From the NCBI GenBank assembly GCA_025869365.1, contig JAOZVV010000005.1:33779-97778 (forward strand): a stretch of 64,000 bases of DNA, read 5' to 3'. The notes beneath the pieces are model-generated. The model was not told the DNA's origin. It did not search any database and worked only from the letters and a program-made list of their open reading frames with translations. Below are positions 1 through 64,000 of this stretch, piece by piece; within the stretch, counting starts at the first letter, position 1, and each line of letters starts with the position of its first letter. Origin of the DNA: Pseudonocardia sp. (GTDB lineage: Bacteria; Actinomycetota; Actinomycetes; Mycobacteriales; Pseudonocardiaceae). The translations under genes and the position numbers were made by a program.

Positions 1-516
1 CGGCCACCGGGCCGTGGAGTACACCGGGCCCGCGAACGTGTCCAGGCCCGCGATCTCCAGGTCCTTCGGCCTCGACAGGCAGCCGGTCGCGAAGATGCAG
101 TAGCGCGCCGAGACCACCTCGCCGTGCTCGGTGATCACCTGCCAGCGCTCGCCGTCCCAGACCGCGCTGGTCACGCGGGTGTCCAGCTCCACGTCCCGGC
201 GCAGGTCGAACCGGTCCGCGACGTGCTCGATGTAGCGGAGGATCTCCGGCTGCGCGGGGTAGCGCTCGGTCCACTCCCACTCCTGCTCGAGCTCGTCGGA
301 GAACGAGTAGGAGTACTCCAGGCTCTCGACGTCGCAGCGGGCGCCCGGGTAGCGGTTCCAGTACCAGGTGCCGCCGACGCCGCTGCCGGCCTCGAAGACG
401 CGATGGCTCAGGCCGAGGCCGCGCAGCCGGTGCAGCTGGTAGAGGCCGGCGAGGCCGGCGCCGACCACGACGACGTCCGGGGAGCTGGCGCGCTCGGTGG
501 AACTGGGGCGGGTCAT
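1..516 (-). CDS. Baeyer-Villiger-type flavin monooxygenase, N-terminal part (runs off the window)
   Basis: About 172 N-terminal residues of a flavoprotein monooxygenase are present; the family is usually about 500-600 residues. Such enzymes use FAD, NADPH and O2 to insert oxygen next to a ketone or to oxidise related substrates. Visible motifs are the FAD-binding GAGLAG near residue 20, the GGTWYWNRYPGARCD block near residue 50, and a Baeyer-Villiger fingerprint-like segment FAGPVYSTARWP at the window edge. In that fingerprint the usual histidine (FxGxxxHxxxWP) is serine. The start is the ATG at 516. It is the last visible gene of a minus-strand group after a thiolase-like and a DUF35 protein, but an 84-bp gap with a palindromic operator-like site (581-592) suggests its own control. 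Substrate unknown. Confidence 0.85.
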   Translation of the reverse strand, partial: MTRPSSTERASSPDVVVVGAGLAGLYQLHRLRGLGLSHRVFEAGSGVGGTWYWNRYPGARCDVESLEYSYSFSDELEQEWEWTERYPAQPEILRYIEHVADRFDLRRDVELDTRVTSAVWDGERWQVITEHGEVVSARYCIFATGCLSRPKDLEIAGLDTFAGPVYSTARWP

Positions 517-580
517 CGGCACTCCCTTGTGCATGGTCCTCGCTGTCCCTTCCAGGATGCACCCTGGAGTGCTCCTGAGC

Positions 581-592
581 GAGCGATCGTTC
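581..592. promoter_or_regulatory. TetR-type operator-like palindrome upstream of the monooxygenase
   Basis: GAGCGATCGTTC differs by one base from the perfect palindrome GAACGATCGTTC found twice at 25802 and 25857 beside a TetR gene. It lies 65 bp upstream of the monooxygenase start, where a repressor could act. That the same TetR protein binds here is inference. Confidence 0.45.
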
Positions 593-600
593 AGCTCCGG

Positions 601-990
601 TCACACGATCCGGAAGACCGGGATCGCCTCGCCCCCCTCCGCACGCTCGAAATCGACCCGGACCCCCATCGCCGTGGAGATGCGGTCCGGCTCGACGTCC
701 ACGAGCTGTCCCTCGAGCCACGGCCCCTCGTCCAGCTCGACCAGGGCGACCGGCGTGCGCACGGTTCCGGCGCCGTTCCTCGTGTGCACCACCGTCCAGG
801 AGACGACGCGCCCGCCGCCCGCGGCCGGTGTCGCGTCGAACGTCCGCCCCGTGCAGGACGGGCACGTCATCGTCGAGGGCTCGCAGAGGTGCCCGCACGC
901 GGTGCAGCGGCGCAGCAGCAGCTCGCCGCGGGCGGTGCCGTCGAAGAAGGCTGTGGACGGGAGGTCGCGATGGATCGGACCGACGGGCAT
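601..990 (-). CDS. DUF35/OB-fold zinc-ribbon protein partnering a thiolase-like enzyme
   Basis: A 129-residue protein of the DUF35 family. An N-terminal rubredoxin-like zinc ribbon shows two Cys-x-x-Cys pairs (CTAC and CPSC, about residues 30-50). An OB-fold follows with the typical stretch VVSWTVVHTRNG and a TPVALVELDEG strand. In known systems such proteins form complexes with thiolase-like or SCP2-like proteins and help bind acyl-CoA; ChsH2 with Ltp2 is the retro-aldolase example. Here the thiolase-like gene lies immediately upstream, separated by 44 bp on the same strand, supporting a two-subunit enzyme. The start at 990 has GGAG about 6 nt upstream. Confidence 0.8.
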   Translation of the reverse strand: MPVGPIHRDLPSTAFFDGTARGELLLRRCTACGHLCEPSTMTCPSCTGRTFDATPAAGGGRVVSWTVVHTRNGAGTVRTPVALVELDEGPWLEGQLVDVEPDRISTAMGVRVDFERAEGGEAIPVFRIV

Positions 991-1034
991 GGCTGGCTCC
1001 GTACCTGGGAGGGGTTGCTGGTCGGGGATGCTGG

Positions 1035-2222
1035 TCAGGCGTGCGGGTGCGGGCTGAGGACGAGGGTGCTGTGGTAGTCGAGGATGCCGCCGTTGCCGCT
1101 CACGAGGACGACGTCGTGCCGGGCGGACTGCCGCGCGCCGCCCTGTCCGCGGGCCTGGATGACCGCCTCGGACAGCGGCGTCATGCCCCACAGGTAGTAG
1201 CTGGACAGCTCCCCGCCCCCGGTGTTCACCCGCAGCGTGCCGTTCGGGCCCAGGGCGCCCGAGGCGGCGAGCGGGCCGCCCTCGCCCTTCTCGCAGAAGC
1301 CGTAGTCCTCGAGCGAGACGACGGTCGTGTAGGTGAAGCAGTCGTAGATCTCCGCCACGTCGACGTCCTGGATCGTCACCCCGGCCATCTTCAGCGCCTC
1401 GGGGCCCGACCTCGTGGCCCCGGAGACGAGCCCGAACTCGCTGCCGCGCTCGCGGACGTAGCCCGGATGCGCCTGACCCCAGCCGAGGACGTGCACGGGC
1501 GGCTGGCGCAGGCCCGCGGCCCGGTCGCCGGAGGTGATGACGAGCGCGACGGCGCCGTTGCTGACGAGGCAGCAGTCCAGGAGGTGCAGCGGCTCCGCGA
1601 TCCGGCGGGACGCCTGGTGGTCCGCGAGCGTGATCGGCTCCCGCATCTGGGCCAGCGGGTTGAGCGCCGCCCACTCCCGTGCCGCGACGGCCACCGCGCC
1701 GAACTGTTCGCTCGTCGTGCCGTAGGTGTCCATGTGCCGGCGTGCGGCCAGCGCGTACATCGACGGGGCGCCGCGCAGCCCGCTGGCGTACGGGATCGCC
1801 GAGAAGCCCGCGGGTGTCGCGCGGCTCGCCGCGTAGGCGTCCCCGGTCCCGCCGCCCTCCTGCAGCGGGGCGTCGGCGAACACGCACACGACGACGTCGA
1901 CCATGCCCGAGGACACGGCCATCGACGCGTACTGCACCATCGCCCCCGCGGAGGAGCCGTACGCCTGGATCTCCGAGAGCAGCCTCAGGTCACGCAGCCC
2001 GAGGTCCTTCTGCAGGGACAGCCCGATCCCCCGGGTGATCCCGGCGTTGGTGAGCAGGCCCTGGACGTCGCCGAGCTCGAGCCCGGCGTCGTCGAGCGCC
2101 AGCCGGACGGCGTCGACGGCGAACTCCGGTGCGGTCCGGCCGTAGATCCGCCGGGTCATGTCCGTGATGCCGAGCCCTGCGATCACGGGGCGGCGGTGGG
2201 GGGCGGGGACGGGGTCTGACAT
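1035..2222 (-). CDS. Thiolase-like (SCP2/lipid-transfer family) protein, probable acyl-CoA aldolase or thiolase
   Basis: A 395-residue thiolase-superfamily protein. The segment that carries the nucleophilic cysteine in degradative thiolases (around Cys-Ala-Ser-Gly) reads YGSSAGAM here (residues 88-95), so that cysteine is absent. A later block EIYDCFTYTTVVSLEDYGFC is typical of the lipid-transfer-protein-like branch, and GGGEL follows. Relatives of this branch paired with DUF35 proteins, such as Ltp2-ChsH2, are retro-aldolases of steroid side-chain CoA esters rather than thiolases. Together with the adjacent DUF35 gene this suggests C-C cleavage of an acyl-CoA. The start at 2222 has a GA-rich leader (GAGAGCGAGG). 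Divergent from the CaiB genes at 2506. Confidence 0.75.
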   Translation of the reverse strand: MSDPVPAPHRRPVIAGLGITDMTRRIYGRTAPEFAVDAVRLALDDAGLELGDVQGLLTNAGITRGIGLSLQKDLGLRDLRLLSEIQAYGSSAGAMVQYASMAVSSGMVDVVVCVFADAPLQEGGGTGDAYAASRATPAGFSAIPYASGLRGAPSMYALAARRHMDTYGTTSEQFGAVAVAAREWAALNPLAQMREPITLADHQASRRIAEPLHLLDCCLVSNGAVALVITSGDRAAGLRQPPVHVLGWGQAHPGYVRERGSEFGLVSGATRSGPEALKMAGVTIQDVDVAEIYDCFTYTTVVSLEDYGFCEKGEGGPLAASGALGPNGTLRVNTGGGELSSYYLWGMTPLSEAVIQARGQGGARQSARHDVVLVSGNGGILDYHSTLVLSPHPHA

Positions 2223-2505
2223 CGACGCCTCGCTCTCGATGGTCGGTCGCACGGAGGTCGCGCGGTCGGTACCGGTGATCGGTCGCCACCGGTGGGACGG
2301 GCGGCGAGCCGGACGTGGTCCGTAGCCAGATGTAGTTCGTGCGGCCTTGCGGGGCAACGCCTGTGGGTCCGGTGCCTGCATGTCTGGGCCGGACCACGAA
2401 TTGATCACCGGTCTTTCGTGGAGCCCGCCAGTTCCCAGTCGAGTGTGATCCGGGTCATGGTCATCGGCGTCACTCGTCCATCGCTGCACGAGGGAGCAAC
2501 ACCAC

Positions 2506-3816
2506 ATGGCATTCGCACCGCTGCACGGGGTCCGGGTCCTGGACTTCTCCTGGAACGTCGCGGGCCCGACGGCGACGAAGGTGCTCGCTGCCCTGGGCGC
2601 CGACGTCGTCAAGATCGAGTACCCGACGCGGCCGGACCCCGGGCGGGTCTTCTCGTTCTCACCGGTGACGCCGGGCGTGTACGACAGCGGCGGCTTCTTC
2701 GCCGATCTCAACGTGGGGAAGCGGAGCCTGACCGTGGATCCCCGCAGCCCGGACGGCCTGGCGCTGGTCGAGGAGCTGATCGGTGCCGCCGACGTGCTGG
2801 TGGAGTCCTACTCGCCGCGGGTCATGGCGGGCTGGGGACTGACGTTCGAGCGGATGTCCGAGCTGAACGCCGCGATCGTCTACCTGAGCGTCTCGGGGTT
2901 CGGGCACTCCGGACCGCACGGCACGTACGTCAGCTACGGCCCCACGGCCCAGGCGGCCAGCGGGGTGACCTACGCGTCCGGGGAGCCGGGCAGCCCACCC
3001 GCCGGGTGGGGCTACTCGTTCCTCGACGTGATGACCGGCTACCAGGCGGCCTACGCCGTGACCGCGGCCCTGGCCCCCGCCCCCGGTGACCGCGCCGCGA
3101 CCCGGATCGACCTCTCCCAGCTCGAGACGGGCGCGGCCATGCTCGCGCCGTTGCTGCTGGACGCGACGGTGAACGGGACGGACACCGCCGCCGGGGCCTT
3201 CCCTCCCGGCAACCGTGCGCACTGGCCCGGCGGCGGGATCGACGGCTACCGCTACGAGACCGGGGCGCCCTACGGCGTCTACCGGACGGCCGACGACGGC
3301 ACGGACGGCTTCTGCGCGATCACCGTCCTCGAGGACGCCCAGTGGCGGGCTCTGGTCGGTGCCATGGGCGACCCCGAGTGGGCCGGCGACGCCCGCTTCG
3401 CGGACCACGCCTCCCGGGTCGAGCACCAGGAGGCGCTCGACGACCACCTCGGGCGGTGGACGCGCACGCACACCAAGTACGCCCTGATGGAGCTCCTGCA
3501 GGCGGCCGGCGTGCCGGCCGGGGCGGTGCAGAGCGGCCGGGACCGGCTGGAGCACGATCCGTCGCTCGCGGCCCGGGAGGTGTTCCAGCGGCGGACGCAC
3601 GCCGTCGTCGGGGAGCACCGGTTCGAGTCCCTGCCGGTGCACGTCGACGGCGAACCGCTCCCGCTGCGGGACCGCTGGCCGCTGCTCGGCCGCGACACGG
3701 ACCGGGTGCTCGAGGACTGGCTGGGCTGCGGCGCCGACCGGTGCCGGGAGCTGCGCGAGTCCGGCGTGACCTGGCCCGTCGGCCTGCCCGCGCCCACCTA
3801 CTACGAGGCGGTATGA
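2506..3816 (+). CDS. CaiB/BaiF family CoA transferase
   Basis: A 436-residue family III CoA transferase, which moves CoA between carboxylic acids through an aspartyl anhydride. The N-terminal signature HGVRVLDFSWNVAGP followed by LGADVVKIE is characteristic. The catalytic aspartate is probably the one in WGYSFLDVMTG (about residue 175). The ATG at 2506 has GGGAG about 12 nt upstream. The stop codon overlaps the next CaiB gene as ATGA, so the two are probably translationally coupled and may form a heteromer. They precede an ABC importer, which suggests activation of an imported carboxylic acid. Substrate not identifiable. Confidence 0.85.
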   Translation: MAFAPLHGVRVLDFSWNVAGPTATKVLAALGADVVKIEYPTRPDPGRVFSFSPVTPGVYDSGGFFADLNVGKRSLTVDPRSPDGLALVEELIGAADVLVESYSPRVMAGWGLTFERMSELNAAIVYLSVSGFGHSGPHGTYVSYGPTAQAASGVTYASGEPGSPPAGWGYSFLDVMTGYQAAYAVTAALAPAPGDRAATRIDLSQLETGAAMLAPLLLDATVNGTDTAAGAFPPGNRAHWPGGGIDGYRYETGAPYGVYRTADDGTDGFCAITVLEDAQWRALVGAMGDPEWAGDARFADHASRVEHQEALDDHLGRWTRTHTKYALMELLQAAGVPAGAVQSGRDRLEHDPSLAAREVFQRRTHAVVGEHRFESLPVHVDGEPLPLRDRWPLLGRDTDRVLEDWLGCGADRCRELRESGVTWPVGLPAPTYYEAV

Positions 3817-5096
3817 GGATGAACGGCTCCGGACGGCCCCCGCTGACCGGGATCACCGTCGTCGAACTCGACGACGGAGTGGCCCAGTACGCCGGGATGC
3901 TGCTCGCCGGGCTCGGCGCGGACGTGATCAAGGTCGAGCCGCCGGGCGGGTCGCGCGCGCGGCGGGCCTCCCCGTTCCGCGCCGGTGTCGACGACGGCGA
4001 GCACAGCCTCCCGTTCCGGCACTACAACGCGGCCAAGCGCTCGGTCGTCCTCGACCCCGGTGCGGACGCGGACCGGGCGGCGCTGGAATCCCTCGTGCGC
4101 GCGGCGGACATCCTGCTCGACGGGCTCGGGCCGGGCGGCGCGGCGGCGATCGGCCTGGACGACGCGACCCTGGAGGCACTGGCCCCCGGGCTGGTGCACG
4201 TCGTGGTGACGCCGTTCGGGCTGACCGGTCCGTGGCGGGACCACCTGGCGTCGGACGTGGTGTCGATGTCCCTCGGCGGGGTGACCGGGCAGACCGGCTA
4301 CGACGGCGTCGGCGACGAGCCCGGACGGCCGATCACCCCGGTCGGGCATCAGGCCCGGCACTTCGGCGGGGTGCTCGCCGCGATCTACGCGGTGGCCGCG
4401 CTCCGCGAGCCGAGGTCCGCCGGGGTGCGCACCCTGGACGTCGCGCTGCACGACAGCATCGCGGTCTCCACCGAGATCCCGGTGTCGATGTGGGAGTTCG
4501 GCGGGCAGGAGGTGTTCCGGCACACCGGCCGGCACGCGGCCGCGGTCCTGCACAACCCCGAGTGGCAGTTCCGGTGCGCGGACGGCGGGTACCTCTGTGC
4601 GCTCACGCTCTACCTCAACGACCGGCGGTTCGCGGCGATCCTCGACTGGTTCGACACCACCGGCTTCCCCCACGACCTGCACGCCGAGCGGTTCGTCGCG
4701 GAGGCGGACCGGGTCGCCAACCTGCGGGAGATCGTCGACGCGATCGCCCGCTTCTGCGCCCTGCACGACAGCGAGGACCTGTTCCACGAGGCCCAGCGCC
4801 GGGCCCTGCCGTGGGCGCGGGTCCAGCCGGTCGCGGACGTCGCCGCCGACCCGCAGCTGCAGGCGCGGGAGTTCTTCACGCCGGTGGAGCAGTCCGACGG
4901 GAGCACGGCCGCGCAGCCCGGCCTCCCGTGGCGGGGCATGCCCACCGTGTTCTCCCACCCGACGTCCTCCCACCCGACCCGCCGCGTGCGCGCGCCACGG
5001 TTGGGCGAGGACACGGCCGAGGTCCTGGCCACGTTCCTGGGTGCCGGGCCCCTCGCTCCCGAGGGCGCGGCCCGCGACGCCGTGGCGGGGGACTGA
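3813..5096 (+). CDS. CaiB/BaiF family CoA transferase, second subunit or paralogue
   Basis: A 427-residue family III CoA transferase following directly from the first one. It has the N-terminal pattern GITVVELDDGVAQYAG and LGADVIKVEPPGG, the AKRSVVLD segment, and a candidate catalytic aspartate in LDVALHDSIAV. The start is taken as the ATG overlapping the previous stop (ATGA at 3813); a second ATG at 3819 is possible. The next gene, a binding-protein lipoprotein, begins 3 bp after its stop, so the CoA transferases and transporter look like one transcript. Confidence 0.83.
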   Translation: MRMNGSGRPPLTGITVVELDDGVAQYAGMLLAGLGADVIKVEPPGGSRARRASPFRAGVDDGEHSLPFRHYNAAKRSVVLDPGADADRAALESLVRAADILLDGLGPGGAAAIGLDDATLEALAPGLVHVVVTPFGLTGPWRDHLASDVVSMSLGGVTGQTGYDGVGDEPGRPITPVGHQARHFGGVLAAIYAVAALREPRSAGVRTLDVALHDSIAVSTEIPVSMWEFGGQEVFRHTGRHAAAVLHNPEWQFRCADGGYLCALTLYLNDRRFAAILDWFDTTGFPHDLHAERFVAEADRVANLREIVDAIARFCALHDSEDLFHEAQRRALPWARVQPVADVAADPQLQAREFFTPVEQSDGSTAAQPGLPWRGMPTVFSHPTSSHPTRRVRAPRLGEDTAEVLATFLGAGPLAPEGAARDAVAGD

Positions 5097-5099
5097 GCC

Positions 5100-6641
5100 G
5101 TGCGGGCACGCAGAATCCTCGCCTGCGCGGTCGCCGGGCTGTGCGCGGTGCTGCTCGCGGCGTGCGGGACCGCGGCCGGAGCGCCCGCGGACGACGGGCG
5201 GATCCTGCGCTACGGGGTGGACCTGACCCCGGGCGGCGGGCCGATCTTCGACCCGATCCAGGCCTCCCGCTCGCTCACGCCGAACCAGAACGCCTGGCTC
5301 GACCTGATCTACGACCGGCTGATCTACCGCGACGACGACGGCACGCTGCGGCCGGGCCTGCTCACCTCCTGGGAGGCGCCCGACCCGCTGACCGCGGTCC
5401 TCACCGTGCGCGAGGGCGTCCGGTTCCAGGACGGGACCCCGCTGGACGCGGCCGCGATCGCGTTCAACTGGGAGAGGGACCTCGCCGAGCCGACGCTGGC
5501 GAAGTCCCCGGACTTCCGGGCGTTCGAGTCGCTGGAGGTCGTCTCGCCGTCGGTGCTGAAGGTGCACTACAAGACCCCCGTCACCGCCTACGCGTTCAAC
5601 GTGACCTTCACCCGGTCCTCCTCCTTCGGGCAGATCGCCTCGCCGACCGCGGTGAGGGCGCTCGGTGCGGGCTACGGCGCCGCACCCGTCGGCGCGGGGC
5701 CCTACCGGTTCGAGAAGCTCGACCGGGGCTCCCTGCTGTCGGTGCGCCGCTGGGACGGCTACTGGAACCCGTCCGTCCAGCACCTGGACGGGATCGACTT
5801 CGTGCAGAACGGGCGCGGCGCCCCGATGATCTCGGCGCTGGCCGCCGGCCGGATCGACATCGCGCCGATCAGCCTCTCCGACATCCCGGTCGTCCGGTCC
5901 CGGGAGGGCCTCACGACCCTGGTCAAACCGGGCAACGAGGTCCTGTACATGCAGCTGCGGGTGGACCGCCCGCCCTTCGACGACATCCGGGTCCGGGAGG
6001 CCCTGGCCTGGGCGTTCGACCGGAAGATGATCAACGACGTCGCCTACGCGGGCGCGGGGGAGCCCACCCGGACGCTGTACTTCCCGGGATCGCCGTACCA
6101 CGACGCGGCGCTCGACTCGCCGCCTCCGTTCGACGCGGCGAAAGGCCGGGAGCTGCTCGCCGCGGCCGGGTACCCGGACGGCTTCCGGATCGGGATGCTC
6201 GTCCAGAACCAGCCGGTGATGGTGGCCGCCGCCGAGGTGCTGCAGGCCCAGCTCGACCAGATCGGGGTCGAGGTCGAGATCAACGTCTCGCCCAACTACA
6301 TCAACGACGCCCTGGCCAAGCCGGACTCGATCATGGCCTCGACCACCAGCTTCGCGGTCGCGGACTCCTTCCTCGTGACCAAGGCCCGGCTCGGGCTCGG
6401 CTACAGCAGCCCGGCCTTCGACGCGGCCTACGCGGCGACGCTCGGCGCGACGGGGCGGGAGGCGGAGATCGTCGCGAACGCCGGGCTGCAGAAGGTGATC
6501 ATCGACGAGACGCCGATCTTCTTCCTCGCGCAGGAGCCGATCGCGGTCGGGATGCGCGCCGGGGTCACCGGCGTGACCGAGGTCCGCGGCGACCTGGAGG
6601 GGCCGGACCTGCGCGACGTCTCGTTCGGTCCCCGGCCCTGA
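5100..6641 (+). CDS. ABC transporter substrate-binding lipoprotein, family 5 (peptide/opine type)
   Basis: A 513-residue extracytoplasmic binding protein. A basic start and hydrophobic stretch lead to the lipobox LLAAC at about residues 18-22, so it should be lipid-anchored outside the membrane. The mature part has SBP_bac_5 features: TPNQNAWLDLIYDRLIYRD, LTVREGVRFQDGTPLDAAAIAFNWER and a C-terminal EPIAVGMRAGV region. The GTG start lies 3 bp after the CoA-transferase stop. It supplies the importer encoded downstream. Family members bind peptides, opines, nickel or other organics; the link to CoA transferases suggests an organic acid or amide ligand, but this is inference. Confidence 0.88.
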   Translation: MRARRILACAVAGLCAVLLAACGTAAGAPADDGRILRYGVDLTPGGGPIFDPIQASRSLTPNQNAWLDLIYDRLIYRDDDGTLRPGLLTSWEAPDPLTAVLTVREGVRFQDGTPLDAAAIAFNWERDLAEPTLAKSPDFRAFESLEVVSPSVLKVHYKTPVTAYAFNVTFTRSSSFGQIASPTAVRALGAGYGAAPVGAGPYRFEKLDRGSLLSVRRWDGYWNPSVQHLDGIDFVQNGRGAPMISALAAGRIDIAPISLSDIPVVRSREGLTTLVKPGNEVLYMQLRVDRPPFDDIRVREALAWAFDRKMINDVAYAGAGEPTRTLYFPGSPYHDAALDSPPPFDAAKGRELLAAAGYPDGFRIGMLVQNQPVMVAAAEVLQAQLDQIGVEVEINVSPNYINDALAKPDSIMASTTSFAVADSFLVTKARLGLGYSSPAFDAAYAATLGATGREAEIVANAGLQKVIIDETPIFFLAQEPIAVGMRAGVTGVTEVRGDLEGPDLRDVSFGPRP

Positions 6642-6699
6642 CGATCCGGCCGTGACCGAGCCCTGACACGCCGCACCGAACGGAAAGGACGGATCACCC

Positions 6700-7647
6700 G
6701 TGCTCACACTCATCGGACGGCGGCTGCTCTCGCTGATCCCGATCCTGATCGTCGTCTCGTTCGCCGTGTTCATGCTGACGTCGCTGCTGCCCGGCGACCC
6801 GGCGGTGACCCTCGCGGGCGGGCCCAACGCGACCCCGCAGGCGGTCGAGGCGATCCGCGACCGCCTGCACCTCGACGATCCGCTGCTCCTGCAGTACCTC
6901 TACTGGCTCGGCGACGCCGTCCGGTTCGACTTCGGGACGTCGCTGTTCAGCGGGGTGCCGGTGATGGAGTCGATCGGTGCCCGGCTGCCGGTGACGATCA
7001 GCCTCGTCATCGCCGCGGTCGTCGTCGCGCTGCTCATCGCGGTGCCGCTCGGTGTCCTCGCCGGTACCCGGCCGGGCGGGACCGCGGACCGGATCAACCG
7101 GGTCACCTCGACGCTCGGGGTCGGCGTGCCGAACTTCTGGTTCGCCGCGATCCTGATCATCGTCTTCGCGGTCGGGCTCGGGTGGCTGCCGCCCGCCGGC
7201 TACGTCCCGTTCACCGACTCGCCCGGCGGCTGGCTCCAGTCGATCCTGCTCGCCGCGATCGCGCTGGGCTTCTTCCTCTCCGCCGAGCTGAGCCGGCAGC
7301 TGCGGGCCGCGCTGATCAGCGAGCTCGGGTCGAACTACATCCGCACGCTGTGGGCGAAGGGTGCCTCGGCGAGACGGGTGATCGGGGGCCACGCGCTGCG
7401 CAACGCGGCGGGCCCGGCCATCACGGTGTTCGCGGTGCACGTCGGGTACCTGCTCGGCGGCACCGTGATCATCGAGCAGATCTTCTCCATCCCCGGCCTC
7501 GGTTCCTACCTGCTCGACGGGATCGTCGGCGGGGACCTGCCGGTGATCCAAGGGGTGACGATGATGTTCGTGCTCTTCCAGGTGGGTATGAGCCTGCTGG
7601 TCGACATCAGCTACGGGCTGCTCAACCCGAAGGTGCGGGTCGGCTGA
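6700..7647 (+). CDS. ABC transporter permease, DppB/OppB type
   Basis: A 315-residue inner-membrane permease of the peptide/nickel importer family, with about six hydrophobic segments, the first at residues 5-30 and the next near 100-125. The cytoplasmic EAA-like loop appears as YIRTLWAKGASARRVIGGHALRN (split here only by reading), about residues 213-235. The GTG start has GGAAAGGACGG in the leader. Its TGA overlaps the ATG of the following permease-ATPase gene. Acts with the lipoprotein at 5100. Confidence 0.87.
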   Translation: MLTLIGRRLLSLIPILIVVSFAVFMLTSLLPGDPAVTLAGGPNATPQAVEAIRDRLHLDDPLLLQYLYWLGDAVRFDFGTSLFSGVPVMESIGARLPVTISLVIAAVVVALLIAVPLGVLAGTRPGGTADRINRVTSTLGVGVPNFWFAAILIIVFAVGLGWLPPAGYVPFTDSPGGWLQSILLAAIALGFFLSAELSRQLRAALISELGSNYIRTLWAKGASARRVIGGHALRNAAGPAITVFAVHVGYLLGGTVIIEQIFSIPGLGSYLLDGIVGGDLPVIQGVTMMFVLFQVGMSLLVDISYGLLNPKVRVG

Positions 7648-9629
7648 TGGCGAGTACCGAGATCCCGTCCGCCGCGCCCGCGCCGGACCCGGTGGTCGAA
7701 CACCACCTCGCCCCGCCGCCCCCGGCGCCGGCGGCACCGGGGGGATCGCTGCTCCGGCGGGTCCTGCGCCGCCCGGCGCCCGCCGCCGCCCTCGGATTCC
7801 TCCTGTTCGTCGTGCTGGTCGCGATCTTCGCCCCGCTGATCGCGCCGCACGACCCGACCACCCTCAACGTCGCGCCGCCGATGTCGGGCCCCGGGCCCGG
7901 CCACCTGCTGGGGACCGACGACCTCGGCCGGGACATCCTGAGCCGGCTCATGTACGCCGCCCGGCTGTCCATGCTCGCCAGCTTCTCCACGGTCGCGATC
8001 GCGCTCGTCCTGGCCCTGGTGATCGGTCTCGCGGCGGGCTGGAACGGCGGCTGGATCGACAACCTGCTGATGCGGATCACCGACGCGGGCCTCAGCTTCC
8101 CGCCGCTGGTGCTCGCCCTCGCCGTCGCCGGGATCCTCGGAGCGGGCCTGGACAAGATCGTGCTGGCGCTGGCGGTCGTGTTCACCCCGGGCCTCGCCCG
8201 GCTCATCCGCGGCCAGACCCTCGCGATCCGCGAGGAGACCTTCGTCGAGGCCTCCCGCACGATCGGGACGTCCCGGCTGACGATCCTGCGCCACCGGGTG
8301 CTGCCGAACCTGCGCTCGCCGCTGATCGTCTCGGTCTCCTTCTACCTGGGAACGGCACTGCTTGCCGAGGCCGGGCTGAGCTACCTCGGCCTGGGGGCCC
8401 GGCCGCCGGAGGCGAGCTGGGGCAACATGCTGCGCCGCGCCTACGACCACGCCCTGTTCACCGATTCCTGGCAGCTGGTGATCCCCGGCCTGGCCATCAC
8501 CCTGAGCGTGCTGTCGTTCACGGTGCTGGCAGACGGCCTGCGCACGGCCCTCGGCGGAGGCGGGGAGACCCGGATCGCCCGCGGGGAGAAGCGGGGTCTC
8601 ACGGTCGTCTCCCGCCTGTCGGCGCCTGCGTTGTCGACGGCCCGGGAAGGGACGGCACTGCAGGTCAGGGACCTGTCGGTCCGGTTCGACGAGGGCCGCG
8701 GCCCCGCGGTCGTGGAGGACCTCGACCTGGACGTGCCGAGCGGCTCGGTCGTCGGCGTGGTGGGGGAGAGCGGGTCCGGCAAGTCCGTCACGATGCTGTC
8801 GGTCCTGCGGCTGCTCGCCCCGTCGGCGCGGATCACCTCCGGCACCGTCGAGCGCCGCGGCGCCGACCTGCTCGGCATGCCGCTCGACGCGATCCGCGCG
8901 GTCCGCGGCCGGGACATCTCGATGATCTTCCAGGACCCCATGACCAGCCTGGACCCGTCGTGGACGATCGGCAGCCAGATCGCCGAGTCCGTGCGCCTGC
9001 ACTCCGACGTCGACCGTCGGACCGCCCGCAAGCGGGCGGAGGAGGTGCTGACCCAGGTCGGGATCCCCGCGGCGGGGGAGCGGCTCGACGACTATCCGCA
9101 CCAGATGTCCGGTGGCATGCGGCAACGCGTCATGATCGCGATGGCGCTGGCCTGCCGCCCGCGGATCCTGATCGCGGACGAGCCCACCACCGCGCTGGAC
9201 GTGACCATCCAGGCCCAGATCCTGGACGTCCTGCGCGAGCTGCAGCGCGAGCTGGACTTCGCGGTCGTCCTGGTGACCCACGACCTCGGCGTCGTCAGCG
9301 ATCTCTGCGACCGGGTCGTCGTCATGTACGCCGGGCAGGTCGTGGAGGAGGGGGAGGTGACCGAGGTCTTCGCGCGGCCGCGGCATCCCTACACCGCGGG
9401 GCTGCTGGGGGCGATGCCGCAGGTCGGCAGGCGCGACGAGCGGCTGACCGTCATCCCCGGGACCGTCCCGCAGCTGGACCGGCTCCCGTCGGGCTGCCGG
9501 TTCCGTACCCGGTGCCCGCACGCCGTCGACGAGTGCGCGACGGCCCCGGTGCCGCTGGAGATCCTCGGCGGAGGGGACCGGGTGCGCTGCATCCGCTTCC
9601 CCGAGCTGGACCTGAAGGGAGCGCGCTGA
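7647..9629 (+). CDS. ABC transporter permease (DppC type) fused to ATPase (DppD type)
   Basis: One 660-residue chain joins two proteins that are usually separate. Residues 1-300 form a DppC-type permease with a Pro/Ala-rich N-terminus, hydrophobic segments and an EAA loop near [20 protein letters not shown]. After a short linker, about residues 300-330, comes an OppD/DppD ATPase: Walker A GESGSGKS near 375, Q-loop [10 protein letters not shown], signature MSGGMRQR, Walker [13 protein letters not shown] and the C-terminal oligopeptide-transporter extension [14 protein letters not shown] with its cysteines. No stop or frameshift lies at the junction. The start overlaps the previous gene by one base. 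It is expected to energise import together with the second ATPase. Confidence 0.9.
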
Positions 9630-9630
9630 C

Positions 9631-10692
9631 ATGACCGCGACGACCGGCCTCGACGCCGAGATCCTGCTGAGCACCACGGGCCTCACCAAGCGGTTCCCGG
9701 TGCGCCGCGGCCCGTTGCGGCGCAAGGTCGGTGAGATCCGGGCCGTGGACGGGGTGGACATCGCGGTGCGGCGGGGGACGACGCTGGGGCTGGTGGGCGA
9801 GTCCGGGTCGGGGAAGAGCACCCTCGCCCGGCTCGTCCTGCGGCTGATCGAGGCCACGGCGGGCGAGGTGCGGTTCGACGGGCACGACCTGCGCTCGCTG
9901 CCCGACGCCGAGCTGCGCCCGCTGCGGCGGCGGATGCAGATGGTCTTCCAGGACCCGTACTCCTCGTTCGACCCGACCTCCACGCTCGCCGACAGCGTGG
10001 GCGAACCGCTGCGGACCCACGAGCGGGCCGCGCCGGACACGTCGCGCGGGCGGCTGGTGGAGCTGTTCGAGCTGGTCGGGCTCGCGCCGGAGTATCTCGA
10101 GCGCTACCCGTCGCAGCTCTCCGGCGGGCAGCTGCAGCGTGCGGCGATCGCCCGGGCGCTCGCGGTCGGCGCGGACCTGCTGGTGCTGGACGAACCGGTC
10201 AGCGCGCTCGACGTCTCCACCCAGGCGCAGGTCGTCAACCTGCTCCAGGACCTGCAGCGGACGCTCGGGGTCAGCTACCTCTTCATCGCCCACGACCTCT
10301 CCGTCGTCCGGCACGTCAGCGACCGCATCGCCGTGATGTACCTGGGGCGGGTCGTCGAGGAGGGCCCGGCGGACCAGGTGTACGAGACGCCGACCCACCC
10401 CTACACCGAGGCGCTCCTCTCGGCCGTGCCGGACCCGAACCCCCTGCGCCAGCGCGCCCGGGAGCGGGTGATCCTCTCGGGTGACCTGCCGTCGCCGGCG
10501 AACCCGCCCTCGGGATGTCACTTCCGGTCGCGCTGCCGCTTCGCCATGGAGATCTGCGCGACGCAGGCACCGAGCGCATTCGTGACGAAACAGGGTGTGA
10601 CGACGTACTGTCATCTGCACACCTCCGGTCCGGTCCTGGCCGGGGCTCCCGTCCGGGAGCACGGCGAGGCCGGGAGCCGGCGCATCCAGTGA
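9631..10692 (+). CDS. ABC transporter ATPase, DppF/OppF type
   Basis: A 353-residue ATPase with Walker A GESGSGKS (about residue 53), Q-loop FQDPYSSFDP, signature LSGGQLQR, Walker B LLVLDEPVSALD and the Cys-bearing C-terminal extension CHFRSRCRFAMEIC, all typical of the second ATPase of oligopeptide-type importers. An AAGGGA ribosome site precedes the ATG. It lies 1 bp after the fused permease-ATPase and completes the importer. It is likely the last transporter gene before the PucR-type regulator 43 bp downstream. Confidence 0.9.
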   Translation: MTATTGLDAEILLSTTGLTKRFPVRRGPLRRKVGEIRAVDGVDIAVRRGTTLGLVGESGSGKSTLARLVLRLIEATAGEVRFDGHDLRSLPDAELRPLRRRMQMVFQDPYSSFDPTSTLADSVGEPLRTHERAAPDTSRGRLVELFELVGLAPEYLERYPSQLSGGQLQRAAIARALAVGADLLVLDEPVSALDVSTQAQVVNLLQDLQRTLGVSYLFIAHDLSVVRHVSDRIAVMYLGRVVEEGPADQVYETPTHPYTEALLSAVPDPNPLRQRARERVILSGDLPSPANPPSGCHFRSRCRFAMEICATQAPSAFVTKQGVTTYCHLHTSGPVLAGAPVREHGEAGSRRIQ

Positions 10693-10735
10693 CGGAAGCG
10701 GCGCTCGTCGCCGCGCGAGCGCGGAGGTCGCGGCG

Positions 10736-12598
10736 ATGTCGCTCACCACACCCCTCGGTCCGGTCGGTACCACCCCGTCCCTCCCGCTGCGGGACGTCCC
10801 GGTGAGCGCCGAGGGTGGCAAGGTCCCCGTCGAGGACCTCTACGCGACGTTGACGTCGTGGCTGCACACCCTCGGCGAGCTCGGCTCGGAGCTCGACCGC
10901 TCGGCGAGCCTCGGGGACTTCCTGGACCACGTGGCGACGACGGCCGCCACGATGCTCGGCTACGACTACGCCATGGTGCTCACGATGGACGGCAACGGCG
11001 TCCTGCGATCGACGGGCTCCTACGGGCTGAGCAGGGACTACATCCGCAACGTGAAGATCCCGCCCGCCCGCGCGGGTCGCCGCCCGTGGACGCCGGTGCG
11101 CGAGGCGTTCCAGCGGGGGGCGCCGTCGATGGTCTCCGACGTGCAGAGCGAGCCGCGCCTGCACTACTTCCACCCGGTGTTCCGCAGGGAGGGCGTGCGC
11201 GCCTACGCGAGCTTCCCGCTCCGCTCGCGGGACTGCTGCCTGGGCGTCCTGACGGTGTACCTGCGCAACCGCCACGAGTTCGCCCCGCTGGAGATCACCC
11301 TGCTCAGCGCCCTGGCCGGGTTCGCGGCGTCAGCGGTGCGGACGGCGACCCTGCGCCAGGAGCGGGACGCCCGTCTGGCCGAGCAGCAGGCGCTGCTGCG
11401 GCACCGGGAGCGGTCCGCGGAGATCCACGAGACGCTGATGACCGTCGTGCTGTCCCGGCAGGGGCTCAGCGGGATCGTCACCGCGCTGGCGGAGCTGCTC
11501 GAGGGCACGGTGCTGATCGAGGACCTCGGCGGCCGGGTCCTGGCGCTGGCCGGTCAGGGCGACCGCAGGGAGGAGGCCCGGGCACTGGTCCGGGCCACCG
11601 CGGACCGGTCGTCGACGGGGCCCACCACCGTCCACGGGCGGCGCGCCCACACCACACCCGTCGTGGTCGACGGGCGGGAGGTCGCGCTGATCAGGGCGAT
11701 GATCCCCGAGCACCTGGACGGCTCGCTGGCCCGGCAGGCCCTGGACCACGGGGCCGTCGCCTCCGCCCTGCACATGCTGGGGGAGCAGGTCCAGCAGCAG
11801 AGCCGGCAGCGGACCGACGCCGAGCTGCTGACCGAGCTCCTCGCGCTCCCTCCGGGGGACCCGGCGGACGAGTTCCTGGACCGCGCGGACCGGCTGGGCT
11901 ACCGGCTGCGGGGCGGCCTCGACGTGCTGCTCGTCGGTTCCCCCGAGCGGGGTGACCCGGACCTGCGCGGCCGGCTCCCGGCCGCCGTGCGCGGATGGCT
12001 CACCACCTGCGTGCACGGTGCATTCGTGGGATCGCACGGCCCGGGCGTCGCGGTCCTGGTCCCGCGGGAGACCCCGGACGTCCTGCCCGCCGTCGTCGAC
12101 CGGCTGGAGCGCACCCTCGACGACACGGACCCCGGCGGAGCGGTCCGGGTGGTGATCACCGGTTCGTCCGACGGTCCGGGTGGCGTCGGCGAGCAGCTCG
12201 GCTTCGGCGCCAGCCTGCTGCGGCTCGTCGCCGCGGACGGCGGCCGGTCGGGCCGGCCCCGCGTCGTCGACGGCCGGCGGCTCGGCATGTACCGGATCCT
12301 GACCTCGGTCTCGGAGCCCGAGCGGCTCACCGAGCTGCGGGACCGGATCATCGGCCCCCTGCTGGCCTACGACCGGGAGCACCGCAGCGAGCTCGTCGCG
12401 ACCCTCGAGTGCTACCTGCGCAACGGCCTGCGGGCGAAGGCCACGGCGCAGGAGCTCGTCGTGCACGTCAACTCCCTGGCGTACCGGGTGCGCCGGATCG
12501 AGGAGATCCTGGGGCTGGAGGTGCGTGCCGCGGACGACGTCGTGCAGCTCCAGTTCGCCCTGCAGCTCGACACGGTGCTGCGGGCGGGGTCGGCCTGA
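10736..12598 (+). CDS. PucR-family transcriptional regulator with N-terminal GAF domain
   Basis: A 620-residue regulator. Residues about 45-200 look like a GAF sensor (LDHVATTAATMLGYDYAMVL to LTVYLRNRHEFAPLE). A middle region of about 200 residues with a CdaR/GGDEF-like segment follows. A PucR C-terminal helix-turn-helix ends the protein (YLRNGLRAKATAQELVVHVN and YRVRRIEEILGL, about residues 560-600). PucR/CdaR proteins usually activate neighbouring catabolic operons in response to a small molecule. It follows the transporter and precedes an aldolase, so local control of the importer and CoA-transferase genes is the simplest reading. GGAGG lies upstream of the ATG at 10736. Confidence 0.85.
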   Translation: MSLTTPLGPVGTTPSLPLRDVPVSAEGGKVPVEDLYATLTSWLHTLGELGSELDRSASLGDFLDHVATTAATMLGYDYAMVLTMDGNGVLRSTGSYGLSRDYIRNVKIPPARAGRRPWTPVREAFQRGAPSMVSDVQSEPRLHYFHPVFRREGVRAYASFPLRSRDCCLGVLTVYLRNRHEFAPLEITLLSALAGFAASAVRTATLRQERDARLAEQQALLRHRERSAEIHETLMTVVLSRQGLSGIVTALAELLEGTVLIEDLGGRVLALAGQGDRREEARALVRATADRSSTGPTTVHGRRAHTTPVVVDGREVALIRAMIPEHLDGSLARQALDHGAVASALHMLGEQVQQQSRQRTDAELLTELLALPPGDPADEFLDRADRLGYRLRGGLDVLLVGSPERGDPDLRGRLPAAVRGWLTTCVHGAFVGSHGPGVAVLVPRETPDVLPAVVDRLERTLDDTDPGGAVRVVITGSSDGPGGVGEQLGFGASLLRLVAADGGRSGRPRVVDGRRLGMYRILTSVSEPERLTELRDRIIGPLLAYDREHRSELVATLECYLRNGLRAKATAQELVVHVNSLAYRVRRIEEILGLEVRAADDVVQLQFALQLDTVLRAGSA

Positions 12599-12616
12599 CG
12601 GAGCGGATCGGGCAGA

Positions 12617-13348
12617 GTGCCGGACATGGATCAGGTACGTCTCGCCGGCGACGCGGTCGGCGGCTGGCTGCAGCTCCCCGGCCCCGCGACAGCCGAGCTG
12701 ATGGGCTCCGTCGGGTACGACTTCGTCTGCGTCGACACCCAGCACGGGCTGATCGGCGACGACGCGCTGCTCCCGATGCTGCAGGCCCTGGCCGCCACCG
12801 GGACACCGTCGCTGGTCCGGGTCTCGCACAACGGCCTCGACGTGATCGGCCGGGCCCTGGACCGGGGCGCGTCCGGGGTGATCGTGCCGCTCGTCGAGTC
12901 CGTGGAGCAGGCCGCCGCGGCCGTCTCGGCGTGCCGGTACCCGCCGCACGGGACCCGCAGCTTCGGCCCGACCCGGGTGTCCTGGTCCGGCCGCGACGTC
13001 CTGGCACCCGGGTTGTGCGCGGTGATGATCGAGACGGCGGCGGGGCTGGACGCGCTCCCGGGGATCCTGCAGGTCGACGGCCTGGACGCGATCTTCGTCG
13101 GCCCGTCGGACCTGGCGCTCGGCACCGGCCGGACCCTCGCGGAGCAGGACACCGACCCGGCCTACGACGAGCTGCTCGGCTCGATCGCGGCCCGGTGCGG
13201 CGCGGCGGGTCTGCCGGTCGGCATCTACTGCGCCTCCGCGGCCCACGTCCGGCGCTTCCGGGATCTGGGGTTCACGTGGTTCGCGGGCCCCGCCGAGGGG
13301 GTGCTGCTCCGCTCCGCCGCCGCGACGTCCCTCCGCGAGAGCCGCTGA
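12617..13348 (+). CDS. HpcH/HpaI family aldolase
   Basis: A 243-residue class II pyruvate-type aldolase. These cleave or form C-C bonds between pyruvate-like and aldehyde partners using a divalent metal. Family marks include YDFVCVDTQHG near residue 35, VPLVESVEQA, HGTRSFGPTR, an IETAAGL metal-site segment and the FVGPSDLAL motif. The GTG at 12617 is used; an ATG at 12626 is the alternative. It lies 18 bp after the regulator and is probably co-transcribed. With the CoA transferases and importer it suggests breakdown of an imported hydroxy-acid. Paralogues also include citrate-lyase beta-like proteins, so the exact reaction is open. Confidence 0.82.
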   Translation: MPDMDQVRLAGDAVGGWLQLPGPATAELMGSVGYDFVCVDTQHGLIGDDALLPMLQALAATGTPSLVRVSHNGLDVIGRALDRGASGVIVPLVESVEQAAAAVSACRYPPHGTRSFGPTRVSWSGRDVLAPGLCAVMIETAAGLDALPGILQVDGLDAIFVGPSDLALGTGRTLAEQDTDPAYDELLGSIAARCGAAGLPVGIYCASAAHVRRFRDLGFTWFAGPAEGVLLRSAAATSLRESR

Positions 13349-13379
13349 GCCGCCCGCGGCTCGGGCCCTGCACCCACAC

Positions 13380-13582
13380 CCCCGCGAGTCGGGGTCTGGG
13401 GCCGGGCGAGTCGGGGTCTGGGGCCGGGCGAGTCGGGCCGTGGAGCCCCGCGAGTCGGGGTCTGGGGCCGGGCGAGTCGCGCCCTACGACCCGGCGAGTC
13501 GTGCCCTACGGTCCCGCGAGTCGCGCCCTGAGGCCGGGCGAGTCGGGCCGTGGAGCCCCGCGAGTCGGGGCTTGGGGCCGGG
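13380..13582 (+). repeat. Tandem array of nine 22-bp repeats (CGAGTC orientation)
   Basis: The hexamer CGAGTC occurs at 13385, 13407, 13429, 13451, 13473, 13495, 13517, 13539 and 13561, exactly every 22 bp. Units are about CCSGCGAGTCGSG plus a variable G-rich tail. Individual units can fold: CCCG-CGAGT-CGGG, or GGGCG-AGTCG-CGCCC where the flanks change together. The array lies after the aldolase stop and faces an oppositely oriented array at 13927. There are no spacers of the CRISPR kind. Confidence 0.9.
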
Positions 13583-13926
13583 TCGGACTTCCGGTGGGGC
13601 AGGTCGGGAGCCGAGCCACCCGTCGATCATGGGTGCTCCGTCACTGTCGTCGGTGATCGACGGCTGAGGCTGGCAGATGGAGATCAACTGGCGCCTCTTG
13701 CCCGCAATCGTCGAATCGGCGCCCGCGCCCTCCGGCGGCCCGAGCACATGCTCGTTGCGATGGTCGCGTCGGCGTTGCCGGCCGCGCACCGAGGGCACCT
13801 CCCGGACCGATCACCGGGGTGGTGATCCGGCCGGCCGCCGCCTCGGCGTAGTGACGACGGTGGTGAGGTGGCGCTCGGATCGATCACGGCAGCTCGTCAG
13901 CCCGGGACCTCGCCCCGTGGGCTGCA
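13583..13926. other. Spacer between inverted 22-bp repeat arrays; no gene recognised
   Basis: About 340 bp without a convincing coding frame: codon third positions are not consistently G or C and no start has a good ribosome site. It contains a perfect 10-bp inverted repeat, CCGTCGATCA at 13620-13629 and TGATCGACGG at 13654-13663. It could be remnant DNA between the two repeat arrays. Confidence 0.5.
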
Positions 13927-14101
13927 ACGCCCGACTCGCGCGGCCCCAGCTCCCGACTCGCGGGGCCAGAGCTCCCGACTCGCGCGGCCCCAGCTCCCGA
14001 CTCGCGGGGCCCCAGACCCCGACTCGCGGGGCCCCAGACCCCGACTCGCCCGGCCTCAGATCGCGACTCGCGGGGTCGTAGGGCGCGACTCGCGGGGCCG
14101 G
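13927..14101 (-). repeat. Tandem array of eight 22-bp repeats (GACTCG orientation)
   Basis: The same repeat as at 13380 on the opposite strand. GACTCG occurs at 13933, 13955, 13977, 13999, 14021, 14043, 14065 and 14087, again every 22 bp. It ends about 20 bp before the stop of the minus-strand methyltransferase, so the two arrays occupy the 3' sides of two convergent genes. Confidence 0.9.
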
Positions 14102-14120
14102 GGCGGGACGCCGGGGCGGG

Positions 14121-14921
14121 TCAGGCTCGGGCGAGGAGCTCGCCGTGCGGGATCGTGAACCAGCCCTCCGGGCTCGCGGCCCACTGCGACCAGGCCGCCG
14201 AGATGTCCGCCAGGTCCCCGCGGGTCGCGAGGCCCCGGGTGACTGCCTGCTCCGCGATCGAGGAGGACACGATCCGCTCCGCCCACGAGCCGCCCCACCA
14301 CTGCCGGGTCTCCGGTGTCGCGTAGCACCAGATCGAGGCGGACGGCGTGACCTCGGTGAAGCCGGCCGACCGGGCCCAGCCGAGGAGGCGCCGGCCCGCG
14401 TCGGGCTCCGCGTCGTTGCCCCGCGCGACGGCCCGGTACAGCGCGAGCCAGGCGTCGAGACGCTCGTCGTGGGGGTACCAGGTGAACCCGGCGTAGTCCG
14501 CGTCCCGCACCGCGACGACCCCGCCCGGCCTGGTGACGCGCCGCATCTCCCGCAGGGCGGCAACCGGGTCGGAGAGGTGCTGCAGGACCTGGTGGGCGTG
14601 CACCACGTCGTAGCGGTCGGCCGGGTCGTCGAGGGCGTAGACGTCCCCGACGGCGAACTCGACGGTGGTCCCGCTCCCCGCGGCGCGGGCCTCGACCAGC
14701 GGCGCCTCCACGACGTCGATCCCGCGGACCCGTCCGGGGGCGACCCGCGCCGCCAGGTCGTGCGTGATCGTGCCGGGCCCGCACCCGACGTCGAGCAGGT
14801 CGAGGCCGGGGCGGAGCAGCGGGAGCAGGTACGCCGCGGAGTTCTCGGCGGTCCGGTTCCGGTGCGAGCGCAGCACGCTGTCGTGGTGACCGTGGGTGTA
14901 GACGTCGTTCATGGAGCCCAT
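14121..14921 (-). CDS. SAM-dependent class I methyltransferase
   Basis: A 266-residue methyltransferase of the UbiE/COQ5-like type. Motif I is LLDVGCGPGTITHDLA (about residues 41-56), followed by GIDVVEAPLVEA, the VEFAVGDVYALDD acidic loop and RVTRPGGVVAVRDAD (motif III). The C-terminal half resembles ubiquinone/menaquinone-type methyltransferases of unknown substrate. The start is taken at 14921; an ATG at 14912 is nearly as good, and neither has a strong ribosome site. It is divergent from the peptidase gene at 14946, leaving only 24 bp for both promoters. Confidence 0.8.
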   Translation of the reverse strand: MGSMNDVYTHGHHDSVLRSHRNRTAENSAAYLLPLLRPGLDLLDVGCGPGTITHDLAARVAPGRVRGIDVVEAPLVEARAAGSGTTVEFAVGDVYALDDPADRYDVVHAHQVLQHLSDPVAALREMRRVTRPGGVVAVRDADYAGFTWYPHDERLDAWLALYRAVARGNDAEPDAGRRLLGWARSAGFTEVTPSASIWCYATPETRQWWGGSWAERIVSSSIAEQAVTRGLATRGDLADISAAWSQWAASPEGWFTIPHGELLARA

Positions 14922-14945
14922 TCTCGATCAGGAGAGGATGGCCGG

Positions 14946-15635
14946 GTGCTCCTGCTGCTCTCCAACTCGACCAACCACGGCTCCGCGATGTTCGCCCACG
15001 CCCGCGAGGCCCTGGCGAGGTTCTTCGACGGGCGCGAGGTCCTCTTCGTGCCGTACGCGGCCGCGGACCACGAGGCCTACGCGGCGAAGGCAGTCTCGGC
15101 GTTCGCCGAGGCGGGGGTCTCCGCGACGCCGCTCCCGGTCGGGGACCCGGCGTCCGCGGTCCAGGGGTGCGAGGCGGTGTTCGTCGGCGGGGGGAACTCG
15201 TTCCGGCTGCTCAGGGAGCTGCAACGGAGCGGGCTGACGACCGCGATCCCGGAGGCGGTGGCGGCCGGGGCCCACTACGGGGGCGCGAGCGCGGGCACCA
15301 ACATGGCCTGCCCGACCCTGCGCACCACGAACGACATGCCGATCGTCGAACCGGCCGGGTTCGCCGCGCTGGGCCTGCTGCCCTTCCAGATCAACCCGCA
15401 CTACCTCGACCCCGATCCCGGGTCCCGGCACATGGGGGAGACGCGCGAGACCCGGATCGCGGAGTTCCACGAGGAGAACGACGTCCCGGTGCTGGGCCTG
15501 CGCGAGGGCGCCTGGCTGCTGCGCGAGCAGGACCGGCTGACCCTGCACGGCCACACCGCGCGGCTGTTCCGGCGCGGCGCGGAACCCGTCGAGTACGGCC
15601 CCGGATCCGACCTGGGTGCGCTGCTCGGTGGCTAG
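14946..15635 (+). CDS. pepE: Peptidase E (family S51 Asp-dipeptidase)
   Basis: A 229-residue cytoplasmic serine dipeptidase that releases N-terminal aspartate from dipeptides. It matches PepE over its whole length: N-terminal LLLLSNSTNHG, FVGGGNSFRLL, the nucleophile serine in GASAGTNMACPTLRTTNDMP (written here as its two halves), and the NPHYLDPDPGSRHMGETR block with the histidine. The GTG start at 14946 has GAGAGG about 8 nt upstream. The last 4 bp overlap the convergent DUF3253 gene. Confidence 0.88.
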   Translation: MLLLLSNSTNHGSAMFAHAREALARFFDGREVLFVPYAAADHEAYAAKAVSAFAEAGVSATPLPVGDPASAVQGCEAVFVGGGNSFRLLRELQRSGLTTAIPEAVAAGAHYGGASAGTNMACPTLRTTNDMPIVEPAGFAALGLLPFQINPHYLDPDPGSRHMGETRETRIAEFHEENDVPVLGLREGAWLLREQDRLTLHGHTARLFRRGAEPVEYGPGSDLGALLGG

Positions 15636-15889
15636 GGGCGGGCCCGGCGGATCCTGATCGGACCCTTCGCGGTGGCGGGGTCCACGACCCGGCCCTGCTG
15701 CGTGATCTCCACCCGGCCCTCCTCGACCAGCCGGCGCGCGACCCGGCGGGCGGGTTCCATCAGCTCCCGCCATCCCTCGGGGTCGACGCGGCGGGCGGCG
15801 TCGGACGGGCAGATGGTCGAGGTGACGGCCCGGGCGTCGAGCAGTTCCTCGATCGCCGCCTCCAGCGCGGCGGTGGGCTCCGCGCTCAT
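15632..15889 (-). CDS. DUF3253 protein
   Basis: A small 85-residue protein with the winged-helix-like DUF3253 pattern: an N-terminal helix IEELLDARAVTSTICPSDAAR, then WRELMEPARRVARRLVEEGRVEITQQG and a short basic C-terminus. The domain is of unknown function and is often encoded beside short-chain or DNA-related genes. It lies 10 bp downstream of aroE on the same strand and may be co-transcribed. Convergent with pepE by a 4-bp overlap. Confidence 0.75.
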   Translation of the reverse strand: MSAEPTAALEAAIEELLDARAVTSTICPSDAARRVDPEGWRELMEPARRVARRLVEEGRVEITQQGRVVDPATAKGPIRIRRARP

Positions 15890-15899
15890 CGCCGGACAC

Positions 15900-16742
15900 T
15901 CATCGCCGGGCGAGCACCGCGTCGTCCAGCGCGGTCCGCATCGCCTCGACCGGCCCGGGCCGCCCGGTCATCAGCTCGACCTGCGCGACGGCCTGGTGCA
16001 GGAGCATGTCCAGCCCGCTGACGATCCGGCATCCGGCCAGCGCCGCACCGGCGGCGAACGCGGTGGGCCAGGGTGCGTAGACGACGTCGAGCACGGTGGT
16101 CGACGGGCGCCAGCGCGCGCCGCCGAGCTCGTCCGCGGCTCCCCCCGGAAGCGTGGAGACGACGACGTCCGCGCCGGTCAGGAACTCGGCCGCCCGCGGT
16201 GGATCACCCAGGACGGCCTCGACGACGGGGGAGACCTCGAGCCGCTCGGCGGCGTCCCGCAGCTCCCGGGCCCGTCCCGCGTCCCGCACGAGCACGGTCG
16301 GGGTGCGGGCGCCGAGCTCGCGCAACGCGGCGAGCGCGGCCTGCGCCGTCCCGCCGGCCCCGAGGACCACGGCGCTGCCGGCCCGCTCGACCCCGGCGCC
16401 GCGCAACGACGCGACGATCCCGGTGACGTCCGTGTTCTCGACGAACCGCCCGTCCGCGGTGAGGACCATCGTGTTGGCGGCGCCGGTGGCCTCGGCCAGC
16501 GGCGACACGCGGTCCGCGACCTCGAGGGCGACGCGCTTGAGCGGCATGGTCAGCGACAGCCCGGCCCACTCCGGCCCCAGCGCGTCGACGAACGCGGGCA
16601 GACCCGCCTCGTCGACCTCGTGCGCGTCGTAGGACCAGCCGTGCAGGCCCAGCGCCGCGTAGGCGGCACCGTGCAGGACGGGGGACAGCGAGTGGGCGAT
16701 GGGCGAACCGAGGACCGCGGCCCGATGGGAGGTGCCGTTCAC
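15900..16742 (-). CDS. aroE: Shikimate dehydrogenase
   Basis: A 280-residue NADPH-dependent enzyme reducing 3-dehydroshikimate to shikimate in aromatic amino acid synthesis. Marks of AroE are the N-terminal substrate site SPIAHSLSP, LSLTMPLK with the catalytic lysine (about residue 69), NTDVTGI with the catalytic aspartate, the Rossmann loop VVLGAGGTAQAA and the C-terminal GLDMLLHQAVAQ. It stands apart from the other aro genes here, so quinate or shikimate dehydrogenase paralogues cannot be excluded. Confidence 0.88.
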   Translation of the reverse strand: MNGTSHRAAVLGSPIAHSLSPVLHGAAYAALGLHGWSYDAHEVDEAGLPAFVDALGPEWAGLSLTMPLKRVALEVADRVSPLAEATGAANTMVLTADGRFVENTDVTGIVASLRGAGVERAGSAVVLGAGGTAQAALAALRELGARTPTVLVRDAGRARELRDAAERLEVSPVVEAVLGDPPRAAEFLTGADVVVSTLPGGAADELGGARWRPSTTVLDVVYAPWPTAFAAGAALAGCRIVSGLDMLLHQAVAQVELMTGRPGPVEAMRTALDDAVLARR

Positions 16743-16858
16743 CGTCGCAGTATGGCCCGCGTACCCACTTCGGGTTAACTGCGGTTCTTGGTGCTAATGG
16801 TCCATCGACTTCTGCGACATACGGGTGTAGGTCGTCCGTGTCGAGTCAGGAGAGCGTC

Positions 16859-17059
16859 ATGAAGCGGTCCGCCACCAGCAGCTCGACCCCGATGATCCCG
16901 GGCCAGCGCGGGCCGTCCGACCGCACGATCGACGAGGTGCTCGGCCTCCGCCCGGCGCCGGCGTCCGCGCTGGTCGGCGCCCCGGACGGCTTCTGGTTCG
17001 CCTCCCGGATCCACTCGGGCGAGCCGACGGGTGACGTCGTCTTCCGCACCGGATCCTGA
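16859..17059 (+). CDS. Small hypothetical protein
   Basis: A 66-residue protein with no family that I recognise. It is Ser/Thr/Pro-rich at the start, with a more ordered C-terminal half containing RTIDEVLGLRPAPASALVG and FWFASRIHSGEPTGDVVF. An AGGAGAG ribosome site lies 4 nt before the ATG, and third codon positions are mostly G or C, which supports translation. Its stop is 2 bp from the end of the convergent MSMEG_0570-like gene. The opposite frame is also open, so the call is moderate. Confidence 0.5.
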   Translation: MKRSATSSSTPMIPGQRGPSDRTIDEVLGLRPAPASALVGAPDGFWFASRIHSGEPTGDVVFRTGS

Positions 17060-17061
17060 GC

Positions 17062-17343
17062 TCAGCGCCGGAACGCCTCGAGCGTCACGCTCTCGTCCGT
17101 CGCGAACCGGGCCGCGGCCCGCTCGATGCCCGCCATCGTCATCACGGACTGGGCACATCCGACGCCGTACTTGGCGCGGACCCGCTGGTCCGCGATCCGC
17201 ATGCACTCCCGGCTGCGCTCGACGAAGTCCTCGAGCGGATAGGCCGAGCCGGCGTCGAAGTACTCCTCGACGATCAGCGACGGCGAGTAGAACGACTGGG
17301 TCGACCCGTCCGGCCAGCGGACGTCGAAGAGCATCTCGGGCAC
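17062..17343 (-). CDS. MSMEG_0570-family (nitrogen-starvation cluster) small protein
   Basis: A 93-residue protein starting at a GTG, with N-terminal VPEMLFDVRWPDGSTQSFYS (20 residues), then DFVERSRECMRIADQRVRAK and a helical C-terminus. This layout, a short RWPDG sheet followed by a FVERSR helix, matches the MSMEG_0570 family. In mycobacteria and cyanobacteria that family sits in a conserved nitrogen-starvation gene cluster. None of the usual companions (nitrilase, radical SAM, glycosyltransferase) is visible nearby, so this copy is an orphan. Upstream lies a truncated coding remnant and a 22-bp repeat array. Confidence 0.7.
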   Translation of the reverse strand: MPEMLFDVRWPDGSTQSFYSPSLIVEEYFDAGSAYPLEDFVERSRECMRIADQRVRAKYGVGCAQSVMTMAGIERAAARFATDESVTLEAFRR

Positions 17344-17444
17344 GTCGCCGACAGTAGGGCGCTGCTGTTTCCGGTTCGTTGCTCCCGAACTTCCGTCGGA
17401 TGTCCGACGTGTCGTCGTAGCAGCCGACGACCCCCGAGCCGTGA

Positions 17445-17558
17445 TCAGTCCGGCCAGGTCAGCGCGCTCAGCCGCAGGATCGGGCCCGCCCGGACGTCCT
17501 CGCCGTAGGCCACCGGGTCGTCGATCGCGGTCGGGTGGACCCGCAGCGCGACCCACCC
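17445..17558 (-). pseudogene. Remnant 3' end of an unrecognised gene abutting a repeat array
   Basis: Reading the minus strand into the TGA at 17447-17445 gives about 36 codons in which every third base is G or C, a strong coding signature. The peptide includes WVALRVHPTAIDDP and, 10 residues later, GPILRLSALTWPD before the stop. Upstream the frame enters the 22-bp repeats at 17556 and loses coding character, and no start with a ribosome site is visible. It looks like the tail of a gene whose front was lost at the repeat array. The family was not recognised. Confidence 0.45.
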
Positions 17559-17617
17559 CGCGAGTCGCGGTATTTCCGTCACCGAGTCGCGGTACTCCCG
17601 TCCGCGAGTCGGGCTCT
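17556..17617 (+). repeat. Three 22-bp repeats (CGAGTC orientation)
   Basis: CGAGTC occurs at 17561, 17583 and 17605, the same 22-bp period as the arrays at 13380 and 13927, but with an AT-containing tail (GGTATTTCCGTC and GGTACTCCCGTC). It is the left member of a second inverted pair with 18505-18566, which encloses dprE2. Confidence 0.85.
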
Positions 17618-17641
17618 GCGGGCTGCGCGGTCCCGACGTGG

Positions 17642-18385
17642 TCAGCGGGGGAGGCGGCGCCAGATCGCGCGGGGGAGGTGCCGCATCACCGCGAAAGCGG
17701 GCCGCAGCACACCGGGGACCCAGACCTCGCCGCGCCCGGCGCGCAGGGCCTTCACGGTGGCGTCCGCGACCTGCTCGGGGGTGCTGGAGAACGGCGCCGG
17801 GGACATGCCCTCGGTCATCCGGCCGATCACGAAACCGGGCCTGACCAGCAGCAGGCGCACTCCGGAGCCGTGCAGCGCGTCCGCGAGCCCGGAGGCGAAC
17901 CCGTCCAGACCGGCTTTCGCGCTGCCGTAGACGTAGTTCGCGCGGCGCACCCGGACCCCGGCGACGGACGAGAAGACGATCATCGTGCCGGTCCCCTGCG
18001 CCCTGAGCACCCGCGCGAGCTCCGTCAGGACCTGGACGTGCGCGACGTAGTCCGTGTGCACGATCCGCACGGCGTGCTCGGCGTCCTGCTCGGCCCGGGG
18101 CTGGTCCCCGAGCAGCCCGAACGCGACGACCACGACGTCGATCGCCCCGTGCCGGGCCACCACCTCGTCGAGGAGGGGGCGGTGGGAGGCGAGGTCGTCC
18201 GCGTCGAACTCGAGACGCTCGACGGTCTCCGCCCCCGCCTCGCGCAGGACCTTCTCCTCCGCGTCGAGGTCGGCGCTGCGCCGGGCGGCGAGGACGACGG
18301 TCCGCGCCTCCCGGCCGGCGAGCCGCTCCGCCACCGCGATCCCGATCTCGCTCCGCCCGCCGAGCACCAGCACCGTTCCGCCCAT
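17642..18385 (-). CDS. dprE2: DprE2-type decaprenylphosphoryl-2-keto-ribose reductase (SDR)
   Basis: A 247-residue short-chain dehydrogenase closely resembling mycobacterial DprE2. DprE2 carries out the NADH-dependent second step converting decaprenylphosphoryl ribose to the arabinose donor for cell-wall arabinan. Shared marks are VLGGRSEIGIAVAERL (nucleotide binding), VVVAFGLLGD, the SSVAGVRVRRANYVYGSAKA stretch with Ser and Tyr-x-x-x-Lys catalytic residues, LLVRPGFV, and the C-terminal RHLPRAIWRRLP. The start is the ATG at 18385. No DprE1 partner is visible in the window. The gene is enclosed by an inverted pair of 22-bp repeat arrays. A general SDR with another sugar substrate is less likely but possible. 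Confidence 0.75.
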   Translation of the reverse strand: MGGTVLVLGGRSEIGIAVAERLAGREARTVVLAARRSADLDAEEKVLREAGAETVERLEFDADDLASHRPLLDEVVARHGAIDVVVVAFGLLGDQPRAEQDAEHAVRIVHTDYVAHVQVLTELARVLRAQGTGTMIVFSSVAGVRVRRANYVYGSAKAGLDGFASGLADALHGSGVRLLLVRPGFVIGRMTEGMSPAPFSSTPEQVADATVKALRAGRGEVWVPGVLRPAFAVMRHLPRAIWRRLPR

Positions 18386-18429
18386 GGCCCGAGTCTCCCA
18401 GCGGCCGGGGGAGATCACGACGCGGGAGT

Positions 18430-18487
18430 GTGGGAGCGACCTCAGCGCATGCCGATCACGAATCGGGTGCGCTCAGGTCGCTCTCAC
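18430..18487. terminator. Long imperfect inverted repeat between acyl-CoA synthetase and dprE2
   Basis: Arms 18430-18449 and 18468-18487 pair over 20 bp with two mismatches (core GAGCGACCT with AGGTCGCTC) around an 18-nt loop. It lies 83 bp past the stop of the minus-strand acyl-CoA synthetase and upstream of dprE2, fitting an intrinsic-like terminator. No clear U-tract follows. Confidence 0.5.
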
Positions 18488-18504
18488 GTCGGGGTGCTCC
18501 ACGC

Positions 18505-18566
18505 GACCGCGACTCGCGGACGGGAATACCGCGACTCGGTGACGGGAATACCGCGACTCGCGGGGT
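18505..18566 (-). repeat. Three 22-bp repeats (GACTCG orientation)
   Basis: GACTCG at 18511, 18533 and 18555, again every 22 bp, with spacer text GGGAATACC complementary in type to the array at 17556. The array runs up to the stop of the acyl-CoA synthetase at 18570. Confidence 0.85.
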
Positions 18567-18569
18567 CGG

Positions 18570-20087
18570 TCAGGCGGTGAACCGTTCGCGGAGGACGTGC
18601 TTCTGGATCTTGCCCACGGCGGTGCGGGGGAACTCCGTCACGAAGTGGACCGCCTTCGGCGTGTTGTAGCCCGCCAACCGCGTGCGGACGAAGGTGGTCA
18701 GCTCCGCCGCGAGGGCGTCCGAGGGCTCGCCCGAGGGCACGACGATCGCCACGACCTGCTCCTCGTACACCGGGTCCGGCAGCCCGATCACCGCGGCGTC
18801 CGCCACCCCCGGGTGCTGGGAGAGGCAGTCCTCGACCTCCTTCGACCACACGTTCTGGCCGCCGGAGCGGATCATGTCCTTCTTCCGGTCGACGATCGTC
18901 AGGAAGCCGTCCGAGTCCGCGACGGCGACGTCCCCGGTGTGCAGCCAGTCCCCGGCCAGCGCGGCCTTCGACGCCTCGTCGTTGCGCCAGTAGCCGCTCA
19001 TCCGCGGCCCCCGGACGCAGATCTCACCGGGGGAGCCGGGCTGTACGGGAGCGCCGTCGTCGTCCAGCAGGGCGACCTCGACGCCGGGCATCGCCCGCCC
19101 GATCGAGCCCCACTTCGCGAAGACGTCGTCCGGCGGGCACCAGGTGACGAACGGGCCGCCTTCGGTGAGCCCGTAGGTGTGCCCCATCGAGATCTTCCCC
19201 TCGCGGGCGCCGAACGCGTCCGCGGTGCGGTCCATGATTCCGCTGGGGTCGTAGGCGCCGTAGTACAGCAGCCGGACCGACGAGGTGTCCGTCGCCTCGA
19301 AGGAGGGGTGCGTGATGAGCGAGTGCAGCATCGTCGGCACGCCCAGGACCACCGAGACGCGGTGGCGGGGGAGCAGTTCGAGCACGACCGACGCGTCGAA
19401 CTCCCGCAGGAGGACCACCTTCCCGCCCATGAGCAGGAAGGGCTTCATGTGGTCCCAGTTCCCGACGTGGAAGGGCGGGAAGTAGTTCATGAAGACGTCG
19501 CGGTCGGTCACCCTCAGGGTGGCGGCCATCGCGAGGCCGTCGTCGACGGTACGGCGGTGGGAGAGCATGGCGCCCTTGGGCTTCCCGGTGGTCCCCGAGG
19601 TGTAGAGGATCATGTGCGGGTCCCGCTCGTCGACGGTCACCGCCGGCGCCGTCGACCCGCCCGCGGAGAACTCGTCCCACTCCGCGCGGTCCCCCTCCGG
19701 GCCCGGGATGCGGATCACCGGGAGGTCCGGCGACGCCGCGCGGGCCTCCGCCGACACCTCGTCGTAGTCCTTCTCGACGAAGAACAGCGACGGCTCGGCG
19801 TCGCCGATCGTGTAGGCGTGCTCGGCGCCGCGGTGCCAGAAGTTCAGCGGCACGAGGATGGCGCCGAGCGACGCCGTCGCGAAGTAGAGCTGGACGTACT
19901 CCAGGCTGTTCTTCGCCAGTACCGCAACCCGGTCCCCGTAGCCGATCCCGCGGGCGGTCAGCGCGCCGGCCGTCTCCTCGATCAGGTCCTGCAGGTCGGC
20001 GTAGGAGACGTCCCGGGACCCGACGACCAGTGCCGTCGAGGAACCCCGGGAGCGGGCGTTGTTCCGGATGATGTCCGAGACGATCAT
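18570..20087 (-). CDS. AMP-dependent acyl-CoA synthetase/ligase
   Basis: A 505-residue member of the ANL superfamily, which activates a carboxylic acid with ATP and CoA through an acyl-adenylate. Motifs: the P-loop YTSGTTGKPKGAMLSH (about residue 165), SMGHTYGLTEGGPF (A5), DWLHTGDVAV with the adenylate aspartate, DRKKDMIRSGGQNVWSKEVE and the C-terminal catalytic lysine region RTAVGKIQKHVLRE. GGAAGGGA lies 7 nt before the ATG. It is downstream of an amidohydrolase-like and an enoyl-CoA hydratase gene on the same strand, so it probably initiates or feeds that acyl-CoA pathway. Chain length or aromatic preference cannot be read from sequence. Confidence 0.88.
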   Translation of the reverse strand: MIVSDIIRNNARSRGSSTALVVGSRDVSYADLQDLIEETAGALTARGIGYGDRVAVLAKNSLEYVQLYFATASLGAILVPLNFWHRGAEHAYTIGDAEPSLFFVEKDYDEVSAEARAASPDLPVIRIPGPEGDRAEWDEFSAGGSTAPAVTVDERDPHMILYTSGTTGKPKGAMLSHRRTVDDGLAMAATLRVTDRDVFMNYFPPFHVGNWDHMKPFLLMGGKVVLLREFDASVVLELLPRHRVSVVLGVPTMLHSLITHPSFEATDTSSVRLLYYGAYDPSGIMDRTADAFGAREGKISMGHTYGLTEGGPFVTWCPPDDVFAKWGSIGRAMPGVEVALLDDDGAPVQPGSPGEICVRGPRMSGYWRNDEASKAALAGDWLHTGDVAVADSDGFLTIVDRKKDMIRSGGQNVWSKEVEDCLSQHPGVADAAVIGLPDPVYEEQVVAIVVPSGEPSDALAAELTTFVRTRLAGYNTPKAVHFVTEFPRTAVGKIQKHVLRERFTA

Positions 20088-20104
20088 CGTGGGTCCCTTC
20101 CCGA

Positions 20105-21028
20105 TCAGTCCCGGCCGAGCAGCCGCAACGCGTTGCCGCCCAGCCACTTGTCCATCACGTCGTCCTTCAGCGGCAGCGCCCGGACCTCGGCGACGAGGTC
20201 CGCGGGCGGCACGCCCAGCAGTGTCCAGGTGGACGCGAACAGCACCCGGTCCGCCAGCTGCCGGTTCCCGAACTGCAGCAACGACTCCCAGCCCGAGTTC
20301 GGCCGGGTGAAGGTCCGCGGACGGTGGGCCGAGAGGTCGACGTAGACGTTCTCGTGCCGCCAGGTCACCATCATCATGTCCTCGACCCACGGCCACGCGG
20401 CGTGCAGCGCGACGAGCTTGAGGTCCGGGAAGGCGGTCGCGACGGCGTCGATGTAGCGAGGATGCCCCACGTCGTAGGCGGCGTCGAGGGACCAGTTGAT
20501 CCCGGTGTGCAGCAGCACCGGCACGCCGAGCGCCTCGCACCGGCCGAAGACCCGGGCCATCCGCGGGTCGTCCGGCAGCAGGCCCTGCTTGAACGGGGAG
20601 AGCACGAACCCGGAGAGCCCGAGCTCCTTCACCGCGTGGTCCACGTTCAGCGCCGCGTCCGGCTCCCACGGGTCGATCCCGCCGAACCCGACGACCTTGT
20701 CCGGCGCGGTCCGCACGAAGTCCGCGACGAGCTGGTTGCCCGCCGTCGGCACGCCCAGCCGGGACCCGAAGGCCTCGGTGTAGACGCCGGCGAGTCCGAT
20801 CCCGCCCTCGTCGAGCATGCCCAGGAAGTCCTGCTCCGACGGGCAGCGCGCCAGCGCCTCGTCGTGTGCGGCCGTCCAGCGCTCGGAGACCTCGGCGTGG
20901 GTGCGGGCGGGGGAGAGCTTGCCGCCGAAGTGCTCGGCGTACCCGCGCAGCCGCCCGAGCGTCACCGCCTCGGACAGCGCGAAGGCCTCGGGGCGCGGGA
21001 CCGCGCCCGCGAGGAAGTCGACGATCAT
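20105..21028 (-). CDS. Amidohydrolase-2-like protein lacking several metal ligands
   Basis: A 307-residue TIM-barrel-type protein of the ACMSD/amidohydrolase-2 fold, recognisable by the GVPVLLHTGIN, FPDLKLVALHAAWPWVEDMM and NVYVDLSAHRP segments and the C-terminal WLGGNALRLLGRD helix. In typical members an N-terminal Asp-x-His-x-His and a late Asp (GSDWP) bind the metal. Here the N-terminus reads MIVDFLAG and the late site FASTWTLLG, so those ligands are absent. It overlaps the enoyl-CoA hydratase start by 4 bp (ATGA), implying a joint role. It could be a decarboxylase-like or hydrolase-like protein working without the normal metal, or non-enzymatic. Confidence 0.7.
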   Translation of the reverse strand: MIVDFLAGAVPRPEAFALSEAVTLGRLRGYAEHFGGKLSPARTHAEVSERWTAAHDEALARCPSEQDFLGMLDEGGIGLAGVYTEAFGSRLGVPTAGNQLVADFVRTAPDKVVGFGGIDPWEPDAALNVDHAVKELGLSGFVLSPFKQGLLPDDPRMARVFGRCEALGVPVLLHTGINWSLDAAYDVGHPRYIDAVATAFPDLKLVALHAAWPWVEDMMMVTWRHENVYVDLSAHRPRTFTRPNSGWESLLQFGNRQLADRVLFASTWTLLGVPPADLVAEVRALPLKDDVMDKWLGGNALRLLGRD

Positions 21029-21855
21029 GACTGCGTTCCTTTCAGCGTTCGTTCCAGGGCCTCGTCCACCGAGAGCGGACGCTGCGAGGTGAAGTCCGGG
21101 CGACGGCCGGCCAGTGCGGCCGCGGCGCCCTCGGCGAAGTCCGGGCCCCGGAACGTCGCGAAGGCCGCCGCCTGCTCTGCGTCGTCGAAGGGGCGGCCGG
21201 CGGGGCCGTCCCCGGTCAGGCCGTAGCAGCGGTGGATCCCGGCCTTGGTGAACGGCAGCGCGTACGGCGCGTAGGCGGCGTAGCGGGCGGCGGCCCGCTC
21301 GACCTCGGCGGGGACGTCGTCGGTCACGGTCGTCACCAGGCCCAGGGCGAGGGCCTCGTCCGCGGGCAGCAGCCGCCCGCCGTAGAGGAGCTCCTTCGCC
21401 TTGCCGATGCCGACGTAGGCGGTGAGCCGCTGGGCGGGGGAGACGAACCCGACCTTCATCTCCGGCAGCCCGATCCGCACGTTCGCCGCGCAGATCCGGA
21501 AGTCGCAGGCGAGGGCGAGCTCGGTCGCGTTGCCGACGCACGGGCCGGCGAGCACCGCCACGGTGATCAGCGGCAGGTCCTCCAGCTCCGCGAACAGGGC
21601 GTACTCGGTGGCGATGTAGTGCTTGTACTCGTCGTCGGTGAGCCCGCCCATGTAGCCGAGATCCGCGCCGCCGCTGAACACGTCCTCCCGTCCGCGCAGC
21701 AGCAGGACGCGCACGTCCCGCTCGTCCCGCAGCTCGCGCACGTGCGAGAGCAGCCGTTCCAGGGTGTCCGCGGTGAACACGTTCATCGGGTGGTCGCTCG
21801 CGAACCGCAGGGTGGCGACGCGGCCGTCGGCGGACCGGTCCAGGGTGACGCTCAT
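21025..21855 (-). CDS. Enoyl-CoA hydratase/isomerase family protein
   Basis: A 276-residue crotonase-fold protein. The oxyanion-hole segments are FSGGADLGYMGG (about residue 60) and the AGPCVGNATELALACDFRI helix, in which the usual Gly-Gly is replaced by Val-Gly. The position of the first catalytic glutamate falls in NATELALACD, and a later one in LPEMKVGFVSPA. Family reactions include hydration, isomerisation and hydrolysis of acyl-CoAs. A GGAGG-type leader (GAGGAGG) precedes the ATG at 21855. It is first of a tight three-gene set with the amidohydrolase-like and acyl-CoA synthetase genes. Confidence 0.85.
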   Translation of the reverse strand: MSVTLDRSADGRVATLRFASDHPMNVFTADTLERLLSHVRELRDERDVRVLLLRGREDVFSGGADLGYMGGLTDDEYKHYIATEYALFAELEDLPLITVAVLAGPCVGNATELALACDFRICAANVRIGLPEMKVGFVSPAQRLTAYVGIGKAKELLYGGRLLPADEALALGLVTTVTDDVPAEVERAAARYAAYAPYALPFTKAGIHRCYGLTGDGPAGRPFDDAEQAAAFATFRGPDFAEGAAAALAGRRPDFTSQRPLSVDEALERTLKGTQS

Positions 21856-21892
21856 GTGCCTCCTCCTCGAGGGATGAATCTGTCGGTCTGTA

Positions 21893-23428
21893 TCAGTGGT
21901 CGACCTCGACGGCTCCCTCTCGGCCCACGCCGGTCATGGCGCGGACGTGCAGCTCGTCGTAGGACGCCTCGTCGGTACGCCGGGTGCGGGCGCTGAGCAC
22001 GGTGCCCAGGTAGCAGCCGAGGAACCCGATGGGCACGGAGACCAGCGTCGGGTAGGAGAGCGGGTAGATCGCCGCGGTGCCCAGCACGCCCGGCCCGATC
22101 AGGACCAGCACCACCGAGCTGATCAGCCCGGCGGTCACGCCGCTGATCACCCCGACGGTGTTGAGGCGCTTCCAGAACAGCAGCAGGAGCAGCACCGGCA
22201 CGTTGGCGCTGGCCGCGACGACCACGGCCATCAGCGCCAGCAGCGCGATGTTGGTGTTCTGCGCGCCGAGGGCGAGCACGATCGCGACCGCGGAGATCCC
22301 GACGGCGGCGAGGCGCCCCGCGACCATCTGCTGGCGGTCGGTCGCCTTGCCCTTGCGGATCAGCGAGTTGTAGATGTCGTGGGCCAGCGCGCCGGACCCG
22401 GCGATCACGAGCCCGGCGACGACGGCGAGGATCGTCGCGAACGCCACGGCCGAGACCAGGGCGAAGAGCACCGGCCCGCCGAGGAAGTCCGCGAGCTGCG
22501 GGGCGGCCAGGTTGCCCGCCTTGTTCGCGGTGGCGATCTGCACCTGCCCGACGAGGGCCGCGGCGCCGTAGCCCAGGAACGGGATCGCGAGGAACGCCAG
22601 GCCGAGGATCCACAGCGCGACGTTCATCGACTTCCGGGCGACCTTCGCGTCCGGCACGGTGAAGAAGCGGATCAGGATGTGCGGCAGCGCGGCCGTCCCC
22701 AGCACCTGGGCGATGGCGACCGAGAGCAGGTCCAGGCCGGGCATGACGCCGGTGGCGCGGCTGAACAGGTCCGTGGGGGACTGCTCGGCGACGGCGGCGA
22801 ACAGCGCGAACGGGTTGAAGTCGAAGCGCGCCAGGACGAGCACGACCATCGCCGCGATCGCGGCCAGCAGCAGCCCGGCCTTGACGATCTGGATCCAGGT
22901 CGTCGCGAGCATCCCGCCGATCGTGATGTAGACGGCCATCAGCACGCCGACGACTATCACCGCCACCCAGTAGGGGATCCCGACCAGGAGGCTGATCAGC
23001 ACGCCCGCGCCCACCAGCTGGGCGATCATGTAGAAGATCGTGACGACCAGGGTGTTCACAGCCATCACGCCGCGGACGCCCTGCGAGCGGAAGCGGGTGC
23101 TGAGCACGTCCGCGATGGTGTAGCGGCCGAGGTTGCGCAGCGGCTCGGCGACGACCAGCAGCACCAGCATGAAGGCGACGAGCCCGCCCGCCACCAGGTA
23201 GAAGCCGAAGACACCCTGGAGCGCGATGATGCCGACGACGCCGAGGAACGTCGACGCGGAGAGCAGGTCCCCGCAGATCGCGAGGCCGTTCTGCCAGCCC
23301 GTGATCTGGCCGCCGGCCACGTAGTGCGAGCCGGCGTCGCGGTTGCGCCGCCCGGCCCAGGCAGTGATCGCCAGGGTCAGCGCGATGACGGCCAGGAAGA
23401 TCGCGATCGTGATCGGGTCGGCGGTCAT
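21893..23428 (-). CDS. Sodium:solute symporter (acetate permease/ActP-like)
   Basis: A 511-residue SSS-family transporter with about 13 hydrophobic segments spread over its length. Signatures include YVAGGQITGWQNGLAICGD near residue 40, ASTFLGVVGII, QVLGTAALPHILIRFFTVPD and the FATILAVVAGLVIAGSGALA segment. It is encoded with a DUF485 protein by a 4-bp overlap, the same pairing as E. coli yjcH-actP, so short monocarboxylate uptake is likely. It lies upstream of an acyl-CoA degradation set and downstream of a TetR-type operator region. Confidence 0.85.
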   Translation of the reverse strand: MTADPITIAIFLAVIALTLAITAWAGRRNRDAGSHYVAGGQITGWQNGLAICGDLLSASTFLGVVGIIALQGVFGFYLVAGGLVAFMLVLLVVAEPLRNLGRYTIADVLSTRFRSQGVRGVMAVNTLVVTIFYMIAQLVGAGVLISLLVGIPYWVAVIVVGVLMAVYITIGGMLATTWIQIVKAGLLLAAIAAMVVLVLARFDFNPFALFAAVAEQSPTDLFSRATGVMPGLDLLSVAIAQVLGTAALPHILIRFFTVPDAKVARKSMNVALWILGLAFLAIPFLGYGAAALVGQVQIATANKAGNLAAPQLADFLGGPVLFALVSAVAFATILAVVAGLVIAGSGALAHDIYNSLIRKGKATDRQQMVAGRLAAVGISAVAIVLALGAQNTNIALLALMAVVVAASANVPVLLLLLFWKRLNTVGVISGVTAGLISSVVLVLIGPGVLGTAAIYPLSYPTLVSVPIGFLGCYLGTVLSARTRRTDEASYDELHVRAMTGVGREGAVEVDH

Positions 23429-23772
23429 GATGTCCGGACCTTCGTGGAACCGGCCTCGGCGACGGCCTGCTCGGCCAGGGTGTCCCACTCGGCGGCGCGC
23501 CGCCGGTAGAGCTCGGCGAGCAGCCAGACCAGCGGGAAGATCAGGACCGTGAGAACGGCCGTCCAGCTGAGTGCACCCAGTGCCGGGCCGTTCAGCACCG
23601 TGGTGAACCCGGACAGGATCATCACGAGCAGGTAGGCGCCGAAGCCCAGGATCGCCGCGGGGACGGCGAACCGCGCACGGCTGCGGACGAGGGCGCGGAA
23701 AGCGGGGGTCCGCGCGATGGCGGCGGCGTCCGGGGTTCGTGTGGCCCCCGGATCGTGGTGGCTGGTGTCCAT
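23425..23772 (-). CDS. DUF485 membrane protein, partner of the symporter
   Basis: A 115-residue protein with two hydrophobic segments, FAVPAAILGFGAYLLVMIL and WTAVLTVLIFPLVWLLAEL, and a conserved LYRRRAAEWD tail, typical of DUF485 (YjcH-like). Such proteins accompany ActP-type symporters; their role is unclear. The ATG at 23772 follows GAGGCAGGAC; an ATG at 23787 is an alternative. Its stop overlaps the symporter start. Promoter and paired TetR-type operators lie about 70-115 bp upstream. Confidence 0.78.
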   Translation of the reverse strand: MDTSHHDPGATRTPDAAAIARTPAFRALVRSRARFAVPAAILGFGAYLLVMILSGFTTVLNGPALGALSWTAVLTVLIFPLVWLLAELYRRRAAEWDTLAEQAVAEAGSTKVRTS

Positions 23773-23839
23773 GAAGTCCTGCCTCATACGTCTCTGTAGG
23801 GCGTACCCACACACGTCGAGCGACGGCGTGCGCTCCCTA

Positions 23840-23886
23840 ACCAAGCGCTTGCTTGGTAACGTGTCAAGCGTCTGCTTGGTAACGTT
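23840..23886. promoter_or_regulatory. Two direct copies of a TetR-type (KstR2-like) operator
   Basis: ACCAAGCGCTTGCT at 23840-23853 fits the KstR2 operator pattern AnCAAGnnCTTGnT exactly, and CAAGCGCTTG is a perfect palindrome. A second copy, CAAGCGTCTGCTTGGTAACG (23865-23884), repeats the first at a 23-bp offset with two changes. The pair sits between the divergent TetR gene and the symporter operon, where a repressor would control both. Confidence 0.65.
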
Positions 23887-23928
23887 CGGCGGACCGAGTG
23901 CAGGACGACGGGGAACCGGGAGACACCA

Positions 23929-24573
23929 GTGACGATGGCGCGACCGCCGCGACGACGTCGGAAGGCGGTCCAGGGTGCGGACGACCGATGGCCCGAGATC
24001 CTCGAGCGCACCGCGGAGATCTTCGCGGAGAAGGGCTACGAGCGGACGACCGTCCGGGACATCGCGGAGTCCCTCGGCATGCTCAGCGGGAGCCTCTACT
24101 ACTACATCAAGACCAAGGAGGACCTGCTCTTCGCGCTGATCGAGGCGTTCCACGTCCGCGGCCGGGACGGCATCGCCGCGGTCGAGCGGGAGGTGACCGG
24201 GGACCCCGTGGCGACGCTGCGTGCGGTCGTCGCGAAGCACGTCGAGCTCAACGCCGACCACCTCGTGCAGACGACGGTGTTCCAGAACGAGTTCCGCCAT
24301 CTCACGGGCGAGCGGCGCGAGGACATCGCGCGGACCCGCCGCGAGCACGAGAAGCGGGTCGAGCAGCTCATCCGCGAGGGGCAGGAGGCCGGCGCGCTGC
24401 GTACGGACCTCGATGCGCGGCTCTGTGCGCTGTCGATCCTCGGCATGCTCAACGCCACCCACACCTGGTACCAGCCCGGACGCGGGGTGTCCCCGGCCGA
24501 GCTGGGAGCCCTGCAGGCGACCTTGGTGATCGACGGCCTCGGCGTGGGCGGGGCCGGGAGCGCGGCCGGCTGA
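23929..24573 (+). CDS. TetR-family transcriptional regulator (KstR2-like class)
   Basis: A 214-residue one-component repressor. The N-terminal helix-turn-helix is EIFAEKGYERTTVRDIAESL and the next helix, LGMLSGSLYYYIKTKEDLL (about residues 25-60), which is very similar in pattern to regulators of fatty-acid and steroid catabolism. The C-terminal ligand domain ends with a conserved WYQPG segment. The GTG at 23929 has GGGAG about 6 nt upstream; an ATG at 23935 is the alternative. The divergent promoter carries KstR2-like palindromes, so it probably represses itself and the symporter genes in response to an acyl-CoA. The ligand is inferred from the family only. Confidence 0.82.
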   Translation: MTMARPPRRRRKAVQGADDRWPEILERTAEIFAEKGYERTTVRDIAESLGMLSGSLYYYIKTKEDLLFALIEAFHVRGRDGIAAVEREVTGDPVATLRAVVAKHVELNADHLVQTTVFQNEFRHLTGERREDIARTRREHEKRVEQLIREGQEAGALRTDLDARLCALSILGMLNATHTWYQPGRGVSPAELGALQATLVIDGLGVGGAGSAAG

Positions 24574-24577
24574 CCCC

Positions 24578-25783
24578 TCACCGGCCGCCGTGGACCACAC
24601 CGCCCTCGAACAGGGCGTCGACCTCGGCCTCGTCCAGGCCGAGCACCTCGCCGAGCACGTCCCCGGTGTCCGCGGCGATCGGGCCCACCGCCTTCCCGGG
24701 GCGCACGTCGAGGCCGGAGAACCGGAACGGCGCGGTCTGCATCAGCACCTCGCCGTGACCCGGGAACTCGACGGGCCCGAGTGTGCCGCGGGCGATCAGG
24801 TGGGGGTCCGCCAGGTTCTCGCGCACCCCGCGCACCCGGGCCGCGGAGAGCCCGTGCGCCACCAGGTGGTCGACGAGGGCGTCCGCCGTCGGCCAGGTCG
24901 CAGCCCAGGCCTCGATCCGGTCGTAGAGCGGCCCCGGGTTCTCGACGCGCGCGGCCACGGAGTCGTAGTCGTCCCGCAGTTCCGGCGCGTCCATCGCCGT
25001 CACCAGGCGCTCGAAGAAGACGTCCCCGCTCATCCCGTACGCGATGTGGGTGCCGTCCGCGGTGGTGGCCACCCCGGAGGGGACGCTCGTCGTGTGCCGG
25101 TTGCCGTACTTGCCGTGCACCGCCTCGCCGCCGGTGAAGGCGCCGGCCGCGGGCTGCTGGTCGATCATGGCGAACAGCGAGTCGAACGCGGAGATGTCCA
25201 CGTGCGTGCCCTCGCCGGTGCTCGTCCGGTGGTGCAGCGCGGCGCCGATCGCGGCGAGCGCGTGCACGGCGGAGTTGACGTCCGCGAGGGCCGTCCCGAA
25301 GTGCATCGGCGGCCCGCCCTCCTCCCCGGTCAGCGACATCAGCCCGGAGTAGGCCTCGGCGACCAGGCCGAACCCGGAGAGGTGCGAGTACGGGCCCTCG
25401 GCGCCGAAGGTGGACAGCGAGCAGAGGATGGTGCGCGGGTCCCGCGCGTGCAGCACGTCCCAGCCCAGGCCCAGCTTCCCGAGGACGCCGGGGGAGAAGT
25501 TCTCCACGACGACGTCCGCCCAGTCCGCGAGCCGCAGCGCCAGGTCCAGCCCGGTGTCGGACTTCAGGTCCACGCCGATCGAGCGCTTGCCGTTGTTGTA
25601 CTGGGCGTAGGCGCTGGAGACGCCGTCCCCGACCTGGACGGGCAGGCCCCGCATCAGGTCCCCGGCCGGCTGCTCCACCCGGACGACGTCTGCTCCCATG
25701 TCCGCGAGCATCCGGGTGCAGAACGGCCCGGCGATGACGTGGCTGAGGTCGAAGACCCGAAGTCCGGAGTAGGGTCCGGCCAT
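24578..25783 (-). CDS. CaiB/BaiF family CoA transferase
   Basis: A 401-residue family III CoA transferase, the third in this window. The N-terminus GLRVFDLSHVIAGPFCTRML, then MGADVVRVEQPAGD, YNNGKRSIGVDLKS and an Asp in GTALADVNSAVHAL are as expected. The ATG at 25783 is preferred because GGAGG lies 10 nt upstream; the GTG at 25792 is too close to it. The promoter region shared with the divergent TetR gene holds two identical perfect palindromes. Its stop is 4 bp from the convergent TetR gene at 23929. Confidence 0.85.
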   Translation of the reverse strand: MAGPYSGLRVFDLSHVIAGPFCTRMLADMGADVVRVEQPAGDLMRGLPVQVGDGVSSAYAQYNNGKRSIGVDLKSDTGLDLALRLADWADVVVENFSPGVLGKLGLGWDVLHARDPRTILCSLSTFGAEGPYSHLSGFGLVAEAYSGLMSLTGEEGGPPMHFGTALADVNSAVHALAAIGAALHHRTSTGEGTHVDISAFDSLFAMIDQQPAAGAFTGGEAVHGKYGNRHTTSVPSGVATTADGTHIAYGMSGDVFFERLVTAMDAPELRDDYDSVAARVENPGPLYDRIEAWAATWPTADALVDHLVAHGLSAARVRGVRENLADPHLIARGTLGPVEFPGHGEVLMQTAPFRFSGLDVRPGKAVGPIAADTGDVLGEVLGLDEAEVDALFEGGVVHGGR

Positions 25784-25801
25784 ACCTTGCACACCTCCGT
25801 C

Positions 25802-25813
25802 GAACGATCGTTC
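25802..25813. promoter_or_regulatory. Perfect palindromic operator GAACGATCGTTC, copy 1
   Basis: A 12-bp perfect palindrome 19 bp upstream of the CaiB start and close to its likely promoter. The identical sequence recurs 55 bp away and, with one change, at 581. Binding by the TetR protein encoded at 25890 is inferred from position. Confidence 0.65.
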
Positions 25814-25856
25814 AGCGAACCGTAAGCCTCTCCACCTGCGACGTCAACCGGGGGTT

Positions 25857-25868
25857 GAACGATCGTTC
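25857..25868. promoter_or_regulatory. Perfect palindromic operator GAACGATCGTTC, copy 2
   Basis: The second identical palindrome, 22 bp before the TetR start, so the pair would let one repressor cover both divergent promoters. Confidence 0.65.
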
Positions 25869-25889
25869 GGCACAGGGCAAGGTAGGGGC

Positions 25890-26609
25890 ATGGCCAGTCC
25901 CGAACCCGTTGCACCGCCCCGGCGGAGCCGAGGTGCCCCCGCGCTCCCGGCCACCTCGGTCGTGTTCCCCGGTGATGAGCGCACCGCCGCCGCGTTGATC
26001 TCCGCGGCGGTCGAGGTGATGGCCGTGCACGGCTACCACGGCACGTCGGTGCGGGACATCGCCGCGGCGGCCGGGGTCAGCCCGGCCGTGCTCTACCACC
26101 ACTTCGCCTCGAAGCAGGGGCTTCTCGCCACCGTCCTGGACCGCGGGATGGACGTGCTCGTGCGCGCCACCGAGGAGGCGCTGTACGCCGCCCCGGACGA
26201 TCCCGCGGCCAGGCTCGAGGCGATCGTCGGCGTCCACGTGCGCGTGCATCTGGAGTCGCAGCGGGAGAGCCTGCTCGGCAACAGCGAGCTGCGGGCTCTG
26301 GAGGCGGGTGCGCTGGCACTCGTCGTGGCGAGACGCGACACGCAGCAACGGATGTTCGACCGGGTCGTCCGGGACGGCTGCGCCCGGGGCGTGTTCACCA
26401 CACCGCACCCGGACGACGCGTCCCGCATGATCACCTCCGCGTGCACGGCCGTCGCGGCCTGGTACCGGCCCGGTGGCCCGCTGACCGGGGACGAGATCGT
26501 GGCCCGGTACCAGCGGGTCGCCCTGGACACCGTGGGATACGCCCCCGTCGGCGAGCCTGCGAGCGGGTCGTCGGCACAGCGCTTCGGTGGAGCGGGGGGA
26601 GAGCGATGA
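25890..26609 (+). CDS. TetR-family transcriptional regulator
   Basis: A 239-residue repressor with a Pro-rich N-terminal tail, then the helix-turn-helix AAVEVMAVHGYHGTSVRDIA and AAGVSPAVLYHHFASKQGLL (about residues 38-80). The ligand domain ends with VAAWYRPGGPLTGDEIVARY, the same pattern as TetR regulators of acyl-CoA pathways. It is flanked by two perfect palindromes and divergent from CaiB. Its stop overlaps the next gene, an APH-like kinase, as ATGA, so regulator and kinase are co-transcribed. Confidence 0.83.
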   Translation: MASPEPVAPPRRSRGAPALPATSVVFPGDERTAAALISAAVEVMAVHGYHGTSVRDIAAAAGVSPAVLYHHFASKQGLLATVLDRGMDVLVRATEEALYAAPDDPAARLEAIVGVHVRVHLESQRESLLGNSELRALEAGALALVVARRDTQQRMFDRVVRDGCARGVFTTPHPDDASRMITSACTAVAAWYRPGGPLTGDEIVARYQRVALDTVGYAPVGEPASGSSAQRFGGAGGER

Positions 26610-28012
26610 GTGACGATCTGGCCGCGGCGCTGGCGGAGATCTGCACCGACGCGTTCGGCGAACCGCTGACCGTCACCGGGCTGACCCGGCTCTCGGGCGG
26701 CGCGAGCCGCGAGACCTGGTCGTTCGACGCCGGGGGTCACCCGTTGATCCTGCGCCGGGACCCGCCGTCGGCCCCGAACCCGGAGGGCATGGCCCGGGAG
26801 GCGTCCTGCTTCGTCGCGGCCGCCGAGGCGGGCGTCCCCGAGCCGGTCCTGCGGGCCCACGGCGACGGGCGCAGCGGTATCGGTGCCGGGATCGGCGCGG
26901 CGTTCCTGCTGATGGACCGGCTCGACGGCGAGACCATCCCGCGCAAGCTGCTCCGCGACGAGCGCTGGGCCGGTGTCCGGCCGCGCCTGGCGCGCGAGTT
27001 CGGCACGATCCTCGCCCGCATCCACGCGGTGCCGCTCGACCGGGTCCCGGGGCTGGCGGACGGTGCCGGGTTCAAGTCCTCCGGTGCGGACGCGGCGGCG
27101 CGGCTCGCGGGCCTGCGCGCCCAGCACGACGCGTACGGCGAACCCCGGCCCGCCCTGGAGCTCGCCTTCCGGGTGCTCGCGGACACGCTCCCGGCCCCCG
27201 TCGCACCGCAGCTGGTGCACGGGGACTTCCGCAACGGCAACCTGCTGATCGGTTCGGGACCGGACGGCGACGGCGGGGTCCGGGCCGTGCTGGACTGGGA
27301 GCTCGCGCACGTCGGGGACCCGCGGGAGGACCTGGGCTGGGTCTGCACCAAGGCCTGGCGCTTCGGGTCGGCGCTCCCGGTGGGCGGCTTCGGCACCCGT
27401 GACGAGCTCCTCGACGGCTACGCCGAGGTCGCCGGGGTGCGGCCGGATCCCGAGGCGCTGCGCTGGTGGGAGACCTTCGGCGCGGTGCACTGGGCGGTGA
27501 TCTGCCGGCGCCAGGCCGAGCGGCACCTCAGCGGTGCCGAGCACTCGGTGGAGATGGCGGTGCTGGGCCGGCGGATCGCGGAGTCCGAGCACGACGCGCT
27601 GCTCGCGCTCGGCCTCACCGAGCCCCTCACCGTCGAGGATCCGCTGGTGGGGGCGTTCTCGGGGAGCGAGTCGCTGCACGACCGGCCGACGGTCGACGAG
27701 CTGCTGTCCGCCGTCGCCGGGTTCCTCACCGACGAGCTCCCCGCCGCGGACCCGCGGACCCGCTTCCTGTCCCGGGTCGCCGCGAACGCGCTGACGATCG
27801 CCCGCCGCGAGCTCCGCGTCGGCGCCGCGCAGCAGGAGGAACACCGACGCCGGCTGGCCGCCCTCGGCTGCGCCGACGACACCGACCTGGCCGCCGGGAT
27901 CCGTGACGGCGCGCTGGACACCGGCCGCGACGACGTCGTCGCGGCGGTGCGGGCGGCCACCACGGCGAAGCTCGTGGTGGCCAACCCGAAGTACCTCGCG
28001 CTCCCGGGCTGA
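26606..28012 (+). CDS. APH-fold phosphotransferase fused to DUF6285
   Basis: A 468-residue two-domain protein. Residues about 15-330 form an aminoglycoside-phosphotransferase-like kinase: LSGGASRETWSF glycine loop, LILRRDP, catalytic loop QLVHGDFRNGNLLI (about residue 205) and the DWELAHVGDPREDLG metal site. Residues about 345-460 match DUF6285 (HDRPTVDELLSAVAGFLTDE, RVAANALTIARRELR), which is normally a separate small protein next to such kinases and acyl-CoA dehydrogenases. In ACAD10/FadE-type settings these kinases are thought to phosphorylate hydroxy-acyl groups, not antibiotics. The start overlaps the TetR stop by ATGA. Confidence 0.8.
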   Translation: MSDDLAAALAEICTDAFGEPLTVTGLTRLSGGASRETWSFDAGGHPLILRRDPPSAPNPEGMAREASCFVAAAEAGVPEPVLRAHGDGRSGIGAGIGAAFLLMDRLDGETIPRKLLRDERWAGVRPRLAREFGTILARIHAVPLDRVPGLADGAGFKSSGADAAARLAGLRAQHDAYGEPRPALELAFRVLADTLPAPVAPQLVHGDFRNGNLLIGSGPDGDGGVRAVLDWELAHVGDPREDLGWVCTKAWRFGSALPVGGFGTRDELLDGYAEVAGVRPDPEALRWWETFGAVHWAVICRRQAERHLSGAEHSVEMAVLGRRIAESEHDALLALGLTEPLTVEDPLVGAFSGSESLHDRPTVDELLSAVAGFLTDELPAADPRTRFLSRVAANALTIARRELRVGAAQQEEHRRRLAALGCADDTDLAAGIRDGALDTGRDDVVAAVRAATTAKLVVANPKYLALPG

Positions 28013-28080
28013 CCCGGGTCCCCGCGAGACGCACCACCCATCACCAGAACCGAGCACGACGACGAGGTCGAGGAGATCCG

Positions 28081-29205
28081 ATGCGCACTCCCACACGCGG
28101 TGCCGTGGTCCGGCAGGCCCCCGGCAAGTACGAGGTCGTGGACCTGGAGGTCGACGACCCGCGGGACAACGAGATCCAGGTCAAGATGGTGGCGTCCGGC
28201 ATGTGCCACTCGGACGACCACATCGCGACCGGCGACATCCCCGTCGGCACCTACCCGATGGCGGGCGGCCACGAGGGCGCCGGGATCGTCGCCAAGGCCG
28301 GCCGGAACATGAAGGGCATCAAGGAGGGCGACCACGTCGTCTTCTCGTTCCTGCCCTCCTGCGGGCACTGCCGCTGGTGTGCCAGCGGCATGCAGAACCT
28401 CTGCGACCTCGGCGCCGGGATCCTGCAGGGACCGCGGGCCAACGACCCGTCGAGCTACATCCTGCAGCTGCCGGACGGCACGCCCGTCGGCCAGATGGCG
28501 GGGATCTCCACCTTCTGCGAGATCACCACGGTGTCGGTGGACTCCGCGGTGAAGATCGACGACGACCTGCCGCTGGACAAGGCCTGCCTGGTGGGCTGCG
28601 GCGTCGGCACCGGCTGGGGCTCGGCCGTCAACGCGGCGGCGGTCCAGCCGGGGCACACCGTCGTGATCATGGGTATCGGCGGGATCGGGATCAACGCCGT
28701 CCAGGGGGCGCGGCACGCCGGGGCGTCGAACATCATCGCGGTGGACCCGGTGGCGTTCAAGCGGGAGAAGGCGCAGGAGCTCGGCGCCACCCACTCCTGC
28801 GCGTCCATGGAGGAGGCCACCGAGCTGGCCAAGCAGTTCACCAACGGCCAGGGCGCGGACTCGGCGATCGTCACCGTCGGGGTGACCACCGGCGAGCACG
28901 TGGCGCAGGCGTTCGGCTCGGTCCGCAAGGCCGGGACGACCGTCGTCACCGGGCTCGGGGACGCCAGCGCGGTGGGCCTGCCGATCTCGATCTCCGAGCT
29001 CACCCTGATGCAGAAGCGGCTGCAGGGCGCGCTGTTCGGCAACTCGAACCCGAACTGGGACATCAAGCGTCAGCTGCAGCTCTACCGCGAGGGCGTCCTG
29101 AAGCTCGACGAGCTCGTCACGAAGACCTACACCCTCGACGAGGTCGCGCAGGGCTACCAGGACATGCACGACGGCAAGAACATCCGCGGGGTCATCGTCT
29201 ACTGA
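28081..29205 (+). CDS. NDMA-dependent type zinc alcohol dehydrogenase
   Basis: A 374-residue medium-chain alcohol dehydrogenase. Catalytic zinc ligands are Cys42 (GMCHSDD) and His64 (GGHEGAG). Structural-zinc cysteines are at 94, 97, 100 and 108 (CGHCRWC and later C). The Rossmann motif is IMGIGGIGINAVQGA. The whole sequence fits the actinobacterial NDMA-dependent branch, which holds its nicotinamide tightly and in many hosts relies on mycofactocin; no mycofactocin genes are visible here. The ATG is preceded by GAGGAGA. A strong hairpin terminator begins 16 bp after the stop. Confidence 0.87.
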   Translation: MRTPTRGAVVRQAPGKYEVVDLEVDDPRDNEIQVKMVASGMCHSDDHIATGDIPVGTYPMAGGHEGAGIVAKAGRNMKGIKEGDHVVFSFLPSCGHCRWCASGMQNLCDLGAGILQGPRANDPSSYILQLPDGTPVGQMAGISTFCEITTVSVDSAVKIDDDLPLDKACLVGCGVGTGWGSAVNAAAVQPGHTVVIMGIGGIGINAVQGARHAGASNIIAVDPVAFKREKAQELGATHSCASMEEATELAKQFTNGQGADSAIVTVGVTTGEHVAQAFGSVRKAGTTVVTGLGDASAVGLPISISELTLMQKRLQGALFGNSNPNWDIKRQLQLYREGVLKLDELVTKTYTLDEVAQGYQDMHDGKNIRGVIVY

Positions 29206-29220
29206 CGGGGACGGACCACT

Positions 29221-29273
29221 GGCAGGAAAGCCACCTGCACGCACGCTTCCGGCGTGCAGGTGGCTTCCCTGCC
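29221..29273. terminator. Bidirectional hairpin terminator
   Basis: Arms of about 22 bp, GGCAGGAAAGCCACCTGCAC and its complement ending GCTTCCCTGCC, pair with a single mismatch around a 9-nt loop. The hairpin fills the 69-bp gap between the convergent alcohol dehydrogenase and NAD kinase genes and would end transcription from both sides. Confidence 0.85.
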
Positions 29274-29274
29274 A

Positions 29275-30201
29275 TCAGGCGCCCTCCTCCACCACCGAGT
29301 CGAAGCGCCTCTGCAGGTTCGGCGGCAGCAGCTCGCGGAGCTGCTCGGGCAGCAGCGGCAGGTCCAGCAGGCTGAGCTTCACCCGGCTGCGCTGGTGGTG
29401 GACGGCCGGGTCGAGCCGGATGACCTGGCCGGCCTCCGGCTGCACGGTCACGTCCAGCACGGTCCCGGGGCCGACCTCACCGCGGCCGACGCCGTCCGCC
29501 TCGAGCACCAGGGTCCCGCACCGCGGGCCGAGCTCGAGCCGCAGCACGTCGGACTCGCCGAGGACGAGGGCCCGGGAGATGCCGGACATCGGCGCGGACG
29601 GCGTCACGACCACCCCGCCGACGGACGGCGAGACCAGCGGCCCACCCGCCGCGTAGCTGTAGGCGGACGACCCCGCGGGAGTGGCGACGACCAGGGCGTC
29701 GCAGCGGTAGTAGCCGTGGCGCAGCCCGTTGACGGCGAGCGTGGCGTCGACGGTGCCGCGGCCGGGGTTCCGGGCGAGCGCCAGGTCGTTGAACGCGACC
29801 AGGTTCCGGGCGCCGGTCGTGACGCGCAGCGCGCTGTGCGACTCGACGATGAAGTCCCCGGAGATCACCCGGTCCAGCGCGGCGTCCAGCTCGGTCGGCT
29901 GCACTTCCACGAGGAACCCGAGGTGGCCCAGCTGCACCCCGAGGACCGGCACCGGCGTGTCCGCGACCAGGCGCAGCGCACCCAGCATCGTGCCGTCCCC
30001 GCCGAGGGACACCACCGCGGTGGCGCCGTCCGCCAGCTCGTCCGCGGGGACGGGGAGCACTCCGCCGTCGATGCGCAGGGCGTCCTGGGCTCCGACGACG
30101 AGCTCGACGCCCCGGGCGTCCGCCCAGCTCACGATCCCGGCGACGACCTCCCGGAGATCGCGGTGGGGATGCAGGACCAGGGCGAGCCGGGGGCCATCCA
30201 T
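29275..30201 (-). CDS. nadK: NAD kinase
   Basis: A 308-residue ATP/polyphosphate-type NAD kinase making NADP. Motifs: VSLGGDGTMLGALRL (about residue 68), GVQLGHLGFLVEV, the FNDLALARN segment, TPAGSSAYSYAAGGPLVSPS and a C-terminal SAPMSGISRALVL (family SPxxxHS/RP region). The C-terminal 30 residues are Leu- and Arg-rich. Actinomycetes often have a second NAD kinase elsewhere; whether this is the main one cannot be told. It is divergent from the dipeptidase at 30261. Confidence 0.83.
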   Translation of the reverse strand: MDGPRLALVLHPHRDLREVVAGIVSWADARGVELVVGAQDALRIDGGVLPVPADELADGATAVVSLGGDGTMLGALRLVADTPVPVLGVQLGHLGFLVEVQPTELDAALDRVISGDFIVESHSALRVTTGARNLVAFNDLALARNPGRGTVDATLAVNGLRHGYYRCDALVVATPAGSSAYSYAAGGPLVSPSVGGVVVTPSAPMSGISRALVLGESDVLRLELGPRCGTLVLEADGVGRGEVGPGTVLDVTVQPEAGQVIRLDPAVHHQRSRVKLSLLDLPLLPEQLRELLPPNLQRRFDSVVEEGA

Positions 30202-30260
30202 GATCCCAGTCTGCCCGACCGGGACGGCCGGGCGGACGGGCGCTGGGTGATACTCGCCCC

Positions 30261-31367
30261 GTGACGCTCACGGCTTCGGACCTCCTCCGCGCGACCCCCC
30301 TGGTCGACGGGCACAACGATCTGCCCTGGGCGCTCCGGGAGCTCGGCGGGCCGGTCCCCGACCTGGCGGCCGGGGAGCCGCGGCTGCACACGGACCTGCC
30401 GCGCCTGCGGGCCGGCGGGGTGGGCGCGCAGTTCTGGTCCGTGTTCGTGCCGCCGTCGCTCACCGGGGACAGTGCGGTGACGGCGGTGATCGAGCAGGTG
30501 GAGCGGGTGTACGAGATGGCGGAGCGCTACCCGGCGGACCTGCGGGTCGTCACCACCGCGGGCCAGGTCGAGGCCGCGTTCGCGGACGGCTGGATCGGCT
30601 CGCTGCTCGGCGCCGAGGGCGGGCACAGCATCAACGGCTCGCTCGGCGTGCTGCGCGCCCTGCGCCGGCTCGGCGTCCGGTACATGACCCTGACGCACAA
30701 CCTGAACACGGACTGGGCGGACTCGGCGACGGACGAGCCGATGCACGGCGGGCTGACCGACCTCGGCCGGGAGATCGTGGCCGAGATGAACCGGATCGGC
30801 ATGATCGTCGACCTCTCGCACGTCGCCGAGACGACGATGCGCGACGCCCTCGCCACGACCACGGCACCGGTGCTGTTCACCCACTCCTCGGCCCGGGCCG
30901 TCACGGACCACCCGCGCAACGTCCCGGACGACGTCCTCGCCGCCCTGCCCGGCAACGGCGGCGTCTGCATGGTGACCTTCGTGCCCCGCTTCGTCTCCCG
31001 CGACGTCGCGGAGTGGGACGCCCGGCTCGCGGCGGCGATGGCCGCGGCGGGGGAGGACCACCGCAACCTGCGGAACCGGGACGCCTTCGCCGCGCGCTGG
31101 TCCGGTCCCGCGATGCCCGGCGCGACGATCGACGACGTCGTCGCCCACCTCGACCACGTCCGGGAGGTGGCCGGGATCGACCACATCGGGATCGGTGGGG
31201 ACTACGACGGCGTGCCGGAGCTACCGGCCGGGCTCGAGGACGTCAGCGGCTACCCGCGCCTGTTCGACGCGCTGCTGGCCAGGGGCTGGAGCGCGCAGGA
31301 CTGCGGGAAGCTCGCGGGCCGCAACGCCCTGCGGGTGCTGCGTGCGGTGGACGAGGTGAGTGGCTGA
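30261..31367 (+). CDS. Membrane dipeptidase (family M19)
   Basis: A 368-residue zinc dipeptidase. Metal ligands appear as DGHND (about residue 17), GAEGGHS (Glu), DLSH and THSSAR, and the C-terminal [12 protein letters not shown] block is typical. No signal peptide is visible in this chain, unlike the mammalian enzyme, so it is likely cytoplasmic. The GTG start at 30261 sits in a 59-bp divergent region with nadK, and the gene could be nearly leaderless. Converges with the DUF309 gene, separated by 1 bp. Confidence 0.85.
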
Positions 31368-31368
31368 C

Positions 31369-31863
31369 CTACCGGGGGCGGAGTGCGGGCGCCAGGTCCG
31401 CGGCGGTCAGCGTCTCGGTGCCGGAGCGTTCGATGCGGGCGGCGAGGTCGAAGCCGTGCCGCTGGATCCCGCGCAGGTCCAGGTCCGCCGGGGCGTCCCC
31501 GACCCAGCGGGCGATGCCGTCCGCGCCCCGCTCCAGCAGCGACGACGCGCCGCGGGCGTTGCCGCGCTGCGCGTGCGTGAGGCCGACGGCGAGCTGGGCG
31601 AGCGCCCGCCACAGGTCCCGGGTGGCCGGGTCCGCCGCCTTCCAGGCCGCCTCCAGCACCTCGTGCGCCTGGAACGGCAGCCCCTCGTCGAGCAGGCGCT
31701 GGGCCTCGGTGACGCTGTCCTCGGGGCTCAGCACGAGGTCCTCGGGGACGCGCGGCACGCCGGACTGCCCGTAGGGCAGGGGCCGACCGCTGGCGTCACG
31801 CGGGCGGGCGTTGCGGGCGCGGCCCTCGGGGTCCCGGTCCCGCCGGTGGTCGTCGACGGACAT
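31369..31863 (-). CDS. DUF309 protein
   Basis: A 164-residue protein. The N-terminal 45 residues are charged and disordered-looking. Residues about 50-160 carry the DUF309 helical pattern: GLPFQAHEVLEAAWKAAD, WRALAQLAVGLTHAQRGN, ASSLLERGADG. The function of the family is unknown; the fold is tetratricopeptide-like. A GTG or ATG upstream would only lengthen the charged tail. Separated from the LLM gene by 88 bp, so probably its own unit. Confidence 0.78.
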   Translation of the reverse strand: MSVDDHRRDRDPEGRARNARPRDASGRPLPYGQSGVPRVPEDLVLSPEDSVTEAQRLLDEGLPFQAHEVLEAAWKAADPATRDLWRALAQLAVGLTHAQRGNARGASSLLERGADGIARWVGDAPADLDLRGIQRHGFDLAARIERSGTETLTAADLAPALRPR

Positions 31864-31951
31864 GGCGTCGACCCTAACCCGCCCCCGCCGGCACCGTTCC
31901 GCTTTCCGTGGCCGGCGGGCCGGCGCGGCGAGTGGTGGCGCGCGTGCGCGG

Positions 31952-32860
31952 CTAGTTCTCCAGCACCTGCAGCTCCTGCACGAACTGGTCCAGGAACCCC
32001 CGCCAGGACGCGATCGGCGTCGCGGGCCGCACCACGAACTTCGTCAGGCCGCCGTCCACGTACTGCCGTACCCGTTGCCGCGCCTGCTCCCAGCCGCGGA
32101 CGACGAGCAGCTCCGGATCGAGGTCCGGGCGCCGGTCGAGGGATCCGGCGAGTGCCGCGGCGACCTGGGCTTCCGTGGCCTCCGGCGGGACCACGGCGAT
32201 GTTGGTGCCGTAGTGGTCGTCCTCGATCTCCCGCCCCGCCGCCGCGGCCGCCTGCTCGATCTGCTTGCGGCAGGCCGCGGCCTCGTCCGGGGTGACGAAG
32301 CTGCCGAGCCACCCGTCGGCGAGGCGGCCGATGCGGTCCAGGCCCACCGGGGCGCGGCCGCCGAGCCAGAGATCGAGGCGGCCGGGCGCGCGCGGGCCGA
32401 TCGAGGCGTCGTCGAAGTGGAAGTACGTGCCGTGGTGGGTGACCCGGGGCTCGTCGAGCAACTTGCGCACCACGACCAGGGACTCCTCGAAGACCGCGGC
32501 CCGCGCACCGTCCGGGACCGGGTAGAGCTGGCGTTCACGGCCCCGCGCGGGTCGCACGCCGAACGCCGGGAGGATCCGCTTCGGGGCCAGCGCGGCGAGC
32601 GACGCGAGCTGGGAGGCGACCAGCACCGGGTTGCGTCCCGGCAGCACCAGGACACCGGTACCGATCTTGAGCTTGCGGGTGCGGCCGGCCGCGTAGGCGA
32701 GACCGACGAGCGCGTCGACCGCGTCCGTGGAGACGAGGTCGGGGAGCCACAGGGAGTCGATGTCCCGCTCCTCGAGGGCGTCGACGAGCTCGTCGAACCC
32801 CAGGTGGCCGGCGGAGGCCGGTTCCGTGGGGAGCGACCCGATACCGATCCGGACCTTCAC
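31952..32860 (-). CDS. LLM-class (luciferase-like) F420/FMN-dependent oxidoreductase
   Basis: A 302-residue TIM-barrel oxidoreductase of the bacterial luciferase family. Marks: [39 protein letters not shown] (about residue 65), [30 protein letters not shown] (about 165-185). Actinomycete members mostly use coenzyme F420; FMN is possible. The substrate is unknown. The start overlaps the tatA stop by 4 bp, so it is co-transcribed with and translated after tatA. Confidence 0.8.
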
Positions 32861-33075
32861 TCCCCCGACGCTAGACGGGCGTCACCCGAGTCGCCACCAC
32901 CACTCGGCGCACCGCCACCATCACGGGGAGTCACCTCGTCCGCCCGGAGCTCGGCCTTCAGGATCCGGGCGGAGCGCCCGAGGCTGCGCGCGGCGTCGGG
33001 CAGCCGCCTCGCCCCGAACAGCACCACGAACACCCCGATGACGATCAGCCAGTGCCACGCGCTCAGCTCGCCCAT
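32857..33075 (-). CDS. tatA: Twin-arginine translocase component TatA/E
   Basis: A 72-residue protein with one N-terminal membrane helix, [20 protein letters not shown] (residues 8-27), followed by an amphipathic helix [15 protein letters not shown] and an acidic Gly-rich tail. This layout is diagnostic of TatA/TatE, which forms the translocation pore for folded proteins. No tatB or tatC is nearby. The gene leads a two-gene unit with the LLM oxidoreductase. Confidence 0.85.
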
Positions 33076-33297
33076 TTCCCGGTCCTTTCCCTCCGTTGCC
33101 GAACCAGTGTGCGCCCACCGGGGGCGTCGTGAAATGTCGGGCCACGACCTCCCGGAAATGTTCCGATGGGGCTTTCTGTCGTTTTACGGATGGTCCGCGC
33201 CACTCGTCCGGGTCCGGTGCGACATACCCCACCGGCGCCGGGAGACGGCGGCCGGTCGTCGTGCGGACCTCACATCGATGCTGGTAGAGATGCGTCC

Positions 33298-35541
33298 GTG
33301 GGTGTGATGCGTGACGTGCGGCGGCTCGCCGTGTTCGGCCTGATCGCGGGGGTCCTCGCAGCCGGCGCGCTGTTCCCGGTCGCCGCCGGGGTCGGGTTGC
33401 TGGCCGGTGAGGTGAGCGATTCCGCGATCGGGTCGAATTCGGATCTGAAAAGCGGGAACCTGCCGTCCGCCACCACCGTGACCGATTCGTCCGGTGCGCC
33501 GATCGCCTACCTCTTCGACCAGTACCGGGTCCCCGTGACCAGCGACAAGATCTCCACGGCGATGAAGGCGTCGATCGTCGCCATCGAGGACCGCCGCTTC
33601 TACGAGCACGGCGGCTTCGACCCGATCGGCGCCGCCCGGGCGGTGGTCAACAACTCCAACGGCGGCGCGCAGCAGGGCGCGTCGACGCTCACCGAGCAGT
33701 ACGTGAAGAACTACGACCTCTACGTCGCCGCGAAGACCGACGCCGAACGGGAGGCCGCGGTGGCCCCGAGCTACGCCCGCAAGCTCAAGGAGGCCGAGCT
33801 GGCGATCAGCCTGGACCACGAGCTCACCAAGGACCAGATCCTCACCGGCTACCTCAACATCGTGTACTTCGGACACGGTGCCTACGGCGTGCAGGCCGCG
33901 GCGCAGACCTACTTCGGGGTCGACGCCGCGCAGCTCGACGTGCCGCAGGCCGCGCTGCTCGCGGGCATGGTCCAGAGCCCCGCGCAGTACGACCCCACCG
34001 CGCACCCGGACGCCGCGACCGGCCGGCGCAACATCGTGATCGAGCAGCTGCGGCTGCAGGGCTCGCTCTCCCCGCAGCAGGCGGCGGCGGCCACCGCGGC
34101 GCCGCTGGCCGTCAACGGGAACCCGGGTGTCCCGGCCGAGGGCTGCATCGGCGCGGGCGACGCCGGCTACTTCTGCGACTACGTGCTGTCCTACCTGAAG
34201 CAGTCGGGTTTCCCGACGGACCGGCTGGCGGATGGGGGCTACACGATCCGCACCACGCTGGACCGCAACGCCCTCGCCGCGGTGAAGGCCGCCGTCGACG
34301 GGCAGGTTCCGCCCACGCAGCCCCACGTCGCGGACGTGATGGCGACGATCGTGCCCGGCCAGGACGGGCACCGGGTGACCGCGATGGCGGCGAACCGCAC
34401 CTTCGGGAACAAGCCGGGCGAGTCCAGCTACGGGCTACCCTACGAGCCGGAGAACATGGGCGCCGGCTCGGTGTACAAGATCTTCACCGCGGCCACGGCG
34501 ATGGAGCAGGGGCTGGTCGGGATCGACACGATCCTGGACGTCCCGGCCAGCGGGTACACCTCGCCCATCTACCGCAACGGCGACGGGCGCCCGATCCCGG
34601 TCGGGAACGCCGGCACCTACCCGTCGACCCTCTCGCTGACCGATGCGCTGGCCCAGTCCCCGAACACGGCGTTCGTGAAGCTGGAGGAGAGCACCGGGAT
34701 CCCGCCCGTGGTGGACATGGCGGTGCGGCTCGGGCTCACCTCCCTCGCGGACACCCCGTACAGCGGCAAGAGCGGGACCCCGTCGATCGCGGACGTGATG
34801 AAGGCGCAGAACCAGGCGTCGTTCACCCTCGGCGTCACCCCGACCAGCGCGCTCGAGCTCGCGAACGTCGACGCCACCCTGGCGAGCCACGGCACCTGGT
34901 GCCCGCCCACGCCGATCGAGTCGATCACCGACCGCGCGGGGAACCCCGTCGAGCTCACCCAGCAGCCGTGTCGGCAGGCCCTGGACCCGGCGATCGCGGA
35001 CACCCTGATGAACGGGATGAGCAAGGACGACCGGCCCGGCGGCACGTCCGCGCCGGCGGCGGCCGCGGCCGGCTGGAACCGGCCCGTCGCGGCGAAGACG
35101 GGGACCACGCAGGAGTACAAGTCCGCCGCGTTCGTCGGCGCGACGCCCCAGCTGGCGGGGGCGGCGATCGTCTTCGACGACTCCAACTCGCCCAAGCCGA
35201 TCTGCGACGGCACCCCGCCGCGGAGCTGCGGGACCGGCAACCTCTACGGCGGCAAGGCCCCCGCGCGGACGGCCTACCAGGCGTTCGCCGAGATCCTCGC
35301 CGCCCAGCCGGTCGTGCCCCTGCCGGCGCCGGACCCGCGCTTCCTCAAGGGGAGCCTGGCGGACGTGGTGCGGGTCGCGCCCACGCCGCCGGCCGACGCG
35401 CCAGCCGAGGGCCAGGACCCCGGCGCCCAGGGTGGCCAGGACCAGGGGGGCCAGGATCAGGGCGGCCAGGACCGGGGCGGCCAGGATCAGGGGGGCCAGG
35501 ATCAGGGTGGCCAGGGACGGGGCGGCGGGGAGAACGGGTAG
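33298..35541 (+). CDS. Bifunctional class A penicillin-binding protein
   Basis: A 747-residue peptidoglycan synthase. A membrane helix near residues 10-35 is followed by a GT51 transglycosylase with AIEDRRFYEHGGFDPIGAA and GASTLTEQYVKN, then ILTGYLNIVYFGHGAYG. The transpeptidase has the three penicillin motifs: SVYK (in AGSVYKIF), SPN (in AQSPNTAF) and KTG (in AAKTGTTQ). The tail is a Gly-Gln-Asp repeat. The GTG at 33298 is used; GTG 33304 and ATG 33307 in the same frame are alternatives and none has a strong ribosome site. It is a paralogue of the PBP at 51866. Confidence 0.87.
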   Translation: MGVMRDVRRLAVFGLIAGVLAAGALFPVAAGVGLLAGEVSDSAIGSNSDLKSGNLPSATTVTDSSGAPIAYLFDQYRVPVTSDKISTAMKASIVAIEDRRFYEHGGFDPIGAARAVVNNSNGGAQQGASTLTEQYVKNYDLYVAAKTDAEREAAVAPSYARKLKEAELAISLDHELTKDQILTGYLNIVYFGHGAYGVQAAAQTYFGVDAAQLDVPQAALLAGMVQSPAQYDPTAHPDAATGRRNIVIEQLRLQGSLSPQQAAAATAAPLAVNGNPGVPAEGCIGAGDAGYFCDYVLSYLKQSGFPTDRLADGGYTIRTTLDRNALAAVKAAVDGQVPPTQPHVADVMATIVPGQDGHRVTAMAANRTFGNKPGESSYGLPYEPENMGAGSVYKIFTAATAMEQGLVGIDTILDVPASGYTSPIYRNGDGRPIPVGNAGTYPSTLSLTDALAQSPNTAFVKLEESTGIPPVVDMAVRLGLTSLADTPYSGKSGTPSIADVMKAQNQASFTLGVTPTSALELANVDATLASHGTWCPPTPIESITDRAGNPVELTQQPCRQALDPAIADTLMNGMSKDDRPGGTSAPAAAAAGWNRPVAAKTGTTQEYKSAAFVGATPQLAGAAIVFDDSNSPKPICDGTPPRSCGTGNLYGGKAPARTAYQAFAEILAAQPVVPLPAPDPRFLKGSLADVVRVAPTPPADAPAEGQDPGAQGGQDQGGQDQGGQDRGGQDQGGQDQGGQGRGGGENG
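35431..35520 (+). repeat. Six 15-bp repeats encoding Gly-Gly-Gln-Asp-Gln in the PBP tail
   Basis: Six imperfect 15-bp units (for example GGGGGCCAGGATCAG) encode GGQDQ-type pentapeptides. In-frame unit number changes would only alter tail length. The tail is flexible and probably extracellular. Confidence 0.85.
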
Positions 35542-35542
35542 C

Positions 35543-36766
35543 TCAGCCGACCCGGTCGAGGGCCTGGCGCAGGTCCGCGACCAGGTCCCGCGGGTCCTCG
35601 AGTCCGGCGGAGAACCGCAGGTGCCCCCATCTGCGGAACTCCTCGGGGTAGTACCGGTCCCGCTCGCCGTCCGGTGCGACGTGCACCACGAGGGACTCGT
35701 CGTGCCCCAGTGACACCGCGGACGTGATGATCCGCAGGGCGGAGACGAACCGGTTCTGGGCGTCCCCGTCGCCCCGCACCGCGAACGCCAGCATGCCGCC
35801 GAACCCGCCATCGAGGGTGCGGGCGGCGAGGTCGTGCTGCGGGTGCGACGGCAGGCCGGGGTAGGCGACGTAGGCGACGCGCGGATTGCCGTCGAGGAAC
35901 TCGGCGACGGCCTGCGCGTTGGCGCAGTGCCGGCCCATCCGCATCGGCAGGGTGACCGACCCGCGCATGATGAGCCACGCGTTGAACGGGCTGATCGCGC
36001 CGCCGACGTTGACCATCGCCTCCGCGCGGATCCGTTCGACCAGCTCGCCGCGGGCGATCACCGCGCCGCCCATGGCGTCGCCGTGGCCGTTGATGTACTT
36101 CGTGAGCGAGTGGACGACGAGGTCCGCTCCCTCGGCGAGCGGGCGCTGCAGGACCGGCGTGGCGAACGTGGCGTCGACCGAGAGCAGGGCGCCGGCCGCG
36201 TGCGCGATCTCGGCGACGGCGGCGACGTCGGTGATCCGGGTGGTCGGGTTGGCCGGGGTCTCCACGTGCACGAGCCGGGTCTCCGGCCGGATCGCGGCCC
36301 GCACCGCGTCGGGGTCGGAGGAGTCGACGAGCGTCGCGGTGATCCCGAACTTCTCCGGCAGGATCTCGGTGAGCAGCCGGAACACCGCGACATAGGTGAC
36401 GTCGGAGGAGACGACGTGGTCCCCGGAGCGCAGGAGCGTGAAGAACACCGCGTGCAGGGCGGCGACGCCCGTCGCCAGCACCACCGCCTCGACGTCACCG
36501 GGCTCGCCGGCGGTCTCCAGCAGCGCCAGCTTCTGTTCCAGCCACCCCTGGTTCGCGCCGCCGTTGCGGGTGTAGAGCGGCGTCCCGGTACCGGACCAGC
36601 TCAGCTCCGACGGGTCGTCGGGCAGGGCGTAGGAGTTCGCCATGACCACCGGGCGCCGGATCGCGCCGGTTCCCCGGTCGACGGCGTTCCCGGCGTGGAC
36701 GACCAGGGTGTCCAGGTGAAGGGGCGTCTCCAGGCGGTGGGGTGTGTTCTCGCGGGGTTCGGGCAC
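35543..36766 (-). CDS. Cystathionine gamma-synthase/lyase-like PLP enzyme
   Basis: A 407-residue member of the Cys/Met-metabolism PLP family. These enzymes act at the gamma carbon of cystathionine, O-acylhomoserine or methionine. Marks: TLVVHAGNAVDRGTGA, YTRNGGANQGWLEQKLALLE, ATGVAALHAVFFTLL, the SVDATFATP strand with the PLP aspartate, and the Schiff-base lysine in VVHSLTKYINGHGD (about residue 208). The C-terminal SLGHDESLVVHVA segment binds substrate. The choice among synthase, gamma-lyase and methionine gamma-lyase cannot be made here. Converges with the PBP, separated by 1 bp. Confidence 0.85.
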   Translation of the reverse strand: MPEPRENTPHRLETPLHLDTLVVHAGNAVDRGTGAIRRPVVMANSYALPDDPSELSWSGTGTPLYTRNGGANQGWLEQKLALLETAGEPGDVEAVVLATGVAALHAVFFTLLRSGDHVVSSDVTYVAVFRLLTEILPEKFGITATLVDSSDPDAVRAAIRPETRLVHVETPANPTTRITDVAAVAEIAHAAGALLSVDATFATPVLQRPLAEGADLVVHSLTKYINGHGDAMGGAVIARGELVERIRAEAMVNVGGAISPFNAWLIMRGSVTLPMRMGRHCANAQAVAEFLDGNPRVAYVAYPGLPSHPQHDLAARTLDGGFGGMLAFAVRGDGDAQNRFVSALRIITSAVSLGHDESLVVHVAPDGERDRYYPEEFRRWGHLRFSAGLEDPRDLVADLRQALDRVG

Positions 36767-36770
36767 CCGC

Positions 36771-37370
36771 TCATTCTGCGGTCGGCGCGCTCCAGCGCGG
36801 ATCGCGGCCCGCCAGGCCGAGCACCCGGTGGAACGGCGGCGCGTCGTCCGGGACGGGGACGACCGGGCCGAACAGCCCGCCGCGGTCCTGCCCGGGCTCG
36901 GCCATCGCCTCGACGAACCGCAGGCACGCGGCCACGCTCGCGGCGTCGACCCGGTACGCCTGCCCGGTGCCGCGGGCGAGGTCCCAGCCGTGCAGCACCA
37001 GCTCGTCCAGGGCGACGACGCCCATCGTCGACGCCGGCATCCTCACCCCGCCCGCGTCCGCCATGCCCTCCCAGGCGGCGGGATCGCGCCAGGCCTCGGC
37101 CAGTGCGTCGAGCCGGGCCGGCAGGACCGTGCGCCACCCGGGATCGAGGTCCGCACCGGACGGCACGGGCGCGGGGCCGTCCGTGACCGTCTTGCGCGCC
37201 GCGTCGGTGAACGCCCTGGTCAGGCCCATGAGGTGGTCGAGGACGGTCGCGACGTCGCAGTCCGACGGCGTCGGGTTCGCCAGCTGGTCGTCCGTGATCG
37301 GGGCCAGCAGGGCGGCGACGTGACGGGCCGCCGGCCCGAGGTCCAGGCGGGTGCTCTGCGTGGTCGTCAT
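36771..37370 (-). CDS. TIGR03086/DinB-like metal-binding protein (mycothiol-dependent enzyme fold)
   Basis: A 199-residue four-helix-bundle protein. Typical pieces are LDLGPAARHVAALLAPITDDQLANPTPSDCD (first helix and loop, shown only as landmarks), VLDHLMGL with a metal-ligand histidine, and ELVLHGWDLARGTGQ with a second histidine. Family members bind a divalent metal and some use mycothiol in isomerase or transferase reactions. The ATG at 37370 is chosen; an in-frame ATG at 37403 is possible. It lies 4 bp downstream of nothing on its own strand but immediately precedes the PLP-enzyme gene, with which it is probably co-transcribed. Confidence 0.72.
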   Translation of the reverse strand: MTTTQSTRLDLGPAARHVAALLAPITDDQLANPTPSDCDVATVLDHLMGLTRAFTDAARKTVTDGPAPVPSGADLDPGWRTVLPARLDALAEAWRDPAAWEGMADAGGVRMPASTMGVVALDELVLHGWDLARGTGQAYRVDAASVAACLRFVEAMAEPGQDRGGLFGPVVPVPDDAPPFHRVLGLAGRDPRWSAPTAE

Positions 37371-37430
37371 GTCCGGTGGACCGCTGCGACCGGGGAAACT
37401 CATCGCCGTCGACCGGGCCGGGAGAGCGCG

Positions 37431-37492
37431 TGATCATCACCTGCGGTACCTCCCGGCCACCGGCGGCCGGGATGTACCGCGGCTGATGATCA
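37431..37492. repeat. Long interrupted inverted repeat in a divergent intergenic region
   Basis: Three nested arm pairs match: TGATCATCA with TGATGATCA, GCGGTAC with GTACCGC, and CCCGGCC with GGCCGGG, around a 6-nt loop. It lies between two divergent starts (37370 and 37560), so it is not a simple terminator for either gene. It could be a regulatory structure or an operator cluster. Confidence 0.6.
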
Positions 37493-37559
37493 GCCGCCTC
37501 GGCGTGGCCTTCGACACCCGGTAGAAGTTCGGGCGGGACGGTACGGCACAGTGGAGGCC

Positions 37560-37889
37560 ATGACCGACACCGTCGCGCTGTCCGGACCCGGCCGGCTCTT
37601 CCGCATCGTCGCGATCGCCGAGGCCTGCTCCTGGACGGGGCTGCTCCTGGGCATGTTCTTCAAGTACGTCGTGGTGGGGAACGCGATCGGGGTGCACGTC
37701 TTCGGGCCGATCCACGGAGCGCTGTTCGTGCTCTACGTCGTGGTGTCGATCGTCGTCGCGCGGCTGCACCGCTGGGACCTGCGGACACTGGCGGCCGCAC
37801 TGCTCGCCAGCATCCCGCCGCTGGCCACGATCTGGTTCGAGCGCAAGGCCGCGCGCGAGGGGAAGCTCGCCGCGCCGGTCGCCGCCTGA
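37560..37889 (+). CDS. DUF3817 integral membrane protein
   Basis: A 109-residue membrane protein with three hydrophobic segments, about residues 10-35 (LFRIVAIAEACSWTGLLLGM), 48-68 (HVFGPIHGALFVLYVVVS) and 75-95. The pattern GRLFRIVAIAEACSWT matches DUF3817, a family widespread in actinomycetes and of unknown role. The ATG at 37560 lies only 2 nt after GGAGG, which is close; an in-frame GTG at 37551 is an alternative start. Converges with the SWIM gene, separated by 2 bp. Confidence 0.75.
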   Translation: MTDTVALSGPGRLFRIVAIAEACSWTGLLLGMFFKYVVVGNAIGVHVFGPIHGALFVLYVVVSIVVARLHRWDLRTLAAALLASIPPLATIWFERKAAREGKLAAPVAA

Positions 37890-37891
37890 GC

Positions 37892-38740
37892 TCAGTCCTG
37901 CGGGTAGCCGTGCAGCTCGTGGTAGGCCACCCGGAGCAGGTCCGTGACCCGGTGCCCGCGGATCTCCACCGGTAGCTCCGGGACCTGGTCCAGCAGGGCG
38001 CCCGGGCTCGTCACCGCGGGGGCGAACCGGCCCGCGTCGTCGAGTGAGGGGCCCGCGGAGAAGAACCTGTCCAGGGTGTCCGCCAGCGGGGGAGTGCCCT
38101 CCCCGGGCGCGGCGGGTTCCGCGGCCGCGGCGGTGACGCCGCGGCGGGTGCGCAGGTTCGCCAGCAACGTCTCCCGGTCCCGGCCGCGCAGGGCGAGGAC
38201 CTCGAACGGGTCCGCGTCGAAACGCTCGGCGAGGACGTAGAACACCGCTGCCAGGTGCTTGCACGGGACCGCGAAGTCCGGGCACGTGCAGTCCATGGAC
38301 AGGTCCCGCTGCTCGGCCGGGAAGAGGGCGAGGCCGAGCCCGGCGAACAGCTCCTCGATCTCCGGCGGCATCCCCCCGGCCAGCAGCGTCGCGGTGTACC
38401 ACGCGTCGTCCGCGAGGGCCTGCTCCGCGCGTCCCCACTCCTCCTTGCCCCAGGTGGGCACCCCGATCCGGGTCTTGTACGGGGTGGGCCGCGAGCCCTG
38501 GACCAGCGCGACGACCGCGCCGGCGTCCAGCTCCAGGGACACGATCTGCCCGGCCCGGGCGTAGCTCCTGCCGCGGGAGAGCCGCCCGCCGACCCCGAGG
38601 CCCTCCAGGACGGCGATGAACCGCGCCGACCACCAGGTGCGCGCGACGGACCCGCGGGTGCTGTTGATCTGGATGCCGCCGGTGACGCGGCGGGGCCGGG
38701 CGGAGTACCCCTCGTCCGCCCAGAACGGCTGGTCACTCAC
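37892..38740 (-). CDS. SWIM zinc-finger protein
   Basis: A 282-residue protein with a SWIM-type zinc finger CTCPDFAVPCKHLAAVFYVL (C-x-C...C-x-H, about residues 150-170). The N-terminal part GGIQINSTRGSVARTWWSAR and SYARAGQIVSLELDAGAV is typical of actinobacterial SWIM proteins. It overlaps the SNF2 helicase stop and start by 4 bp, a conserved pairing, so it probably assists the helicase on DNA. The molecular task of the pair is unknown. Confidence 0.82.
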   Translation of the reverse strand: MSDQPFWADEGYSARPRRVTGGIQINSTRGSVARTWWSARFIAVLEGLGVGGRLSRGRSYARAGQIVSLELDAGAVVALVQGSRPTPYKTRIGVPTWGKEEWGRAEQALADDAWYTATLLAGGMPPEIEELFAGLGLALFPAEQRDLSMDCTCPDFAVPCKHLAAVFYVLAERFDADPFEVLALRGRDRETLLANLRTRRGVTAAAAEPAAPGEGTPPLADTLDRFFSAGPSLDDAGRFAPAVTSPGALLDQVPELPVEIRGHRVTDLLRVAYHELHGYPQD

Positions 38741-41700
38741 TCGTCATCGACCGCCTCCGCGCCCAGGGCGAACACCTCGCGGAGCTCGCCGGTACCCAGG
38801 TTCCCGAGCCAGTCCTCGCCGTCACTGATCACCATGTCCGACAGTGCCTTCTTGGACTCGATCAGGGTGTCGATCCGCTCCTCGACGGTGCCGGGGCAAC
38901 AGAACTTCCGCACCTGCACGTTGCGGTGCTGGCCGATCCGGAACGCCCGGTCCGTCGCCTGGTTCTCCACCGCGGGGTTCCACCAGCGGTCCAGGTGCAC
39001 GACGTGGTTCGCGGCGGTGAGCGTCAGCCCCGTCCCGCCCGCCTTGAGCGAGAGCAGGAAGATCGACGGCCCGTCCGGGGACTGGAAGCGCGCGACCATC
39101 TCGTCCCGCTTCTTCTTGGGCGTGCCGCCGTGCAGGTAGAGGACCTCCTGGTCGAACCGGGCGGACAGGTGCGGGACGAGCATCGCGGCGAACTCGGTGA
39201 ACTGGGTGAAGCAGAGGACCTTGTCCCCCTCGGCGACGATCTCCCCGAGGATCTCCTCCAGCCGCGTCACCTTCCCGGAGCGCCTCCCGATCGGCGATCC
39301 GTCGTGCAGCAGCTGCGCGGGGTGGTTGCAGACCTGTTTGAGCTTGGCCATCGCGGCGAGGACGTTGCCGCGGCGCGCGATGCCCTGGCTGTCCTCGATC
39401 TTCTCCATCATGTCGTCCACGACCGTGCGGTACAGCGACGCCTGCTCGCGGGTGAGCCGGTACTCCTGCCGGATCTCGATCTTCTCCGGCAGGTCGTCGA
39501 TGACCGTGGGATCGGTCTTGACCCGGCGCAGCAGGTAGGGCCGGGTGATGCGGCGCAGCTCGTCCGCGGCGTCGTCGCTGCGGTGGCGTTCGATCGGGAC
39601 GGCGAAGCGCTGCCGGAACCGTTCGGGCGCCCCCAGCACGCCGGGGTTGAGGAAGTCCATCACCGACCACAGCTCGGCGAGCCGGTTCTCCATCGGCGTG
39701 CCGGTGAGGGCGATGCGGTGTCCGGCGGTGATCCGCCGGGCGGCCTTCGACGGCGCGGCCTGCGAGTTCTTGATCGCCTGCGCCTCGTCCAGGACCAGCC
39801 GGTGCCAGGGCAGGCTCTCCAGCTCCTCGATGTCCCGGGCGGCCGTGCCGTACGTGGTGACGACGATGTCCGTGCCGGTCAGCAGCTGGCGCAGTGCCTC
39901 CCCGAGGGGCCGGCCGATGCCGTGGTGGGCGTGCACGCGGAGCATCGGGGCGAACCTGGCCGCCTCCCGCTGCCAGGTGCCGACCAGGGACATCGGGCAG
40001 AGGATCAACGTGGGACCCGGTGCTGTGCCCGCTCGTTCGTGCGCCTCCAACGCCAGCATCTGGACCGTCTTGCCCAGGCCCATGTCGTCCGCGAGGCAGG
40101 CGCCGAGGCCGAGCGAGGAGAGGAAGGCGAGCCAGGACAGGCCGCGCTGCTGGTAGGGCCGCAGGGTGGCGAGGAAACCGGGAGGCGGGTCCAGCGGGGT
40201 GAGGGTGCGCTCCGCGGTGCCCTCGAGCAGGTCCCCGACCCAGCCGCGGGCCGCGACCGCGGTGATCGGCAGGGGGGTCTCCGGGCCCCGGCCCTGGGCG
40301 ATGGCCAGCAGCTCGGCGGCCGTGGGCGGGGCCGCCCGCCGCCGCTCCCGCTTGAGGAACTCCAGCCCCTTCGCCAGCGCGTCGGCGTCCACGCTCACCC
40401 ACTGCCCGCGCACCCGCACGAGCGGGGCCTTCGCCGCCACGAGCTCGGCGATCTCCTCCTCGCCCAGCTCCTGGTCCCCGACGGCGATCGCCCAGCGGAA
40501 CTGCGCGAGCTCCTCGCGGCCCAACCCGCCGCGCAGGATGACCCCGGGGGCCGGCGTGGAGCTGGTCGAGAGCCGCAGCCCGATCGGCCGGGTGCCGTTC
40601 CAGCCCGCCGGGAGCTGTACCCCGAAACCCGCGGCGACCAGCGCCGATGCGTCCTCGGTGAGGAACGAGTGGGCCGACGCCACGTCCAGGTCCACGTACG
40701 CCGGACGGGCCTGGCGCAGCGCGGAGGAGAGCATCGGGTAGACGAGCGCCGCCCGGCCGAGCTCGGCGAGCAGCAGCTCCTGCGCGGAGACGATCAGGCG
40801 GTCCGCGTTCCCGGCCCAGACCGCGTCCGCGGGCAGGATCAGGCTCGGGTCGTCCGTGGACTGGAGCTGGAACTCCAGGACCCAGCGGGTACCGTCGCCG
40901 GTCTGGTCCGCCTCGTCGGCCGCCGGGTCGGCGGGGTCGTGCAGGGTGCGCATCTCGACCAGTCGGAACAGGGCCCGGCCGGGGCCGGTCTCCTCGGTGC
41001 CGACCTCGTCCCACGCCCCGAGCGCCGCAGCCAGCTCGGAGATCTCCCGCTCCGGCGCGTCGAAACGGGCGTCCGCGCTGGTCAGCGCGCCGAGCCAGGC
41101 CTCGGTGGCGGGCAGGGAACGCGGTGCCCGGCCGCGCCGGCGCGGCACCAGGTCCAGCGGGACGTCCGCTCGGCCCAGCTGCTCGCGGACCGCGGCGTCG
41201 GTGAGTGTCGACAGCGCCGCGTCGACGAGGGTGGCGGGATCGCGCCCGGCGACGTCCCCGCCGCGGCGCTGCTCGGCCCGCGCGACCGGGGGCAGGCCCT
41301 CGACCAGCGCGCGCCGGGTGACGGCGTCCAGGCCTTGCACGATCGGCCGCCACCGGGCCTCCGGCCGCCCCCCCACGTGCCCGAGGGTGGGCCGGACCCG
41401 GCCGCGGGAGGCGAGCACCCCGGCGCACCGGGCGACGGCGCGCCGATGGGGGACCGCGGCGCCGTAGCGGACGTCCTCGGCCGGGTCCTCGAGCTCCGCC
41501 GGATCGACGACGACGCCCGGCACGCTCCACGGGCTCAGGCTCAGCTCACCGCTCCGCCGGGCCGCCGGCGTCACCCGGACCAGCTCGGGGGAGTCCACGG
41601 GACCGCTGCTGCGCGAGGGCAGCAGCATCGTGAGCATCGTCTGCTTGCCCGGATGGACGCCCGCGAGGGCGGAGGCGGGCAGCGCGAACGGATGCGGCCG

Positions 41701-41805
41701 CGCACTGCGGAGCGAGCGCCGCGACGTCGTCGACGGGCGGGAGCCGTCCTCGGCCCACAGCACGACTCCCCGCCCCGGGGACCACAGCGCATGGACGACC
41801 AACAC
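38737..41805 (-). CDS. SNF2-family DEAD-like helicase/ATPase
   Basis: A 1022-residue SWI2/SNF2 ATPase of the bacterial HepA-like type. The N-terminal 480 residues are the SNF2-associated region beginning VVHALWSPGRGVVLWAED. The motor then shows Walker A DDMGLGKTVQMLAL (about residue 570), VVTTYGTAARD, Walker B DEAQAIKNSQA (about 672), LTGTPMENRLAELWSVMDF, and helicase-C motifs including LSLKAGGTGLTLTAANHVVH and FRIGQHRNVQVRKF. It likely remodels protein-DNA complexes. The SWIM gene follows with an ATGA overlap. Confidence 0.9.
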   Translation of the reverse strand: MLVVHALWSPGRGVVLWAEDGSRPSTTSRRSLRSARPHPFALPASALAGVHPGKQTMLTMLLPSRSSGPVDSPELVRVTPAARRSGELSLSPWSVPGVVVDPAELEDPAEDVRYGAAVPHRRAVARCAGVLASRGRVRPTLGHVGGRPEARWRPIVQGLDAVTRRALVEGLPPVARAEQRRGGDVAGRDPATLVDAALSTLTDAAVREQLGRADVPLDLVPRRRGRAPRSLPATEAWLGALTSADARFDAPEREISELAAALGAWDEVGTEETGPGRALFRLVEMRTLHDPADPAADEADQTGDGTRWVLEFQLQSTDDPSLILPADAVWAGNADRLIVSAQELLLAELGRAALVYPMLSSALRQARPAYVDLDVASAHSFLTEDASALVAAGFGVQLPAGWNGTRPIGLRLSTSSTPAPGVILRGGLGREELAQFRWAIAVGDQELGEEEIAELVAAKAPLVRVRGQWVSVDADALAKGLEFLKRERRRAAPPTAAELLAIAQGRGPETPLPITAVAARGWVGDLLEGTAERTLTPLDPPPGFLATLRPYQQRGLSWLAFLSSLGLGACLADDMGLGKTVQMLALEAHERAGTAPGPTLILCPMSLVGTWQREAARFAPMLRVHAHHGIGRPLGEALRQLLTGTDIVVTTYGTAARDIEELESLPWHRLVLDEAQAIKNSQAAPSKAARRITAGHRIALTGTPMENRLAELWSVMDFLNPGVLGAPERFRQRFAVPIERHRSDDAADELRRITRPYLLRRVKTDPTVIDDLPEKIEIRQEYRLTREQASLYRTVVDDMMEKIEDSQGIARRGNVLAAMAKLKQVCNHPAQLLHDGSPIGRRSGKVTRLEEILGEIVAEGDKVLCFTQFTEFAAMLVPHLSARFDQEVLYLHGGTPKKKRDEMVARFQSPDGPSIFLLSLKAGGTGLTLTAANHVVHLDRWWNPAVENQATDRAFRIGQHRNVQVRKFCCPGTVEERIDTLIESKKALSDMVISDGEDWLGNLGTGELREVFALGAEAVDDE

Positions 41806-41945
41806 GGCGTCAGGCTACGGCGACCCCCCGACACTTTCCGCCCGCCCACGACCGGACGTGAGTCGGCACCTCCCGTCCCTCCGCCGTCTCCGCCGCGGAA
41901 CGCGGGGAGCGCACACTCGGCCGACGGAAGGCACCGACCCGCGGA

Positions 41946-42266
41946 TCAGAGCTGGTAGCGCTCCCGTACGGCCTCGGGGACGAGGTCGACGTAGTCCGGG
42001 TGCTTACCGATCCAGGACCGGATGAAGGGGCAGTCCGGGTAGACGTCGAGCTCGCGCTTGCGCACCGCGTCCAGGGCCGCCCGCGCGAGCTTCCCGCCGA
42101 GGCCCTGACCGCCGAACTCGTCGTGGATCACGGTGTGGGTGAAGGTGATCCGCCCCGGCTTGAGGGCGTAGTCCGCGTAGCCCGCGAGCTTCCCGCCCAC
42201 GTGGATCTCGAAGCGGGACCACTCGGCGACGTCCAGCACCTGCGGTTCTGTCACGGCATCGGTCAT
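41946..42266 (-). CDS. GNAT-like (YjdJ-type) N-acetyltransferase
   Basis: A 106-residue short acetyltransferase-fold protein: FEIHVGGKLAGYADYAL, ITFTHTVIHDEFGGQGLGGK (acetyl-CoA pyrophosphate loop GQGLGGKL, about residue 55) and PFIRSWIGKHPDY. It matches the small YjdJ/PF14542 group rather than full-length GNATs. The ATG at 42266 overlaps the pirin stop by 4 bp, so the two are co-transcribed. Substrate unknown. Confidence 0.8.
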   Translation of the reverse strand: MTDAVTEPQVLDVAEWSRFEIHVGGKLAGYADYALKPGRITFTHTVIHDEFGGQGLGGKLARAALDAVRKRELDVYPDCPFIRSWIGKHPDYVDLVPEAVRERYQL

Positions 42267-43249
42267 GACGTCGATCCTCCCAGCCCGCCGTGCGGGACGT
42301 ACGTCGCGGGGATCACGCCCAGCTTGCCCTTCTGGTAGTCCTCGAACGCCTGCATCACCTCGGCCTTGGTGTTCATCACGAACGGGCCGCCCCACGCGAC
42401 GGGCTCGCGGATCGGCTGCCCGCCGAGCACCACGACGTCCAGCGCGGGGGTGCGCGAGTCCTGACCCACGTTGCCCGCCACCGTGATCAGATCCCCGGGC
42501 CCGAACAGGGCGAGCTGCCCCTCGCGGATCGGCCGGACGTCCGTGCCGACGGTCCCCGCGCCGGAGAGCACGTAGACCAGGGCGTTGAAGTCCCGCCGCC
42601 ACGGCAGCCGCAGCTGCGCGCCGGGGGAGAGCGTCGCGTGCATCATCGCCATCGGCGTGTAGGTCGAGCCCGGCCCGGTGTGCCCGGCCAGCTCGCCGGC
42701 GATGACGCGGATCAGCGCGCCGCCGTCCGGCGTCGTGAGCAGTGCGGACTCACCCGCCCGCAGGTCCTGGTACTTCGGCTCGAGCCACTTGTCCGCCTTG
42801 GGCAGGTTCACCCAGAGCTGCAGGCCGTGGAACAGCCCGCCACTGGCGACCAGCGACTCCGGCGGCCGCTCGATGTGCAGGAGCCCGCCGCCCGCCGTCA
42901 TCCACTGGGTGTCCCCGTTGGTGATGCTGCCGCCGCCACCGTGGCTGTCCTGGTGCTCGAACTCGCCGTCGATGATGTAGGTGACGGTCTCGAAGCCGCG
43001 GTGCGGATGCCAGGACGTGCCCTTGGGCTCGCCCGGCGCGTACTCGACCTCGCCCATCTGGTCCATGTGCAGGAACGGGTCCAGGTCCCGCAGGTCCACG
43101 CCCTGGAAGGCGCGGCGCACGGGGAAGCCCTCGCCCTCGAACCCGCGGGGCGCGGTGGTGATCGAGCGGACGCCGCGGTCGAGCTCGGTCGGGCCGGGCT
43201 CGGGTACCCGCGGCAGGGTCGTCACGTCGGAGACGGTCACGGCTGGCAT
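42263..43249 (-). CDS. Pirin-family bicupin
   Basis: A 328-residue pirin. The N-terminal cupin carries the iron ligands in SWHPHRGFETVTYIIDGEFE (His-x-His and Glu, about residues 80-100) and GGGLLHIERPPE. The C-terminal cupin runs from about residue 180 to 290. Bacterial pirins are iron-binding, some with quercetinase or redox-sensing activity. The ATG at 43249 lies just downstream of an AT-rich promoter region with a palindrome, TTGCGTGTGCAA. Confidence 0.87.
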   Translation of the reverse strand: MPAVTVSDVTTLPRVPEPGPTELDRGVRSITTAPRGFEGEGFPVRRAFQGVDLRDLDPFLHMDQMGEVEYAPGEPKGTSWHPHRGFETVTYIIDGEFEHQDSHGGGGSITNGDTQWMTAGGGLLHIERPPESLVASGGLFHGLQLWVNLPKADKWLEPKYQDLRAGESALLTTPDGGALIRVIAGELAGHTGPGSTYTPMAMMHATLSPGAQLRLPWRRDFNALVYVLSGAGTVGTDVRPIREGQLALFGPGDLITVAGNVGQDSRTPALDVVVLGGQPIREPVAWGGPFVMNTKAEVMQAFEDYQKGKLGVIPATYVPHGGLGGSTS

Positions 43250-43269
43250 CGCTACCCCCTGATAGATAA

Positions 43270-43281
43270 TTGCGTGTGCAA
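43270..43281. promoter_or_regulatory. MarR-like palindrome upstream of pirin
   Basis: TTGCGTGTGCAA (arms TTGC and GCAA) lies 21 bp before the pirin start in one of the few AT-richer stretches of the window. Such palindromes are typical for MarR-type redox regulators of pirin genes; no MarR gene is present nearby. Confidence 0.4.
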
Positions 43282-43319
43282 CTGTCTCCGGAACCCCACG
43301 GCGGCCGGGATTGTTCCGC

Positions 43320-44051
43320 CTACTCCGGCGTCGACGCGCTCAGCTTCGTGCGCAGGTAGGTCCGGATCGCCTCGCGGGGACGCTCGGTGATCTCCGGTCC
43401 GTGGGTGAAGGCGGCCACGTCGTACTCCAGCTCGCCGAGCCGGTGCGCGGTCCGCTGCGTCATCCGGTGGTCCGAGCACAGGGGCCTGGGCGAGAGCCGC
43501 ACGCCCAGGACGTTGAACAGCGCGTCCCCCGTGATCAGCACCTTGGTGTCCTCGTGGAGCAGGGAGATGTGGCCGGGGGAGTGCCCGGGTGTCGCGACGA
43601 CCCGCAGCCCGCCGCCGACGGGGAGGACCTGTCCGTCCGTGAGGTGCTCGGCGACGCCGAACGGGGGCCAGGAGCCGCCCGGCGCCAGCCGGGAGAACAG
43701 CCGCCCGGCGAGGTGCGAGGCGTCCGCCGGCGGGGACGTCCCGGCTTCGGCGTACTCGACGTCGTCGCCGTGCACGGCGATCGGTGCCCCGGTCCGGCGG
43801 CCCATCTCGGCGGCGCCGCCGGCGTGGTCCGGGTGGGCGTGGGTCAGGACGATCCGCACGACGTCCGACGGCTGCTTGCCCATCGCGGCGAGCCCGGCCA
43901 CGAGCTTCGGCGGGGCGGCCTTCAGCCCGGTGTCGACCAGGGTGACCGAGCCGTCGTCGTCGACGAGGGCGTAGGAGTTGACCTGCCAGGATCCGACCGT
44001 CGGGATGCGGAAGACGCCGGGGACGAGCTCGGTCGCGGGGGGATTCGCCAC
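43320..44051 (-). CDS. MBL-fold metal hydrolase
   Basis: A 243-residue metallo-beta-lactamase-fold hydrolase. Zinc motif THAHPDHAGG (about residue 80), then GHSPGHISLL (second histidine), ITGDALFNVLG (bridging Asp) and a C-terminal His in THGPEI. This is typical of glyoxalase-II-like or lactonase-like enzymes; the substrate is unknown. The GTG at 44051 is chosen because a TACTGT -10-like hexamer lies 6 nt upstream, suggesting a leaderless transcript; an ATG at 44069 is possible. Divergent from the SMP-30 gene. Confidence 0.8.
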   Translation of the reverse strand: MANPPATELVPGVFRIPTVGSWQVNSYALVDDDGSVTLVDTGLKAAPPKLVAGLAAMGKQPSDVVRIVLTHAHPDHAGGAAEMGRRTGAPIAVHGDDVEYAEAGTSPPADASHLAGRLFSRLAPGGSWPPFGVAEHLTDGQVLPVGGGLRVVATPGHSPGHISLLHEDTKVLITGDALFNVLGVRLSPRPLCSDHRMTQRTAHRLGELEYDVAAFTHGPEITERPREAIRTYLRTKLSASTPE

Positions 44052-44208
44052 GCCGGGACAGTAGGGCATCCGGGGTGGTCGATCGCCGACGCTTCGCCCG
44101 TCCGGCCGCGAGCGGTGGGTCCGGACGCCAGCAGTGGTCACGGAACCGCCCGCGCGCCAGACTCGGCAGCGTGTCCCCGCCACCGTGGCCGGGCCGGAGG
44201 AGGTGCTC

Positions 44209-45096
44209 GTGAGCGAGCTGTCCGTCGTGCTGGAGAAGCAGTCGTTCCTGGAGGGGCCGCGGTGGTTCGGCGGCCGCGTGTTCGTCAGCGACTTCTACAC
44301 GCACCGGGTCCTCAGCATGCAGCCCGACGGCTCGGACCTGCGGGTGGAGGCGTCGGTCCCGGCGCAGCCGTCCGGGACCGGGCTGCTGCCGGACGGGCGG
44401 CTGCTGATCGCGTCGATGCGGGACCAGCGGATCCTGCGCCGGGAGAACGACGGCACCCTGTCCGTGCACGCCGAGCTCGACGGCTTCACCACGAGCGTCC
44501 TCAACGACATGGCCGTGGACCCGCAGGGTCGGGCCTGGGTCGGCTGCTTCGGCTTCGACCTGATGGGCGGCGCCGCGATGGTGCCCGCCCTGCTGATGCG
44601 GGTGGACCCGGACGGCAAGGCGGAGGTCGTCGCGGACGACATGTACTTCCCGAACGGCACCGTCGCGGACGGCGAGACGGTGATCGTCGCGGAGAGCTTC
44701 GGGAACCGGATGACGGCCTTCGACGTGACGGCGGACGGCAGCCTGACCAACCGCCGGGAGTGGGCGCGGTTCGGCCCCGCGCCGCAGACCCGGGACGTCG
44801 GCGCGGCCCTGGAGACGCTGGCCGTCGTGCCGGACGGGATCGCCGAGCCGGACGACGAGGGTGCGATCTGGGTGGCGGACGCCGGCAACAAGCGCGCGAT
44901 CCGGGTGCTCGAGGGCGGCGAGATCACCGACGAGATCTCCACCGGGGACGACGAGTGCTTCGCCGTGGCGCTCGGCGGCGAGGACGGCCGGACCCTGTTC
45001 CTGGCGTGCGCACCCGGCTTCGCCGAGCACGAGCGCCGCCATACCCGCGACGCGCGGCTGCTCTCCGCGCGGGTGGGCGTGCGGCTGGCGCTCTAG
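44209..45096 (+). CDS. SMP-30/gluconolactonase-like beta-propeller hydrolase
   Basis: A 295-residue protein with the SMP-30 pattern: FLEGPRWFGGRVFVSDFY with the metal Glu (about residue 16), RILRRENDGTLSVHAEL, LNDMAVDPQGRAWVGCFG with the Asn and Asp ligands, YFPNGTVADGE, and WVADAGNKRAI. Family members hydrolyse sugar lactones or related esters using Ca or Zn. The GTG at 44209 has GGAGGAGG 5 nt upstream. The stop is immediately followed by the GTG of the PPOX gene. Confidence 0.84.
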   Translation: MSELSVVLEKQSFLEGPRWFGGRVFVSDFYTHRVLSMQPDGSDLRVEASVPAQPSGTGLLPDGRLLIASMRDQRILRRENDGTLSVHAELDGFTTSVLNDMAVDPQGRAWVGCFGFDLMGGAAMVPALLMRVDPDGKAEVVADDMYFPNGTVADGETVIVAESFGNRMTAFDVTADGSLTNRREWARFGPAPQTRDVGAALETLAVVPDGIAEPDDEGAIWVADAGNKRAIRVLEGGEITDEISTGDDECFAVALGGEDGRTLFLACAPGFAEHERRHTRDARLLSARVGVRLAL

Positions 45097-45558
45097 GTGC
45101 CCGCTCTCGACGCGGACGCCTGCCGCCGCCTGGTCGCGGCGGCACCCGTCGGCCGGCTCGCGACCCTGCGCCGCGACGGCACCCCGCGACTCGTCCCGAT
45201 CACCTACGTCCTGGTGGACGGCGTGGTCTGCTCGGTGGTGGACGAGGTGAAGCCGAAGACGAGCACCCGGCTCGCCCGGCTCGGCGACGTGGCCCGGGAC
45301 CCGCGGGCGGCGTTGCTCGTCGACCGGTACGCAGCGGACTGGGCACAGCTGTGGTGGGTCCGGATCGACGGGCGGGCCGCCGTCCACGAGGCCGGTGGGC
45401 TGCGCGACCGGGCCCTGGACGCGTTGTGTGCCAAGTACCCGCCCTACGCGGCGGCCCGCCCGGACGGGGTCGTCCTCGTCCTCGAGCCCACCGCGTGGAA
45501 GGGCTGGACCGCCGCCACCGGAGCGCCGCTCGCCGGAGGTCCGGTCACAGGGACGTGA
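45097..45558 (+). CDS. PPOX-class F420-dependent oxidoreductase (TIGR03668-like)
   Basis: A 153-residue split-barrel flavin/deazaflavin protein: AAPVGRLATLRRDGTPRLVP, VVDEVKPKTSTRLARLGDV and WWVRIDGRAAVHEAGG. This matches the TIGR03668 F420-binding group. Such enzymes reduce small substrates with F420H2; the actual one is unknown. Its GTG directly abuts the previous stop, indicating co-translation with the SMP-30 protein. The last 14 bp overlap the convergent hydrolase gene. Confidence 0.78.
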   Translation: MPALDADACRRLVAAAPVGRLATLRRDGTPRLVPITYVLVDGVVCSVVDEVKPKTSTRLARLGDVARDPRAALLVDRYAADWAQLWWVRIDGRAAVHEAGGLRDRALDALCAKYPPYAAARPDGVVLVLEPTAWKGWTAATGAPLAGGPVTGT

Positions 45559-46303
45559 GGAAGGCGGCGGTGGTCCCCTCCACGAGGACGGGCCGTTCGA
45601 GGTGCGGGGCGTGGCCCCCGTGCAGCATCAGCAGGTCCGTCGGGCCGGTCGCGGCCGCCCGGACCGCCTCGACGTGCACCGCGCTCCCGTAGGGGTCGTC
45701 GTCGCCCTGGATGCCCAGCACCGGGCAGGAGATCCCGGGGAGCTCCGGGCGCAGGTCCCAGTCCGCGAAGGCCGGGTCCAGCCAGACGTCGTTCCAGTTC
45801 CGGAAGGTCACCTCGGCGTCGCGGTGGTGCCGGGCCATGCGGCGGGCGAGGTCGCCGTCGTCGAAGGCCCGTTTGGCGGCGGCGATCCCCTGCAGCCCGC
45901 GCTCCTCGACCAGCACGTGCGGGGCCAGCAGGACCAGCCCGCGCACCGGTAGCGCCGCCGCGGCGAGGAGCGCGATCGACGCGCCGTCGCTGTGCCCGAC
46001 CAGGACGGGCTCGCCCAGGCCCAGGGCCTCGATCAGCGCGGGGACGACGACGGCGGCCTCCTCGTGCATGAACGCCGGGGTCCGCTTGTGGGCGGGCAGG
46101 TCCGAGAAGCCGTGGCCCAGCCGGGAGTAGGCGACGGCTCGCCGCCCGGTCGCCGCGGCGAGGCGCCGGTGGAACCCGCGCCAGAGCCCCACCGAGCCGA
46201 GGCCCTCGTGGAGGAAGAGCAGCGGTGCCAGGTCCGGGTCCCCCGGGACGTCCTCGTACTCGTGGCCCGCCCCCGAGAGGAGCAGGTGCGGCAGTGCGGT
46301 CAC
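45545..46303 (-). CDS. Alpha/beta-fold hydrolase
   Basis: A 252-residue hydrolase. LLFLHEGLGSVGLWRGFHRRL forms the oxyanion region, the nucleophile elbow is VGHSDGAS (about residue 98), the acid is probably in IQGDDDPYGS and the histidine in HGGHAPHLERP. These agree with a complete catalytic triad of the meta-cleavage-product hydrolase/haloperoxidase type. Substrate unknown. It lies 10 bp downstream of the MmcQ/YjbR gene on the same strand. Confidence 0.84.
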   Translation of the reverse strand: MTALPHLLLSGAGHEYEDVPGDPDLAPLLFLHEGLGSVGLWRGFHRRLAAATGRRAVAYSRLGHGFSDLPAHKRTPAFMHEEAAVVVPALIEALGLGEPVLVGHSDGASIALLAAAALPVRGLVLLAPHVLVEERGLQGIAAAKRAFDDGDLARRMARHHRDAEVTFRNWNDVWLDPAFADWDLRPELPGISCPVLGIQGDDDPYGSAVHVEAVRAAATGPTDLLMLHGGHAPHLERPVLVEGTTAAFLTSL

Positions 46304-46313
46304 CGGGGCGATG

Positions 46314-46709
46314 CTAGCGATCCAGCTCCGCGAGGAGCTTCTTCGGCGCGATCTCCCGGTAGGCGTCCACCACGATCTCGCCGATCTCCGTCCAGTCGAC
46401 CTCGACGTCGAGGCGGACCCCGAGCCAGCCCCGGCCGCCGACGTAGGGCGGCCGGAAGAACCGGTCCGGCTCGGCCTCGACCAGCTCCTCCTGCGCCCCC
46501 GGAGGGGCGGCGCACCAGAAGGCGAGCCGGTCGTCGTGGTGGTGGTCGGCGAACATCACGAACGTGCGCCGGACGAGCCAGACGGGTTCACCGTGGCTGA
46601 GCTTCTCGGTGACCTCCGGGAGCGCGAGGCACAATGCCCGGAGCCGGTCGAGCGGGGTGGTCACGGCGCGGGGACCCGGCGCGGCGTCGGGGTTCTCGTC
46701 GACCGGCAC
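46314..46709 (-). CDS. MmcQ/YjbR-type DNA-binding-fold protein
   Basis: A 131-residue protein with the CyaY-like MmcQ/YjbR fold: LCLALPEVTEKLSHGEPVWL, FVMFADHHHDDRLAFWC, RFFRPPYVGGRGWLGVRLDV and VVDAYREIAPKKLLAEL. A GTG (VTTPLDRL) about 16 codons inside is an alternative start nearer the family's usual N-terminus. The family's role is unclear. Probably co-transcribed with the hydrolase. Confidence 0.78.
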   Translation of the reverse strand: MPVDENPDAAPGPRAVTTPLDRLRALCLALPEVTEKLSHGEPVWLVRRTFVMFADHHHDDRLAFWCAAPPGAQEELVEAEPDRFFRPPYVGGRGWLGVRLDVEVDWTEIGEIVVDAYREIAPKKLLAELDR

Positions 46710-46838
46710 GCGACCAGGATGGCCCGCCCGGCCGGTGTCGCGCCAGCGCGGGGGTGGGTGCTGTTCACACGGCTCGGGACGCCCTTACGATGTGCGCCGA
46801 CGGGCCCGGAACGCCGCCGTCGTCGGGGGGAGGCTGCC

Positions 46839-49250
46839 GTGGGATCGGTCGACGGGCTGTCCGCCCAGCTCATCGACCATGTCCCGGTCGGGCTGTTCGC
46901 GCTCGACCCGGACGGCACCATCCTGCTCTGGAACCGCGAGGCGGAGCGCCTGTCCGGCTGGACCGTCGCCGAGGTCCTGGGCCGCAACGGTTTCGCCGAC
47001 GAGAAGCGGCCGGTGGACATCGCGGGCGCGCGGCACATGCTGGACGAGCTACGGGCGGGTCGGCGGTTCAGCGCACCGCTGCCCGCGGCCGTGCCCAGCG
47101 GCCGCACGCTGTACGTGCACGCCGCCCCGGGCGCGCCGGACGGAGCACCGATCGTCGGCGTCCTGCAGGACGCCGGGGACGCCCTCGTGGGCCCCGACGC
47201 GTTCTCCCTGCTCGACGCCCTCTGGCAGAACGCCCCGGTCGGGCTCGCGTACTTCGACTCCGAGCTGCGCTACCGCAGGGTCAACGGCGCCGTCCTGACG
47301 ATCGACGGCGGCACCGCGGACCAGCGGATCGGGCGGCGGCTGGACGAGCTGCACGGGGAGACCGGCCGGCGGATCGCGGACCTGCTCCGGGGGGTGCTGC
47401 AGAGCGGGGTACCGCAGCTGGACGTGCCGCTGAGCGGGCGGCTGTGGGACGGGTCCGGCCCGCAGCAGTCGTGGCTGTTCAACATCTACCCGGTGCGCGG
47501 GCGCAGCGGCGCGGTGGCCGGCGTCGGACTCGTCGTCTCGGACGTCACGCACTCCGAACGGGACCGGGCGGAGCTGGCGGGCCTCGCCCTCGGCCGGGAG
47601 CGGGCGCTGCGCCGCTACCAGAGCCTGGTGGACGCCACCACCGCCGCGGTCTGGATCCGGCTGGCGGACGGCAGCGCCGGTGAGGACGCCCCGGAGCTGC
47701 GCGCGATCACCGGCCAGGAGCCCGAGCAGTACCTCGGCTGGGGCTTCCTCGACGCGATCCACCCGGAGGACCGGGCCGAGGTCCGGCGGGCATGGCTGCG
47801 GGCCGTCGAGCACGCGCTGGCCGAGCCCGGGCGCCACGACGTCTTCGAGCACGTCTACCGCCTCCGGACGACCGCCGGGGTCTACCGCTGGTTCCGCAAG
47901 CGCGCCGTTCCGGTGCTGCTCGAGGGTGGCCTGTCGGAGTGGGTCGGGACCGAGAGCGACATCGACGACGAGATCCGGGCCCGGCACCGGATGGAGATCC
48001 TGGCCGGGGCCACGCTCGCGGTGAACCAGGCCCTGGACCCGGAGACCGAGCTGGTGGCCCTCGCGGACGCCGTCGTCCCGGAGTTCGCGGACATGTGCCG
48101 GGTCTACCTGCTCGACGACGACCACCTCCACGCCAACCGGGTCACCGGCCGCCGGTCCGTCACCCGCGTCGGGCCGGGGCTGCCGCACGTCCCGGGGGAC
48201 GAGCCGCGGTTCGTCTTCCCCGCCGAGCACCCGGTCGCCCGGGCCTGCGTGACGATGGAACCGGTGCTGGACCTCGGCGCGCCGCACGCGGAGTCCTGGC
48301 CGGGTACCGCCGCGATGCTGGACTGGTGCATCGCGGTGGGGATGAACTCGCGGCTGGTGGCCCCGGTGTTCTCCGGGGGCCACGTGGTCGCCGCGCTGGT
48401 GTTCGTGAGCTGCGGGGGTCGCCCGGCCTACACCGAGGACGACCGGACGCTGGTGAAGGAGCTGGCGGCCCGGGCGTCGGCGGCGGTGGAGCACGGGCAG
48501 CGCTTCCAGCAGACCCGCGGGGTCTCCCTCGCCCTGCAGGACTCGATGCTCACCGCGCCGCCCACCGAGGCGGAGATCGGGATCGGCGGGATCGAGGTGG
48601 ACGCGCGGTACCTGCCCGCGGCCGCCGAGCTGGAGGTCGGCGGGGACTGGTACGACGCGTTCCGGCTGCCGTTCGGGGACCTCGCCCTGGGCGTCGGGGA
48701 CGTCGCCGGGCACGACCTGGCCGCGGCCGCCACCATGGGCCAGCTCCGCAGCATGCTCCGTGCCCTCGCCTACGACAGCGACGGCGACCCGTCGGACGTC
48801 CTGCGCCGGCTGGACCGGGTGGCCACCCGGCTCGCCGTCACGCGGTTCACCACCCTCGTGCACGGGCGGGTGCTGGCCCGGGACGGGTCCGGCGGGGTGA
48901 GCCGGGTGTTCCGCTGGTCCAACGCCGGGCACCCGCAGCCCGTGCTCGTCACCCGGGACGGGACCGCGCGGTTCGTCGAGGGGGTCGTCGACGTCGTGCT
49001 GGGGGTGGATCCGGACCGGCTGCGGCACGACCAGGAGGTCGAGCTGCCGCCCGGGTCCACGCTGCTCCTCTACACCGACGGCCTGCTCGAACGCCGGGAC
49101 GACCCGGACGACCGGGCGGGCCAGGACCTGCTGGACCTGGCCGGCCAGGCCGCGGGGATGCCGCTCGCGGCGTTCTGCGACCACGTGGTGCAGGGCAGCA
49201 AGGCGGACACCGGCGACGACGTCGTCGTGCTCGCCCTGCGCACCGCCTGA
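46839..49250 (+). CDS. PAS-PAS-PAS-GAF protein phosphatase (PP2C/SpoIIE type)
   Basis: An 803-residue cytoplasmic signalling phosphatase. Three PAS-like domains (about residues 10-115, 120-240 and 250-385; the third has YRLRTTAGVYRWFRKRAVP typical of a PAC segment), a GAF domain (about 390-550) and a SpoIIE/RsbU phosphatase (about 575-803). The phosphatase shows EVGGDWYDAFRLPFGDLALGVGDVAGHD with its metal aspartates and LYTDGLLERRDD near the end. Such proteins dephosphorylate anti-sigma antagonists in the general stress cascade. The GTG at 46839 has GGGGGGAGG 5 nt upstream. An IS element sits 4 bp after its stop. Confidence 0.85.
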   Translation: MGSVDGLSAQLIDHVPVGLFALDPDGTILLWNREAERLSGWTVAEVLGRNGFADEKRPVDIAGARHMLDELRAGRRFSAPLPAAVPSGRTLYVHAAPGAPDGAPIVGVLQDAGDALVGPDAFSLLDALWQNAPVGLAYFDSELRYRRVNGAVLTIDGGTADQRIGRRLDELHGETGRRIADLLRGVLQSGVPQLDVPLSGRLWDGSGPQQSWLFNIYPVRGRSGAVAGVGLVVSDVTHSERDRAELAGLALGRERALRRYQSLVDATTAAVWIRLADGSAGEDAPELRAITGQEPEQYLGWGFLDAIHPEDRAEVRRAWLRAVEHALAEPGRHDVFEHVYRLRTTAGVYRWFRKRAVPVLLEGGLSEWVGTESDIDDEIRARHRMEILAGATLAVNQALDPETELVALADAVVPEFADMCRVYLLDDDHLHANRVTGRRSVTRVGPGLPHVPGDEPRFVFPAEHPVARACVTMEPVLDLGAPHAESWPGTAAMLDWCIAVGMNSRLVAPVFSGGHVVAALVFVSCGGRPAYTEDDRTLVKELAARASAAVEHGQRFQQTRGVSLALQDSMLTAPPTEAEIGIGGIEVDARYLPAAAELEVGGDWYDAFRLPFGDLALGVGDVAGHDLAAAATMGQLRSMLRALAYDSDGDPSDVLRRLDRVATRLAVTRFTTLVHGRVLARDGSGGVSRVFRWSNAGHPQPVLVTRDGTARFVEGVVDVVLGVDPDRLRHDQEVELPPGSTLLLYTDGLLERRDDPDDRAGQDLLDLAGQAAGMPLAAFCDHVVQGSKADTGDDVVVLALRTA

Positions 49251-49254
49251 CTCA

Positions 49255-50237
49255 GAGAGTGTTGACGAACCGCGTGGTTCAGTTGGCGAAGTCGTCTGCT
49301 AGCCGGCGAGCGGCTTCGGTCTCGATCGGTCCGGTGGGCTCGATGTCCTCGCCGGCCAGCCGTGCGGCCATCAAGCGGATCATGGCGACCTGGATCATCG
49401 CTTCCGCGTGAGCGATCTTGCGTTCGTAGTCGCGCGCCAACCGTCTGCACCTCGTCAACCAGCCGAAGGTCCGCTCCACCACCCACCGGTGAGGCAGTAC
49501 CTGGAAGCCTTTCACGTCGGCGTTGCGTGGCACCGCGACCACCTCGATGCCCTCCTGGCGTGCGGCCCACCCGACCAGTCCAGCGTCCACGGAGTTGACG
49601 TAGCCACCATCGACCCACACCAGCCCCAGTAGCGGGAACCGTGCCCGTGCCCCGGTCAGCACCCGCCGGGCACCGGCGCGGTCCTGCACCGATGCCGAGT
49701 GCACGATCCCGACCAGCATCAACCCGAGGACATCAACCAGCAGATGCCGCTTGCGGCCCCGGACCCGCTTGCCCGCGTCGTAGCCGATCTCCTCCCCGCC
49801 CTCGCTGGACTTGACCGACTGCGAGTCCAGCACCGCCGCCGAGGGCTGCGGATCGCGCCCATCGGCGGTGCGGACCCGATCGCGCAACACTTCGTGAATA
49901 CGCGCCCAGGAGCCGTCGGCGGTGCGGTCTGCGAACCATCGGTAGGCGGTGTTCCAGGCGGCGAGGTCGTGCGGCACCATCCGCCAAGCACACCCACTGA
50001 CCAGCACATACAGCACGGTATCGATCAGCAGCCGGCGCGAGATTACCGGTGGACGCCCGCCCAGAACCGCGGCCGTGCGGGGCAGCAACGGCTCGATCTG
50101 CGCCCACTGGGCATCGGTCAGGGAGGAGCCATAGGCTGGCTTGCAGACACACACGCACACCCAACCTGATGATCAACCATCAAGATCGACTACCACGCGT
50201 GACACGCCGTCATCCCGCTGGGTTTGTCAACACTCTC
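49255..50237 (-). mobile_element. IS5-family insertion sequence, complete, with TCA target duplication
   Basis: 983 bp bounded by 12-bp inverted repeats GAGAGTGTTGAC (left 49255-49266; right complement GTCAACACTCTC 50226-50237) and flanked by a 3-bp direct repeat TCA (49252-49254 and 50238-50240), the TNA-type duplication of the ISL2-like IS5 group. It carries one transposase gene with all catalytic motifs and so looks intact. The right duplication coincides with the stop codon of the TipAS-like gene. Confidence 0.88.
49279..50160 (-). CDS. IS5-family DDE transposase
   Basis: A 293-residue transposase with the N-terminal DUF4096-like region LTDAQWAQIEPLLPR and DDE motifs: first Asp in VLDSQSVKSSEGG, second in VWVDGGYVNSVD, and Glu in RWVVERTFGWLTRCRRLARD. 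The start is a GTG giving a Cys/Val-rich leader; a downstream start may be used. Single-frame transposase, no programmed frameshift seen. The copy appears functional. Confidence 0.88.
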   Translation of the reverse strand: MCVCVCKPAYGSSLTDAQWAQIEPLLPRTAAVLGGRPPVISRRLLIDTVLYVLVSGCAWRMVPHDLAAWNTAYRWFADRTADGSWARIHEVLRDRVRTADGRDPQPSAAVLDSQSVKSSEGGEEIGYDAGKRVRGRKRHLLVDVLGLMLVGIVHSASVQDRAGARRVLTGARARFPLLGLVWVDGGYVNSVDAGLVGWAARQEGIEVVAVPRNADVKGFQVLPHRWVVERTFGWLTRCRRLARDYERKIAHAEAMIQVAMIRLMAARLAGEDIEPTGPIETEAARRLADDFAN

Positions 50238-50636
50238 TCAGGCGTCGGCGGACCAGGCCGCGATGGCGTCCCGCAGGTACACCGCGAGGCCCGGCTCGTA
50301 CGCGTCGATCGTCGCGGTGAACCGCTCGTCGTCGACGTACATCCGGCCCAGGCCGGCGTAGGCCGCGGCGTCCGGCGTCCAGAACCGGCTGACCCAGGCG
50401 TGATGGGCCGCGACCGCCGCCCGGGCCTCTGCCGAGTCCACCGGGCGGCCGGCCCGCTTCACCGCGGCGAGCCGCTCGTGGACCTCGGCCTGCTCCCGCC
50501 GCACCGCGGCCCGATCCTGCGCTCCCCAGCCCGCGGCGCGCCGCTGGGCCCCGACGGCGGTGTCCCCCCAGCGGTCTGCCGCCTCCTCGGCGTACGGGTC
50601 GTTCGCGAACCCGTCGAACATCTCCTCCGTGGCCAT
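50238..50636 (-). CDS. TipAS-like ligand-binding domain protein from an internal start
   Basis: A 132-residue TipAS domain: MATEEMFDGFANDPYAEEA, WVSRFWTPDAAAYAGLGRMY, then an acidic helix DAYEPGLAVYLRDAIAAWSA. In Streptomyces tipA the same region is made from an internal start and traps thiopeptide-type ligands. Here the ATG at 50636 has GAGAGGGAAGGGGG upstream, so a free TipAS-like protein can be made although the DNA-binding half is destroyed. Its TGA coincides with one copy of the IS target duplication. Confidence 0.65.
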   Translation of the reverse strand: MATEEMFDGFANDPYAEEAADRWGDTAVGAQRRAAGWGAQDRAAVRREQAEVHERLAAVKRAGRPVDSAEARAAVAAHHAWVSRFWTPDAAAYAGLGRMYVDDERFTATIDAYEPGLAVYLRDAIAAWSADA

Positions 50637-50794
50637 GACCGTGCCCCCTTCCCTCTCCTCGATGGTCTTCGTGACGGTGTCCGCCAGGCGGCGGAGCCGG
50701 TCGGCGGGTGCAGCAGCCCGACGTGGTCGTAGTGCCGCAGGGTCCGCGAGCTCACGCCCGCGAGCCTGGCCACCTCGGCCGTCGACCAGCGCAT
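50238..50794 (-). pseudogene. TipA-type MerR regulator with internal deletion and frameshift
   Basis: The ATG at 50794 opens a MerR helix-turn-helix, MRWSTAEVARLAGVSSRTLR then HYDHVGLLHPP. Right after this the frame continues into nonsense, while the regulator's later coiled-coil text RLRRLADTVTKTIEEREGG appears in another frame. Compared with TipAL-type proteins, roughly 60-70 residues (the wing and dimerisation start) are missing and the reading frame is broken. The C-terminal TipAS domain remains intact, see 50238-50636. Confidence 0.75.
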
Positions 50795-50886
50795 CGCCTG
50801 TCTCCTTCCCGTCGGGAGGAACGGTAGGAGTTGACGCTGCGTCAAGCGCAAGCCGACCCGGCGGGGCCGGCCGGTAGGGTCCGGGG

Positions 50887-51590
50887 GTGCGCGCCGTCGA
50901 CGACCTGGTGGAACGGGTGCGCGGGCTCGTCGGGGATGGTGGGCGGCGGGTGCTCCTCGGGATCACCGGGCCGCCCGGCTCCGGCAAGAGCACCCTCGCG
51001 GAGGCGCTGGGCGCCGCGCTCCGGCCCGATCCGCCCGCGGGATGCGAGCCGGGGGAGTGGGTCGCCCACGTCCCGATGGACGGCTTCCATCTCGCGGACG
51101 CGGAGCTGGAGCGCCTCGGCCGCCGGGACCGCAAGGGAGCCCCGGACACCTTCGACGGCGCCGGTTACCTCGCGCTGCTGCGCCGGATCCGCGCGGACGA
51201 CGAACCGGCCGTCTACGCGCCGGCGTTCGAGCGGGATCTCGAGCAGCCCCTGGCGGGCGCGATCGCGGTGCCCGCCAGGGGCTGCTCGTCCTGACCGAGG
51301 GCAACTACCTCCTGCTCGGTGACGCCCCCTGGCCGGACGTCGCCGCCGCGCTGGACGAGGTCTGGTACTGCGGGCTCGCGGCGCAGGACCGCATCGAACG
51401 CCTGGTCGCGCGGCACGTCCGGTTCGGCAAGGAGCCGGGGTCCGCCCGCCGGTGGGTCGCCGAGGTGGACGAGCCGAACGCCGCCCGGGTCGCGGCGACG
51501 CGGTCGCGGGCGGACCTGGTCGTGCCGTCGGCCGTGCTGGAGGGCGTGCGCGGACCGGCCCGGGAGGACGGTCGGACCGGACGGTCCTAG
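50887..51590 (+). pseudogene. P-loop (uridine-kinase-like) nucleoside/fructose-type kinase, frameshifted
   Basis: The first part (GTG 50887) reads GITGPPGSGKSTLAEALG (Walker A, about residue 25), VAHVPMDGFHLADAELERLG and AVYAPAFERDLEQPLAG. The second part continues in the frame one base back as LLVLTEGNYLLLGDAPWPDV, RIERLVARHVRFGKEPGSAR and WVAEVDEPNAARVAATRS. Both match one family of P-loop kinases of about 210-230 residues often annotated as nucleoside or fructose transporter kinases. The frame breaks at 51270-51288, inside a perfect 19-bp palindrome; one base is missing relative to an intact frame. A sequencing error or programmed shift is possible. Confidence 0.75.
51240..51288. repeat. 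Perfect 19-bp inverted repeat inside the kinase gene
   Basis: Left arm CGAGCAGCCCCTGGCGGGC (51240-51258) and right arm GCCCGCCAGGGGCTGCTCG (51270-51288) are exact complements around an 11-nt loop. The left arm encodes the conserved LEQPLAG. The right arm contains the frameshift, so it looks like a copy of the left arm. Confidence 0.9.
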
Positions 51591-51799
51591 GGGACGGGGC
51601 GCCCGGGCCGGCCGAGCTGGATGTCGCACTCGATCCCGGCGGCGTCGACCCCCGTGAGCTCGGCGATCAGCTCGCGTGCGGCGGCGTCCGCGTCCCGGAG
51701 GTCCAGGACGCTGGTGGCCGCCTCGATGGCGGGGACGTAGAGCACCAGCCGGCGTTCCGAGGCCCAGGCGACGACCTCGTAGCGCCGTGGTCCGCTCAC
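51587..51799 (-). CDS. Small conserved-looking protein, possibly HicB-like
   Basis: A 70-residue protein from a GTG at 51799. A predicted alternation of strands and one helix: RRYEVVAWASERRLVLYVPA, SVLDLRDADAAARELIAELTG, AGIECDIQLG. The pattern of an amphipathic strand pair followed by an ARELI-type helix resembles HicB-type folds, but I do not see a HicA partner. The overlap with the convergent kinase stop is 4 bp. Family assignment is weak. Confidence 0.5.
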   Translation of the reverse strand: MSGPRRYEVVAWASERRLVLYVPAIEAATSVLDLRDADAAARELIAELTGVDAAGIECDIQLGRPGRPVP

Positions 51800-51865
51800 C
51801 CCGCCCACGGTAGCCCCGCCGTGGGGCCGCGACCAGATCACCGCGGCGGCGCGGCCGCGGCGGGA

Positions 51866-54337
51866 TCAGCCGCAGGGGGCCAGGGAGCAGTCCTGTCGGC
51901 CCGGGGTCGGCTGGGTCGGTGGCGGGGCAGTGGTGGTCGTCTCGACCGGTCCCCCGAACAGCGGGCGCGGGTCCGTCTCGTCCTCGGCGGCGGGGTCCGG
52001 CGCGGTCGAGGCGTTCCCGCCCGCGGGCGGTGGCGGGGCGGAGGGCGGCGGTGGGACCTCGCTCCCCGACGGGGGCGCGGAGGGTTCTGCCGAGGCGCTC
52101 GGGGGCGGGGTGGCGGAGGTGGTCGGGGCGTTCGGCGGCAGCTCCGACGGGGCCTCCCCGATGGGCCGGAACGTCCCGAAGCCCTCGGTCGGCTCGTCCT
52201 CGACGGCGTCGGACATGAACTTCTGCCACACCTTGCCGGGTACGGTGGCGCCCTCGATCGGGGTCCCGGACGCGGTGCGGATGGGGGAGTTCATGTCCGT
52301 GCCGATCCAGACCGCGGTCGACAGCGTGGGGGTGAACCCGCTCATCCACGCGTCGTTGTTCTCGCCGTCGAACCGGGACTGCACGGTGCCGGTCTTCGCC
52401 GCCACCGGCTGGTCCCCGGGCAGTTCGAGGCCGTCCTTCGGGGCGACCCCGAGCATCGCCTCGGTGACGTTGCGGGCGACCTGCTCGGAGAACCGGCGCT
52501 CCCCGGTGGACTCCGGCGCCTGGTAGAGCACCCGGTTGTCCGAGGTCACGATGCTGGAGATGAGGTGCGGGGGGTGCCAGGTGCCGCCGTCGGCGATCGT
52601 CGCGTAGGCCGACGCCAGCTCGAGCGGGGTGATCTCCTTGTTGCCCAGGGCGAGGCGGGCGTCCGGATCGTCGAGCGGGGAGGTGATCCCGGCCGCGCGC
52701 GCGGCGGCCGCGACGCTGCCCGGTCCGACCTTCGCCGCGAGCGTGGTGAACACGACGTTGTTGGAGATCGTCATCGCCTGCTTGACGTCGCAGCGCGCGC
52801 AGTCCGCGCCGTCCGCGTTGCGCAGGCCCTTCTTCTCGGTGCCGTCGAACGTGGTGCCGAGGCCGATCGGCGGGTCGTGCATCAGGGCGGCGAGGGCGAC
52901 GAACGGCTTGAACGTCGAGCCCGGCTGCTTGCGGACCTTCGCGTAGTCCAGCCCGACGCCGTTGTCCCCGCCGTAGTAGGCCTTGATCCCGCCCGTGCGG
53001 GGATCGATGGCGACGACGGCGGAGCGCAGGTTCCCCGGCTGCCCGGCGAGCGTGTCGTGGGCGGCGTCGACGGCCTTCTGCTGCTGCGCGGGATCGATCG
53101 TCGTGGTGATGCGCAGGCCGTCCTGGGCGAACTCCTGGTCGGAGATCCCCAGCGAGTCCAGCTCCGCCTTCACCGCGTTCACGATGTGTCCGCGGCTGTC
53201 CGCGAGCGACCCCGACGAGCCGGTCCGTCGCTGGGTGGTGGCGGGGAAGGCCGCGGCGGCGCGCTCGGCGGGGGAGAGCCAGCCCTGGCTCACCATCCCG
53301 TCCATCACGAAGTCCCAGCGCTGCACCGCCTTCTCCGGGTTCAGCGCCGGGTCCCAGCGCGACGGGGACTGGATCACCCCGGCGAGCAGCGCGCCCTCCG
53401 CCGCGGTGAGCTGGCCGACGTCCTTGCCGAAGTAGGACTGGCTCGCGGACTGGATGCCGTACGCGCCGCGGCCGAAGTAGATGGTGTTGAGGTAGTCCGT
53501 GAGGATCTCGTCCTTGGACTTCTCCTGGGAGACCTTGAGCGAGACGATCAGTTCCTTGTACTTGCGCCAGACGGACACCTGGTCCCCGACCAGCGCGTTC
53601 TTCACGTACTGCTGGGTGATCGTCGATCCGCCGCCGACGCCACCGCGCACCTGGTTCCAGGCGGCGCGGGCGATCCCGGAGAAGTCGAAACCGGGGTTGG
53701 AGTAGAAGGTGCGGTCCTCGGCCGCGAGCACGGCGTTGCGCACCGGGACGGGGATCTGCGCGGTGGCCACCTTCGTCCGGTTGCCCTGCTCGGGGACGAG
53801 GCGGGTGAGCTGGCTGCCGTCGGTGTAGGAGATCAGCGCGACCTGGTTGTTGACGGCCTCGTCCGGGGTCGGGACGGAGAAGAAGATCCAGCCGATCCCG
53901 AGGAGCAGCAGGGGCAGGAGGATCACCGACGCGATCCCGCCGAGCACGCCGTACCTGATCCGCCTGCGCCGTCGCGCGGTGCGCTGCTCGGGGGTGAGCG
54001 GCCTGCGGTGCTGCGAGGTCGAGCGCTCCCCGAGCACCCTCCGCAGCAGGTCGAGCGGGCCCTGCGGACCGGGCTTCGGCGGCGCCACGGGGGTGGGGGT
54101 GACGGCGGCCGTCGAGACGGTCGGCTCGTCACCCGTCGCCGGTGTCCGGGCGCCGGTCGCCGCCGGTCCGGTCGCTGTCGGTCCGGTCGTCGACGCAGAG
54201 TGACGTCTACCGGTGCTGGGCTTCGGCGTCTGCCACCAGCCGACTCCCGTCGGTCGGGTCGATCCGCGGCGAGGGGACCGGGGCGACGGCACCGCGCGCG
54301 AGACCCGGGGGGAGGCGGGACCGCGGTTCTCCGGCAC
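51866..54337 (-). CDS. Bifunctional class A penicillin-binding protein (PonA-like)
   Basis: About 823 residues. A long Pro/Thr-rich cytoplasmic tail precedes one membrane helix GVLGGIASVILLPLLLLGIG. The GT51 domain has AAEDRTFYSNPGFDFSGIA and GGGSTITQQYVKN. The transpeptidase carries SxxK in PGSTFKPF, SxN in TISNNVVF and KTG in AAKTGTVQ. The C-terminal about 110 residues are Pro/Ser/Thr-rich. Several starts are in frame: GTG 54337 is preferred because AAAGGTGG lies 5 nt upstream; GTG 54346 and 54382 are alternatives. Divergent from the hydrolase at 54628. Confidence 0.87.
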   Translation of the reverse strand: MPENRGPASPRVSRAVPSPRSPRRGSTRPTGVGWWQTPKPSTGRRHSASTTGPTATGPAATGARTPATGDEPTVSTAAVTPTPVAPPKPGPQGPLDLLRRVLGERSTSQHRRPLTPEQRTARRRRRIRYGVLGGIASVILLPLLLLGIGWIFFSVPTPDEAVNNQVALISYTDGSQLTRLVPEQGNRTKVATAQIPVPVRNAVLAAEDRTFYSNPGFDFSGIARAAWNQVRGGVGGGSTITQQYVKNALVGDQVSVWRKYKELIVSLKVSQEKSKDEILTDYLNTIYFGRGAYGIQSASQSYFGKDVGQLTAAEGALLAGVIQSPSRWDPALNPEKAVQRWDFVMDGMVSQGWLSPAERAAAAFPATTQRRTGSSGSLADSRGHIVNAVKAELDSLGISDQEFAQDGLRITTTIDPAQQQKAVDAAHDTLAGQPGNLRSAVVAIDPRTGGIKAYYGGDNGVGLDYAKVRKQPGSTFKPFVALAALMHDPPIGLGTTFDGTEKKGLRNADGADCARCDVKQAMTISNNVVFTTLAAKVGPGSVAAAARAAGITSPLDDPDARLALGNKEITPLELASAYATIADGGTWHPPHLISSIVTSDNRVLYQAPESTGERRFSEQVARNVTEAMLGVAPKDGLELPGDQPVAAKTGTVQSRFDGENNDAWMSGFTPTLSTAVWIGTDMNSPIRTASGTPIEGATVPGKVWQKFMSDAVEDEPTEGFGTFRPIGEAPSELPPNAPTTSATPPPSASAEPSAPPSGSEVPPPPSAPPPPAGGNASTAPDPAAEDETDPRPLFGGPVETTTTAPPPTQPTPGRQDCSLAPCG

Positions 54338-54627
54338 CGAGACCACCCTTTCCCGTTCCGGTGTCGACCGTACGGCGTACACCTGTCACACCGTTCGGCC
54401 CTTTCACCGCCTGACACGAGGTCAACGGCCGGTTCGGGGTCAGCGGTGCGGGCGGACGCCGGAGATCACCCGAACGTCGGTATCAAACCGGTAACGACGC
54501 CCGCAAGTGGCCCCCGCCTGAACACTCTGTGTGATCGCTTGCGGCGTCGTCCGGAGCCCATCGCCAAGATCCACGCGCGCGTACGCTCGGCCCGGGCACA
54601 CGGCGGAGACGGCAGGAGGGCCTCACG

Positions 54628-55881
54628 GTGGGACGACTCGGAGGGCTGGTCGCGGGTACGGCCGCGGGGGTCGGCGCGCTCGGGATCGCGGCCGCCGCGG
54701 GGGCGCGCCGACCGGTGATCACCCGCTGGCCGGTCTCGATCGGACAGGTCGCCCCGTGCCTGCCGGCGTCCGAGGCACCCGGACCCACCGCCGCGCTCCT
54801 GGCCGCCGTCGGCCTCGCGGCGCTGGGCACCCGCACCCGGCTCGGGTACCTGGGGGCCGTGGTGAACGCCGTGGCCGCCGCGGGCGTCGTCGGGCTCCGG
54901 GGCGACGCGGACCGCTCGGCGGCCGTCCTCGACGACGCCCTGCTCCAGCTCGGTGGGGACCCGGGGGAGCTGCCACCGGCCGAGCCCGTGCCGACGCTCG
55001 CGCGCCGGCTCCGCCGGTTCCGGGAGGCGCCGGCGCGCTGGCGGGTCGCGGCCGACGTCCCGTACGGGGATCTGCCGGTCCAGCTGCTGGACGTGTGGGC
55101 GGACCCCGCCACGGTCTCGAACGGCGGGCGGGCACCGGTCCTGCTGCAGGTGCACGGCGGCGGCTGGACCTTCGGGGACAAGGCGGGCGACGCCCGGCCG
55201 CTGATGGCCCATCTCGCCGAGCGCGGCTGGGTGTGCGTCTCGATCGACTACCGGCTCGGGCCGGGGGAGCGATGGCCGTCGATGATCGTCGACGTCAAGC
55301 GGGCGATCGCCTGGATCCGCGAGCACATCGCGGAGTACGGCGGGGACCCGGACTTCGTCGCGATCAGCGGCGGCTCGGCCGGCGGGCACCTGTGCGCGCT
55401 CGCGGCCACCACGGCGAACGACCCGGACTTCCAGCCCGGGTTCACCGACGCGGACACCTCGGTCGCGGCCGCGGTCCCGTTCTACGGGGTGCACGACCTC
55501 ACCGCGGACGAGAACGGGCTCTTCGCGCTGCTGGAGGGCAAGGTCTTCACCACGACGCCGACGGCGGACGGGCGGAGCTACCGGCAGGCCTCACCGGTCC
55601 ACCGGATCACCCCCGGGACACCGCCGTTCCTGGTCATCCACGGGGACACCGACGCCATCGCCTCGGTCGGGCAGTCCCGGCGCTTCGTCTCCGCGCTGCG
55701 CCGGACCAGCGGCGCGGCGGTCTGCTACGCCGAGCTGCCGCGCGCCCAGCACTCGTTCGACAGCTACCCCACCCGCCGCACCGCCTACGCGGTGGACGCG
55801 GTCCACCGGTTCCTGACGGTGCTCCACCGACGCCACCAGAGCCACCCGACGACCCGCGTCGTGGAGCCACGACGCGCCTGA
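54628..55881 (+). CDS. Alpha/beta hydrolase of the hormone-sensitive lipase type
   Basis: A 417-residue esterase/lipase-like protein. The N-terminal 110 residues contain hydrophobic Ala-rich stretches, two possible membrane segments (about 8-25 and 57-75). The catalytic part shows the HSL oxyanion motif VHGGGWTFGD (about residue 175), nucleophile ISGGSAGGHL (about 255), acid in IHGDTDAIAS and His in RAQHSFD. The GTG at 54628 has AGGAGGG 7 nt upstream. The last codons run into a palindrome (55855-55876), and the C-terminal residues VVEPRRA are encoded by it. Confidence 0.84.
   Translation: MGRLGGLVAGTAAGVGALGIAAAAGARRPVITRWPVSIGQVAPCLPASEAPGPTAALLAAVGLAALGTRTRLGYLGAVVNAVAAAGVVGLRGDADRSAAVLDDALLQLGGDPGELPPAEPVPTLARRLRRFREAPARWRVAADVPYGDLPVQLLDVWADPATVSNGGRAPVLLQVHGGGWTFGDKAGDARPLMAHLAERGWVCVSIDYRLGPGERWPSMIVDVKRAIAWIREHIAEYGGDPDFVAISGGSAGGHLCALAATTANDPDFQPGFTDADTSVAAAVPFYGVHDLTADENGLFALLEGKVFTTTPTADGRSYRQASPVHRITPGTPPFLVIHGDTDAIASVGQSRRFVSALRRTSGAAVCYAELPRAQHSFDSYPTRRTAYAVDAVHRFLTVLHRRHQSHPTTRVVEPRRA
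55855..55876. terminator. Perfect 10-bp stem palindrome at the hydrolase stop
   Basis: CGCGTCGTGG and CCACGACGCG pair perfectly around a 2-nt centre. It ends five bases before the TGA end of the hydrolase and lies between convergent genes, so a terminator-like or repeat role is possible. Confidence 0.55.
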
Positions 55882-55895
55882 GCGGCCCGGATACT

Positions 55896-55917
55896 CGCGT
55901 TATGGAGCCACAACGCG
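55896..55917. repeat. Second, imperfect copy of the same palindrome
   Basis: CGCGTTATGG and CCACAACGCG pair with one mismatch. It repeats the first palindrome 41 bp away, and both are followed by CCTGAGCG. The duplicate suggests a short mobile or amplified intergenic element. Confidence 0.6.
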
Positions 55918-55933
55918 CCTGAGCGCAGGATCC

Positions 55934-56927
55934 TCAGCCGGCGAGCGGCGCGAGCCCGACCGCGTCCGCGACCAGCTCGTAGGAGCGGATCCGGTCCTCC
56001 GTCGCATGGGTCTGCGTGGTGATCATCAGCTCGTCGACCCCGGTGCGGTCCACGAGCTCCTCGATGCCCTTCCGGGCCGTCTCCGGGGAGCCGATGATCT
56101 GCTGGGCGAGCCGGTCGTCGACGAACGCGCGCTCGGCCTCCGTCCAGTCGTGGGCCTCGGTCTCCTCGAGACTGGGCATCAGGCCGGGACGGCCCAGGCG
56201 CAGGTTGAGGAACGAGAGCGCGCTGGGCATGGCGAGCCGCAGCGCCTCCTCGTCGGTGTCCGCGCAGAGCACCGCGGCCGCGATCATCGCGTAGGGCTGG
56301 TCGAGCGTGGCGGACGGCCGGAAGTTCTTCCGGTAGAGCTCGAGGGCGGGAAGGGTGTTCTCCGAGCTGAAGTGGTGGGCGAACGCGAACGGGATGCCGA
56401 GCATCCCGGCGACCTGGGCGCTGTAGCCGCTCGAGCCGAGCAGCCACATCGCGGGCGCGTTGCCCACCGCCGGGACGGCCAGGACGGCCGCGTCCCCGCG
56501 GAAGTAGGAGGCCACCTCGGTGAGCTGCTCCGGGAAGTCGTCCACGCCGAGGTCCTGGCCCCGCCGCAGGGCGCGGGCGGTACGGGCGTCCGTGCCGGGC
56601 GCGCGGCCGATGCCGAGGTCGATCCGGCCGGGGTGCAGCGCCTCCAGCGCTGCCGAACTGCTCCGCGACGACCAGCGGCTGGTGGTTGGGCAGCATGACG
56701 CCGCCGGAACCCACGCGGATGCGGGAGCTGTTCGCGGCCAGGTGAGCGATCACCACGGCCGGGGAGGAGCTGGCGATGCCGGGCATGCCGTGGTGCTCGG
56801 CGACCCAGTAGCGGTGATAGCCCAGCTCCTCGACGCGACGCACGAGCCGGGTGCTCCCGGCGAGCGCGGCCGTGGCGGAGGAGCCGGAGCCGACGGGGAC
56901 GAGATCGAGCACGGAGAGAGGCACCAC
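55934..56927 (-). pseudogene. LLM-class luciferase-like oxidoreductase with one-base frameshift
   Basis: The N-terminal part (GTG 56927) reads LSVLDLVPVGSGSSATAAL, YWVAEHHGMPGIASSSPAVV and GSGGVMLPNHQPLVVAEQFG. Then the frame must change: the continuation ALEALHPGRIDLGIGRAPGT and GVDDFPEQLTEVASYF lies in the next frame and runs to the stop at 55934. The intact family has QFGTLEALHPGR here, so one extra base near 56652-56656 explains it. Otherwise the protein matches alkanal-monooxygenase-like LLM proteins over about 330 residues. Either a recent pseudogene or a sequencing error. Confidence 0.72.
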
Positions 56928-56981
56928 GACTGCGACAACCGCGCCCGGCGGATGGTTCTTCCCGGCCCGGTGATCGTCGGG

Positions 56982-58346
56982 TCAGCCGTCCTTCGGGAAG
57001 GGCTCGGACTCCAGCGCGGGGCTGTCGCTGGTCGGTGCGACGACGGGGTGCCCGGCGATCCGGACGGCGTTGCGGCCGGCGCCCTTCGCGGAGTAGAGCG
57101 CGCGGTCCGCGAGGCTCAGCACCTGCTCGATCGTCGTGGTCGCCTCGGGCATCACCAGCGCGCCACCGGCGCTGATGCTCAGGCTGCTGATGGAGAGCGG
57201 CCCGTCCGGCGTCTCGATCGGCACGTCGAGCTGTTCGACGCGGATCCGGATCCGCTCGGCGACCATCCGCAGCCCCGCGACCGGCTGGTCCCCGGGCAGC
57301 CCGGGCAGCAGCACCACGAACTCCTCGCCACCGAACCGGCCGACCAGGTCGTCCCCGCGCACCTCGTCCCGGACCGCGTCCGCGACGGCGGCGAGCACGC
57401 GGTCCCCGGCGAGGTGCCCGTGGGTGTCGTTGACGTTCTTGAAGTGGTCCAGGTCCAGCACGAGCAAGGCGAACGGGGTGCCGCCCCGGCGGGCGCGGCG
57501 GAGCTCCTGGCCGGCGCGCACGTTCCACGCGGAGGCGGTGAGCAGGCCGGTCTTGCCGTCCGTCGACGCCGCGGCCGCGAGCTCGCGGACCAGCACCGCC
57601 CGCTGCAGCACCAGGATCGGCGGGAAGGCGAGCAGCACGAACCACCAGGAGATGGTGAGGGTCAGGGCGAGCATCGCGCCCAGGCACAGCGTCGCGACCT
57701 CGACCATGATGTCGTCGAGGTGGCCGAAGAGGTCCGTGGGCCGGGCCTGCGGGTCGCTCGCCGCCACCGCCGCGGCGATCAGCGCGCTGTTCACCGTGGC
57801 GTACGCCGCCGCGGCGAGCAGCAGCACCGCGAGACCGAGCAGGCCGTGCAGCCAGAGCTCCGGGCCGGAGGCGCGCAGCACGATCTCGTGCGCGGCCTGC
57901 ACGGCGAGCAGCACCGTCGAGGTGGTGAAGACGTGCCGGTAGAGGGGGAAGCGCGCGGGCTTCCACACCCGGAACCACAGATGCGTGTAGATGACGACGA
58001 CGGCGGCCATCGCCATGGCCGGCGGTAGGAGTACCGCCGCGGCGAAGGTCCAGATGGTGCTGAGGTCGGTGTAGGACTTCTCGCCCACCCGGCGGCGGGC
58101 GCGCTCGACGCCCGTGGCGATCTCGGTGTGGGCGATACCGGTGACGGCGAGCAGCAGCGCGAGGAGGACAGCGGACACCGACGGGTCGAAGGCGATCGCC
58201 GATGCGATCACCAGTCCCGCGGCGCACGACTCGACAACAGCGAGGGCGGCGATCACCCGGGTGGACTGAGTCCATACCGCCCACCGGGTGATGCCGCACC
58301 TCCGTCGAGGTGACTGTCTCAAAGGAGCGACTCCTGTCCAGCACAC
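56982..58346 (-). CDS. Membrane-bound GGDEF diguanylate cyclase
   Basis: About 454 residues. Residues 30-270 contain about six to seven hydrophobic segments, for example VIAALAVVESCAAGLVIASA and LGLAVLLLAAAAYATVNSAL. A C-terminal GGDEF domain follows with LVLDLDHFKNVNDTHGHLAG, GRFGGEEFVVLLPG (active site GGEEF, about residue 337) and an upstream RGDD that fits the RxxD product-inhibition site. It should make cyclic di-GMP. The 5' end is uncertain: GTG 58346 gives a long basic tail, GTG 58256 starts near the first membrane segment. Divergent from the hexapeptide mini-gene array at 58571. Confidence 0.85.
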   Translation of the reverse strand: MCWTGVAPLRQSPRRRCGITRWAVWTQSTRVIAALAVVESCAAGLVIASAIAFDPSVSAVLLALLLAVTGIAHTEIATGVERARRRVGEKSYTDLSTIWTFAAAVLLPPAMAMAAVVVIYTHLWFRVWKPARFPLYRHVFTTSTVLLAVQAAHEIVLRASGPELWLHGLLGLAVLLLAAAAYATVNSALIAAAVAASDPQARPTDLFGHLDDIMVEVATLCLGAMLALTLTISWWFVLLAFPPILVLQRAVLVRELAAAASTDGKTGLLTASAWNVRAGQELRRARRGGTPFALLVLDLDHFKNVNDTHGHLAGDRVLAAVADAVRDEVRGDDLVGRFGGEEFVVLLPGLPGDQPVAGLRMVAERIRIRVEQLDVPIETPDGPLSISSLSISAGGALVMPEATTTIEQVLSLADRALYSAKGAGRNAVRIAGHPVVAPTSDSPALESEPFPKDG

Positions 58347-58570
58347 TGACTGCAGCGGGTCCCGAGAGTAGTCACTTGATCACGGAATCCTGATACCCCG
58401 AAAAGGTAGAGGATCGGCGGCTGCTGACTACGCAGGGTCACGATCGTGGGAGGTGGATACGCCATGCCACGAGAGGGTCGACGGTCGTCGGCTCCTGCGG
58501 CACCACGGTCTTCGAGTGGTCATGGTGCCGTGTCCGGCCGTCCCAGTCGAGCGAAGGAGGGAGTTTCGTT

Positions 58571-58591
58571 GTGCGCAACCGTGCCTGGTGA
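58571..58591 (+). CDS. MRNRAW hexapeptide mini-gene, unit 1
   Basis: GTG start; codons CGC AAC CGT GCC TGG then TGA. AAGGAGGG at 58554-58561 is the ribosome site, 9 nt upstream. It is the first unit, about 220 bp from the divergent diguanylate cyclase start, so the array promoter probably lies in 58347-58550. Confidence 0.85.
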   Translation: MRNRAW

Positions 58592-58725
58592 AGAACGTCG
58601 GTCCGACGAGAGGCCGGGGGACCGGTGAGGGCGAGGACCGAGCGGGCCCCGATGCGGGCCGCGTGTCGCTCGGACTTCTGACCGGCCACGACGGGTCGTG
58701 GCCGCCGGATCGGAGGAGGAACCGC

Positions 58726-58746
58726 ATGCGCAACCGCGCCTGGTGA
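58726..58746 (+). CDS. MRNRAW hexapeptide mini-gene, unit 2
   Basis: ATG start; codons CGC AAC CGC GCC TGG TGA. Strong ribosome site GGAGGAGGA at 58712-58720. The largest gap in the array (155 bp from unit 1) precedes it. Confidence 0.85.
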   Translation: MRNRAW

Positions 58747-58787
58747 GTCCCGAACGAGATCGACGAGCGAGCGAGAGGAGCGGGTTC

Positions 58788-58808
58788 GTGCGTAATCGCG
58801 CCTGGTGA
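58788..58808 (+). CDS. MRNRAW hexapeptide mini-gene, unit 3
   Basis: GTG start; codons CGT AAT CGC GCC TGG TGA. GAGAGGAG at 58773-58780, 7 nt upstream. Differs from unit 2 by two synonymous bases and the start codon. Confidence 0.85.
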   Translation: MRNRAW

Positions 58809-58865
58809 GAACGCCGTGAGGCGGATCGGCACAACGAGCGGACGACGACGTGGAAGGAGCAGGGC

Positions 58866-58886
58866 ATGCGCAACCGCGCCTGGTGA
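58866..58886 (+). CDS. MRNRAW hexapeptide mini-gene, unit 4
   Basis: ATG start; codons CGC AAC CGC GCC TGG TGA. AAGGAG at 58854-58859. Its leader GGAAGGAGCAGGGC is identical to that of unit 5, pointing to a local duplication. Confidence 0.85.
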   Translation: MRNRAW

Positions 58887-58930
58887 GAAGACACGGTCCC
58901 CCGTGGGGCGAGACCCGGAAGGAGCAGGGC

Positions 58931-58951
58931 ATGCGTAATCGCGCGTGGTGA
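58931..58951 (+). CDS. MRNRAW hexapeptide mini-gene, unit 5
   Basis: ATG start; codons CGT AAT CGC GCG TGG TGA. AAGGAG at 58919-58924. Shares its leader with unit 4 yet differs from it at three synonymous codon positions; it has the only GCG alanine codon of the array. Confidence 0.85.
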   Translation: MRNRAW

Positions 58952-59017
58952 ACCGCGTCACATCGGCGTCGTGGTCGTTGAGATCACAGGGGCCTCGTCG
59001 GAGAGGGAGGGCAGGAC

Positions 59018-59038
59018 ATGCGCAACCGCGCCTGGTGA
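59018..59038 (+). CDS. MRNRAW hexapeptide mini-gene, unit 6
   Basis: ATG start; codons CGC AAC CGC GCC TGG TGA. GGGAGG at 59005-59010, 7 nt upstream. Confidence 0.85.
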   Translation: MRNRAW

Positions 59039-59079
59039 GACGCAGTCGAGTTCGGACGGATCGCGAGAAGGGATCGATC

Positions 59080-59100
59080 GTGCGCAATCGCGCCTGGTGA
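59080..59100 (+). CDS. MRNRAW hexapeptide mini-gene, unit 7
   Basis: GTG start; codons CGC AAT CGC GCC TGG TGA. GAGAAGGGA at 59065-59073, 6 nt upstream. Confidence 0.85.
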   Translation: MRNRAW

Positions 59101-59142
59101 ACCGAACAGTTCGTCGCCCGCACCGAGAGAGGGGAACACGAC

Positions 59143-59163
59143 ATGCGCAACCGCGCCTGGTGA
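59143..59163 (+). CDS. MRNRAW hexapeptide mini-gene, unit 8
   Basis: ATG start; codons CGC AAC CGC GCC TGG TGA. AGAGGGGA ending at 59135. A longer gap (118 bp between starts) follows, containing the only AT-richer stretch in the array (CACAAGTATTG near 59210). Confidence 0.85.
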   Translation: MRNRAW

Positions 59164-59260
59164 CACCGACCGCCACCGGACGTTCGTCACCGTACGTGGT
59201 GATTCACGTCACAAGTATTGGGAGCCGAACGGTTCCCGACCGCCACGAGGAGGCAAGCAG

Positions 59261-59281
59261 ATGCGCAACCGTGCCTGGTGA
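59261..59281 (+). CDS. MRNRAW hexapeptide mini-gene, unit 9
   Basis: ATG start; codons CGC AAC CGT GCC TGG TGA. GAGGAGG at 59247-59253, 7 nt upstream. Confidence 0.85.
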   Translation: MRNRAW

Positions 59282-59344
59282 CCGCCCTACCGACCGACCA
59301 CGGATCGGCCCCGCCGAACCGTCCCCGCCGAGACAGGAGACGTC

Positions 59345-59365
59345 GTGCGCAATCGCGCCTGGTGA
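59345..59365 (+). CDS. MRNRAW hexapeptide mini-gene, unit 10
   Basis: GTG start; codons CGC AAT CGC GCC TGG TGA. AGGAGA at 59335-59340, 4 nt upstream. Confidence 0.85.
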   Translation: MRNRAW

Positions 59366-59415
59366 CACCGCCCGCCCATCGCTCCCCGAATCCGCTCCCG
59401 AGGAAGGACCGTCCC

Positions 59416-59436
59416 GTGCGCAACCGTGCCTGGTGA
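59416..59436 (+). CDS. MRNRAW hexapeptide mini-gene, unit 11
   Basis: GTG start; codons CGC AAC CGT GCC TGG TGA. GAGGAAGGA at 59400-59408, 7 nt upstream. Last unit; 229 bp without a recognised gene separate it from the MFS transporter. Confidence 0.85.
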   Translation: MRNRAW

Positions 59437-59665
59437 ACCCGTTCCGTCTGCCCACCGCCGCAACTCCTCCCGGCCCGCGTCGCGGGCGGGCGTGGCCGAA
59501 CCGCCTCCGCGCCGCTCCCTCCATCGCTCCCTCCACAGCTCCCCCGATCGACCGTGATCCGCGCGAAACCCGAGACGCTCCGAGACCGAGTGATTACGCT
59601 GTGCCTGGTTCCGCCGGGCCGCGGATCGTGAGGCCCCGGTCCGGCAGAGTCCGGTTGGGGGGATC

Positions 59666-60940
59666 GTGGGACACCGACGTGGCGGCGGGACGAGTGTCTT
59701 CGGCAACCCCGAGTTCCGTGCCCTCTGGCTCGCCGAGCTCGTGTCCGTCGCGGGCGACCAGCTCGCCCGGGTCGCCTTCTCCGTCCTGGTCTACGGGCGC
59801 ACCGGCTCCGCGGCCTGGGCCGCCGCCGTCTATGCGCTGACCTTCCTGCCCGCCCTGCTGGGCGGGGTGCTGCTCGGCTGGGTCGCGGACCGGCTCCCGC
59901 GCCGGCGGGTGATGGTGGTCGCGGATCTGGCGCGCGCCCTGCTCATCCTGCCCCTGGCGTGGCCGGGGATCCCGCTCGCCGTCCTGTGTCCCCTCCTCGT
60001 GCTCGTCGTGGTGCTCGCCTCGCCGCACAGCGCGGCTCAGGGTGCGCTGCTCCCGGACGTGCTGGCCGACGGCGACGCGCTCGAGCGCGGCTTCGCCGTC
60101 CGGCAGATCACCAACCAGACCGCCCAGATCGCGGGCTTCGCGCTCGGCGGGGTCGTCGTGACCCTGATCGGCTCGGAGGCCGCCGTGCTGGCGAACGCCG
60201 GGACGTTCGTGCTCTCCGGGCTGTTCGTCTGGCTCGGCGTCCGGTCCCGTCCCGCCCCGGCGCGGGTCGACGACGCGACCGCCGCGACCGGTCTGCGGAT
60301 CTTCGCCGCGGACGTCAGGGAGGGGGCCGTCGCGGTCTTCGGGGATCCCGGGCTGCGCACCCTGGCGGTCGCCGTCTGGCTCGTCGGCTGCTACGTCGCG
60401 CCCGAGGCGCTCGCCGTCCCCTTCGCGGACGAGATGGGCGCCGGCGCGGGCGCGGTCGGCCTGCTGATGGCGGCGGACCCCGCCGGCAGCGTCCTCGGCG
60501 CCGTCGTCGTGAGCCGCTGGGTGCCCGAGGCCTGGCGGGAGCGGGTCGTCATCCCGGCGGCCGCGCTCGCCGGGCTGCCGCTGGTCGCCTCGCTGTTCGT
60601 GTCGGACGTCGCGGTCGTCATCGTGCTGTGGGGGCTGACCGGTGCCCTGTGCACGATCAGCCTGGTCCCGGCGCAGGCCGTGTTCGTCCGCACGACACCG
60701 GGAGCGGTGCGCGGCCGCGCGACCGGGTTGGCGGCGTCCGGCCTGATCGCGGCGCAGGGCCTCGCCATCCTCGTGTGCGGAGGCGTCGCGCAGGTCTGGT
60801 CCGCCGGGATCGCCGTCATGGTGTGCGGGGTGGGCGGGATCGCCGGTGCCGCCGCCCTGTGGGTCTCGCGCGGCGGGCGCCGGCTACGGGCGGCGCTACC
60901 GCTCGACGACGGGGCGAGCTGCGCGACGCCGGCGGACTGA
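59666..60940 (+). CDS. MFS transporter (drug/peptide exporter-like)
   Basis: A 424-residue major facilitator protein with about 12 hydrophobic segments. The N-terminal FGNPEFRALWLAELVSVAGD and the loop between helices 2 and 3, GWVADRLPRRRVMVVADLAR (about residues 70-90), are typical of DHA-type exporters related to the enterobactin exporter EntS. A GTG start at 59666 follows GGGGGGA. It is the first ordinary gene after the hexapeptide mini-genes and has the same direction, so it could be co-expressed and export their product or something made from it. This link is inference from position only. Confidence 0.85.
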   Translation: MGHRRGGGTSVFGNPEFRALWLAELVSVAGDQLARVAFSVLVYGRTGSAAWAAAVYALTFLPALLGGVLLGWVADRLPRRRVMVVADLARALLILPLAWPGIPLAVLCPLLVLVVVLASPHSAAQGALLPDVLADGDALERGFAVRQITNQTAQIAGFALGGVVVTLIGSEAAVLANAGTFVLSGLFVWLGVRSRPAPARVDDATAATGLRIFAADVREGAVAVFGDPGLRTLAVAVWLVGCYVAPEALAVPFADEMGAGAGAVGLLMAADPAGSVLGAVVVSRWVPEAWRERVVIPAAALAGLPLVASLFVSDVAVVIVLWGLTGALCTISLVPAQAVFVRTTPGAVRGRATGLAASGLIAAQGLAILVCGGVAQVWSAGIAVMVCGVGGIAGAAALWVSRGGRRLRAALPLDDGASCATPAD

Positions 60941-61456
60941 GCGGCCGGCCGTCCGCGTCACCAGGAGCGGTTGGCGGCCCGGATCCGGTGGGGCCCGACG
61001 CACGCGCGGTCGAGGGCCGTCGCTGCCCGGTCGGGTCTCGTCGGGTCCGGTCTCTGCTGCACTGGTCACTCCCCGCTGGGTCGTGACGGACCCGCCGCCG
61101 CCGGGACCGTCGCGGTGGCGACGTCGCCGGGGCACGGTGACACCCGCCACTGCGCCCCATCCTTCGCCGGGAGGCGGGACACCCGCGGGTGAACTTGCTC
61201 CGATCGGGTTTCGCGGTGCGTGACCCCCGCTCGTCCGCTCGGGGACCGGTCGACCCGGTGCATCGCTGAGCCGGACGGACGCTGTGGATCGACCATCAGC
61301 GCGGAGTGGCTGGTGGGTGCCGAGACCCGGGCCGATATCGCGCTCGAATCTGAGAGGGACGGACGAACGCGGCGGGGACCGATGAGCGGGGCCCATGATC
61401 GCCTTCGGTCTAGGGGAATGGGCCGAAGAGGTTGATCGCGAAAGCATCGACGCGAT
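60941..61456. other. Intergenic region without a recognised gene
   Basis: 516 bp. Open frames exist on both strands, but none shows consistent G/C third positions, a good ribosome site or a known motif. The last 60 bp before 61457 are less GC-rich and probably hold the promoter of the roadblock-like genes. Confidence 0.5.
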
Positions 61457-62698
61457 GTGTCACAGTTGTCTGTGGCCGGTCTCGGAAACGTGGTGACGAG
61501 ACTTCTCGACATGTCGGGAACCTCGTACTCCTGCATTGTCGACGGTGCCTCGGCAAGAATTCTCGCGGAATCCGGCGAACGGTCGACGGACACCGTTGAT
61601 CCGCGCGTTCTCGTCCTCCTGGCGCGGCGGCCGTCGCAGGGGTCGGACGGCGGCGCGGTCGAGGACGTGATGGTCACGTCGCAGCGGTGGCTGCACGTGC
61701 TCCGCCCCGCGGTGGACCCGGACGGCACCGAGCTGCTCCTCTACGTCCTGCTCCGCCGGGGCTCGGCGAACCTCGCCGTGGCCCGCCGCGAGCTCGGGTC
61801 GGCCCGGGACGCCCTGGCGGGGGGACGCCCCTTCCTGCCCCGGTCCGCGCCACCCCCGCCCGGTGCTCCGTCCCCCTCCCCGCGGCCCCTCGCCCCGTCG
61901 CCCAGCGGCCCGTCGCCCGCGGCCCGGCCGCCCGCCGCCCTCCCGCTGCCCGTCATGCCCGTGCCACCGGCTGCAGGCCCGGCGGGTTCGCCGCCACGCA
62001 CCGCGGGACCGGGGCGGTCGGCGGCCCGTCGCGGCGGCCTGCGGTCGATCGGTTCCCTCCGGGCGGGAGCCGAGCGGACCGCCGCGAGCGGATCGCCCGC
62101 CGAGGCGGCCGTCCCACACCCACGACAGGCCGCTGAACTGCAGGAACGACGTCCCGCGGTGGATCTCGGCGGGGACCTCGACCGGGATCCCGACGGGGGG
62201 GACCTCGACAGGGGGGCCGTCCCTGAGCCCCGCAGCGGGGACGTCGCGGACAGGGGTCCGGCCGGTCGACCGCCCGGCTCGGCCGCCGACCGGGCCGACC
62301 GGGCTGGCGGGGCCGACAGGCCTGACGGGGCCGACCGGGCCGTCCCTACCGGGGGTCCGGGGCTCGCCCGCCACCGCTCGCCTCTGGAGACGTCCGGCCC
62401 TGCCCTGCGGGACCCGGGCGGAAGGCCCGCGACGCTGCCCCGCCGCCCCGGGACGACCGTCCTGCCGCCCCGGCCGGACCGGCCGGGGCCGGAGCGACCC
62501 GGCCACGGCCGGGTCGGTGGTACGGCGCCAGGGGGTGCCCGGCCCGGGGGAGAGGGGCAGGGCCACCCGGCCGATGCGCCCCGGGGCACCGACCGGCCGC
62601 CGGACCGCAGCACCTACGGCAGCACCGGTGCGGGGTCCTGGGCGACCGATGTCACATCCTTGCAGCGCCTGCTGGTGGCACTTCGGCGATTGATCTGA
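61457..62698 (+). CDS. Roadblock-like domain protein with long Pro/Arg/Asp-rich tail
   Basis: A 413-residue protein. Residues 1-110 resemble the following gene's product: a strand [20 protein letters not shown], a middle helix, [17 protein letters not shown] and then [20 protein letters not shown]. The last of these aligns with [17 protein letters not shown] of the next protein, so a diverged roadblock/LC7-type fold is likely. Residues 115-390 are disordered-looking Pro-, Gly-, Arg- and Asp-rich sequence. The extreme C-terminus, [14 protein letters not shown], could form an amphipathic helix. The GTG at 61457 lacks a strong ribosome site. Function not known. Confidence 0.6.
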
Positions 62699-62837
62699 GA
62701 GAAAGCCGGTCGAGGACATGATTTTCTGTCCGAACCGCTTGATTTCGGGCGGAGATCGGCTACCGTTCGGGACTCCCCGAAATCCCCCCTTGAATGTGAA
62801 GGCCGCGGCGTGCGAGTGGCCGTGGTCGGAGGTAGAC

Positions 62838-63284
62838 ATGAGCAACATCGACCATTCCCTCGACATGGCCGCGAACATCAAGGGCGCGTTCGCGGTCGCC
62901 CTGGTGGACTACGACAGCGGCATGACGCTCGGCTCGCGCGGTGGCAGCGCGGAGTTCGACCTCGACGTCGCGGCGCCGGGCAACAGCGACGTGATCCGCA
63001 CGAAGATCGAGGTCGTCGAGAAGCTGGGCCTGCGGGAGACCGTCGAGGACATCCTGATCACCCTGGACACGCAGTACCACCTGCTGCGGCTGATCCGCGG
63101 CCTGCCGGACGAGAAGCTCTTCTTCTACCTGGTGCTCAACCGGGCGCAGTCGAACCTGGCCATGGCGCGGCGTGACCTGAAGGTCATCGAGCAGGAGTTC
63201 TACATGGCGCACCCGTCGGCCCCGCAGGGTCAGCAGGCCGGTCCGGGCGCCAACCAGTACTTCCAGCCGACCGCGCAGCGCTGA
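62838..63284 (+). CDS. Roadblock/LC7-like small protein
   Basis: A 148-residue protein of a family conserved in actinomycetes. Residues 1-120 have the alpha/beta layout of roadblock proteins: [60 protein letters not shown] and [21 protein letters not shown] short Gln/Pro-rich tail follows. Roadblock proteins usually pair with small GTPases or control polarity and motility; no GTPase is visible here. GGAGG lies 5 nt before the ATG. Confidence 0.7.
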
Positions 63285-63312
63285 GCGCGCTCCGGACGCC
63301 GCTCCCAGGACA

Positions 63313-64000
63313 GTGACCGCTCCCGCCCCCGATCTCCCCGCCGGTCCCCGGCCCGTCCCTTCCGGGTCGGTACCCGGCAGCCCTGGCGTGCTGCGCGCCG
63401 CGGCCAGGGACCTCGTGCGGTCCTCCGCCGTCCTCGCGTGCACCCTGGTGGACGCGGGCAGCGGGATGCTCCTCGACGCGCACGTCACCGGGCGGGTGCC
63501 GGGCGGCACGGACGAGCTCGAGAACCTCGCGGCCGCCCAGGTGGAGCTGGTGCGGGCGGCCGAGGACGTCCGGGCCCGCGCGGCGTGGGCGGGCGCGCCG
63601 TCGGAGATCGTGATGGCCCAGGGGTCCGGACTGTTCCACCTCGTCCGGGCCCTGCCGGACCCCTACGGGGACGGGCTGGTGCTCGCGGTCCTGGTCGCGG
63701 CGCCGGAACGAAACCTCCGGCGGGTGCGGCGCAAGCTGGACCGGATCGACCCGGGCGCACTCGTCCCGCGCCGCCCGGTCGCGCCCCCGACGCCGGTCCC
63801 CCCGGGACCCGCCCCGGCGTCCGGGACGTCGTCCGAGCCGTCCGTCCCACAGGTGCCGGCGGCTCCGCTGCCCCGACGCCGTCCCGGCGGGTCGGGTGCC
63901 GGGGTGGTCGCGGCGCAGCCGTTCGCCGGCGGCCCGCGGCCCGTCGGCCCGGCGCCGGTCGGCCCGGCCGCAGTCGTAGCCGATCAGCTTCACGATCCGC
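63313..64000 (+). CDS. Roadblock-like protein, partial (runs off the window)
   Basis: At least 229 residues from a GTG at 63313 to the window edge. After a Pro-rich start come RAAARDLVRSSAVLACTLVD, AGSGMLLDAHVTGRVPGG, APSEIVMAQGSGLFHLVRAL and LVLAVLVAAPERNLRRVRRK, which parallel the four blocks of the preceding gene in order (SGM, ILITL-type strand, LV..R helix). The rest is Pro-rich. It is the third tandem paralogue, so the genes probably form one functional unit. AGGA lies just upstream of the start. Confidence 0.6.
   Translation, partial: MTAPAPDLPAGPRPVPSGSVPGSPGVLRAAARDLVRSSAVLACTLVDAGSGMLLDAHVTGRVPGGTDELENLAAAQVELVRAAEDVRARAAWAGAPSEIVMAQGSGLFHLVRALPDPYGDGLVLAVLVAAPERNLRRVRRKLDRIDPGALVPRRPVAPPTPVPPGPAPASGTSSEPSVPQVPAAPLPRRRPGGSGAGVVAAQPFAGGPRPVGPAPVGPAAVVADQLHDP

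Follow-up and report, generated by a model that had tools for sequence, protein, structure and literature searches.

Tiny genes and their neighbours in the window

The window analysed here is a 64-kb stretch of Pseudonocardia DNA. Between positions 58571 and 59436 of its forward strand a pattern search detects eleven genes of 21 bp, each with a ribosome-site-like motif, a start codon, and a TGA stop, and each encoding MRNRAW. This is the array that the preliminary description had claimed, and 100 shuffles did not yield a single unit matching the minigene pattern. Six of the eleven genes start with ATG and five with GTG. They are spread over mixed reading frames with start-to-start distances of 155, 62, 78, 65, 87, 62, 63, 118, 84, and 71 bp, which confirms the mixed frames and the spacing of 62-155 bp reported before. 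The features of the locus are collected in Table 1.

Table 1. Features of the MRNRAW locus (positions in the window)
Feature	Position	Strand	Basis
Minigene 1, GTG start, MRNRAW	58571..58591	+	pattern search
Minigene 2, ATG start, MRNRAW	58726..58746	+	pattern search
Minigene 3, GTG start, MRNRAW	58788..58808	+	pattern search
Minigene 4, ATG start, MRNRAW	58866..58886	+	pattern search
Minigene 5, ATG start, MRNRAW	58931..58951	+	pattern search
Minigene 6, ATG start, MRNRAW	59018..59038	+	pattern search
Minigene 7, GTG start, MRNRAW	59080..59100	+	pattern search
Minigene 8, ATG start, MRNRAW	59143..59163	+	pattern search
Decayed twelfth unit: GTT replacing start, RHRTW, TGA	59182..59202	+	pattern search, 3 mismatches
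Minigene 9, ATG start, MRNRAW	59261..59281	+	pattern search
Minigene 10, GTG start, MRNRAW	59345..59365	+	pattern search
Minigene 11, GTG start, MRNRAW	59416..59436	+	pattern search
Divergent membrane diguanylate cyclase, 454 aa predicted, proposed receptor	56982..58346	-	Pfam GGDEF PF00990 1.5e-36; conserved partner of arrays
N-terminal membrane domain, residues 1-245, proposed ligand-binding part	57612..58346	-	sequence comparison, structure models
D94 codon, code residue (N94 if acid precedes Trp in peptide)	58065..58067	-	
T100 codon, code residue	58047..58049	-	
Y182 codon, code residue (Y: Asn3; F: Gly3; R: Asp3 peptides)	57801..57803	-	
MFS transporter, 424 aa, proposed peptide transporter	59666..60940	+	Pfam MFS_1 1.2e-21; recurs near arrays

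The array detector picked up the MRNRAW array alone in the window, and the genome it belongs to (5.27 Mb in 200 contigs) contains no exact match to the pattern beyond the array. With up to three mismatches allowed, 12 scattered, chance-like matches are found besides the array, compared to 9 with a reversed control pattern. Relative to the consensus codons the copies in the window carry ten synonymous and no non-synonymous changes. Their codons are 92% identical between copies, the flanks at 28-30% are unrelated, and the spacers between the minigenes have no detectable similarity to one another. A promoter and terminator scan of the array region, run with sigma-70 type models only, found nothing. 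Elsewhere in the window, an IS4/5-type transposase is encoded on the reverse strand (49279-50160).

The protein encoded divergently from the array carries a GGDEF domain with the GG(D/E)EF signature of diguanylate cyclases. Its GGEEF motif and the I-site-like residues R330 and D333, which we take to be the residues forming the inhibitory site in PleD-like enzymes, are invariant in 44 homologues, and this invariance predicts an active diguanylate cyclase. The N-terminal membrane domain matches no Pfam family at E<1, MASE9 included. A homologue from another locus (L121, one of four proteins compared) reaches MASE9 with an E-value of 6.4e-4 and 20.1 bits, which is below the curated cut-off of 24.3. 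Confidence in the AlphaFold models is high (pLDDT 87.0 for the whole protein and 88.5 for the N-terminal part), and in a structural comparison the membrane domain appears to resemble the S-components of ECF transporters, weakly so by Foldseek. A Foldseek search of the PDB with the N-terminal model gave no match under an E-value of 1, and with the full model there were GGDEF matches only, among the matches listed.

Recurrence of the arrays and of their partners

Nine of the 62 genomes of the genus carry the exact MRNRAW pattern in arrays, with 6 to 16 copies. In the search of actinomycete genomes proposed in the preliminary description, run on the named genome collection, the pattern is present in 46 stretches, seven of which, all from Pseudonocardia, contain arrays, and the other 39 have one match each. 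In this search MRNRAW arrays are confined to Pseudonocardia because other lineages use other peptides. Homologues of the MFS transporter (E-value 1e-60 or better) are encoded in 50 of the 62 genomes, and 20-kb loci were fetched from 40 of these 50, so that MFS adjacency in these loci is partly by choice. Together with the window they make up 41 loci. A Trp-bearing minigene is repeated at least twice in each of the 40 further loci, and a repeated minigene lies near the MFS gene in 26 of 30 MFS loci. The peptides of the other arrays are, for example, MRNKSW, MRNHNW, MRNWNW, MRNRTWI, MSKDWN, MGKDWN, and MRGKNW, and tryptophan is present in all these peptides of the genus. That it might be invariant was believed at first and then dropped; MRNRDN, MRTREH, and MNGRED have none. 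In P. halophobica (L017:5560-6588) what is presumably a tryptophanyl-tRNA synthetase-like protein is encoded downstream of the MFS gene.

In 39 unrelated loci, which cover 299 kb, the same array detector did not find a single array. Across the 41 loci a Shine-Dalgarno-like motif precedes 279 of 281 minigene copies but only 170 of 801 other ATG or GTG codons in the same arrays, a figure that is somewhat favoured as the detector required the motif in at least three copies. In five MRNRAW loci there are 37 synonymous changes and one non-synonymous change. All 32 arrays together have 54 synonymous and 83 non-synonymous changes, where a synonymous share of 0.18 would be expected. Three loci with MSNKSW units account for 74 of the 83, and the rest of the arrays have 49 to 9. 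Judging from these counts, the codons of the minigenes are under purifying selection. In those three loci, from three related species, MRNKSW arrays are interleaved with MSNKSW (R2S) units (L143:7512-8567, L144:7564-8933, L148:11162-12418). The first unit, the one nearest to the receptor gene, is often a longer variant than the rest (MRNKSWH, MTGKDWN), as in L143, L144, L148, L128, and L138.

Gene clustering in the 41 loci placed the arrays head to head with one cluster of 84 members, which are membrane GGDEF proteins; where a locus contains two or three different arrays, as some do, every array has a GGDEF gene to itself. Among the arrays of at least three copies in the 40 fetched loci, 32 of 34 face a GGDEF gene of one cluster by the automatic call. 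For the remaining two the cause is a pair of inserted transposase genes (L118) and a gene-call error (L137); with these taken into account they face a GGDEF gene as well. The two transposase-like genes lie between the array and its GGDEF gene at L118:11818-13923. At several facing GGDEF genes the minigene is present as a single copy. A multicopy precursor of a biarylitide-like RiPP, the parallel drawn in the preliminary description, is hard to reconcile with these neighbourhoods. The gene size and the Met-Arg start are like those of bytA, the comparably tiny biarylitide gene, the product of which also starts with Met-Arg. However, the neighbours in the window are the GGDEF and MFS genes, the 41 loci have no recurrent P450, radical SAM protein, or other modifying enzyme next to the arrays, and some families (MRNRDN, MRTREH) are devoid of tryptophan. 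We therefore dropped this explanation, which is most improbable.

The MFS gene is the second recurrent partner. Within the genus it lies at most 800 bp from the array in 30 of 39 loci, which had been chosen by MFS. In the loci from the family, order, and class samples, which were selected by the receptor and not by MFS, an MFS homologue is present in 29 of the 33 loci having a repeated array versus 24 of the 51 lacking one (Fisher 1.7e-4). Judged by gene content and order, a three-part module recurs, built of tiny peptide genes, a facing membrane GGDEF gene, and a nearby MFS gene; both partners are absent from the preliminary description. In the window the MFS gene is on the same strand as the array and begins 230 bp past the last unit. 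This arrangement would suit a translated cis-regulatory leader, in which the mini-ORFs stall ribosomes and thereby control the downstream MFS gene, and ribosomes are known to stall at an Arg-X-Arg motif under an antibiotic. But in 25 of the 30 loci with a close MFS gene this gene and the array are on opposite strands and converge tail to tail, as holds for most clades, and this led us to abandon the idea. Most of the other peptides do not contain Arg-X-Arg, the region has no terminator-like site, and a leader would leave the covariation with the receptor described below unexplained. Such a function is thus highly unlikely.

In genome samples of increasing breadth, homologues of the receptor membrane domain are encoded in 114 of 150 genomes of the family, 67 of 298 of the order, and, by a profile search, 56 of 296 of the class. 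Many of them have no detected minigene, and 51 of 84 loci are without a repeated array, some of these having single copies. Upstream of some receptor homologues outside the genus there are arrays encoding, for example, MSRSWDW, MNKDW, RSRDN, SNRDN/ANRDN, RTREH, MSNHGW, and MNNVTWR, and in another order MRDNTWT, MRDTTWS, and MRGNSWD. In total, the module comprises 64 peptides in 115 peptide-receptor pairs in actinobacteria, with at least two minigene copies in 86 pairs.

Covariation of the peptides with the membrane domain

Within the genus (n=51) the distances between peptides correlate with those between receptor N-termini (r 0.457, 0 of 2000 permutations) and weakly with those between GGDEF cores (r 0.142, 103 of 2000). 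For 67 pairs overall the values are 0.528 and 0.372, and the GGDEF core contributes nothing after conditioning on the N-terminus (-0.098). The 21 tandem loci serve as a control: here the facing GGDEF protein has a correlation of 0.564 (0 of 2000) and the N-terminus of the second GGDEF protein one of -0.003 (888 of 2000). Correlations of the peptide with species markers are weak (dxs 0.30, glgX 0.29), and nothing of them is left once the N-terminus is given. The receptor columns bearing the signal are 100, 182, 145, 128, 104, and 94, in an analysis done without the truncated L255.

The array adjoins the 5' end of the receptor gene, so that part of the correlation stems from co-inheritance. It could be imagined that linkage is all there is, with the array and the 5' half of the GGDEF gene next to it being inherited or exchanged jointly and without any contact between their products. 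On that side of the array no coding sequence is closer than the N-terminal half, and the correlation drops with distance, being weaker for the receptor's own GGDEF core and absent for the tandem paralogue. However, the MFS gene, which flanks the array on its opposite side, has an r of only 0.16, which turns to -0.18 given the N-terminus. Linkage also cannot predict which residue changes, whereas predictions at residues 94 and 182 held for held-out receptors in other genera, and the Asp3-Arg182 pairing described below recurs in another order. Linkage as the sole cause is therefore very unlikely.

For these predictions three rules were recorded, together with the residues to be expected in 30 further receptors, before any of those receptors was fetched and read. 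The 30 loci represent 17 peptide types, so that orthologues inflate the following counts. Rule 1, an acidic residue before the tryptophan going with N94 and any other residue with D94, was right in 26 of 30 loci. Rule 2 concerns the residue three before the tryptophan. If this is Asn (Asn3), T100 together with Y182 was found in 9 of 9 loci, and if it is Gly (Gly3), F182 in 11 of 11. Asn3/Tyr182 and Gly3/Phe182 were thus right in all 20 testable loci, ten loci not being covered by the rule. As residue 100 is still Thr in 10 of 11 loci of the Gly3 group, only the 182 part of rule 2 is general. Rule 3, on residue 128, failed, with about one of five predictions right, and was given up.

The facing GGDEF proteins of the 21 tandem loci have N94 with an acidic peptide in 6 of 6 cases versus 0 of 15 others, and Y182 with Asn3 in 11 of 11 versus 0 of 10 others. 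In the second GGDEF proteins of these loci residues 94 and 182 are not associated with the peptide. Tandem paralogues without a minigene are mostly D94-T100-Y182, whichever peptide the locus carries. In a tree-based pair test, independent changes for acid/N94 were in the same direction in a mean of 5.7 cases and in the opposite direction in none (p 0.031); for Asn3/Tyr182 the numbers are 4.8 and none (p 0.0625, which misses 0.05).

The pooled table of 115 pairs takes in four corrected or added loci and 16 class-level array loci (of 29 class-level loci in total, 17 have repeated arrays). In this table Asn3 goes with Tyr182 in 59 of 59 pairs, Gly3 with Phe182 in 23 of 26, and Asp3 with Arg182 in 12 of 17; an acid before the tryptophan is accompanied by Asn94 in 41 of 44 and the absence of an acid by D94 in 64 of 71. 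Restricted to the 86 pairs with at least two copies, the corresponding numbers are 43/43, 11/14, 12/17, 19/22, and 58/66. Exceptions at residue 182 are Asp3 with Gln (two) or Tyr (three) and Gly3 with A182 in one clade (three). Those at residue 94 are MSDRDW (D94 in three loci), MRNWGW/MRNWGF (N94 without an acid in five loci), and MRDRGN (T94). The rows left out are L133_10 (overlapping frame), L320 in the pooled table (gap at 182), and L139_14 (no GGEEF), which with MRNRDWT and D94 would count against the acid/N94 rule. The GGDEF gene that directly faces the MRNRDWT minigene is another one than L139_14 and is split over two frames (L139:14773-16028). The code residues suggest contacts, in which a charge repelling the acid of the peptide would be removed and an arginine would meet the aspartate of the peptide.

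A possible route from the peptide to c-di-GMP

Judging from these comparisons, MRNRAW is likely the dedicated ligand, and probably a cell-to-cell pheromone, of the divergent membrane diguanylate cyclase, and we hold this with considerable confidence. Of the roles offered in the preliminary description (a precursor, signal, or effector peptide, the amount of which matters) it is the signal that gains ground through the recurrence of the arrays, the purifying selection, and the covariation with the receptor-like neighbour. The minigenes would be translated from one mRNA as leaderless peptides not requiring any precursor processing, and their copy number would raise the peptide dose. The MFS protein may carry the peptide across the membrane, the direction of transport being inferred. 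A pocket of the S-component-like domain near residues 94, 100, 145, and 182 could be where the peptide docks, and docking would switch the attached GGDEF domain and hence the c-di-GMP level. Since every lineage pairs a peptide of its own with a matching receptor, such a system would signal that kin are present.

Concerning the side of the membrane from which the peptide is read, two lines of evidence on receptor topology disagree. The loops 82-96, 127-136, and 196-211 contain on average 3.7, 2.0, and 1.8 Lys and Arg residues and the loops 52-57, 158-168, and 231-235 only 0.4, 0.5, and 0.1. These positive-inside counts put the former loops inside, which argues that residues 94, 100, and 128 would sit in the cytoplasmic half and would fit an extracellular pheromone less well unless the peptide is re-imported. 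It is possible, though doubtful, that the same pair acts within the cell: the peptide would dock from the cytoplasm, the receptor would read the output of the cell's own array, for example as a measure of translation capacity, and the MFS protein would remove or recycle the peptide. Six residues leave no room for a secretion signal, which also speaks for this. However, sequences that diverge from species to species while the receptors keep matching them are typical of signals between cells, and the S-component/5TMR receptors treated in PMC11109136 are oriented oppositely, with the N-terminus outside.

Extending the pheromone reading beyond the window, we lean slightly towards an actinobacterial language of dosage-amplified hexapeptide pheromones, each with its own S-component-like cyclase, in which a residue code (Asn3-Tyr182, Gly3-Phe182, Asp3-Arg182, acid5-Asn94) would turn kin recognition into c-di-GMP. 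If true, precursor-free peptides of five to eight residues, which are missed by gene finders, would be dedicated ligands of c-di-GMP enzymes, and a ligand would be assigned to a membrane sensor domain without a Pfam name. Peptide signalling would be added to actinobacteria at large scale, with a compact and readable peptide-receptor code, the specificity of which could be addressed by single substitutions. The odd form of the genes would have its reason in copy number taking the place of a processed precursor.

A description of this peptide-array/GGDEF system was not found in the open-licence PubMed Central literature. The closest relatives in design are the leaderless communication peptides of the SIP/RopB class in Firmicutes. 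As portrayed in the passages on them in PMC10518010, they are encoded by an ultrasmall leaderless ORF for the mature peptide, divergent from the receptor gene and often with a convergent gene downstream, and their sequences vary between lineages with matching receptor residues, all of which resembles the arrays. The 21-bp frames have likewise their own start and stop and no leader. According to the same passages, those peptides are hydrophobic, of about eight residues, and bind a cytosolic RRNPP receptor (PMC10518010), whereas the peptides here are charged, have five to eight residues, and are encoded in multicopy arrays. The facing gene, too, encodes not an RRNPP regulator as in Firmicutes but a membrane diguanylate cyclase in actinobacteria. 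In BDSF-RpfR and AI-2-dCACHE, as proposed here, a population signal is read directly by a c-di-GMP enzyme. The quorum ligands of such enzymes covered in the passages of the review PMC8846402 are a fatty acid and AI-2, and no peptide pheromone is among them. For receptors with the six-helix S-component fold, such as 5TMR sensor kinases and GGDEF fusions, the ligands given in the passages of PMC11109136 are small metabolites, pyruvate for instance, rather than peptides encoded in the genome. Compared to these receptors, the protein described here has one more helix before the GGDEF domain.
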